Below are positions 1-34,453 of a DNA stretch of 34,453 bases, one piece after another (positions within the stretch are counted from its first letter, which is position 1; every line of letters starts with the position of its first letter). Both the position numbers and the translations under genes were made by a program. The notes below the pieces were generated by a model, which saw only the letters and a program-made list of their open reading frames with translations, searched no databases and was not told the origin of the DNA. This stretch comes from Sedimentisphaerales bacterium (GTDB lineage Bacteria > Planctomycetota > Phycisphaerae > Sedimentisphaerales > Anaerohalosphaeraceae): NCBI GenBank assembly GCA_016926155.1, contig JAFGPC010000143.1:1-34453 (forward strand), read 5' to 3'.

Positions 1-273
1 AGCTGGCTGAGATTGACGATTGACACAGGCTCGCTGGATATAATCCAGTTCGACTATTATATGAACAATCCGAGCAATCAGTTGAAGGGATATTTCTCTA
101 TCGACGGGATTCAAACTGCCGAATTGACCAGCAAGAACTGGGTGACTTACGAATATTCGCTGGTTCCCGGCATCCACACCTTTGAATGGAAATCCCAGAC
201 CTGGTTTTCCGAATTGGCCGAATCGCTACGCTTGGACAATATCAAGTTCCTGGCTGCTCCGCCCCAGCCATAA
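1..273 (+). CDS. C-terminal fragment of a probable secreted beta-sandwich protein (5' truncated)
   Basis: The frame is open from the first base of the window to a TAA at 271-273, so the gene begins upstream. About 90 residues are visible. They alternate hydrophobic and polar residues as in a jelly-roll module, with FDYYMNNPS, a short loop and then a final strand ending LRLDNIKF. The closing GIHTFEWK...LDNIKF pattern is common at the ends of MAM-like or carbohydrate-binding-like domains in extracellular bacterial proteins. No dockerin-like or sorting tail follows; the protein ends in a short Pro-rich AAPPQP. It converges on the ribokinase gene with a 28-base gap. The function cannot be named from this piece; surface or secreted location is inferred only from the fold-like pattern and the neighbouring surface genes. 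Confidence 0.6.
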   Translation, partial: SWLRLTIDTGSLDIIQFDYYMNNPSNQLKGYFSIDGIQTAELTSKNWVTYEYSLVPGIHTFEWKSQTWFSELAESLRLDNIKFLAAPPQP

Positions 274-301
274 GAAAAACATAGATTCTGCTTGGGATAG
301 A

Positions 302-1225
302 TTAGTGATCCCCGGCCAGGAAGTCTTCGATGACTTTCCGTGTCGGCGCGCTCGTTTGTGCGCCCAGCGCGGTCACGGAGATGGCTGCGGCGGCATTAGC
401 AAAGCGTACCGCTTCTGTCAAAGAAAAGTTCTCTGCCAAAGCGGTGGCCAGGGCCCCGTTAAAAACATCTCCTGCCGCCGTAGTATCCACCGGCTCTACA
501 TCAAATGAAGAGATCATTCCCATATATTCATGTGAATGGACAAAGACACCTCGTGAGCCCATGGTAATCAATACTATTGGAATGCCTTGCCCGGCCAGTT
601 CTTTCGCGGCTGCTTCTGCTGTCGGCTCATCGGTTACCTCAATACCCGACAAGAGAGAGGCTTCGATTTCATTGGGAGTCAGAATGGAAATACAGGAAAA
701 CAGGTTTTTATTTAAAACATGGGCAGGAGCCGGATTAAGAAGAACCGGAATGCCCTGTTGTTTCGCCTCATTACACGCAGTGTATACGGTTTCTAAGGGA
801 ATTTCCAATTGTACAAGTATGATATCCGCCGATTCAAACACAGATTGGGCAACCATAATATCTCTTGTTGAAAGATTTGCGTTTGCCCCCGGGGCTACCG
901 CAATACTGTTTTCCCCGTTACGATCCACCACAATAGAGGCAACTCCGCTTGGCTCAGATTCATCTATGTATACAAATCGGGTATCAATCCCATCGCGAAT
1001 AAAACCGGCCAGTGCCTCCTGGCCAAACATATCGTTTCCCACGCGACCGATAAAGGTCACATCGGCACCGGCGCGAGCGGCAGCCACTGCCTGATTGGCG
1101 CCTTTACCACCCGGCGCCGTAACAAAACGCCCTCCCAGAACCGTCTCCCCCGTCCTGGGGATGCGATCCACCTTAACAATCATATCCGTATTCGAACTGC
1201 CGACGACAACAATTTTGGGTTTCAT
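302..1225 (-). CDS. rbsK: Ribokinase (PfkB family)
   Basis: Predicted cytoplasmic kinase that phosphorylates ribose, or a similar pentose, at O5 with ATP after import. The 307-residue length is normal for RbsK. The N-terminal PfkB signature is seen as APGGKGANQAVAAARAG (about residues 37-53) followed by FIGRVGND, and the C-terminal signature DTTAAGDVFNGAL (about 247-259) contains the anion hole and the catalytic Asp253. I chose the ATG at 1225 (MKPKIVVVGSSN), four bases after the permease stop, because it aligns with the usual ribokinase N-terminus; an ATG at 1246 would add seven residues and overlap the permease. It is the last gene of a four-gene operon with an ABC importer. No rbsD-like mutarotase gene is present. 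Ribose as substrate is inferred from the family, and another pentose is possible. Confidence 0.93.
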   Translation of the reverse strand: MKPKIVVVGSSNTDMIVKVDRIPRTGETVLGGRFVTAPGGKGANQAVAAARAGADVTFIGRVGNDMFGQEALAGFIRDGIDTRFVYIDESEPSGVASIVVDRNGENSIAVAPGANANLSTRDIMVAQSVFESADIILVQLEIPLETVYTACNEAKQQGIPVLLNPAPAHVLNKNLFSCISILTPNEIEASLLSGIEVTDEPTAEAAAKELAGQGIPIVLITMGSRGVFVHSHEYMGMISSFDVEPVDTTAAGDVFNGALATALAENFSLTEAVRFANAAAAISVTALGAQTSAPTRKVIEDFLAGDH

Positions 1226-1229
1226 GATT

Positions 1230-2192
1230 TTATCTCGTCTTGACATTACGGATTCGCTGACGGTAGTAATCCAGGATGACGGCTGCAACGATAACGGCGC
1301 CGGTAATCAACCTTTTTGTAGATTCCTGCGCGTTAGCCTGCGCCAAGCCGGTTTCCAGAACGCTGATAATCAAAACCCCAAAAAAGGTGCTGAGAACTGA
1401 GCCCCGTCCGCCCATCAGGCTGGTTCCACCGATGACCACAGCAGCAATCACCTGCAACTCCACTCCCTGGCCGTTGTTGGGATTGGCCTGGTATCGTGCG
1501 GTATGAATAATTGAAGCCAGTCCCGCCAGCAAACCTGATAAGGAAAAGACAGCCAGCTTGACCGGTTTTGGATTGATGCCTGAGAGACGAACGGCCTCTT
1601 CGTTGGTTCCGATGGCCACCATATATCGGCCAAACACCGTATGGGATAAAACAAACTGTGCGAGTAACACAATGCATACAGCCAGGATAAATGGCATTGA
1701 AATCCCCAACCATCGAGTTTCCGTGATAAAATCGAGATAGCCGGGAATATATATCGTTCGAGACTGGGTTACACGAAGAGCAGCACCGCGAGCCACCTCC
1801 ATCATACCCAGAGTGACAATAAAAGATGGCAGGGACCACTTGATCACTACCAGACCGTTGAGCAGTCCGCAGCCGAGACCGACAAACAAACCTGCCATGA
1901 TCCCAAGCCCGATGGGCTGTCCGGATTTGACCAGAAGCACACCGATTACCGCTCCTGAAAAGCCCATCACCGAACCAACCGACAGATCTATCCCGGCAAT
2001 GATCAAAACAAAGGTCATACCGACCGCCAGAATGGTGATATCCGGAACCTGGTCGGCAATAATCAGAAACGTGGATCGAGAGAAGAAATTGTCTGCCGTG
2101 AATCCAAATATTCCGAGCAGAAGCCCCAGGGCCCCTGCCATTCCAAGATAATCTGTAACCCAAACCGGCAACCTGGAATAGAATCGTTTCAT
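1230..2192 (-). CDS. rbsC: Ribose-type ABC transporter permease
   Basis: Inner-membrane permease of the RbsC/BPD_transp_2 family, 320 residues, usual length. It would form the homodimeric channel of a sugar importer. Many hydrophobic segments are visible, for example the N-terminal YLGMAGALGLLLGIFGF, then TFVLIIAGIDLSVGSVMGFSG, which carries the GIDLSVG signature of this family, and later VIGGTSLMGGRGSV, the conserved loop that contacts the ATPase. The start ATG overlaps the ATPase stop by four bases (2189-2192), and the kinase starts four bases after its stop, which indicates tight translational coupling. The substrate is not readable from the permease itself; ribose is inferred from the adjoining ribokinase. 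Confidence 0.93.
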   Translation of the reverse strand: MKRFYSRLPVWVTDYLGMAGALGLLLGIFGFTADNFFSRSTFLIIADQVPDITILAVGMTFVLIIAGIDLSVGSVMGFSGAVIGVLLVKSGQPIGLGIMAGLFVGLGCGLLNGLVVIKWSLPSFIVTLGMMEVARGAALRVTQSRTIYIPGYLDFITETRWLGISMPFILAVCIVLLAQFVLSHTVFGRYMVAIGTNEEAVRLSGINPKPVKLAVFSLSGLLAGLASIIHTARYQANPNNGQGVELQVIAAVVIGGTSLMGGRGSVLSTFFGVLIISVLETGLAQANAQESTKRLITGAVIVAAVILDYYRQRIRNVKTR

Positions 2193-3733
2193 ATGTCGAA
2201 TGTACGCTCCTTATCTTTAACCGGATTCAGATGTTCTCTAAATGCAGCATGGTTAATGGCGGCCTCATCGAATGGTTTATCGGCAAAGATTTCCACCAGA
2301 CGTCCGGCGGACATTACGGCGATCCGATCACAGAGCAATATCAGTTCCCTTAGATCGGAAGAAACCACAAGGACCGCTTTTTGCTGCTCCGCCAGTTTGG
2401 AAAGGAGATGATATAACTCGAACTTCGCGCCAATATCAATTCCACGTGTAGGTTCGTCAAAGATAAAAATATCGCAATCGGTAAAAAGCCATTTGGCGAT
2501 GACAAGTTTTTGCTGATTGCCGCCACTCAGTTCCCAGGCGGACTGATCGATAGCCCGACATCGTATGGCGAGGCGATCCATCATTTCATCAACGCGTTGT
2601 TTCTCTTTCCCGGAAATAATGTATCCCCCTGCACTGATCTTTTGCATAGAAGCCATTGTACAATTGACTCGAATCGGTTGGGGCAACAAAAGCCCTTCCT
2701 CCTTACGGTTCTCTGTTAGCAGCGCAATGCCACATCGAACCGCCTCCTTGGGAGACAAAATGCGGGAAGGCGTTTGCGACCCATGGAGGTAGACGGCCCC
2801 GGAGTGGAGCGGATCAGCGCCAAAAATGGCGCGCATGGTCTCTGTTCTACCAGATCCCATTAATCCGGCAAAACCCAGAATTTCGCCTCGATATGCATCA
2901 AAAGATACGGTGCGTACTTTTTCTCCCGCAACAAGGTTCTTGACTCGCAAAGCAATAGATCCCACGGATGTTGTTTTTTTACGGTATTCCGCAGGCAATT
3001 CACGGCCCACCATTCGGTTGACAATCTGGCTCGAAGAAAGGGAGTCGATCGTCTCCGTACAAACGATTCGTCCGTCACGAAGAATGGTTACAAAATCGGA
3101 TATTTGCCGGATCTCCTCCATACGATGCGAAATATAAACAATCGCAACACCTTGACGACGCAGATTCTCAATTTGAGAAAAAAGCAGTTCTGTTTCTTTG
3201 TCGGTCAGGGAAGCAGTGGGTTCATCCAGAATCAGAATACGACAGTTTTGTGAGAGGCCTGCAGCGATTTCGACCAACTGTTGTGAACCCACCGTTAAAT
3301 CTCCTGCCTTGTCGGTCGGATCGATGGAACCCAAGCCAATCCTGTTTAGTAATTGCCATGCCCGTTTATTCAAAGTACGGTATCGGATAACTCCGAAGGA
3401 TTGAGGCAATTCGTTTATATAAATGTTCTCGGCAACTGTCAATGTATCGATCAGATTCAATTCCTGCGTTACAATTCGAATCCCCTGCTGTTCGGCCTCT
3501 TTGCGATTGGATGGAGTATAAGGTTTTGCACTGAACTTCATTCGACCGGAATCAGGTAAGAGTAAACCCGCCATAATTTTCGACACGGTGCTTTTCCCGG
3601 CTCCATTTTCCCCCACCAGAGCATGGACTTTTCCAGTATGGAATTGCAGAGTAATCGAATCCAGCGCGCGGACCGATCCAAAGGATTTGCCGATCCCCTT
3701 CAAATCCATGATGGGTAACGGGGCCGATTTCAT
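2189..3733 (-). CDS. rbsA: Ribose-type ABC transporter ATP-binding protein (two fused ATPase domains)
   Basis: A 514-residue cytoplasmic ATPase with the double nucleotide-binding-domain layout of RbsA/MglA/XylG. The first domain has Walker A GENGAGKST (about 41-49) and Walker B LILDEPTASL. The second has the expected degenerate Walker A (GLMGSGRTETMRAIFG), an ABC signature ELSGGNQQKLVIAKWL and Walker B IFIFDEPTRGIDIGAK. This asymmetry, with one competent and one degenerate Walker A, is normal for sugar importers of this class and not a defect. Both ends overlap neighbouring genes by four bases (ATGA-type junctions), so expression is coupled to the upstream binding protein and the downstream permease. 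Confidence 0.95.
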   Translation of the reverse strand: MKSAPLPIMDLKGIGKSFGSVRALDSITLQFHTGKVHALVGENGAGKSTVSKIMAGLLLPDSGRMKFSAKPYTPSNRKEAEQQGIRIVTQELNLIDTLTVAENIYINELPQSFGVIRYRTLNKRAWQLLNRIGLGSIDPTDKAGDLTVGSQQLVEIAAGLSQNCRILILDEPTASLTDKETELLFSQIENLRRQGVAIVYISHRMEEIRQISDFVTILRDGRIVCTETIDSLSSSQIVNRMVGRELPAEYRKKTTSVGSIALRVKNLVAGEKVRTVSFDAYRGEILGFAGLMGSGRTETMRAIFGADPLHSGAVYLHGSQTPSRILSPKEAVRCGIALLTENRKEEGLLLPQPIRVNCTMASMQKISAGGYIISGKEKQRVDEMMDRLAIRCRAIDQSAWELSGGNQQKLVIAKWLFTDCDIFIFDEPTRGIDIGAKFELYHLLSKLAEQQKAVLVVSSDLRELILLCDRIAVMSAGRLVEIFADKPFDEAAINHAAFREHLNPVKDKERTFDI

Positions 3734-4689
3734 TGGAGTGTCTCGACGGTAATCAGGTCCACTGGGGTTTCCCTGTCGGCCGGAGTGGCCTGTCCCATCA
3801 AAATATCCAGGGCATAGTCAATTCCATAGATCGCCAGTTTGTCGCCATGCTGATCGACTGTGGCCAGAATCGCTCCTTCTTGAAGCAGAATCTGTACGGC
3901 TTCAATATTATCAAAACCGACAATTCGGATCCGACCGCTTTTTCCCGCGGCTTTGACGGCCGCCATCGCCCCAAGCGCCATGCTGTCATTGGCACATAAA
4001 ATAGCTTTAAGATCGGGATGGCTTGTGATAATGGCGGCGGAAACCTGGTTGGCCTTGGCCGTCTCCCAATAGCCCGACTGAGAACTTACAATGGTCATCC
4101 CCCCTGCCTGCATCGCATCCTCAAATCCAAGCTTGCGTTGAATACCATTAAAGGCATTAGGAACCCCTTCGATGATCGCCACTTTATCCCCCGTTTGCAA
4201 ATGTTTGGCCAGATATTCGCCCGCCAATCGTGCTCCCTTGCGATTATCCGGTCCAACAAAGGAGATCTTGATATCATTAGAAGCAAGTACGGCTTCATCC
4301 AGTTTGTTGTCGATATTTACGACTACAATGCCCGCCTCCAGAGCCTGTTTACAGACTTTAACCAGGGCCTTGGAATCCGCCGGTGCGATCACAACAGCAT
4401 CGACCTTCTGGGCAATCAGTGTCTCTACATACTTGATCTGCTGGGATACATCTTCTTCATTCTTGATTCCCACCACCTTTAAATCGTAGAGAGAGGCATG
4501 TTCCTTGTGGTGCTGCCGGGCGCCTTCTTCCATGGTCTTGAAAAACTCGTTTGCCAAGGACTTCATCACCAGCGCAATAACGGGTTTCTCCGATTCGCTT
4601 GAACCTTTCCGAGAACAACCCGGCATACTCAAGCCCGTAAAAACCAAAAGTAAACATCCGATAAGAAGAATGATGCGTTCTATTTTCAT
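3730..4689 (-). CDS. rbsB: Ribose-type periplasmic sugar-binding protein, probable lipoprotein
   Basis: First gene of the importer operon, 319 residues, Peripla_BP_4/RbsB type. After the leader come the family patterns VIALVMKSLANEFFKTMEEGA, VDAVVIAPADSKAL and ILCANDSMALGAMAAVKAAG. The leader is a hydrophobic stretch followed by SMPGCSRKGSS; Cys25 looks like a lipidation site, although Met-Pro-Gly before it is a weak lipobox. A diffusible or lipid-anchored receptor are both possible. It would capture the sugar and deliver it to the permease. An AAAGGA-type ribosome-binding site lies about eight bases before the ATG. The promoter and a palindromic operator candidate lie directly upstream. Confidence 0.9.
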   Translation of the reverse strand: MKIERIILLIGCLLLVFTGLSMPGCSRKGSSESEKPVIALVMKSLANEFFKTMEEGARQHHKEHASLYDLKVVGIKNEEDVSQQIKYVETLIAQKVDAVVIAPADSKALVKVCKQALEAGIVVVNIDNKLDEAVLASNDIKISFVGPDNRKGARLAGEYLAKHLQTGDKVAIIEGVPNAFNGIQRKLGFEDAMQAGGMTIVSSQSGYWETAKANQVSAAIITSHPDLKAILCANDSMALGAMAAVKAAGKSGRIRIVGFDNIEAVQILLQEGAILATVDQHGDKLAIYGIDYALDILMGQATPADRETPVDLITVETLQ

Positions 4690-4728
4690 CCTGAGATTCC
4701 TTTCCCTATGTGTCCTTTAAAAGAAGGT

Positions 4729-4744
4729 GCACAATCGTTTGTGC
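4729..4744. promoter_or_regulatory. CG-centred 16-bp palindrome at the importer transcription start (candidate LacI-family operator)
   Basis: The sequence GCACAATCGTTTGTGC is a 16-bp inverted repeat with one mismatched pair and a central CG step. That shape (even length, central CpG) is typical of LacI/GalR-family operators. It lies just downstream of the -10 box and should cover the start site, a good position for repression. The only regulator gene in this window (32923-34110) has an AraC-type, not a LacI-type, DNA-binding domain, so the cognate repressor would be elsewhere. Confidence 0.5.
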
Positions 4745-4745
4745 T

Positions 4746-4774
4746 ACCATAATACATGCACTCTCTCTTGTCAA
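4746..4774 (-). promoter_or_regulatory. Sigma70-like promoter of the ribose-type importer operon
   Basis: On the minus strand TTGACA (4774-4769) is followed by a 17-base spacer and TATGGT (4751-4746). The -35 box is a full consensus match and the -10 matches four of six. The expected start is near 4739, giving a leader of about 50 bases before the binding-protein ATG at 4689. Confidence 0.7.
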
Positions 4775-4883
4775 TCATTTCTCAAAACAAACATAAAAGT
4801 AACTTTTTTCCGCCTTCAGACTGGATTCTTTGGGTCAATAGATTCCTATTCAATCCTCATGATATCGGACGTTCAAAACTCCC

Positions 4884-4912
4884 AAAAAAAGAAAGCAACA
4901 AGACATTGTTGC
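4884..4912 (-). terminator. Minus-strand intrinsic terminator-like hairpin
   Basis: Read on the minus strand, GCAACAA, a TGTC loop and TTGTTGC (4912-4895) form a perfect 7-bp stem, followed at once by TTTC and seven T residues (4894-4884). This is the structure of a rho-independent terminator, but no annotated minus-strand gene lies just upstream of it; it stands ahead of the importer promoter. Confidence 0.5.
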
Positions 4913-5017
4913 GTTTCATAATTTGCTCGTTTTATCGGACTATTAATTGATGCGATCTCCATTAAGCCCATTTTTTAAATAATAACCCATATTTAAACAA
5001 CATATGGTGAAGGCCAC

Positions 5018-5045
5018 GAAAAACAGCCTCCTCCCTCTGTTTTTC
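5018..5045. repeat. Perfect 9-bp inverted repeat with a C-rich loop in the likely pilus-operon leader
   Basis: GAAAAACAG (5018-5026) and CTGTTTTTC (5037-5045) are perfect complements around the loop CCTCCTCCCT. In a plus-strand transcript the loop would expose CCUCC, an anti-Shine-Dalgarno-like sequence about 75 bases before the platform-protein start. In a minus-strand transcript the loop would carry GGA motifs. Function unknown. Confidence 0.45.
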
Positions 5046-5118
5046 TCAAAACCCACCCTTTCCAAACGCCGAAAAATGCAGGGATATCTGTGGAAACCGT
5101 ACATGCAAGGATCGCCGA

Positions 5119-6330
5119 ATGAAAAGTTTTGAATTCGAAGCGTGGGATCAGGCAGGCAATCGCCATGAGGGAGTCCGTCAGGCCAACAATGAGGATGACG
5201 TGATCAGCATGCTCCGCTCCCAGGGACTGACTCCGGTCTCCATTATCCCGATAGCCATGACAACACAGAAAAAACGCAGCAGCGTAAGATATAAGAAGGT
5301 CAAAGCGCAGGAATTATCGACTTTTTGTTGGCAGTTAGGCACAATGCTGGACGGGGGTTTGCCCATTACTACAGCCATTGAGACGATTGCGTCAGAAATG
5401 GAAAATCCTTATTTTGGGTGGATATTAAAAACCATCGCAATCGAATTGGAACGAGGAAGTTCATTATCCATCTGTGTCAATGATTTCCCAAAAGTGTTTA
5501 ACACCATGTCGCGAGCTATGATTCAGGCCGGCGAAAAAGGGGGTTCGCTGACCTCAACCCTCGAACGCCTGGCGGAGTACTACGACAACAAAGACAAACT
5601 GGCAAAAAAAGTACGCGGCGCCTTAGCCTATCCAATTTTTGTAATTGTCTTCATTGTTTTAATCATAGTGGCCCTGATGACCTTTATTATTCCTCGATTC
5701 ACCACGATGTTTGAAATGATGGAAGGAGAACTTCCCGCCTTTACGCGTGGTTTCATGTATGTTTATGAGACGATCCTGGCCAATCTGGCTTTTATCCTGA
5801 TCGGCATTATCGTTACCTTTATCGGTCTTACGGTGTATGGGAAAACCCGAAGCGGGCATCGAAGACTGTCTCAACTCGGAATGATTGTACCAATTTTTGG
5901 AAAAATCAAGATCCAGGCGTTTGTTTCCGTATTTTGCAAGACTCTTTCGACGTTGATTTCCTCCGGTGTACCCGTGCTTGAAGCATTTGAGATTCTGTCC
6001 AATTTAACAAACAACGATGTCCTGAAAACGGGCGTCCTTGAAACACGGGAAAAGCTGGTGGAAGGATCGAGTGTCTCGGACAGCATGGCGGCAAGTCGGT
6101 TTTTTCCGGACGTTGCGATTAAAATGACGCAAATCGGAGAGCAGAGTGGCTCCCTGTCCAGTGTACTGGAAAAAACAAGCCTGTATTACGAACGTAAGGT
6201 GGATACGGCCATATCCGCATTGCTCGGTTTAATGGAGCCGATTTTGATCGTCAGCGTCGGCGCCATCGTCCTTGTGGTCATTCTGGCAATGTATCTGCCT
6301 ATTTTCACAATGTCCGGTCCCGGAGGATAA
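5119..6330 (+). CDS. pilC: Type IV pilus/type II secretion inner-membrane platform protein (PilC/GspF)
   Basis: 403 residues, the usual length for PilC/GspF. The short N-terminal domain (about 1-50, ending SQGLTPVSIIPIA) is followed by two T2SSF repeats, about 70-195 and 270-395. Their paired signature is visible as FCWQLGTMLDGGLPITTAIETI and FCKTLSTLISSGVPVLEAFEIL, each followed by an IQAGEKGGSL or IGEQSGSL motif. Three membrane spans are seen near 170-192, 222-245 and 372-395. In the family this protein sits in the inner membrane, binds the assembly ATPase and helps move pilins into the filament. It opens the plus-strand cluster; the ATG at 5119 has AAGGA seven bases upstream. Its ATPase partner is encoded at 16520-18265 on the other strand. 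GspF is an equally valid name. Confidence 0.93.
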   Translation: MKSFEFEAWDQAGNRHEGVRQANNEDDVISMLRSQGLTPVSIIPIAMTTQKKRSSVRYKKVKAQELSTFCWQLGTMLDGGLPITTAIETIASEMENPYFGWILKTIAIELERGSSLSICVNDFPKVFNTMSRAMIQAGEKGGSLTSTLERLAEYYDNKDKLAKKVRGALAYPIFVIVFIVLIIVALMTFIIPRFTTMFEMMEGELPAFTRGFMYVYETILANLAFILIGIIVTFIGLTVYGKTRSGHRRLSQLGMIVPIFGKIKIQAFVSVFCKTLSTLISSGVPVLEAFEILSNLTNNDVLKTGVLETREKLVEGSSVSDSMAASRFFPDVAIKMTQIGEQSGSLSSVLEKTSLYYERKVDTAISALLGLMEPILIVSVGAIVLVVILAMYLPIFTMSGPGG

Positions 6331-6462
6331 CAAGCGTAAGGACCGGCTTTCAGAATAACGGTTAAGTGAGGCAAAAAAATATTCGATGCAGGAAAATCAA
6401 TGGCTCTGGAGTAACGGGCCGTTTCTAAGGTGTATGTCTGTATATTTTTAGGAGAAATGAAA

Positions 6463-6864
6463 ATGTTGAAAACAAGAAAAGGATTCACCCTGGTGGAATT
6501 GATGGTGGTTATCCTGATCGTGGGTATCCTCGCCGCCGCAGCAATTCCGTTAATGCGTGGACGTATTGACTCGGCTAAATGGTCCGAAGCCAACGCCACA
6601 GCAGGCACAGTGCGTGCGGCCGTACGGGTATATTTCGCCGAGACCGGTGACAATACCACAATTATCGGCACATTGAACGACGCCGGTATTCAGGGCAAGC
6701 TTGGTTTCACGACCGATGACCTGACCGGGACGTACTTTGCAGCCGGAGATTATGAAATTACGGCCGTCAGCGGCACCGGTGTTGCCACAGTGCGTGTCAC
6801 CGGCAGCCAGGGCAATGCCCCCTCCGGCTCCAAGACCCTGGCCGTGGATGGCACATGGCAATAA
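6463..6864 (+). CDS. Major type IV pilin / GspG-like pseudopilin
   Basis: 133 residues beginning with a short basic leader, then KG/FTLVELMVVILIVGILAAAAIPLM, a textbook class III prepilin site: Gly at -1, Phe at +1, Glu at +5, and a Pro within the hydrophobic helix. The rest is a small globular domain rich in Gly, Thr and Val without the Cys pair of many pilins. The ATG at 6463 is preferred because AGGAG (6450-6454) lies eight bases before it; the in-frame ATG at 6457 would leave only two bases. It is probably the main filament subunit: it has the cleanest prepilin signal, follows the platform gene, and is set apart from the next gene by a large palindrome (6871-6907) that could shape mRNA levels. 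Pilin versus pseudopilin cannot be settled. Confidence 0.88.
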   Translation: MLKTRKGFTLVELMVVILIVGILAAAAIPLMRGRIDSAKWSEANATAGTVRAAVRVYFAETGDNTTIIGTLNDAGIQGKLGFTTDDLTGTYFAAGDYEITAVSGTGVATVRVTGSQGNAPSGSKTLAVDGTWQ

Positions 6865-6870
6865 GGCTAC

Positions 6871-6907
6871 GGCGTATAAATCGATCATATGATCGATTTA
6901 TATCGCC
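6871..6907 (+). repeat. 28-bp perfect palindrome, extended hairpin after the major pilin gene
   Basis: Positions 6875-6902 are a perfect palindrome centred on CATATG; the left arm is TATAAATCGATCAT. GGCG at 6871-6874 can also pair with CGCC at 6904-6907 past a single bulged T. The hairpin begins six bases after the pilin TAA and ends 33 bases before the next gene. No T-run follows, so it is not a classical terminator. Confidence 0.8.
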
Positions 6908-6940
6908 CTGTTGACGCCTGTAGAATTGGATTGAATCGCC

Positions 6941-7408
6941 ATGAAGATTATTCGCCGTCAGTATGCACATGCGGTCACACTGGTCGAGGTCATCGTAGCC
7001 TGTGTTGTTCTGGCCGTTGCCGTCTTGGGCGTGTTGAGCTATCAATATCACGCCACACGACGCACGATTGTGGCCAGAGACAAACTGACAGCAACACGAA
7101 CCTGTCGACTGCTGATGGAGGACTGGAAGAGTAACGGAGGTGACGAAAACTATGATCCGTCAGCTCTGGAACTTGGATTTGTTTCCACAGGCACAGCAGA
7201 CCGTTACAAAATTCGTGTCAATGATCTGCCCATGGTTGCAAGCCTCAGTTGGCAGGATGTCGACAAGGATGAGGATGCCGGAGTGACCCTGCGCGAGATT
7301 CGGGTTTTGCTGGAATGGAGACAGGACCGGCAGGATGATACGATCCGTACCCAGGATCCTGCGTTTGAAATGACAACGTATGTACGACGTGATCAGAGTG
7401 CCGGCTAA
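6941..7408 (+). CDS. Minor prepilin-like protein (PilV/GspI-like)
   Basis: 155 residues with an N-terminal prepilin-like segment, YAHA/VTLVEVIVACVVLAVAVLGVLSY. Glu+5 and the long hydrophobic helix are present, but the position before cleavage is Ala rather than Gly and +1 is Val rather than Phe or Met. The rest (about 35-155) is a charged globular domain with a RTCRLLMEDWKSNGG segment. Size, order and the VTLVEVI...VAVLGV pattern resemble PilV or GspI minor subunits. The ribosome-binding site is weak, which, with the palindrome upstream, suggests lower expression than the major pilin. It is followed by another minor prepilin gene 28 bases on. The minor-pilin role is inferred. Confidence 0.75.
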   Translation: MKIIRRQYAHAVTLVEVIVACVVLAVAVLGVLSYQYHATRRTIVARDKLTATRTCRLLMEDWKSNGGDENYDPSALELGFVSTGTADRYKIRVNDLPMVASLSWQDVDKDEDAGVTLREIRVLLEWRQDRQDDTIRTQDPAFEMTTYVRRDQSAG

Positions 7409-7436
7409 GCCTGTCAGGAACCATAAGGAGTAAAGA

Positions 7437-8102
7437 ATGAGAACTGCTGGGACAACACATTCCGGAGGATTTACTCTGGTGGAGTTGATCATCACGGTTG
7501 TCATTGCCGCCATCCCGATCTTCGCCATCGGAACGCTTCTGGTTGGGGCACAACAGGGCTGGCAGGACAGTTACAATTCCGTCCACAAGGAAATTCAGCA
7601 GGATGCTCTGGCTACAATGACGACCTTCGGAAATATCGGACGCAAATCGAATCGCAGCAACTATAAAGTGTACCGCATTATCCAGGGCGCCTTTATCGAA
7701 GCCACACCAGCATCAGGAGATACTTTGGCGACAGGGCAAGCAGTAGAGATGCACTACTGGGAAAACCCTCCCGCTTCGCTGGATCTGGATATGCTCGATA
7801 CCACGAATACGGGAACACACTTTGCCTTGTTCTATCTGGATGGCGATGAACTGAAAGTGGACCTTGGAGAGGTCGTGGATGGAATCGGCGCTGTCAATAA
7901 TGGATCGCGTACGGCATCGGATGTGGAAACACAAGTGCTGGCCCATAATGTGGACACCACCAATGACGAGATTTTCAGCCATACAGTAATTGGCGGCGAT
8001 GGTCAGGGATGTGTACGGCTGAACCTGAACCTTGAGGATGATGACGGACAGAGGGTTGAAGTTAAAACGGCCACTCTGCTTCGGATCGTTTGGCCTCAAT
8101 GA
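7437..8102 (+). CDS. Minor prepilin-like protein (PilW/GspJ-like)
   Basis: 221 residues. The prepilin site SGG/FTLVELIITVVIAAIPIFAIGTLLVG has Gly-1, Phe+1 and Glu+5, and a Pro in the hydrophobic helix. The following domain (about 45-221) has no named motif that I recognise; it includes QDALATMTTFGNIGRKSNRSNYKVY and a C-terminal strand KTATLLRIVWPQ, reminiscent of PilW/GspJ proteins in size and general pattern. AAGGAG (7425-7430) lies six bases before the ATG. Position between the PilV-like and PilX-like genes matches the fimT-pilVWX type of minor pilin cluster. It would join a priming or tip complex for the filament. Confidence 0.75.
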   Translation: MRTAGTTHSGGFTLVELIITVVIAAIPIFAIGTLLVGAQQGWQDSYNSVHKEIQQDALATMTTFGNIGRKSNRSNYKVYRIIQGAFIEATPASGDTLATGQAVEMHYWENPPASLDLDMLDTTNTGTHFALFYLDGDELKVDLGEVVDGIGAVNNGSRTASDVETQVLAHNVDTTNDEIFSHTVIGGDGQGCVRLNLNLEDDDGQRVEVKTATLLRIVWPQ

Positions 8103-8127
8103 TGTGTTCAAAAGGGAAGGATAAACG

Positions 8128-9864
8128 ATGAGCAAACCATGGCAACATCGCAAGGCACAGAAGCGGGGTTCCGTACTCGGTCTGGCCATGATTATGATCG
8201 CCATGCTCTCTATCCTGGGAGCAGGCCTGCTCATGGTTTCCTTCGGCGCCAGCCAGCAAACGGCCATGATTCAGAATGAAGCGGCGGCGATATCCGCCGC
8301 CGAGGCCGGATATGAAAAAGCGATCTTCTGGATGAGTAAGCAATCCGACATGCTCAGCGCGCTGCAGGAAGCGGAAGCATCAGGTACTCTGGATTTCGGA
8401 AATAGTTCGAGTAATTACCAAATCGACCTGCGGGCGTTTATCGGATCAAGTCCGGTCTATGAAATTACCTCTGTCGGCGCCAGCGGCCGCTTTACTCGCA
8501 CGATTAATGTCCAGATCATCCAGGCGGTCGGTGGCTGGTCGATGGGCATGTGTCGCGTTCCCAGCGGCGCTACAAGCACGTATCCGGTCAGTTATACCTC
8601 GGGAGAAATAATCGATATGCCGGTGCATATTAACAGTTATGCCGACCCTCAAGATACCGAGCGGGACATCAATTTATCCGGCGATCCGATATTTGTACGC
8701 TCGGTTTCCATGGGCGAGAGCCGATATTCCTCCGGGGGCTATGACAAGTACAAAAGTGTGATTAATTATTTTGACAACGGGATCTACTTCAATCAGCCCT
8801 CCAGCCGGATCACGGATTCCGAAACGGTGCAAAAGAAAGTGGACCGTTTCGTGGACAGCACAAAACCGCAGTACCGATACACTCCCGGGGGCGAGGCCAA
8901 GGTGAAAAACCCCCTGCCCGCCGTACATCTGGAATTTTTTGTTGATGGCGGAAAGGGAAAACTTCGGGTCACAAACAACTGCACGGTTCGAGGTTTTCGT
9001 CAAAGTAGTGACAGCCGGACATGGGATTTTAAAATCTATGAAAAGGATCCGTCGAAATTCGAACGATACTTCATCTATGGCTACCATCTGCGACCCAAGG
9101 AAGCCGACGCTGATGGAGACCGCTTTGTCATCGATCTTGAAGATACCTATGTAACGCAAAGTATAGCGGGCATTGAAACCGAGCCGGGCGGCCAGATCTA
9201 TATCGACGGCAATGTCATCATCGGCAGCGGAGACGAATCTCTGTCCGGCATACAGGATGTTGTCAAGGGACGAATCACTGTCGTTGCCTCCGGAAATATC
9301 TGGATCGCCGATTCCATAACCGTCGATGGAGACCATGAAGATAACGGATTACCCTCACAGGATAACACGAATGTACTTGGTCTGGTCGCCCAGGGCGTCA
9401 TCAAGGTCATCGATCCGGGAATGTCGGATTACAGCTATGTTGATGATAAACCCGACGGCTACGAAGAAGACGGCGATTACTCCAAGTACGATCATATCTA
9501 CGTCCCCATAGCTGAACGGGACAAGGGCTACCCGGAAGGAACCTATAAACGTCACTTGCCGGATCCGACGGTTCTCGAGGCCGCATTAACCGTCGGCGGC
9601 GGAGGTTGGGGAGCGGAAAATGTACAGCGAGGCTTCTACGGAGGACGCAAGGAAAGCGGAATACAGGACAAGCTGATTCTCCGGGGAACCATCGCCGAAT
9701 CCATGCGAGGCGTTGTCGGACTGGTCGACAGCGATGGTTATCTGAAATATTACTATATGGACGAACGGCTCCTGACGGGAATCTTGCCGGGCAATATCTG
9801 GCTTCGTGGGAAATATGTGCCTCTTCCTGCGGGCTGGCGGGATTATCGAGCCAGTAATGATTAA
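8128..9864 (+). CDS. Large PilX-like pilus assembly protein with a long extracellular domain
   Basis: 578 residues. The N-terminus has a basic stretch (HRKAQKRG), a membrane helix near 14-38 (SVLGLAMIMIAMLSILGAGLLM) and the PilX-type motif AAISAAEAGYEKAIFWM (about 54-70). There is no Glu at +5, as is common in PilX-like proteins. The remaining 500 residues are far longer than ordinary PilX (about 200). They include a strand-rich repeat (about 351-395, GGQIYIDGN... then GRITVVASGNIWIADSITVDGD) that resembles DUF4900-type modules found in PilX-like proteins. It has an AAGGGAAGGA ribosome-binding site. The protein may sit at the pilus tip and act as an adhesin or priming subunit; that role is inferred from position and size only. 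Confidence 0.72.
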   Translation: MSKPWQHRKAQKRGSVLGLAMIMIAMLSILGAGLLMVSFGASQQTAMIQNEAAAISAAEAGYEKAIFWMSKQSDMLSALQEAEASGTLDFGNSSSNYQIDLRAFIGSSPVYEITSVGASGRFTRTINVQIIQAVGGWSMGMCRVPSGATSTYPVSYTSGEIIDMPVHINSYADPQDTERDINLSGDPIFVRSVSMGESRYSSGGYDKYKSVINYFDNGIYFNQPSSRITDSETVQKKVDRFVDSTKPQYRYTPGGEAKVKNPLPAVHLEFFVDGGKGKLRVTNNCTVRGFRQSSDSRTWDFKIYEKDPSKFERYFIYGYHLRPKEADADGDRFVIDLEDTYVTQSIAGIETEPGGQIYIDGNVIIGSGDESLSGIQDVVKGRITVVASGNIWIADSITVDGDHEDNGLPSQDNTNVLGLVAQGVIKVIDPGMSDYSYVDDKPDGYEEDGDYSKYDHIYVPIAERDKGYPEGTYKRHLPDPTVLEAALTVGGGGWGAENVQRGFYGGRKESGIQDKLILRGTIAESMRGVVGLVDSDGYLKYYYMDERLLTGILPGNIWLRGKYVPLPAGWRDYRASND

Positions 9865-9890
9865 AACAGAATCGAAAATTGCGGTTGTTT

Positions 9891-10967
9891 ATGGTCAGTT
9901 ATAAGAAAAAAATGGGATTCAGAACAATACAGGTTGCCGGCCTGGATATTGGATCCGGTTCCGTTAAAGTAGTCCAGTTACTGAAGGAAGAACGCGGCTA
10001 TGTTGCAACCCATGCCGCGATTGTTCCTGTGACCGCTTCGGATCCGCAGGCAGGTCCTTCTGATGCAGATATCAAAAAAGTCATTGAAACCTGTCTTAAA
10101 AAAGCGAATGTCAGCCGCTTTACGGTGTGCGGCTTGTGCGGTCCCGAAGTGATGGTGCGCGGATTCAGTTTTCCGAACCTGCCCCCTGAAGCTGTGGCCC
10201 AGGCCGTCATGTTCGAAGCCCAGCAGGTTTGTCCTTTGGATATTAAAAACAGTGTTGTAGATTACCATCTGATAAGCAACACTTCCGTTTCAGAGGAGTC
10301 GGACAATAAGACAACAATCCTAAAAGGAATTTTTGTCGTAGGCACTAACGAAGCGGTTCAGCGGAAAAAGGGATTGGCCCACAGTGCTTCGTCAAAAGCA
10401 GTGTTAATGGATGTGGATGGACTGGCGCTTTTAAATTGCATCAGCCGATTCGAACAGCAATCTCCCGGCACAAGCATCGCCGCAATTAATGTAGGAAAAA
10501 CCTTCACAAACATTGCCATCCTGGGAGAGGACGGATTACCCTTCATACGAGACCTGCCCGAAGGCGTACATCAAATTATTGATCAGATTGCCGCCCGAAA
10601 TAATGTAAGTCCTACTATAGCGGAGCAATCCGTCTCGGATATGAAACTGGCTCGAGAAAACGGAATCGAAATCGACATCAGTCTTCGAGAGGTCTGCCGG
10701 GATCTGGTGGGAAGTATTTCCGACACGCTTCGGTATTATACTCTACAGGAAGGATCGGCTCCGATCTGCCGAATTTTACTTTGCGGCGGATTTGCGCTTG
10801 TTCCGGAATTTGTAGCCATGCTGGGCGACAGTCTTACGGAAGATGTCATCGTGTTCAATCCTTTCGCTGAAATTCCGTGGGTGGGCGACAGTGAAGGGCT
10901 TCAATGTGCACAGAAATATGGACCCGCGCTGGCCGTAGCGACCGGATTAGCTATGAGGGCCGTTTGA
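9891..10967 (+). CDS. pilM: Type IV pilus assembly protein PilM (actin-like cytoplasmic ATP-binding protein)
   Basis: 358 residues, close to PilM of other bacteria. The actin-fold phosphate-1 loop is seen as AGLDIGSGSVKVVQLL, followed by the PilM pattern MVRGFSFPNLPPEAVAQAVMFEAQQVCPLDI. A second loop, AAINVGKTFTNIAIL, has Asn where Asp is usual, then DLPEGVHQIIDQIA. ILLCGGFALVPEFVAML near the C-terminus is the late nucleotide-binding loop. PilM forms a cytoplasmic ring that binds the N-terminal tail of PilN and links the assembly ATPase to the alignment complex. The start is uncertain: ATG 9891 is used, but 9912 (MGFRTIQVAGLD) is possible and neither has a strong ribosome-binding site. PilN begins one base after its stop. 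Confidence 0.9.
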   Translation: MVSYKKKMGFRTIQVAGLDIGSGSVKVVQLLKEERGYVATHAAIVPVTASDPQAGPSDADIKKVIETCLKKANVSRFTVCGLCGPEVMVRGFSFPNLPPEAVAQAVMFEAQQVCPLDIKNSVVDYHLISNTSVSEESDNKTTILKGIFVVGTNEAVQRKKGLAHSASSKAVLMDVDGLALLNCISRFEQQSPGTSIAAINVGKTFTNIAILGEDGLPFIRDLPEGVHQIIDQIAARNNVSPTIAEQSVSDMKLARENGIEIDISLREVCRDLVGSISDTLRYYTLQEGSAPICRILLCGGFALVPEFVAMLGDSLTEDVIVFNPFAEIPWVGDSEGLQCAQKYGPALAVATGLAMRAV

Positions 10968-10968
10968 T

Positions 10969-11616
10969 ATGTTTACGATTGATCTTCTCAAAGGAAGTGG
11001 AGTTCCTCTTCACAGCAACCCGCTACGAACAGCGATGCGATCCATTCCCTTTATGATCCCGTTGTTTCTGATCGTCGCATTGACATCGCAATACCTGCAT
11101 AACAACACCCTCCTGGCGGTGGGTCGGTCTAACCTGGAAAATATGCAAATGCAGATTCTGCGATGCAGGGATGATATGACAGCATACGAACAATATATGC
11201 AACAAATCACACAAACCCGAAATCGATTGAGAGAAGTAGCCGGTGCTATCGATAGACATATTCAATGGTCGGATGTGATTCGCGCACTGAGTGAAAATCT
11301 TCCGGATCGTATAGCCATTCAACAACTGGATCTGAAACGCAGCGCCAGTCGCAAAAAGGTTTCCGACAAGGACAATCCTGAAAAGCTCCTGACACAAACT
11401 ATTATCAATCGGACTCTGTTGATTTGGGTGTACGGTCCCCAATCCACACAAACGGACAGGGCGGTTCAGGAATTTTTGCAGAAACTCCAATCTTCTTCGG
11501 TTCTCCTTCCGATGATCGAAGACATCCGAATCTCTTCGCGTTATGAGGAAGAAATCGATGAAACCGTCGTCGCTGTATACGAGATAGAGTGTCTATTCAA
11601 GACACAGGAGCCATAG
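10969..11616 (+). CDS. pilN: Type IV pilus alignment protein PilN-like
   Basis: 215 residues, bitopic. The cytoplasmic tail begins MFTIDLLKGSG, close to the INLLP motif that PilN uses to bind PilM. A membrane helix (about 29-44, IPFMIPLFLIVALTSQYL) and a coiled-coil-like stretch (LENMQMQILRCRDDMTAYEQYMQQITQTRNRL, cited as 56-87) follow. The periplasmic domain contains WSDVIRALSENLPDRIAIQQLDL, the typical PilN pattern, and a ferredoxin-like C-terminal half. The gene starts one base after pilM and is followed directly by the PilO-like gene, so the three are translationally coupled. It would form heterodimers with PilO in the inner membrane and connect PilM to the secretin through the PilP-like protein. 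Confidence 0.85.
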   Translation: MFTIDLLKGSGVPLHSNPLRTAMRSIPFMIPLFLIVALTSQYLHNNTLLAVGRSNLENMQMQILRCRDDMTAYEQYMQQITQTRNRLREVAGAIDRHIQWSDVIRALSENLPDRIAIQQLDLKRSASRKKVSDKDNPEKLLTQTIINRTLLIWVYGPQSTQTDRAVQEFLQKLQSSSVLLPMIEDIRISSRYEEEIDETVVAVYEIECLFKTQEP

Positions 11617-12198
11617 ATGCATTTGCATGGAAAATCCAGAACATATACGGTGGGGCTTCTGGTATATGGAGTTGTCAGTTTTGCGCTGCTTGCAGGAGGC
11701 TATTTCTTGACGATGCATCCACAAAAACAAAAACTGGATGCCCTGAAAATGCAGCTGTCGGAGACGAATGAACGCTTGAGTGAAATTCGCCAGGCGCGTT
11801 CGCCGCAAACCATGCAACGGCTTCAGGATCGCCTGGAAGGAATTCGTGATCGGCTAAGCGACTTTGTTGTCTCCCTTGATTCTGCCGCTACGCTCAATTT
11901 TCAAATCGGTCAGCTTGCCAATGAACTTGAGCTGCAGAATTTAACAAGCGAGCGTAAAGAAGGATTGTCTCAAAATGTGTTGGACGGATGTAAACATCTT
12001 GGTGAAGTGTGGCTTGAACTGGATTTTGAAACCAATTTCCCTCAATTTGCCGACTTCATCAATCTTCTCGAACGGAATCGTCCTATAGTATTTGTCGAAA
12101 AGTTTAAAATCGAACATAAGGCCCAGAACCCAAAAATTAAAGACGTGCAATTAACCCTTTGTTTCTTTATCGAATCCAAGGAAGTCGCAATCAAGTGA
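11617..12198 (+). CDS. pilO: Type IV pilus alignment protein PilO-like
   Basis: 193 residues. A short cytoplasmic tail and one membrane helix (about 10-31, TYTVGLLVYGVVSFALLAGGYF) are followed by a coiled-coil stretch (about 35-85, with MQLSETNERLSEIRQ) and a small domain containing ELDFETNFPQFADFINLLERN and VQLTLCFFIE, which matches the PilO ferredoxin-like fold. The ATG follows the PilN stop without any gap, and its own stop TGA overlaps the GTG start of the ParA gene by four bases. It should pair with PilN in the inner membrane. Sequence identity to known PilO is probably low; the call rests on architecture and gene order. Confidence 0.82.
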   Translation: MHLHGKSRTYTVGLLVYGVVSFALLAGGYFLTMHPQKQKLDALKMQLSETNERLSEIRQARSPQTMQRLQDRLEGIRDRLSDFVVSLDSAATLNFQIGQLANELELQNLTSERKEGLSQNVLDGCKHLGEVWLELDFETNFPQFADFINLLERNRPIVFVEKFKIEHKAQNPKIKDVQLTLCFFIESKEVAIK

Positions 12199-12992
12199 GA
12201 ATCATTTCCATTGCCAACCAGAAAGGTGGTTGCGGAAAAACAACCACAGCGGTAAACCTGGCCGCCGCACTGGCCCAGACCGGACAAAAGGTTGTCCTCA
12301 TTGATCTGGACCCGCAAGGCCATGCGACTCTCGCCTTTGGGTATGCACCGGACCATCTGGAGCAAACCATATACGATTCCCTGCGGAATCCGCGGATTTG
12401 TTTATATGACGTTATACAATCCACCAATGTAAAAGGGCTTGTACTGGCGCCAAGCAATATTCTGCTTTCCGGCCTTGAAACCGATATGGCATTTGTCCAT
12501 GAGCGGGAGTTTCTCCTGCTGCAATGTCTGAGAAGCCTGAGACGGGGATACGATACTTGTGTAATCGATTGTTCCCCATCATTAAATATTCTGACACTGA
12601 ATGCACTCGTCGCCAGCAGCGACGTAATTATTCCCGTTCAGACACATTACTACGCACTGGAAGGCCTACGACAGCTTCTTGAAACCATTGATGTCGTCAA
12701 TGAGAGATTCAATCCGCAACTGCGAATTGGCGGCGTTCTGTTAACCTTTGTTGAAGATCGAACTCATCTGAGCCGAGATGTGCAGCGGCAAATGAAAGAC
12801 TTCTTCGGTAACCTTGTTTTCCAAACGGTAATCCATCGTAATATCCGACTCGCTGAAGCTCCCAGTGCCGGGCAATCCTGTATAACGTATGATCCGGGCA
12901 GCAAAGGTGCTATAGAGTATCGCCAGTTGGCCAGAGAGATAGGTTATGAAACCCGAACCAGGACTACACAAGAAAGTATCGTCTATATTTGA
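12195..12992 (+). CDS. ParA/Soj-family ATPase inside the pilus operon
   Basis: 265 residues starting at GTG (VRIISIANQKGG), which overlaps the PilO stop by four bases. The deviant Walker A motif KGGCGKTTT with signature Lys10 is intact, as are the switch/Walker B strands VVLIDLDPQGHATL and DTCVIDCSPSLNILTLNAL, and the family pattern VQTHYYALEGLRQLLETI. The C-terminus (SKGAIEYRQLAREIGYE) is Soj-like; no MinD-type amphipathic membrane helix is visible. Such ATPases dimerise with ATP and place DNA or protein machines in the cell. There is no parB, parS or replication gene nearby, so chromosome or plasmid partition is unlikely. Its place between PilO and PilP-like genes suggests it positions or assembles the pilus machine. 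A longer start at 12159 would overlap pilO more and is rejected. Confidence 0.88.
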   Translation: MRIISIANQKGGCGKTTTAVNLAAALAQTGQKVVLIDLDPQGHATLAFGYAPDHLEQTIYDSLRNPRICLYDVIQSTNVKGLVLAPSNILLSGLETDMAFVHEREFLLLQCLRSLRRGYDTCVIDCSPSLNILTLNALVASSDVIIPVQTHYYALEGLRQLLETIDVVNERFNPQLRIGGVLLTFVEDRTHLSRDVQRQMKDFFGNLVFQTVIHRNIRLAEAPSAGQSCITYDPGSKGAIEYRQLAREIGYETRTRTTQESIVYI

Positions 12993-13782
12993 TGGTGTTA
13001 CGATCCCGGGACAGCCTTCGGATTCACCCCGGAATCCCTCTGATTCCGGACCGAACCAGGATCCGATCAACCACTCCGACGTGGCTGCCGCACAACCTTC
13101 ATCAACAGTTCCGACGCAAACCTCTTCCAATTCGGTTTCTTCCTTCTCCAAAGAAACAGAAATTGCCAAGACGACTGCAGAAACTGCTTTACCGAATACA
13201 CGTGTAAATGAAACCATCGGAAAAGAAAATACCACCCAAAAAGGTCCAGGCGAATCGATCCAACGGAAAAATCGAACGATTCGCAAGGAAACAACATGGT
13301 CAAAATTCGCAAAACGGGTAGGCATCGGGATATCGGATCCGGAAGAAGCCCGACAAAAAAAGATGGCAGCTCTTGTAAGTTTTTTGGCGGTTGTTTTTGT
13401 GAGTGTATTATTTTTTACATTGCGATCTCCCAAATCCACACAGGCCGCCATACAGACACAAGATGAGGAAAATATGCCTTCTACCACTTCCATGGAGATT
13501 GAGTGGACGCGCCCTACCGCTTTACCCACGGATTTACGGGATCCCATGATGTTTAATATCGCGCAAAGTATGGCTAACCAGACAGAGGAACAGATCATCG
13601 ATACGCAACTGTTCGATGTGACAGGAATTGTCCAGGGAGAGAGCGGGAATACGGCAATTGTATCCAATAAGATCGTCGCAGCAGGAGATATGATTTTGGG
13701 AGCACGTGTGCTGAAGATTAACCCGGATTCAGTGGAATTCGAAATCGAGGGGCAAAAATGGACCCAGCCGCTTCGAAAATAA
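12946..13782 (+). CDS. Bitopic PilP/GspC-like linker protein with a long cytoplasmic tail
   Basis: 278 residues. The start ATG lies inside the ParA gene (47-base overlap, different frame); no later in-frame start precedes the motif KKVSSIFDGV (9-18), so I keep it. Residues 20-115 are Pro/Ser/Thr-rich and look disordered. A basic segment (about 109-139) leads into one membrane helix (140-158, MAALVSFLAVVFVSVLFF), so the tail should be cytoplasmic. The C-terminal domain (221-275) has FDVTGIVQGESGNTAIVSNK, AGDMILGARVLKI and a final Val/Phe/Glu strand, the PilP or GspC homology-region pattern that binds secretin N-domains. True PilP is a lipoprotein without a long cytosolic part, so this is a hybrid layout. 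The secretin gene follows after 53 bases. Confidence 0.75.
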   Translation: MKPEPGLHKKVSSIFDGVTIPGQPSDSPRNPSDSGPNQDPINHSDVAAAQPSSTVPTQTSSNSVSSFSKETEIAKTTAETALPNTRVNETIGKENTTQKGPGESIQRKNRTIRKETTWSKFAKRVGIGISDPEEARQKKMAALVSFLAVVFVSVLFFTLRSPKSTQAAIQTQDEENMPSTTSMEIEWTRPTALPTDLRDPMMFNIAQSMANQTEEQIIDTQLFDVTGIVQGESGNTAIVSNKIVAAGDMILGARVLKINPDSVEFEIEGQKWTQPLRK

Positions 13783-13835
13783 AAGTGTGTTGTCGGCATC
13801 AAGCCGCTCATGGAAGAACGAGAAAGGATCGTCAA

Positions 13836-15296
13836 ATGCGCAATGATAAAGGAAATACGATTCGGATCTGGTTTTTATGCCTCTGTCTTATCTTACCCAG
13901 CCTCCGGACGGTTACCTATGGAGAAGACATCTCTCCCAGTTTGAGACAGGGAGAAATTATGACACCGGTCCAAAAACGGATGCAGCAGCGGATTAGCGTG
14001 GATTTTCGCGAGACGCCGATTGAAGATGTATTGCGCATCCTGGCTCGTCAGGCCGATGTGGATGTGGTCAAAAGCCCCAAAGTCAGCGGTTCCGTAACGG
14101 CAACATTGACGGAAATTCCCCTGGCCGAAGCTTTGAATAATATTCTCACGGCTCATGGGTACGGATATATCGCAACCGAAAACATGATCCGGGTGGTCCC
14201 CCAGGAAGACATTTTCGAAGCCCGTGAAAAGGTTGTGAGCCGGGTTTATCGCATTACCTATGCCGATGTCACGGAAGTGGAACTGGCGTTAAAGAAATTT
14301 ATCTCCCCTGCCGGCAGCATTTCCGCCAATCCGACAACGAGCAATATTATCGTAACAGATATGGAGAGTAAGGTTACTGCAATCGATGCATTTCTTCAGG
14401 AGATCGACCGGATCACGCCACAGATTATGGTGGAAGCCCGTATCTACGATATCTCTTCGACCAATCGAATGGATCTGGGAGTGGAGTGGAGCATAGGACG
14501 GAATACCAATTATGGAACGTCGGGAATCGGCAGCATCGGTGACAGCAGTACTCTGACCTCTGCAGGTAACCGCACGGATCCCCACATGACCGGTTTATTC
14601 TCCGGTGTGACCAGCAAGGCTACAGACACCGAAGGCCTTATTCGTTTTGGCTGGCTCAACAGCAGTATTGACATCGACGCTATTCTTCGCGCCAAACAGG
14701 AAGATATTCACGCCAAACTGCTGGCGAATCCGAGAGTCATGGTGATCGACAACGAAATGGCGACCATCAAGATAACCGAGGAAATCCCCTTCCAGGAACT
14801 CACCGAAACCAGTATGGGCGGCAGCATTGGGACAACTCGCTTCAAAGATGTCGGAGTGGAATTACTCGTTACGCCCCATTTGACGCGAGATAACATGATT
14901 CGTTTGAAGATTCATCCCAAATTCAGCGTCCGGACCGGCGATGTGGTCCTGCCGGGTGTAGCCAATTCCTCTCCCCAGCCGATCGTAGCCAAACGTGAAA
15001 CACAGACGACAACCCTGGTCAAAGACGGCCAGACCGTTGTCATCGGCGGGCTTCGTAGGCAGCAGATCTCCGAACAGACCAATAAAGTTCCGCTTCTGGG
15101 AGATATCCCACTGGTTGGAGAATTGTTCAAATTTCATGGGGAAAGCTCCGTGAATAGCGAGTTGGTCGTTTTCATCACGCCCTACTTGATTATCGAAAAC
15201 ACTCTTTCACCTCGTGAACAGGCAGTATTATCCGATACAACTTTTCCTATCCCTTCAAGTCCGAATGTGATAATCAAGGAAGAAGGCAATAAATAG
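13836..15296 (+). CDS. pilQ: Outer-membrane secretin (PilQ/GspD)
   Basis: 486 residues from the ATG at 13836, which has AGAAAGGA seven bases before it and begins a signal peptide (IWFLCLCLILPSL, cleavage probably near TYG/ED). Domains: STN (about 52-121, ISVDFRETPIEDVLRILARQ), one N1-like domain (about 135-195, ending ISANPTTSNIIVTD), and the secretin barrel (about 197-470). Barrel signatures include VEARIYDISSTNRMDLGVEW, LLANPRVMVIDNEMATI, VGVELLVTPHL, TLVKDGQTVVIGGL and PLLGDIPLVGELFK. With only one N1 domain it is short compared with GspD and many PilQ proteins, and no AMIN domains are seen. It forms the outer-membrane gate for the filament or secreted substrate. It is the last gene before an intrinsic terminator. 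Confidence 0.93.
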   Translation: MRNDKGNTIRIWFLCLCLILPSLRTVTYGEDISPSLRQGEIMTPVQKRMQQRISVDFRETPIEDVLRILARQADVDVVKSPKVSGSVTATLTEIPLAEALNNILTAHGYGYIATENMIRVVPQEDIFEAREKVVSRVYRITYADVTEVELALKKFISPAGSISANPTTSNIIVTDMESKVTAIDAFLQEIDRITPQIMVEARIYDISSTNRMDLGVEWSIGRNTNYGTSGIGSIGDSSTLTSAGNRTDPHMTGLFSGVTSKATDTEGLIRFGWLNSSIDIDAILRAKQEDIHAKLLANPRVMVIDNEMATIKITEEIPFQELTETSMGGSIGTTRFKDVGVELLVTPHLTRDNMIRLKIHPKFSVRTGDVVLPGVANSSPQPIVAKRETQTTTLVKDGQTVVIGGLRRQQISEQTNKVPLLGDIPLVGELFKFHGESSVNSELVVFITPYLIIENTLSPREQAVLSDTTFPIPSSPNVIIKEEGNK

Positions 15297-15351
15297 ACAT
15301 CTTATCCCCTGGAATAAAAACGCCTTTCATGGCGTCAAAATAATACAGATG

Positions 15352-15389
15352 CGGCCGATGTGGACGGAGTAACGTTGGCCGTTTTTTTT
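15352..15389 (+). terminator. Intrinsic terminator closing the pilus cluster
   Basis: CGGCCGATGT (15352-15361) pairs with ACGTTGGCCG (15372-15381), a 10-bp stem with two G-U pairs and a 10-base loop, followed by eight T residues (15382-15389). It lies 56 bases after the secretin stop and before ldh. Confidence 0.85.
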
Positions 15390-15528
15390 GAATCACCCAC
15401 CCCTTCTTTTCACCGCTGGAAATCGCCTTACAAAATCCTTATTCCAAGATAAATTCGATATTTAAATCAGCAAAGTCGCACATCGATCCCTAGAGAACGT
15501 ACAAAACAGAAAGAGAAAGGAATGTGGA

Positions 15529-16476
15529 ATGGACACACAATCCAGGAAAGTCGTGGTAATCGGAACCGGTTCGGTTGGATGTAGTTATGTATATGCGCTC
15601 ATGCAGACAGGACTGGCCAATGAAATTATTCTGCTGGATCGTGACGAGGAGCGGCTTGAGGGGGAAGTTATGGATTTATCTCATGGCTTGCCCTTTACTC
15701 CGCCGGTACAAATCCGAGCTGGGTGTTACACCGATTGCCGCGATGCAAATCTTGTTGTAATTACCGCCGGCACCGGCCAGAAAAACGGAGAATCACGACT
15801 GGATCTGGTACAACGAAATGCCGCCATTGTTCGATCGATTTGTGATCAGGTCGGCGATCAGACCACGGAATGCATAATCGTGATCGTAACCAATCCAGTG
15901 GATATTCTGACGTATCTGGCCAATCGCCATCTCCAATGGCCTCGGGGCCGGATTATAGGCTCCGGAACGGTTTTGGATACGGCCCGCTTCCGCACCATGC
16001 TCAGCCGGCATTGCCAGGTAGATGCAAGAAATATACATGCATACATTCTGGGTGAGCATGGCGATAGCGAGATCGCTGCCTGGAGCATGGCCCATATCGC
16101 CGGTATGAACATCAATAAATATTGCCCGAAATGCCGCAAGTGTGATTATGAAAAGACGCATAACCAACTCGTAGAAGATGTTCGTGACTCGGCCTATCAC
16201 ATTATTGATTATAAAGGCGCTACGTATTATGGGATCGGTCTTTCCCTCGTAAGAATTACCGAAGCCATTCTTCGTAACGAGAACAGCGTATTGACTGTTT
16301 CCACCATGCTTGAGGGGGAATACGGCCTGGATGATATATGTTTAAGCGTTCCCTGTGTCATAGGTCGAAACGGCATAACATCCATTATTGAATCCAACCT
16401 GCCTCAGAAGGAAAAGAACGGATTGCAGGCTTCAGCAGATGTATTACGAAAAATCCTGGACCAGATAAAGACGTGA
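15529..16476 (+). CDS. ldh: L-lactate dehydrogenase (NAD-dependent)
   Basis: 315 residues, the normal length. The Rossmann motif GTGSVGCSYVYALM (about 12-25) binds NAD. Gln84 in GQKNGESRLDLVQRN is the residue that marks lactate dehydrogenase, where malate dehydrogenase has Arg; Arg90 follows in the mobile loop. TNPVDILTY, VLDTARFR (Asp150, Arg153) and GEHGDSE with catalytic His177 are all present. It would interconvert pyruvate and L-lactate in fermentation. Odd point: a CPKCRKC cluster (Cys199, 202, 205) in the loop after the catalytic region. GAAAGGA lies seven bases before the ATG. It stands alone between the pilus terminator and the convergent pilB gene, so it is probably a single-gene unit; no clear promoter was found. 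Confidence 0.93.
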   Translation: MDTQSRKVVVIGTGSVGCSYVYALMQTGLANEIILLDRDEERLEGEVMDLSHGLPFTPPVQIRAGCYTDCRDANLVVITAGTGQKNGESRLDLVQRNAAIVRSICDQVGDQTTECIIVIVTNPVDILTYLANRHLQWPRGRIIGSGTVLDTARFRTMLSRHCQVDARNIHAYILGEHGDSEIAAWSMAHIAGMNINKYCPKCRKCDYEKTHNQLVEDVRDSAYHIIDYKGATYYGIGLSLVRITEAILRNENSVLTVSTMLEGEYGLDDICLSVPCVIGRNGITSIIESNLPQKEKNGLQASADVLRKILDQIKT

Positions 16477-16519
16477 TTTTTAATATAAGGATTGGATCAC
16501 AAGAGTACTGACGACTGTT

Positions 16520-18265
16520 TCAATCTTCGGAAAATGTAACACGGAGCACTTCATCCGCTGAAGTTAAACCCTGCATCACCCGTCGTACTCCGCTGTCGCT
16601 TAGATTTCCATACCCCTTTTCGCGAGCCATGGCACGAATATCCACCTCTCCGGCTCCCTGTGCAATCCGATCCCGCATGTGACGATCTATAGGCAGAAAT
16701 TCAAAGATTGGCACCCGACCACTATATCCGACATTATTGCATTGACTGCAACCCTTGGCCTGATAAATCGTCGTATTCTTGACCTCTTTGGGATCGATAT
16801 GGAGCCGTCGTATAGTGTCCTCATCCAGTTCCATAGGTTCACGACAATGTTCACAAAGTTTACGAAGGAGCCGCTGTGCCAGGATTAGATTCAGGCTGGA
16901 TGCCAACAGATATGGCTCAAGACCCATATAAACAAGCCGGCTGATGGCACTGGGAGCATCATTGGTATGAAACGTGCTCAGGACCAGATGGCCTGTCAAT
17001 GAAGCCTTCATCGCGATTTCCATCGTTTCCTTGTCGCGAATTTCACCCAATAGAATTATATCCGGATCTTGACGCAGGATGGCGCGCAAACAGGAGGCAA
17101 AGGTCAGCTCAATCTCCGACTTAATCTGGGTTTGATTGATTCCACCCAGGCGGTATTCAACCGGATCCTCTACAGTTGTGATATTCTTCTTTGGATCTCG
17201 CAGATAATTCAACGCCGAATAAAGAGTGGTGCTTTTGCCGCTTCCGGTCGGCCCGGTCACAATAATAATGCCATGAGGTTGCTTCAAAATGTTTTTGAAT
17301 TGGTCCAGCAAATGTGGTTCAAAACCCATCTTGTCCAGATTGTGTTCCACGGCGCCGGCATCCAGAATACGCATGACCACCTTTTCGCCATAGATCGTCG
17401 GCAACGTGGAAACACGCACATCAATATCTCGACTGGCAGTCTTGATCTTGAATCGTCCATCCTGCGGAAGACGACGCTCTGCAATATTCATCTCCGAGAG
17501 AATTTTAATTCGCGCTACAACAGCCGACTGCATCTTCCGTGCAGGAGGAACCATATCCTGAAGCATGCCGTCCACCCGCATACGGATACTCGTACTCTTT
17601 TCCTGTGGCTCAATATGGATATCGCTGGCCCGGCTTTTAACGGCATGGCTGAGAAGCAGATCCACAAATCGAATGACCGGAGCATCTTCGGCTTCCGCAA
17701 TGGAACTGGTCTGTTCAAATTCCTCTTCATCCTCTTCCGTGCTGATCTCCAATTCGACCAGGTCTCGCAATTTTTGTTCCTGGACATCCGTGCCGTGATA
17801 AATTACCTCAATGGCTCGTTGAATATCTCGCGCTGTGGCAAGCATAGTGCGAACCGGTCGTTTTAATTTCACAGTAATTGTGTCAATAGCGACAACATTC
17901 AGCGGATCGGCGATGGCAACCAGAACCTTTCCCTGGTCTTCACCGATCGCTACCAGACAGAAGCGGGTGGCGATGGTCTCCGGAATTTGGCGGGCGATCG
18001 GAATATTGATCGTCGATACATCCTCAATCGCAATCGTCTCAATCCTCAGATACTCTCCAAGGGCCGTCGTCACTTCCCGCTCGGTGAGCGTCTCAAGCCG
18101 AACCAGCACTTCACCCAACCGTCCTCCGGTTTTCGCTTGTTCGACGAGTGCAGCATGTAATTTTTCCGGGGAAAGTCTCTGGTTGGCGACCAGCCAATCG
18201 CCAAACAGCGCTCCTTCCTTCACCCTGCCGGCGCTTGTTCTTAAATTTTGTGGTGTTTCCGTCAT
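16520..18265 (-). CDS. pilB: Type IV pilus/type II secretion assembly ATPase (PilB/GspE)
   Basis: 581 residues, the usual size. The N-terminal MshEN/GspE-N domain spans about 20-160. Residues 171-192 are very acidic (STEEDEEEFEQ). The ATPase core has Walker A GPTGSGKST (338-346), the Asp box TTVEDPVEYRLGGINQTQ (363-380), Walker B IILLGEIRD (403-411) and the His box LSTFHTNDAPSAISRL. A tetracysteine metal site is intact: CEHC (471-474) and CSQC (506-509), which separates GspE/PilB extension enzymes from PilT. It powers filament extension with the PilC-like platform protein at 5119-6330. It lies 45 bases after the stop of the hybrid kinase-like gene and is probably cotranscribed. No strong ribosome-binding site precedes the ATG at 18265. 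Confidence 0.95.
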   Translation of the reverse strand: MTETPQNLRTSAGRVKEGALFGDWLVANQRLSPEKLHAALVEQAKTGGRLGEVLVRLETLTEREVTTALGEYLRIETIAIEDVSTINIPIARQIPETIATRFCLVAIGEDQGKVLVAIADPLNVVAIDTITVKLKRPVRTMLATARDIQRAIEVIYHGTDVQEQKLRDLVELEISTEEDEEEFEQTSSIAEAEDAPVIRFVDLLLSHAVKSRASDIHIEPQEKSTSIRMRVDGMLQDMVPPARKMQSAVVARIKILSEMNIAERRLPQDGRFKIKTASRDIDVRVSTLPTIYGEKVVMRILDAGAVEHNLDKMGFEPHLLDQFKNILKQPHGIIIVTGPTGSGKSTTLYSALNYLRDPKKNITTVEDPVEYRLGGINQTQIKSEIELTFASCLRAILRQDPDIILLGEIRDKETMEIAMKASLTGHLVLSTFHTNDAPSAISRLVYMGLEPYLLASSLNLILAQRLLRKLCEHCREPMELDEDTIRRLHIDPKEVKNTTIYQAKGCSQCNNVGYSGRVPIFEFLPIDRHMRDRIAQGAGEVDIRAMAREKGYGNLSDSGVRRVMQGLTSADEVLRVTFSED

Positions 18266-18310
18266 TATGTCTGATTTATATCATGTTATTTGAGAAGCCA
18301 TGAAACAGGT

Positions 18311-19582
18311 TTATTTTGTTGCTTTAACGTCCGAACCAACAGGTTCTGTATCCACCGCAGGTAAAAATTTGCTTATCATTCGATACAAGCTTCGACTGTC
18401 AACCGGCTTGGCCATGAAATCGTCAAAATTCGGATCCGCCTGTATACCGGCGGCGGAAAGGGCTATGATCGGACAAACAAGTCCTTTCTCTCGCATGACA
18501 CGCACGGCTTCATTACCATCCATACGAGGCATTTTTATATCCATCAGGATCAGGTCATACGGCTCATTGGAAATCTTTTCCACGGCCTGAATACCGTCAT
18601 CTGCAACGGAGACTTCCAATCCCATTGCTTCCAGAAGAAGGCTTATCACGGTCTGATTGGAAGGCTGATCTTCAACAAGAAGAATTCTCCCATGGCATCT
18701 TCCAATCCGCGAATCCTTCGTTTTTTCTTCCGGACTCTCTTGTCTAATAACTGGCTCCATAACTCTATTTTCAGGAATGGCTCCTACGGGAATGACGAGA
18801 GTAAAAACGCTGCCCTGGCCGACCTGACTGGACACACCGATTCTCCCCCCCAGCAATCGAACCAACTGATTGGCCACGGCCAGACCGCTATTGACCACCA
18901 GGCCATGACTGAGACTGGCCAGAATACTCTGATTAGCCTCATCACGGCCGGCATACGGTTCAAAAATTGCGGCTACCTTTTCTTCCGGAATCCCTACACC
19001 GCTGTCCTCCACATCAAAACGAATATAGAATTGCCCTTGTGTTTCTTCCATACCGATCCGCATCCTGACATGACCGGAGTCGGTAAATTTAATGGCATTG
19101 CCGGTCAGGTTAATCAAGCATTGCCGTAACCGTATCGGATCGGTTCGAATATTACCGGGAAGCTGACTGATAAGTTCAATTCGAAAATCCAGTCCTTTTT
19201 CCATGGCGGAAGGAACCATCAAAGACTCAATCTCCTCCAGAATTGGACCGAGCGAACAATCCGTTTTTTCGATCCGGAGCTGTCCGCTTTCTATTTTCGA
19301 AAGGTCCAGCACATCATTCACCAAAGCCGCCAGACCTTGCCCGGAGTTGAATATTTCGATCACATATTCCCGCTGTGAGTCGGTCAGTTCTTCTTGTCGG
19401 AGTAAATCACTAAAACCCACGATCGCATTGGTAAGAGTACGAATCTGATACGCCATATTATCTATGAACCGACTCTTCGATTCAATGATTGCATCCTTTT
19501 CTTCGCTGGTCTGTACTTCTCCCGGTTTTTGTACGCCCGGAAGTGGAGAAAGCAAAATTTCTTCGACACTCTTTAGCTGCAT
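18311..19582 (-). CDS. Hybrid histidine kinase-like protein with degenerate H-box and intact receiver domain
   Basis: 423 residues from the ATG at 19582, with AGGAG upstream; no membrane segment, so cytoplasmic. A HisKA-like dimerisation domain (about 30-100) contains MAYQIRTL where MSHEIRTP is normal: the phospho-accepting His is Tyr45 (codon at 19450-19448), the next Glu is Gln and the Pro is Leu. The ATPase domain keeps the N-box (LINLTGNAIKFT) and G1 box (VEDSGVGIP), but the G2 lid is altered (VNSGLAVANQL instead of GTGLGLAI). The C-terminal receiver (298-410) is intact, with acidic pair Glu304/Asp305, phospho-acceptor Asp348 in LILMDIKMPRMDG, Ser376 and Lys392. It probably does not autophosphorylate on His. 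It could act as a receiver-gated regulator or scaffold for another kinase. It lies directly upstream of pilB. Confidence 0.85.
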   Translation of the reverse strand: MQLKSVEEILLSPLPGVQKPGEVQTSEEKDAIIESKSRFIDNMAYQIRTLTNAIVGFSDLLRQEELTDSQREYVIEIFNSGQGLAALVNDVLDLSKIESGQLRIEKTDCSLGPILEEIESLMVPSAMEKGLDFRIELISQLPGNIRTDPIRLRQCLINLTGNAIKFTDSGHVRMRIGMEETQGQFYIRFDVEDSGVGIPEEKVAAIFEPYAGRDEANQSILASLSHGLVVNSGLAVANQLVRLLGGRIGVSSQVGQGSVFTLVIPVGAIPENRVMEPVIRQESPEEKTKDSRIGRCHGRILLVEDQPSNQTVISLLLEAMGLEVSVADDGIQAVEKISNEPYDLILMDIKMPRMDGNEAVRVMREKGLVCPIIALSAAGIQADPNFDDFMAKPVDSRSLYRMISKFLPAVDTEPVGSDVKATK

Positions 19583-19712
19583 TATAATACTCCTGTCATC
19601 TTTGCATCGCCACCCATGCACTCTACATCCAGACCAAAGGCGATGGCTACTATGCACTGTACTCTCTGTTTCGGTGATTTAGCAAAGCAACTTTTCTTCG
19701 AAACAGGAAAGG

Positions 19713-19741
19713 TTGATTTTGATCGACTTTTTTGATATTAT
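19713..19741 (+). promoter_or_regulatory. Sigma70-like promoter for the C39-like peptidase gene
   Basis: TTGATT (19713-19718), a 17-base spacer and TATTAT (19736-19741) match the -35 and -10 consensus at four and five of six positions. The start would be near 19748, about 50 bases before the ATG at 19799. Confidence 0.5.
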
Positions 19742-19798
19742 AGGTCAGTAGACGAATCCGACCGAAGGACTGTTTTCCAGGGAAAAGGGGCTGACCGT

Positions 19799-20629
19799 AT
19801 GATACAGCCTTTGCACGAAACAATGGGAATTGTATTTCTTACCGGAATCGGTATCTTTACCGGACGTATTCTCTGGAATAAACCAAAGTATTGGATTCTG
19901 GGATACATCTTACCTCTCGCGATTCTGGCTTTCCTTCTGGCCGGAAGAATTTCTTTTTTATCGGACCTGCTTCCCGTTCTCCATAGAATTAGTATGAGTC
20001 GGATGCGATATGTATTTCTTACCCTCGCAATCACGATCGGCCTGATGACTCCCTTACCACGATTACCTCACCGTTTCGAGAAAGTTCTCCTTTCTTTTGT
20101 CCTTCTGGCGTTTGTGGGCTATTTCTGCATCCTGCCCTTTTTATACCCCGTATTGCTTGAACGCCGGCTTCACAATATGAATCCAAGGATTGATGTGGAT
20201 GGCATCTGTCGTCAAAGCCAAGGATATACATGTGGTCCCGCTGCCGCCGCGACCGCTCTTCGCATCATGGGATATCCCGCTACCGAAGCGGAATTGGCTG
20301 TCCTGGGGCGAAGCAGCCCCATTACTGGTACGCTCGCACAAACCCTTTCCCGGGTGATCGATATAAAATATACAGACCAGGGTTTACAGTGCAATTATGA
20401 GCATTTGGGAACCATCGAACAATTAGCCAGGCGCGGAATTGCTCTGGTTGTTTTACGGGAAGGGCTTTTAATCGATCACTGTGTCACTGTACTTCAAGTC
20501 AACGACTCACAGGTGGTACTCGCCGATCCGGAACGCGGGATTAATATTCTATCCCACGCCGATTTTTATCGGTCCTGGAAGGGGTGGGCCATTACATTCC
20601 GTTCCACAGAATCACTCCGGCCGATCTAA
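19799..20629 (+). CDS. Membrane-anchored C39-like cysteine peptidase
   Basis: 276 residues. The first 120 hold three to four membrane segments (about 10-22, 31-49, 70-84, 96-119). The C-terminal domain (about 130-270) has the papain-like C39 pattern: Gln139 and Cys145 in RQSQGYTCGPAAAATALRIMG, His227 in LIDHCVTVLQV and Asp243 in VLADPERG, so the Gln-Cys-His-Asp set is complete. Peptidases of this fold remove double-Gly leader peptides or cut other small exported proteins. Here no ABC domain is fused and no bacteriocin or leader-peptide gene is next to it, so the substrate is unknown. Which side of the membrane the catalytic domain faces is not certain. It is divergent from the kinase-pilB pair and has its own likely promoter. 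Confidence 0.78.
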   Translation: MIQPLHETMGIVFLTGIGIFTGRILWNKPKYWILGYILPLAILAFLLAGRISFLSDLLPVLHRISMSRMRYVFLTLAITIGLMTPLPRLPHRFEKVLLSFVLLAFVGYFCILPFLYPVLLERRLHNMNPRIDVDGICRQSQGYTCGPAAAATALRIMGYPATEAELAVLGRSSPITGTLAQTLSRVIDIKYTDQGLQCNYEHLGTIEQLARRGIALVVLREGLLIDHCVTVLQVNDSQVVLADPERGINILSHADFYRSWKGWAITFRSTESLRPI

Positions 20630-20633
20630 GAGA

Positions 20634-20672
20634 AAGAGCCGCGGGCAAGAAGACCCGCAGCTTGTTGCTCTT
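20634..20672 (+). terminator. Possible hairpin at the 3' end of the C39-like peptidase gene
   Basis: AAGAGC (20634-20639) pairs with GCTCTT (20667-20672), and inside it GCGGG (20641-20645) pairs with CCCGC (20654-20658). The run after it is only mildly T-rich. It lies between two convergent genes and may terminate or stabilise the plus-strand transcript. Confidence 0.3.
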
Positions 20673-20686
20673 CTATGAACACCGGA

Positions 20687-20944
20687 TTATTTTACTGTGT
20701 TTTCTGAAGGAAAACCATAATTATACCATTTTGGTTTTTCAACATAAACCAGACTTGAATCCGGCTCCAGCGAACGTTTTTCCGTAACCCAGACCTGCCC
20801 GGTTTCCGTGTCGATAATCCAGGCAATGGTGCTGGAACCGGACAACTGATACCGCCCTGAAGAAAATTCAGCCGCCCCTAAAAGAAGCGTTAGACATATA
20901 CCCAGAAGGAGTCCCGTTAACAGACTGTTCCAATTCAATTTCAT
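20687..20944 (-). CDS. Small exported or membrane-anchored protein of unknown function
   Basis: 85 residues from the ATG at 20944; GGAG lies six bases upstream of that codon, better than the ATG at 20956. The N-terminus (LNWNSLLTGLLLGICLTLLLGAAEF) is a signal peptide or membrane anchor. The remainder has a strand-rich pattern, GRYQLSGSSTIAWIIDTETGQVWVTEK, then a Pro/Tyr-containing tail. I do not recognise the family. The gene starts 25 bases after the stop of the DUF1080-ThuA fusion and is probably the third gene of that operon, so it may serve the same exported pathway. Confidence 0.7.
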   Translation of the reverse strand: MKLNWNSLLTGLLLGICLTLLLGAAEFSSGRYQLSGSSTIAWIIDTETGQVWVTEKRSLEPDSSLVYVEKPKWYNYGFPSENTVK

Positions 20945-20969
20945 TTCATGCTCCATCTTTTAAAAAGTA

Positions 20970-23900
20970 CTACTCCACGTCAACCATCAGTTCATGAATC
21001 GACCAATACCAGCTATCGGATGAACCCAATTGCACAATTTTAATGAAACGGGTTCGGATTGGATGTTCGAACCGAATTTTTGTTATCGGTTCGCCGTCAC
21101 CTCCGATAAGAACAGGCTTTCCCCAATTACCCCCGTCAAAAGAAACATACACCTCATATCCTCTGGGAAAATCATTGGCCGAATCTGTCGTATCCAGGAT
21201 CAGTCCCTTCACAGATGCCTCTATACCCAGATCCAGAACAAACCAGTCACCCGGCTTCATAGTCCGGCCGGTATCCCAACGAGTGCTTTTATTGTTGTCC
21301 AAAGCCAGATTTGCTTTATCACTATTCAAGGATGCACTGGCTTTGCGGCTCCGATTGACCAATGCTTGCTTGATTTTATCGGCTGCAAGTTTGGCTTCGT
21401 TCGCTAATCCGGGCTCGTTTGCTGCCTCCTGGGCCATTTTGAGGGCTTCTTCACAGGGATACTTAGGTAGAGTCGCCAATACCATACGCTTTTCATCCGT
21501 TCGTCTTGCGGCTTGCATGGCAAGTTCCAGCAGTGTAATGGTATCTACAGAACCGCGATTAGCTGGAACACCCAGAAGATTGATATATCCCCGCAAAGCC
21601 AGAACATGATTAACCGAATCAGTCTCATTTCGAGCCAGGCTAAGTAAATCCTCCAAAGGTGCAGGATCCGGCCATTCGGCCATGGCACGAATAGCAGCCC
21701 GTTTGATCTCCGCATTATTGGTTTTCAATTGAGAACGAACCGCGGTAAGGGATTCCGTACCTCCAATACGAGACAGCAATCCCAGAAGCGATATTGTAAT
21801 GTCTCCATTGGCGCTGGTCATAGCGGACAGAATCGGAGCAGGATCAACTGAACCATTTCGTGCGATTACGGAAGAAATGGCACGCTCCAAAGCCCCACGA
21901 TCCGAACTTATCGTTGAAACAACCAATAATTGCACCATGGCAGGTACTTGGTCCGGACCGGCCAATTCACCAATCGCCTTGACGGAAACGGTACGAACTT
22001 GCGGATCGGAATCCGATGCAGTCTTCAGGAGAACAGGCAGTACTTCTGATGCACGACGATCTATTACAGCCTGAATCGCCGCCTGTCTCGTTAAGGATTC
22101 GGATCGACTTTGAATCAGGGTGATCAATGCTTTCGTGATTCCCTCACCCGAAAGCTGCGCCAGGCTCGCCTTAGCGATTTTAGCAGTATTGTCTTGTCCC
22201 CCTGCAGCTTTTGCCAGCAAAGGCACACTGGAGGCGTCTCCTAAAACCGCCAGGGATCGAAGAGCCGCTGAGCGGACTTCGGTATTGGGATGATCCACCA
22301 TTCTGGAAATGGAAACAGCGGCAACTTTGTCACCGCGAGTCTCCAAAGCACTGATCAGGAGAACCTGCCCGGATGCATCGAGACCATCTAATTCCCGAGC
22401 AAGAGCCGACGTGATGGCAGAGCCGGAAATTTCTGCAATACACTTCCCCGCCGCCCGCTGCAGAGCAAGATCGTCACTTTTCAGCAACGCAATAATATAT
22501 GACGCAGCACGATCCTGCTCGGCCTGAATGAGGCCTTTATAAGCAGCAATCTGAATCCAGACATTTTTCTCTTCAGCCATTTTTTTGTAAATGCGAGCCG
22601 CCTCATAGTTGCGATCCTGTTTGAGCATCTGATCGGCACACATTAAAAGCGAATTCTGACAAAGTATCTCCAATTCGCTGCCTACCTGGGTATAGGAAAG
22701 AACACGAATCGCCTCTTGCCCACCAATCCGCCCCAGGGCACTGATCGCCGCGGCGGCAAGGGCCTGATTGTCGCTGCGAACCAGTTTGGCAATCTCAACC
22801 ACAGCATCTCGATCTCCACGTTGCCCAAGCGATCCGACAATGCCGATCTTCAACTCATCCGACACTTTGGGTAAGGCTCGGCGCATAGCCGCTGCCGATT
22901 CAGGTGCTGTAAGATCCTGTAAAGCATAGCGGGCCATGTGAGACATTTCCTCTTCGCCCAGCAACGTTTCCAGAACCGGTACGCATTGGGCCGACCCGAC
23001 TCGTCGAAGCATACGACAAACGAATTGCTTGCCGGCAAATGTTGTTTTAGATGAAGCGAGGGCTTTGAGCAGTCTGGTTTCGATCATCCCAAAACCAGTC
23101 GGTGATACGTTGCGAATGTATTCCTCAATTGCCGCCAGACCGGCCCGACTTTTACCGACGTCATATTCCTCGATCACACTGAAATCCATACTGATCGCAG
23201 AACGCACACTGGTTTTTTCAGGCGTCGGAAAATCGGCTGGTACATCCAATAGCGTCACACGCCCCGTAGCGGCCCATTCCGTACCCCGCTGCAGGGTTAC
23301 AATGAAACCGACACATTTCATCTGTTCGGCAGCATGTCCCAGGACGGTATGAAAAATACGTCCCTTGCCGTATCGAACCGTAAACATCACCGGTTCATCT
23401 CGCCCTGTTCCTCCAACACTCGGCTCCTGCTTTGCCGTCGCCAGCAGAGTCATATTCTTGGCCGGACCTCTCAAGCGACTGTACAGTTCATCTTTCACAT
23501 GCATCCACTCATCCGGCAGTCCGGCTGTTATCGCATGATCCCGATTTCGGTGCACAACCAGCCAATCCGTCTGCCGGCCGTGAGCGCCCCCGCCGCCCGG
23601 CGAATCATCACGAATCAGTTTTCCGTCTTTCCAATACACATAGGGACCGCTTTTTTCATTTCTTCCACCCCAGCCTCCAAGAGCAATCATTTCATTCCAG
23701 GCGATCCAGTTGGGAAATGCGTTATCGGCTGCATGAACAACGACCAGGCCTCCACCGTTTTCCATATACTTGACCAGCGCCTCTTTCGTTACCTGCGGCC
23801 ATTCGTCTCCCGTATAGTTGGAGACCACCACATCATACTTGGAAAAATTCGGCTTGAAGTTATCCATAAGCTGCCCACCGGGCGGTGATGTTGCCACATC

Positions 23901-24662
23901 AATCACGGTAAAGATCCCCGCTGCTTCAAGAATCTCTTTAATAACAGGTGTAGTCGCCTTCCAGTCATGGTTATTCTGGCCGTCTACAATCAGGGCCTTT
24001 AATTGAGGCGGATTGATTCCCGTCAGATCCTTAATGCGAATATTTCTCCATTTGATCTTCTGACCTGCTTTATTGGAATTATGGACCTGCAAGGCGATAA
24101 AGCCGTTGCCTGTCATATCATCCACCAGATCGGCTACCGGAACGCCATTAACCCATGTACGTATTCGGTCTCCTATGGCCTCAATACGATAGTGATTCCA
24201 CTGTCCCTGTTTGAACGCCTTCTGGGCTTCGGGATGGTCCTCCAAAGGAAACAGCCAGCCCCGGCGCCCTTCGTCGTAAATCCCGCCGCTCCATGCTCGC
24301 GGCGACGGATCAATTTCCACCTGGTATCCATGCACCCGGCTGTTGTTGTAATCCGGGTAGCTGTTGCTGCGAATCTGGATGCCCGAATTCATGGTCGGGT
24401 CCACCATATATTCCAGCTCAAGGATAAAATCACGATAGTCCTTTTCCGTACAAAGGAAACTGTTGGGCGTATTCAGGACCGTGGCGCCAACGATCATACC
24501 GTCCTCGACGGTATAGTCAGCCTTGCCGTTGCGTTGAATCCAACCATGCAGTGTCTTGCCGTCAAATAAATCTTTCCATTCCGGCTCTGCGGCTCCAACA
24601 GCATTAATCGAGATCGAAACCGCCAATAAGGCCAGAACCAGTACACTTGACTTCTTTATCAT
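20970..24662 (-). CDS. Secreted DUF1080-ThuA-HEAT-F5/8C fusion, probable 3-keto-glycoside hydrolase
   Basis: 1230 residues with a Sec signal peptide (about 1-24). Domain 1 (about 28-212) is DUF1080/3-keto-disaccharide hydrolase: WKDLFDGKTLHGW, then NSGIQIRSN, HGYQVEID and GFIALQVHNSN. Domain 2 (about 222-470) is ThuA-like: LKALIVDGQNNHDW, ENGGGLVVVHAADNAF and PVMFTVRYGKGRIFHTVLGH. Domain 3 (about 530-1090) is a run of HEAT-like repeats (for example AAAAISALGRIGGQEAIRVL). Domain 4 (about 1106-1230) is an F5/8C discoidin-like module (LALDNNKSTRWDT...FIKIVQLG). DUF1080 proteins cleave 3-keto-glycosides made by Gfo/Idh/MocA oxidoreductases, and ThuA belongs to trehalose/3-keto-sugar metabolism. 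The oxidoreductase gene lies just upstream. A GAAAGGAGC ribosome-binding site precedes the ATG. Reaction is inferred; no catalytic residue was assigned. Confidence 0.87.
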   Translation of the reverse strand: MIKKSSVLVLALLAVSISINAVGAAEPEWKDLFDGKTLHGWIQRNGKADYTVEDGMIVGATVLNTPNSFLCTEKDYRDFILELEYMVDPTMNSGIQIRSNSYPDYNNSRVHGYQVEIDPSPRAWSGGIYDEGRRGWLFPLEDHPEAQKAFKQGQWNHYRIEAIGDRIRTWVNGVPVADLVDDMTGNGFIALQVHNSNKAGQKIKWRNIRIKDLTGINPPQLKALIVDGQNNHDWKATTPVIKEILEAAGIFTVIDVATSPPGGQLMDNFKPNFSKYDVVVSNYTGDEWPQVTKEALVKYMENGGGLVVVHAADNAFPNWIAWNEMIALGGWGGRNEKSGPYVYWKDGKLIRDDSPGGGGAHGRQTDWLVVHRNRDHAITAGLPDEWMHVKDELYSRLRGPAKNMTLLATAKQEPSVGGTGRDEPVMFTVRYGKGRIFHTVLGHAAEQMKCVGFIVTLQRGTEWAATGRVTLLDVPADFPTPEKTSVRSAISMDFSVIEEYDVGKSRAGLAAIEEYIRNVSPTGFGMIETRLLKALASSKTTFAGKQFVCRMLRRVGSAQCVPVLETLLGEEEMSHMARYALQDLTAPESAAAMRRALPKVSDELKIGIVGSLGQRGDRDAVVEIAKLVRSDNQALAAAAISALGRIGGQEAIRVLSYTQVGSELEILCQNSLLMCADQMLKQDRNYEAARIYKKMAEEKNVWIQIAAYKGLIQAEQDRAASYIIALLKSDDLALQRAAGKCIAEISGSAITSALARELDGLDASGQVLLISALETRGDKVAAVSISRMVDHPNTEVRSAALRSLAVLGDASSVPLLAKAAGGQDNTAKIAKASLAQLSGEGITKALITLIQSRSESLTRQAAIQAVIDRRASEVLPVLLKTASDSDPQVRTVSVKAIGELAGPDQVPAMVQLLVVSTISSDRGALERAISSVIARNGSVDPAPILSAMTSANGDITISLLGLLSRIGGTESLTAVRSQLKTNNAEIKRAAIRAMAEWPDPAPLEDLLSLARNETDSVNHVLALRGYINLLGVPANRGSVDTITLLELAMQAARRTDEKRMVLATLPKYPCEEALKMAQEAANEPGLANEAKLAADKIKQALVNRSRKASASLNSDKANLALDNNKSTRWDTGRTMKPGDWFVLDLGIEASVKGLILDTTDSANDFPRGYEVYVSFDGGNWGKPVLIGGDGEPITKIRFEHPIRTRFIKIVQLGSSDSWYWSIHELMVDVE

Positions 24663-24696
24663 CTCAAAGCTCCTTTCGGCTTTTCCTCATTCCTGT

Positions 24697-25998
24697 CTAG
24701 AGGGTCCACGGTTCGCGATGGGCGCGCTTTAGCATCGCTGACGCTGCCGGATCATTGTGAATTTCCTCTTTCTCCGGATCCCATTGAATCTTGCGGCCTG
24801 TGAGCATTGCAATCTCGCCCAAAAGCGCTACACTGATCGAACGATGTGCGATCTCAGCCGGTGTGATGGTCTCTTTTCGAGTCTTAACACAATCCAGGAA
24901 ATTTTGCAGGTGGTCGTTGCTCTTATACAGATGAATCTCGTTAGGTCCGATGACCTCTTTGAGTATTTTTTCGTCGCCGGCCGACAAGCCACCCCGACTG
25001 ACATGAATCCACCCTTTATCGCCATACCAGCAGGCCCCCATTCCATGCGGCTGCTGCCCGGCGTTGGCAACGACCATCTCCAGGCCATTGGCATACGTAC
25101 AGGTAAATTTATACGCATACGGAGCATCATAGGTGCCGTCCTTGGGATATTCACCTCGCCCTTCAATTCCTACCGGTCCGGTACGATCCAGTCCCAGGCC
25201 CCAATGGGCGATGTCGATATGATGTCCCGCCCAGTCCGTCAACTGACCGCCGCTGTAATCCATCACCCATCGCCAATTCCAATGCACGCTGCCCCCATCG
25301 TCAAAGCCGGTATACTCCCGCCACGGGGCCGGTCCCAGCCACCAGTTCCAATTCAGGTTTTCCGGCACGGGCCGCTTGGGAAAAACCGGACTCTGTCCGC
25401 CGTTGGGCAGGCCGACCTCAACATACTTGACCTTACCGATCCGGCCGTTAATGACCAATTCGCAGGCCCGATGAAAATGGGCGACCGACCGTTGCCAGCT
25501 TCCCGTCTGCCAGATCCGGCCATACCGATCCACTGCCTCGCAGATCGCCCGGCCCTCGCCGATCGTCCGCGCCAGGGGCTTTTGCCCATGAATATCCATT
25601 CCCGCACGGGCACAGTCCACAGAGACAATCCCATGCCAGTGGTCCGGCAGTGCATGCATCATCGCATCCAGATCGCCCCGTCCGAGAAGTTCACGATAAT
25701 CCAGGTACCCTTTGCAATCCTGGGTATTGTATCGACCGTCCACCATCTGTTTGGCCTGGGTGATATGGTTTCGATCCGCATCGCATACAGCGACAACCTG
25801 CACTTCGTCCTTATGGAGAAATCCATTCAGATCGCCTTGCCCCATCGAGCCGACACCGATCGCTCCCATCACGATCCGTTCACTGGGTGGATTGGCCCCG
25901 AATACCGAAGCCGGAACAACCGTCGGCATGACAATCGCCACTCCCGCTGCAGCGCTGGTTCTCAGAAAGCTTCGTCTTGAAACACCGTTTGTCTTCAT
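24697..25998 (-). CDS. Tat-exported Gfo/Idh/MocA-family oxidoreductase
   Basis: 433 residues from the ATG at 25998, with GGGAG six bases before it. The N-terminus carries a twin-arginine signal, SRRSFLRTSAAAGVAIVMPTVV, which fits export of a folded cofactor-bound enzyme. The nucleotide-binding motif VMGAIGVGSMGQGDLNGF and CDADRNHI follow, then the family Lys-Pro element (HGQKPLARTIGEGRAICEAV). The C-terminal substrate domain has GGQLTDWAGHHIDIAHWGLG and MVVANAGQQPHGMGACWYGDKGW, typical of the large planctomycete/Bacteroidetes branch. Such enzymes oxidise a sugar hydroxyl, often C3 of a glycoside, with tightly held NAD. It is the first gene of a three-gene operon with the DUF1080-ThuA protein, which would cleave the 3-keto product. 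The exact substrate is unknown. Confidence 0.9.
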   Translation of the reverse strand: MKTNGVSRRSFLRTSAAAGVAIVMPTVVPASVFGANPPSERIVMGAIGVGSMGQGDLNGFLHKDEVQVVAVCDADRNHITQAKQMVDGRYNTQDCKGYLDYRELLGRGDLDAMMHALPDHWHGIVSVDCARAGMDIHGQKPLARTIGEGRAICEAVDRYGRIWQTGSWQRSVAHFHRACELVINGRIGKVKYVEVGLPNGGQSPVFPKRPVPENLNWNWWLGPAPWREYTGFDDGGSVHWNWRWVMDYSGGQLTDWAGHHIDIAHWGLGLDRTGPVGIEGRGEYPKDGTYDAPYAYKFTCTYANGLEMVVANAGQQPHGMGACWYGDKGWIHVSRGGLSAGDEKILKEVIGPNEIHLYKSNDHLQNFLDCVKTRKETITPAEIAHRSISVALLGEIAMLTGRKIQWDPEKEEIHNDPAASAMLKRAHREPWTL

Positions 25999-26083
25999 AT
26001 CGCTCTCCCGTCTTGATTCCATCGAAATAGGGGATTCTATGCTACATCCTTTCAGACCGCCCACGAGGAAAAATTATTGCATT

Positions 26084-26112
26084 ATCTTAACAGAACAAGC
26101 GGACGTTTGCAA
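26084..26112 (-). promoter_or_regulatory. Candidate promoter of the oxidoreductase operon
   Basis: On the minus strand TTGCAA (26112-26107), a 17-base spacer and TAAGAT (26089-26084) give four of six matches in each box; GATAAT a little downstream is an alternative -10. The inverted repeat ACGTT-TGC-AACGT (26103-26115) covers the -35 box and could be an operator. Confidence 0.4.
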
Positions 26113-26159
26113 CGTTGAATCGGCTAAGTTATTGTCATGCGGTCTTGCCCTGTGCCAAC

Positions 26160-26310
26160 TGTCATTCCAACCGAGCGAAAAGACGGAGAGGGATCTATAG
26201 ATACGCATAGGCAACTACAGAGATGGAAGGAGATTTATACAAAGAATGTTTTACAGATCATGGAAGTCTCCATGCCGGCCGGAGCGTCCTCACTTCATTC
26301 GGAGATGACG
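26160..26310. repeat. Degenerate copy of a dispersed TGTCATTCC-type extragenic element
   Basis: It starts TGTCATTCCAACCGAGCG, continues GGAGAGGGATCT, and ends with GTCCTCACTTCATTCGGAG followed by ATGACGG. This two-ended layout resembles an extragenic repeat seen across many unrelated bacterial genomes that gives rise to spurious predicted proteins. Copy number in this genome cannot be seen from one window. Confidence 0.4.
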
Positions 26311-26333
26311 GAGTCGACTCCCTCAACAAAGAA

Positions 26334-26367
26334 CGGGACCTGCGCCGCTTTCGCAACGCAAGTCCCG
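26334..26367 (-). terminator. Possible 3' hairpin after the 790-residue surface protein gene
   Basis: CGGGAC and GTCCCG (26334-26339 and 26362-26367), plus inner TGCG and CGCA, form a 10-bp stem with one internal mismatch. On the minus strand it is followed by TTCTTTGTTG, so a weak terminator is possible. It lies about 58 bases after the stop at 26425. Confidence 0.35.
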
Positions 26368-26424
26368 CATAGTACATACTTCTGTCACGAACTGCAAAGC
26401 AGTCCGTAATCACAACACGCTGTC

Positions 26425-28797
26425 TTATTGGGCTAAGTTGTTATCCAGCCACTCTTCGGCAAACAGGGCCACATCGGCTCCATCGACTACGCAGTCACCG
26501 TTGAAGTCCATCGCCGGCTTGGGAGCATTGCCCGGGCAAGATGGGGCAGCGGTCATTCCGGACTCGGCATACAGAGCCGCTACTTCTTCCAGAGTAATCT
26601 CGTAGTTGAAGACGCGAGCTTCATCGACCCAGCCACGCCACAGAGCATCACTGTGAGCACGCTTACCGAGGTGCAGGATGTCCTGACTCTGCAGGTTGGT
26701 CGTGGCTGTGCCGCTATAGACACCGTCGACATACCAGTAAATGGTATCGTTGTCGAACGAGGCCACCAGGAAGTGCCAATTGCCGTCGATTTCTTGCATG
26801 TTCCACTCAGCCCCATAGCGATGGATGCAATACTGGTTCTGGCCACCACGCCGGTCAAAGTCGAAGCTGTGCTCGCTGGTTCCCGTCGGACTGGTAAAGC
26901 CAAAGATGGTCTGCCATTCATCCATCTGGTCCCACGCCACAGCATTCTTCGCCCAGCAGGCTATCGTACGCGGAGCTTCGCCAACGATACCCAATGTGTA
27001 CTGAGCGCCAAAGGCCACGTACTCGTTGTATTCGGCATCGATGTTGATCGCGATGGCATTGCCCACGACACCGGCCTCGAACGTCAGCTCTTTGCCTTCA
27101 TTGGCAAAGTAGGTCCCGGTCGGGCCTGCACCGGTCGGATCGACCAGGTCGCTATCCAGCGGATAGTAGGCGATTTGTGCCTTGAGCTGCACATCCGATG
27201 CATCACTGGTAATGGTGGAGGATCCGCTCGAGACGACACAAGTATATGAGCCATTATCCTCTTCACTAAAATCGGCAATCACCAGCGTACTGTCGTTGGC
27301 GCCGTCAATGTCCTCACCGTCTTTCTTCCACTGGTAGGTCAACGGCCGACCACAGGTCGCTTCCACGCTGACACTCGCATCCGAACCGGCATCGGCTCGT
27401 ACATACATCGGAGGCTGGGAAGTAATCGTAACGAATGAGGGTACCGTCGTTGCAAACGACCATACAGTACCTGTTGTCGTTACAGGATTACCACCGGGGG
27501 TTTCATTAGGCTCGATTACATCCACCCGCCATTGGTAGTACGTATCCTCTTCCAGATCGGGATCGTAAGAAAGCGCCTCACCCTCGGCTACTTTGGCAAG
27601 CGCCTGGCCTACTTCACTGAAGTACACCACGTACTCGGGAGTGGTAGCACCCCACGGAGCGGTCCAACTCAGAACGGCATCGGTCGATACATCCCATTCC
27701 CCATTAGACGGAGAGGGGATACAGGCCTTCTTCTCGGCGATTAACACATTCGAATCCAGCTTGGTGCGGGGAATACTTGGGGTCCAGTAATAGACCTCAA
27801 GACCATTTCCGCCGCCGCCTTCGCAATCCGTCACCGTAATCCCGACATATCCGGCAGGCAATTCAATCTCGCCGCCGCGATACTGGGTGCCGTGTCCACC
27901 GTTGTTATTGACAACCTGAACCAGTTCAGCGCCTTCCTCCCACCAGGGGCCAATGAAGAGCTGGCTGCCGTCGTCCGAGTTGGTCGCAAAGCCGACCGGC
28001 CCGGCCTCATCCAGCCAGATTACACCCCGTTCGCGAAGCAGAAAAGCGTTCTCATTATCTGTTGGCGCCAGAGCATCGCCTGGGGCATCGTGGAACAGGG
28101 GAAACATACCTGCATCGTCAGGCGCTCCCAGACCAAAAGCAGTCTCGAGGTCCGTCGTTCCAGGTAAGCTATTATCGGGCACGGTAAATGCCCATGCCTC
28201 ATACTCCACGGCGCCATCATCCAGTTCCTGCAGGAATGGATGATCCGGCGAGAGTACACTGCCGGGAACTACTACCCAGTCATTGATACCCGCATCAGGA
28301 CTGTGCCAGCCTACGGACATGTTATCCCCGCCGCTGCCCTCAGCCATTGCGGCCCGAATCCAGTAGGTTCTTCCGGCTTCCAGATAAATCGGGCTTGATA
28401 TACGTTCCGGGTTAGTGGTTTCCGTCCAATCCTGATCGCCCTGCCAAGCATCGTGATAGCCGATCAGGGTTGCCTTGGCCGGGTCCTGGTCAGGACTGAG
28501 CCAAAGTCGACCGTTGTCATCGGATGCCACCATGAATCGATAGTAGCCGGTCGCCGTTGGCGTGAGCCACGCCGTCATCCGGGCACGATAGTAATCGAGG
28601 GCGTCAAGCGGGGCCAGCATCGATGTGCGAGTTTCGGTGAAAACAGCCGCCTGTGGAACTTCGGTCAGCAATCCGTTGGCCATGTATGGATTATCACCGA
28701 AGAATCGCTCAAAGCGCTCATAGAACGCTCCCTGGGCGAACACCTGCCCGACTACTCCCAAACACGTGATCAAAACTAAGATCAGCAATTTCTTCAT
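26425..28797 (-). CDS. Secreted multidomain surface protein (PA14, Fn3-like, Ig-like, LamG, dockerin-like)
   Basis: 790 residues with a Sec signal peptide (LLILVLITCLGVVGQVFAQ). Domains: PA14-like (about 23-190, with YYRFMVASDDNGRLWLS), a second PA14-like region (about 195-345, VGFATNSDDGSQLFIG), an Fn3-like domain (about 360-455, ending TVWSFATT), an Ig-like domain (about 458-548, PLTYQWKKDGEDI...YTCVVSSGS), a LamG/concanavalin-like domain (about 552-740, IAYYPLDSDLVD...WYVDGVYSG...GWVDEARVFNYE), and a final dockerin-like EF-hand MDFNGDCVVDGADVALFAEEWL (763-784). No catalytic domain is recognised. It likely binds carbohydrate or cell-surface glycans. GGAGG precedes the ATG. Only 67 bases separate it from the upstream paralogue, so the pair is probably cotranscribed. 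Confidence 0.87.
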   Translation of the reverse strand: MKKLLILVLITCLGVVGQVFAQGAFYERFERFFGDNPYMANGLLTEVPQAAVFTETRTSMLAPLDALDYYRARMTAWLTPTATGYYRFMVASDDNGRLWLSPDQDPAKATLIGYHDAWQGDQDWTETTNPERISSPIYLEAGRTYWIRAAMAEGSGGDNMSVGWHSPDAGINDWVVVPGSVLSPDHPFLQELDDGAVEYEAWAFTVPDNSLPGTTDLETAFGLGAPDDAGMFPLFHDAPGDALAPTDNENAFLLRERGVIWLDEAGPVGFATNSDDGSQLFIGPWWEEGAELVQVVNNNGGHGTQYRGGEIELPAGYVGITVTDCEGGGGNGLEVYYWTPSIPRTKLDSNVLIAEKKACIPSPSNGEWDVSTDAVLSWTAPWGATTPEYVVYFSEVGQALAKVAEGEALSYDPDLEEDTYYQWRVDVIEPNETPGGNPVTTTGTVWSFATTVPSFVTITSQPPMYVRADAGSDASVSVEATCGRPLTYQWKKDGEDIDGANDSTLVIADFSEEDNGSYTCVVSSGSSTITSDASDVQLKAQIAYYPLDSDLVDPTGAGPTGTYFANEGKELTFEAGVVGNAIAINIDAEYNEYVAFGAQYTLGIVGEAPRTIACWAKNAVAWDQMDEWQTIFGFTSPTGTSEHSFDFDRRGGQNQYCIHRYGAEWNMQEIDGNWHFLVASFDNDTIYWYVDGVYSGTATTNLQSQDILHLGKRAHSDALWRGWVDEARVFNYEITLEEVAALYAESGMTAAPSCPGNAPKPAMDFNGDCVVDGADVALFAEEWLDNNLAQ

Positions 28798-28864
28798 TTT
28801 AAAATCCTCCGTCTAACTTATATTTTTCATATTTATCTCTCACTTGACTGTACATGCTTAACGT

Positions 28865-31800
28865 TTAGGGAGTAAAAATTGTACTTTGAGCGAATCCCTC
28901 TGCAAACATGGCGAAATCGAGTAAATTGACTTCACAGTCGCCGTTGAGATCCATTGACGGATGAACGACACAAGCCGTTCCGCCGGCGCCTTCGATATAC
29001 AACTGGCCGATCTCCAGCGGAGACAGAGGATAGTTGTACAGACGGAATTCGTCGATCATGCCATTGAACACACCATTCTGATAGCCGGAATCGTAGTTGC
29101 CAAAGTATCCCACAGCCAGCGGCTGAGCGTTCTCTCCGGAGGACGTGTTCAGATCCGTTGCATATTGAGTCAACATTTCTCCATTGACCCATACCTGGAT
29201 ATTCGCGCCGTCATAAATATGTACGATATGGTTCCAGGTATTATAGCTTGGCAAGGTCGTCCATCCATAGTTGCCGCCCCAGTGATCAACAGCCCATGAG
29301 TGCGGATTCGCAGAGCCGTTGTCGTCCGTCTTGAGTGCGCATGACTTCATGGAACTGTACTCCCCGAGGGAGTAAACACCACTGCGGAAATTCAATCGGG
29401 GATTGACCCACACACTGAACGAGCGGGCGAAATTGCCCATGATGCCCAGATCCAGAGCCTTGGCAGCGGTCGCCACATAGGCTGCATTCGGTTCGTTCCT
29501 ACCGACCAGATCGATGGCATTGCCGATGATACCTTCCACGATCCCGCCGATAACCGGTTCTCCTGTACCGATACTGGTCAATGTTCCATTAATACCGCTG
29601 GGCGAAGAATCGACCACGGTCCCTTCGACGATGCTCTCGAAGGAGTAATGGACCATCAGGCGCTTGGTTCGAACCAGGGCGCTGGAAGAAACGTCGGTAC
29701 CGGAATCGTTGGTGACGACACAGTAGTAGTACCCTTCGTTTCCAACCTCTTCGATCGACAGGGTCACCGAGCAGTCCCAGTTTCTCTTGCCGTTGTCTCC
29801 AAGATTGATCGGCGTGCCGGTGTAGATGATATCGTCGTCGCCTGCGGCGTCACCGTCTTTGTCGCCCACGATCCGCTTCCAGACAAAGCCGGTCAGATCG
29901 GCAAAACCGTCGGCCACGGTTTCCACCTGGCAGGCCAGCGTCAGATCGGTTGGCGCGTCAACTACATTCTGAACGACCGGCTCCACGGTGATTACCGGAA
30001 CCCACTTGATGGTGTCAAAGCTCATCCACTGACCCATTTGTGATCCGCCGCCGGCTTCCGAAACCACGTCGATCCGGTAATACCAGGTCTGGTCGTGCTC
30101 GAAGCCGTACTCGGCATCGGCCAGGGTGACTGTCATATCGCTGGTCGCGATCGGGTCCAGAACGTCGCCGATATTCGGATCGCTGGTCAGATCCGCATTA
30201 TCCGTAATCCAGACATTATACTCGCTGTCGCAAGGCGTATACTCTCCGAGTTCCCACGAGATGACCGCATCGCCGTCATAATCGACCCAGTCGGTCGCCG
30301 GATCGGCATTGGTGGTCACATTGGCCACATTCCACGGCAGGGCCGTGAAATCCTCGCCGTTCAGCATGATATCGCTGAACCGGGCTGTCGTTAATGTGCC
30401 GGCCTGGTGTGAAGTCACAGCAATACCCACATAAACCGGATCGGTTAATGTATAACTTTGTGAGCCATACTGTATCCAATCCTGGCCGTCAAATGAGTAA
30501 TAACCCGTTAATTGATTATCCGCTGTTCGGACCACACGAACCCAGAACTGTTGACGTCCATACGGAGTCGCCTCCGTCGTCCAATCATCACCTGAATTAA
30601 CATTGTGCTGTCCGGTACCTGAATCTCGATTTACCCGTCCCTGGAAAGCCCATCCTTCTGTCGCCGTGCCGGCCATAAATACATGAGGCGAACCAGCGGT
30701 CAGATCGTCACGGACCATTACACCGAACTTCCGCCAAGCGTTGTCTCCGCCGGTGTAGCTAATCACTCGAGTACTGATATCTACATGGCCCGATACTTCC
30801 TTATAAGCAAAGTGGAAGGCATCGGCCGCATCCCAGATATCTGCACCGTTTCCGATAACCACAAGCTGATCGGTGCCTTCATCATAATATGCGTCACCGG
30901 GTTCTGGGGTGCCGACATCCTGACTGATGACCAGGTGGGTGCCTACGGTCACTTCGGCGGTATCGGAGGTGACCGAATTCTCGTCGTTGGCCACGACGCA
31001 ATAATAATCACCGGTTTCGCCGGTGACCAGCGTGTCGCCGGTTCCATATTCAACATCACCGCCGGCATCGACCTTATACCACGTATAGGTGATCTCGCTG
31101 GGATGTTCAGCATTGTTATTCGAGGCAACAATCGACAGCACGGTCGTGCAGGCCGGAGCCAGGAAATTGTCTGCCGGCTGCTGGTCGATTTTGGGACCCC
31201 AGTCTTCGGTGTCAAACGACCAGACGATACCGTCGACATAGTTGGCCTCGTCCACGATAGACCGAACCATCCAATAATAGGTTGTATTGTTGACCAGTTC
31301 CGGTGTATCGATTGACGTCTCTGTTACAGTACCCAAGGGATTATTGGGATCGATATCCGGGCTTTCGCCGAAATATACAACGTATTCCTGGATGAAATCA
31401 CCGAGCGGTTGGGCAGCTTCCCAGGAAAGGGTTTGCACGCCAAGGCCCACTTCTGTAGCGCCATCAGCCGGATTCGGATTGATCGCACCCCAGGGAACAT
31501 TTTGCAGATAAGCTTCTGTAATGTCCTGACGGGAACCGATGGGACCTTCCCAGTTCACGCGACCGAAGCCGCCGCCGGTGCCGTCCGCCCAGCGCATTTC
31601 CATATAGTAGGGATGGCCGCCAATTAGACTTCTCGTCGCTGGTCGTACTGCTGTAATAGTAGCAGGATCAGGCACGTCATCAAACTGATCCCAGCCGCAC
31701 CAGCCGTCGATATAACAGATCATCGCCTTGTTGGCCGGGTCATCGTTGGAGCTGATCCATAGACGGCTGTCATCATCGGAAGCCAGCCAGAACGTGTAAT

Positions 31801-32083
31801 CTCCGTCCGACGGGGGAACAATCCAGCCCCAGATGCGTCCGGAGTAATTGTCCAGCGAGGGTTCATCCATCTGGAATACATTGATCTGCTGGACAACAGG
31901 GGCGTTGGCAGCCAGCCATGTCGCATTTGCCGTCGTAATCCCGTCCGGATCGGTACCAACCGTACCCAGTTCCGCGCCTGAAGGATAGCCTGTCCACCGC
32001 TCATACGTGACCGTCCCGGCCAGCGCGGGAGCGACGGCGGCCAACCCCAAACACAACATCATAACCAAAATCAATTTTTTCAT
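28865..32083 (-). CDS. Large secreted multidomain surface protein, paralogue of the 790-residue protein
   Basis: 1072 residues with a Sec signal peptide (LILVMMLCLGLAAVAPALA). Domains: PA14-like (about 23-195, YTFWLASDDDSRLWIS), Fn3-like (about 200-290, ending IVWSFDTE), Ig-like (about 295-380), a DUF1349-like beta-sandwich (about 384-575, GHVDISTRVISYTGG...KFGVMVRDD...QDWIQYGSQ), a second Fn3-like (about 580-690, ending MSFDTIKW), a second Ig-like (about 695-800, YYCVVTNDSG), LamG (about 808-1035, HYSFESIVEGTVVDSS...MIDEFRLYNYPLS) and a C-terminal dockerin-like EF-hand MDLNGDCEVNLLDFAMFAEGF (1044-1064). No catalytic residues recognised. The domain order repeats that of its downstream neighbour with insertions, so they arose by duplication. 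GGAGG lies eight bases before the ATG. Confidence 0.87.
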   Translation of the reverse strand: MKKLILVMMLCLGLAAVAPALAGTVTYERWTGYPSGAELGTVGTDPDGITTANATWLAANAPVVQQINVFQMDEPSLDNYSGRIWGWIVPPSDGDYTFWLASDDDSRLWISSNDDPANKAMICYIDGWCGWDQFDDVPDPATITAVRPATRSLIGGHPYYMEMRWADGTGGGFGRVNWEGPIGSRQDITEAYLQNVPWGAINPNPADGATEVGLGVQTLSWEAAQPLGDFIQEYVVYFGESPDIDPNNPLGTVTETSIDTPELVNNTTYYWMVRSIVDEANYVDGIVWSFDTEDWGPKIDQQPADNFLAPACTTVLSIVASNNNAEHPSEITYTWYKVDAGGDVEYGTGDTLVTGETGDYYCVVANDENSVTSDTAEVTVGTHLVISQDVGTPEPGDAYYDEGTDQLVVIGNGADIWDAADAFHFAYKEVSGHVDISTRVISYTGGDNAWRKFGVMVRDDLTAGSPHVFMAGTATEGWAFQGRVNRDSGTGQHNVNSGDDWTTEATPYGRQQFWVRVVRTADNQLTGYYSFDGQDWIQYGSQSYTLTDPVYVGIAVTSHQAGTLTTARFSDIMLNGEDFTALPWNVANVTTNADPATDWVDYDGDAVISWELGEYTPCDSEYNVWITDNADLTSDPNIGDVLDPIATSDMTVTLADAEYGFEHDQTWYYRIDVVSEAGGGSQMGQWMSFDTIKWVPVITVEPVVQNVVDAPTDLTLACQVETVADGFADLTGFVWKRIVGDKDGDAAGDDDIIYTGTPINLGDNGKRNWDCSVTLSIEEVGNEGYYYCVVTNDSGTDVSSSALVRTKRLMVHYSFESIVEGTVVDSSPSGINGTLTSIGTGEPVIGGIVEGIIGNAIDLVGRNEPNAAYVATAAKALDLGIMGNFARSFSVWVNPRLNFRSGVYSLGEYSSMKSCALKTDDNGSANPHSWAVDHWGGNYGWTTLPSYNTWNHIVHIYDGANIQVWVNGEMLTQYATDLNTSSGENAQPLAVGYFGNYDSGYQNGVFNGMIDEFRLYNYPLSPLEIGQLYIEGAGGTACVVHPSMDLNGDCEVNLLDFAMFAEGFAQSTIFTP

Positions 32084-32472
32084 TTTCAGGTCCTCCGTTC
32101 AAATTAAACAAGAAACCACATTTATCACAATCACCACTCCTTGACAGTTCATTACCCAAAACCCGTTCTTGGCCCCCTCTCATCAATCGTAGACATTTGA
32201 TCCTCCGATCATTTAAGTATTAATGCGTATTTTTGCCCATCCGACTGTTGTGTCCGGATCGGTACCCACGCGTTGTACAGGAGACTCGGGAAACAGCGAA
32301 ACCATACGGTCGCCGTTGTGGTGTTAAAAAACAGGCTGTTATGCATTGCAACGTGATGTCGCAAAAACACAAAGAAATCAAATGAGGAAAAAAGAAAGGG
32401 AGAAAAAGAAGAGACAGACAGACCGCGTAAGGCAAACAGGATTGTTCGCCACCCCCCGACCGATTTTTGACA

Positions 32473-32486
32473 TGAAGTATACTTCA
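32473..32486. repeat. 14-bp perfect palindrome in the surface-protein operon leader
   Basis: TGAAGTATACTTCA is self-complementary over its full length. Related AGTATA(TA)C strings occur at the -10 region (32576-32584) and at 32714-32721, so it may belong to a regulator recognition set. It would lie about 85 bases into the transcript from the 32576-32604 promoter. Confidence 0.45.
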
Positions 32487-32575
32487 CCATCACCAAATCA
32501 TCCTCGCGCCCTTCTCTGCTGTGACACCGTTAAAGTGCACATTTATTGGACATCACAGCCAACAGCGTAGAATTC

Positions 32576-32604
32576 AGTATATACGCAACGTCATTCCATG
32601 TCAA
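32576..32604 (-). promoter_or_regulatory. Strong sigma70-like promoter for the surface-protein operon
   Basis: On the minus strand TTGACA (32604-32599), a 17-base spacer and TATACT (32581-32576): full -35 match and five of six in the -10. The start would be near 32569, which gives a leader of about 485 bases before the ATG at 32083. Confidence 0.7.
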
Positions 32605-32922
32605 GAAAAAACAGAGTGACGCAATATTTTACCGGACAAGTCCGAAACACCCGGATTCCTGGTAAATGGAAAATAAAATCACCCGGTCTCTCCAGCTTAC
32701 TCCGATAATACCTAAGTATACATGAAAACCGGATTAAAAGTAAGCCTGTTTTTGCGTTTTTCTTTCTTTTTTTTACGACAGCCGTTCCTTTTTTCGTCCC
32801 TTTTAGCCCGGATTCATGGGGAATTATATAGACATATTAGATTATAATAGTTATAGTGATTTCCAGGAAAGAGCGTTTCGAATCCGAGTCAAAAGGTCCA
32901 TTTCAGACACGGAGAAACACCC

Positions 32923-34110
32923 ATGAGCCATTCAACTCGAAAAGTAATCATCGTCGTAGAGGCTTCAACGGCATACGGACGGGGGATTCTCCGGGGTATC
33001 GCCAAATATTCCCGACTTCACGGCCCATGGTCCATCAACATGGACCCATGGGAGATCTATAACAGGGAACTACCCCGCATGGTGGACTGGCAGGGGGAAG
33101 GAATCATCGCCAGAGTCTCCTCGGAAAAGGTAGCTGAGAAAATTCTCAATAACCATCTGCCAACTGTGACACTTGCCAGCGATTCCACGAAGCGATTGTC
33201 TGCCGTCAAGAAGGATCACTGGGCGGTTATTCCTCGTGTTATTACGTCCTCTCGCGCAATCGGCGCCATGGCCGCCGAACACTTTCTGGACCGCGGTTTT
33301 CGCCATTTCGCCTTCTGCGGAATCCCCTATTGCAGTTGGTCTCAGCAGCGGAAAGAGATATTTAACGATCGTATCCGCCTGGCCGGTCTTCATTGCCATG
33401 TTTATACGGAACCCCGCCTTCGACGTGATCGTACATGGGAACAAGAACAAATCACACTTACCAAGTGGCTGACATCTTTACCCAAACCCGTCGCCGTTAT
33501 GGCCTGTAACGACGAGCGTGCACGATATGTAGTGGAAACCGCACGGATCGCCGGATTGATGGTCCCGGAAGAAGTGGCAATTCTCGGTGTGGATAACGAC
33601 GAATTACTTTGCGACTTGTCATATCCACAATTGTCCAGTGTTGCTTTGAATGTCCAGCAAGCCGGTTATGAAGCGGCTGCCCTTTTAGACAAGCTCATGG
33701 GTGGCGAACCTATGGCCGGGCAGGAAATTCATGTAGAGCCGGCACGTGTGGTCGTTCGACAATCCACCAATATCCTCGCTATCTCCGACAAGGAAGTGGC
33801 CGGGGCGATTCGCTTTATCCGTGAATTCGCCAAAGAGATGATCCGGGTCGACGACGTTGTAAATTCGGTTTCTTCTTCCCGACGATTACTGGAGCGCCGT
33901 TTTCAAAAAGTCCTGGGACGATCGATCCTCAAAGAAATTCAGCGAGTCCGCGTAGAATCGGCTAAAGAGCTTTTACTGAAAACCGATCTGCCCATCTCCA
34001 GCGTCTCTCGTGAGTCCGGTTTTTCCAATGCAACCCACCTTGGTGTCATCTTCAGGAGAGAAACTGACCTGACGCCTCTTTCTTATCGCAAGCGGTTCCG
34101 CAGTCGTTGA
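32923..34110 (+). CDS. XylR-like transcriptional regulator (LacI-type sensor fused to AraC-type DNA-binding domain)
   Basis: 395 residues, the same length class and layout as XylR. The N-terminal part (about 7-280) is a periplasmic-binding-protein-like sugar sensor: KVIIVVEASTAYGRGILRGIAKYSR, AMAAEHFLDRGFRHFAFCGI, AVMACNDERARYVVETAR and VPEEVAILGVDNDELLCDLSYPQLSSV. The C-terminal part (about 285-392) is an AraC HTH pair: SSSRRLLERRFQKVLGRSI and ISSVSRESGFSNATHLGVIFRRETDLTPLSYRKRF. There is no LacI-type HTH at the N-terminus. Such proteins bind a sugar in the cytosol and usually activate sugar-use genes. It is divergent from the surface-protein operon, the most likely target. GGAG lies about nine bases before the ATG. 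The sugar cannot be named. Confidence 0.9.
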   Translation: MSHSTRKVIIVVEASTAYGRGILRGIAKYSRLHGPWSINMDPWEIYNRELPRMVDWQGEGIIARVSSEKVAEKILNNHLPTVTLASDSTKRLSAVKKDHWAVIPRVITSSRAIGAMAAEHFLDRGFRHFAFCGIPYCSWSQQRKEIFNDRIRLAGLHCHVYTEPRLRRDRTWEQEQITLTKWLTSLPKPVAVMACNDERARYVVETARIAGLMVPEEVAILGVDNDELLCDLSYPQLSSVALNVQQAGYEAAALLDKLMGGEPMAGQEIHVEPARVVVRQSTNILAISDKEVAGAIRFIREFAKEMIRVDDVVNSVSSSRRLLERRFQKVLGRSILKEIQRVRVESAKELLLKTDLPISSVSRESGFSNATHLGVIFRRETDLTPLSYRKRFRSR

Positions 34111-34282
34111 CTCTCCTTGCTATTTGTCTTTCATTTCTATATAGTATCATGTGGATGACGAGTTCTTTCTCGTAAATATTTGTCAAGCACTGTAACAAAA
34201 AAGACCTTTCATGTGTCTATAGGCATGGTATAAGCGCATTACCTGCCTTGAATCCAGGATTAAAGCCGGCCAGGAGAACACG

Positions 34283-34453
34283 ATGAAAAGCAGAGATTTC
34301 AACCGGATCATTTTTATTGCTTTTATCTTGCCCCTTTTCTGGTTCTTATATCCTTGTCAGGCAAGTCTGGATTGTCCGGTTGGTGATCTGGATGGGGATT
34401 GTTGTGTCAATATGGGGGATTTGCTGGCGTTTACGGATCACTGGCTCACGGAG
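34283..34453 (+). CDS. N-terminus of a secreted dockerin-like protein (3' truncated by window end)
   Basis: 57 codons run without a stop to the last base. AGGAG (34272-34276) lies six bases before the ATG. A signal peptide (IIFIAFILPLFWFLYPCQA) is followed at once by VGDLDGDCCVNMGDLLAFTDHWL, the same Cys-containing EF-hand-like motif that ends the two surface proteins upstream, but here placed at the mature N-terminus. Proteins with this start in Phycisphaerae often continue with more such motifs and LamG or lamin-tail domains, which cannot be checked here. The 172 bases before it, after the regulator stop, show no clear terminator. Confidence 0.75.
   Translation, partial: MKSRDFNRIIFIAFILPLFWFLYPCQASLDCPVGDLDGDCCVNMGDLLAFTDHWLTE

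Follow-up and report, generated by a model that had tools for sequence, protein, structure and literature searches.

The gene that runs along the minus strand upstream of a pilus ATPase gene in the DNA analysed here (the window, 34,453 nucleotides in full) encodes a hybrid histidine-kinase homologue that, on the residues it has lost, is very probably unable to autophosphorylate; the loss is fixed throughout a family of related proteins, and in most relatives whose flanking sequence is long enough the gene is the first of a co-directional run of about 12 pilus genes. Its tie to the pilus machine is well supported, and the protein is probably a non-enzymatic regulator of that machine. We would put at an even chance the fuller reading, that this catalytically dead kinase acts in the cytosol as a regulator or adaptor dedicated to the T4P/T2SS-like machine whose operon it leads.

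The open reading frame begins with an ATG at 19582 and stops at 18311, as the sequence-only reading had placed it, and an alternative GTG start at 19657 is also open. By profile the protein is a histidine kinase, since it matches HisKA (Pfam cut-off, 26.9 bits) and, above the Pfam cut-off, HATPase_c (80 bits), but it lacks both the histidine with its acidic neighbour and the GxGLGL of the G2 box. The H-box is FIDNMAYQIRTLTNA (NMAYQIRTL), in which Tyr45 replaces the histidine, Gln46 the acidic residue and Leu50 the proline, and the G2 region is SHGLVVNSGLAVANQ where GTGLGLAI is expected. The G1 box (DSGVGIP), the N-box (NLTGNAIKFT) and Asp348 are all intact, and the receiver has the acidic pair, phospho-Asp, Ser/Thr and Lys that characterise Response_reg domains. 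The sequence-only reading had described this same combination of a threefold altered H-box, an altered G2 motif and an otherwise intact N-box, G1 box and receiver, and it is confirmed at each point. A Pfam search of the 423 residues found no sensor domain, and no PAS match. The receiver of the window's subclade (L001-L004) has an alpha-4 region (18374-18460) about six residues shorter than that of the other family members.

Table 1. Features of the pseudokinase gene and of the pilus/secretion-like genes around it, in window coordinates
Feature	Position	Strand	Basis
Hybrid histidine-kinase homologue, kinase-dead (pseudokinase), 423 aa	18311-19582	-	ORF, Pfam and family alignment
HisKA/DHp domain, residues 35-100	19283-19480	-	Pfam HisKA, 49 bits; predicted helices 26-62 and 68-98
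Altered H-box MAYQIRTLT	19430-19456	-	Tyr45 codon at 19450-19448; Gln46 and Leu50 at the acidic and Pro positions
HATPase_c/CA domain, residues 147-266; G1 box kept, G2 box lost	18785-19144	-	Pfam and alignment
Remodelled ATP-lid region, residues 212-244, carrying the six-residue insertion characteristic of gspE-linked members	18851-18949	-	Alignment; low-confidence helix 213-225 in the model
Receiver, residues 300-403: Glu304, Asp305, Asp348, Ser376, Phe389, Lys392	18374-18685	-	Pfam Response_reg, 75 bits; conserved in 22/22
GspE/PilB-type secretion or pilus-extension ATPase (MshEN and T2SSE)	16520-18265	-	Pfam; adjacent in 21 family genomes
L-lactate dehydrogenase gene, between the halves of the split operon	15529-16476		
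PilC/GspF inner-membrane platform	5119-6330	+	Pfam and NCBIfam
Minor pilin-like genes (pilV-like, pilW-like, pilX-like)	6941-9864	+	pilW-like and pilX-like by position and N-terminal segment only
pilM, pilN-like, pilO/gspM-like	9879-12198	+	Profiles; pilN-like by position
ParA-type ATPase between pilO and the pilP-like gene	12159-12992	+	AAA_31, 196 bits; same place in relatives' operons
pilP-like gene and PilQ/GspD secretin	12946-15296	+	Profiles; pilP-like by position

Searches of related genomes recovered homologues of about 40-69% identity that directly precede the orthologous ATPase gene, and such a gspE-adjacent pseudokinase is present in 21 genomes of the same family, the window's included. 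We counted residues site by site in an alignment of 22 family members, from Phycisphaerae/Sedimentisphaerales MAGs (the named copies also include other Planctomycetota), against 28 canonical hybrid kinases. At the histidine position the family has Tyr in 19 proteins and Phe in three, whereas the canonical set has His in all 28; at H+1 there are 21 Gln and one His against 28 Glu; and the proline position is Leu in all 22 against Pro in all 28. The sequence-only reading had called the protein a pseudokinase and proposed examining Tyr45 in homologues beside pilB, where relatives keeping His would have told against it; the residue is always Tyr or Phe, no relative among the 22 keeps His, and the pseudokinase reading is strongly supported. 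Judged from these aligned sequences the replacement is far beyond chance (22/22 against 0/28), and HisKA domains without the histidine make up about 0.9% of the total (PMC12632262). Within the window's own genome, each of the 10 nearest other kinases that were checked keeps its histidine. A DNA pattern permitting any residue at the histidine position matched 17 of the 161 genomes of the order, each having Tyr or Phe and each belonging to a single family; a shorter, strict pattern that required Tyr or Phe matched 11 of the 397 genomes of the class, all of them in the pseudokinase-bearing family (f1), with no match outside it.

None of the 21 gspE-linked members retains GTGLGL, and the six-residue insertion in the lid is common to nearly all of them. 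In the receiver Glu304, Asp305, Asn309, Asp348, Pro352, Ser376, Lys392 and Pro393 are each invariant (22/22), as is Phe389 at the aromatic switch position, which is variable in canonical hybrids. Loss of the histidine together with its acidic neighbour makes autophosphorylation very unlikely, given that replacing the acidic H+1 residue with Gln is sufficient by itself to abolish the kinase activity of CrdS (PMC3510030). That the protein might instead phosphorylate its tyrosine, or autophosphorylate at another histidine, is very improbable: Tyr is found in 19 of the 22, and DivL was formerly taken for a tyrosine kinase (in the title of PDB entry 4q20), but the other three members have Phe, which is not phosphorylatable, the family alignment has no column with a conserved substitute histidine, and both the acidic H+1 residue and the G2 box are gone.

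A different enzymatic reading starts from Thr49 (H+4), which is retained in all 22 members while the histidine, the acidic residue and the proline have all been replaced. In HisKA proteins the acidic residue is needed only for the kinase reaction, an E to Q change leaving full phosphatase activity, and the T/N position is needed only for the phosphatase (PMC3510030); the histidine is not essential for that activity, although it contributes (PMC12632262). The protein could therefore be a phosphatase-only member that drains phosphate from a pilus-control pathway through the retained threonine, acting on its own receiver or on that of another regulator. We regard this as unlikely. The threonine is equally conserved in canonical kinases (27 of 28, the other having Asn), making it weak evidence, the ATP lid is remodelled, and DivL, the best studied case of Tyr for His, has no phosphatase activity (PMC4211667).

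Low rates of non-synonymous change show that the 'dead' domain is being maintained. In the four closer pairs dN/dS is 0.08-0.16 for the whole gene and 0.013-0.114 for the DHp domain; in three distant pairs synonymous sites are saturated or nearly so, and only pN/pS or a rough ratio is possible. The DHp has the lowest pN of the three domains in five of seven pairs, the receiver being lower in the other two. The pseudokinase family is thus under purifying selection, its DHp included, and, as a histidine kinase homologue under selection that lacks residues required for at least one histidine kinase activity, it belongs to the class of pseudo-histidine kinases. Because the replacement is both fixed and under selection, the surface of the former H-box would appear to have acquired a new role.

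These data also rule out a local mutation, a sequencing error or a decaying pseudogene, to which we attach a negligible probability. Decay does occur at this place in the genome, in the form of two far more degraded kinase-like proteins without receivers that directly precede the gspE orthologue in G038 and G003 (L065:1783-2619 and L066:1658-2482). G038 belongs to another family than the window's genome, and its remnant has no significant Pfam match and is taken as homologous from its position and a weak BLAST hit. Against such an explanation for the pseudokinase itself, the same substitutions are found in 22 distinct sequences with full-length open frames and a dN/dS well below 1.

In a phylogenetic tree, the family and the decayed copies form one clade against canonical hybrid kinases, with branch support of 96/97, although the placement of two long-branched copies is uncertain. 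One member, L082 (CP070830; L082:5917-7221), has the H-box MAFQIRTL but is alone among the 22 in keeping PGLGL, is without the lid insertion, and has no ATPase (gspE) gene near it. It is likely to be an evolutionary intermediate, and its altered H-box beside a retained PGLGL points to change in the H-box first and in the lid later, an order taken from this one sequence. A stand-alone receiver gene (7383-7868) follows this family member.

The sequence-only reading had also placed the gene next to pilB. The neighbour, on the same strand after a gap of 45 bp, is indeed a GspE/PilB-type ATPase gene, but its product scores 615 bits against the 676 of the curated NCBIfam cut-off for PilB and 612 against 630 for GspE; since it falls just under both, we call the machine 'pilus/secretion-like' and do not retain the name pilB without qualification. 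The tie to the pilus has proved stronger than was first claimed, the gene heading a complete pilus/secretion operon in most relatives, among them G144, G027, G011, G021, G012, G032, G029, G030 and G024. The order in these relatives is pseudokinase, gspE/pilB, pilC/gspF, pilV/W/X-like, pilM, pilN, pilO, parA, pilP-like and secretin. In the window's clade the operon has been split; in the window itself its genes lie between 5119 and 19582, the pseudokinase and gspE being encoded on the minus strand and the other genes on the plus strand. The gspE orthologue occurs with no pseudokinase upstream in sister families and in a few genomes of the same family, so that the machine can run without it and the pseudokinase is an accessory part. 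Other regulators precede the gspE orthologue in a sister family (L054:769-2676 and L052:665-2416), either a STAS protein with a SpoIIE-type phosphatase or a receiver-PAS-sigma54 activator.

The ATPase has an imperfect MshEN c-di-GMP motif (18053-18208), the first RLG being LFG and the last Gln missing, and passes the NCBIfam cut-off for the c-di-GMP domain despite this. We considered whether the pseudokinase has replaced c-di-GMP control of the ATPase and rejected the idea, both on account of that score and because the motif is equally imperfect in relatives without a pseudokinase, where the first RLG is LFG or similar.

We propose that a regulator of this kind could work as follows. Its receiver would obtain phosphate in trans, from either an HPt protein or a canonical kinase; the window's genome encodes three HPt domains, which are candidate sources of the phosphate. 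With Asp348 phosphorylated, the DHp/CA dimer would adopt another conformation, and the fixed, constrained surface that it presents where the H-box used to be would engage a component of the machine. The simplest candidate for this partner is the GspE/PilB ATPase encoded next door, and by binding its partner the dimer would tune pilus assembly. That the receiver is phosphorylated, which protein is the partner and in which direction the effect runs are all inferred, and the same is true of a receiver switch on the motor ATPase and of the switch for pilus assembly that the sequence-only reading proposed; operon position is linkage, and is not proof of ATPase binding. A precedent is DivL, a Tyr-for-His protein that has neither kinase nor phosphatase activity and has become a sensor of a receiver in its phosphorylated state (PMC4211667). 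As the pseudokinase carries a receiver in the same chain, an intramolecular version of this sensing is, by analogy, possible. A bolder form of our proposal, which we advance only tentatively, is that these are lineage-specific, receiver-controlled pseudokinases that bind the motor ATPase directly, switching the machine post-translationally and not through transcription, and that their ATP lid has been remade into an element for binding protein.

An AlphaFold2 model of the pseudokinase (mean pLDDT 79.6) has an intact DHp hairpin, a CA domain and a receiver; its lid region is poorly predicted (pLDDT about 50). The close solved folds are ShkA, GacS, HK853, RetS and DivL, and the fold matches include 7n0e, a complex of RetS with GacS. 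The intact DHp and the proximity of RetS, along with at least eight close canonical paralogues in the same genome, raise the alternative that the protein is a dominant partner that heterodimerises with, or titrates, a canonical hybrid kinase, and so acts on gene expression and not on the motor. We think this unlikely: the gene is tightly linked to pilus structural genes in an operon, which favours a target in the machine, and no specific kinase partner was found nearby.

Several characterised proteins share parts of this structure. DivL from Caulobacter also has a conserved tyrosine (Tyr550) in place of the histidine on a HisKA/HATPase core and is kinase-dead, and PDB 4q20 matches the pseudokinase by sequence and fold; however, DivL has N-terminal PAS domains, no receiver, and a retained proline and G2 box (PMC4211667), and it regulates cell fate and is not encoded in a pilus operon. 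Caulobacter CCNA_03265 is a hybrid kinase without the conserved histidine that keeps the receiver Asp and affects motility (PMC11481889), but only this one protein is involved, mentioned there in passing; a nearby histidine may serve as a substitute, and no conserved pilus-operon family is described. ShkA has the same short, soluble and sensorless DHp-CA-receiver layout, and 6qrj is the best PDB match by sequence and fold, but it is active as a kinase and carries an additional pseudo-receiver that binds c-di-GMP (PMC7010744). RetS from Pseudomonas is comparable as a kinase-fold protein, close in fold, that acts by binding another kinase, but it is without pilus-operon linkage. RetS is, moreover, a membrane receptor. 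Subfamily II ethylene receptors of plants have a degenerate histidine kinase domain, some with a retained receiver, but these are membrane hormone receptors in an unrelated context.

Pseudo-histidine kinases are already known, as is one hybrid kinase without the histidine but with the Asp (PMC11481889), and few bacterial examples have been studied so far. We found no description in the open-licence literature of a conserved pseudokinase family that heads a pilus operon and has a remodelled ATP lid, and nothing there on pilus regulation by such a pseudokinase in Planctomycetota. The fixed Y/F-Q-I-R-T-L replacement, the intact receiver and the constant place at the operon head together mean that the target can be sought directly, and if the receiver does act on the motor, this would be direct phospho-control of pilus assembly in Planctomycetota. 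On its other side the pseudokinase gene is adjoined by a divergent gene (19799-20629) that encodes a C39-peptidase-like domain with apparent membrane segments and is kept beside the pseudokinase gene in L079, L080 and L081; its product may function in peptide processing or export.
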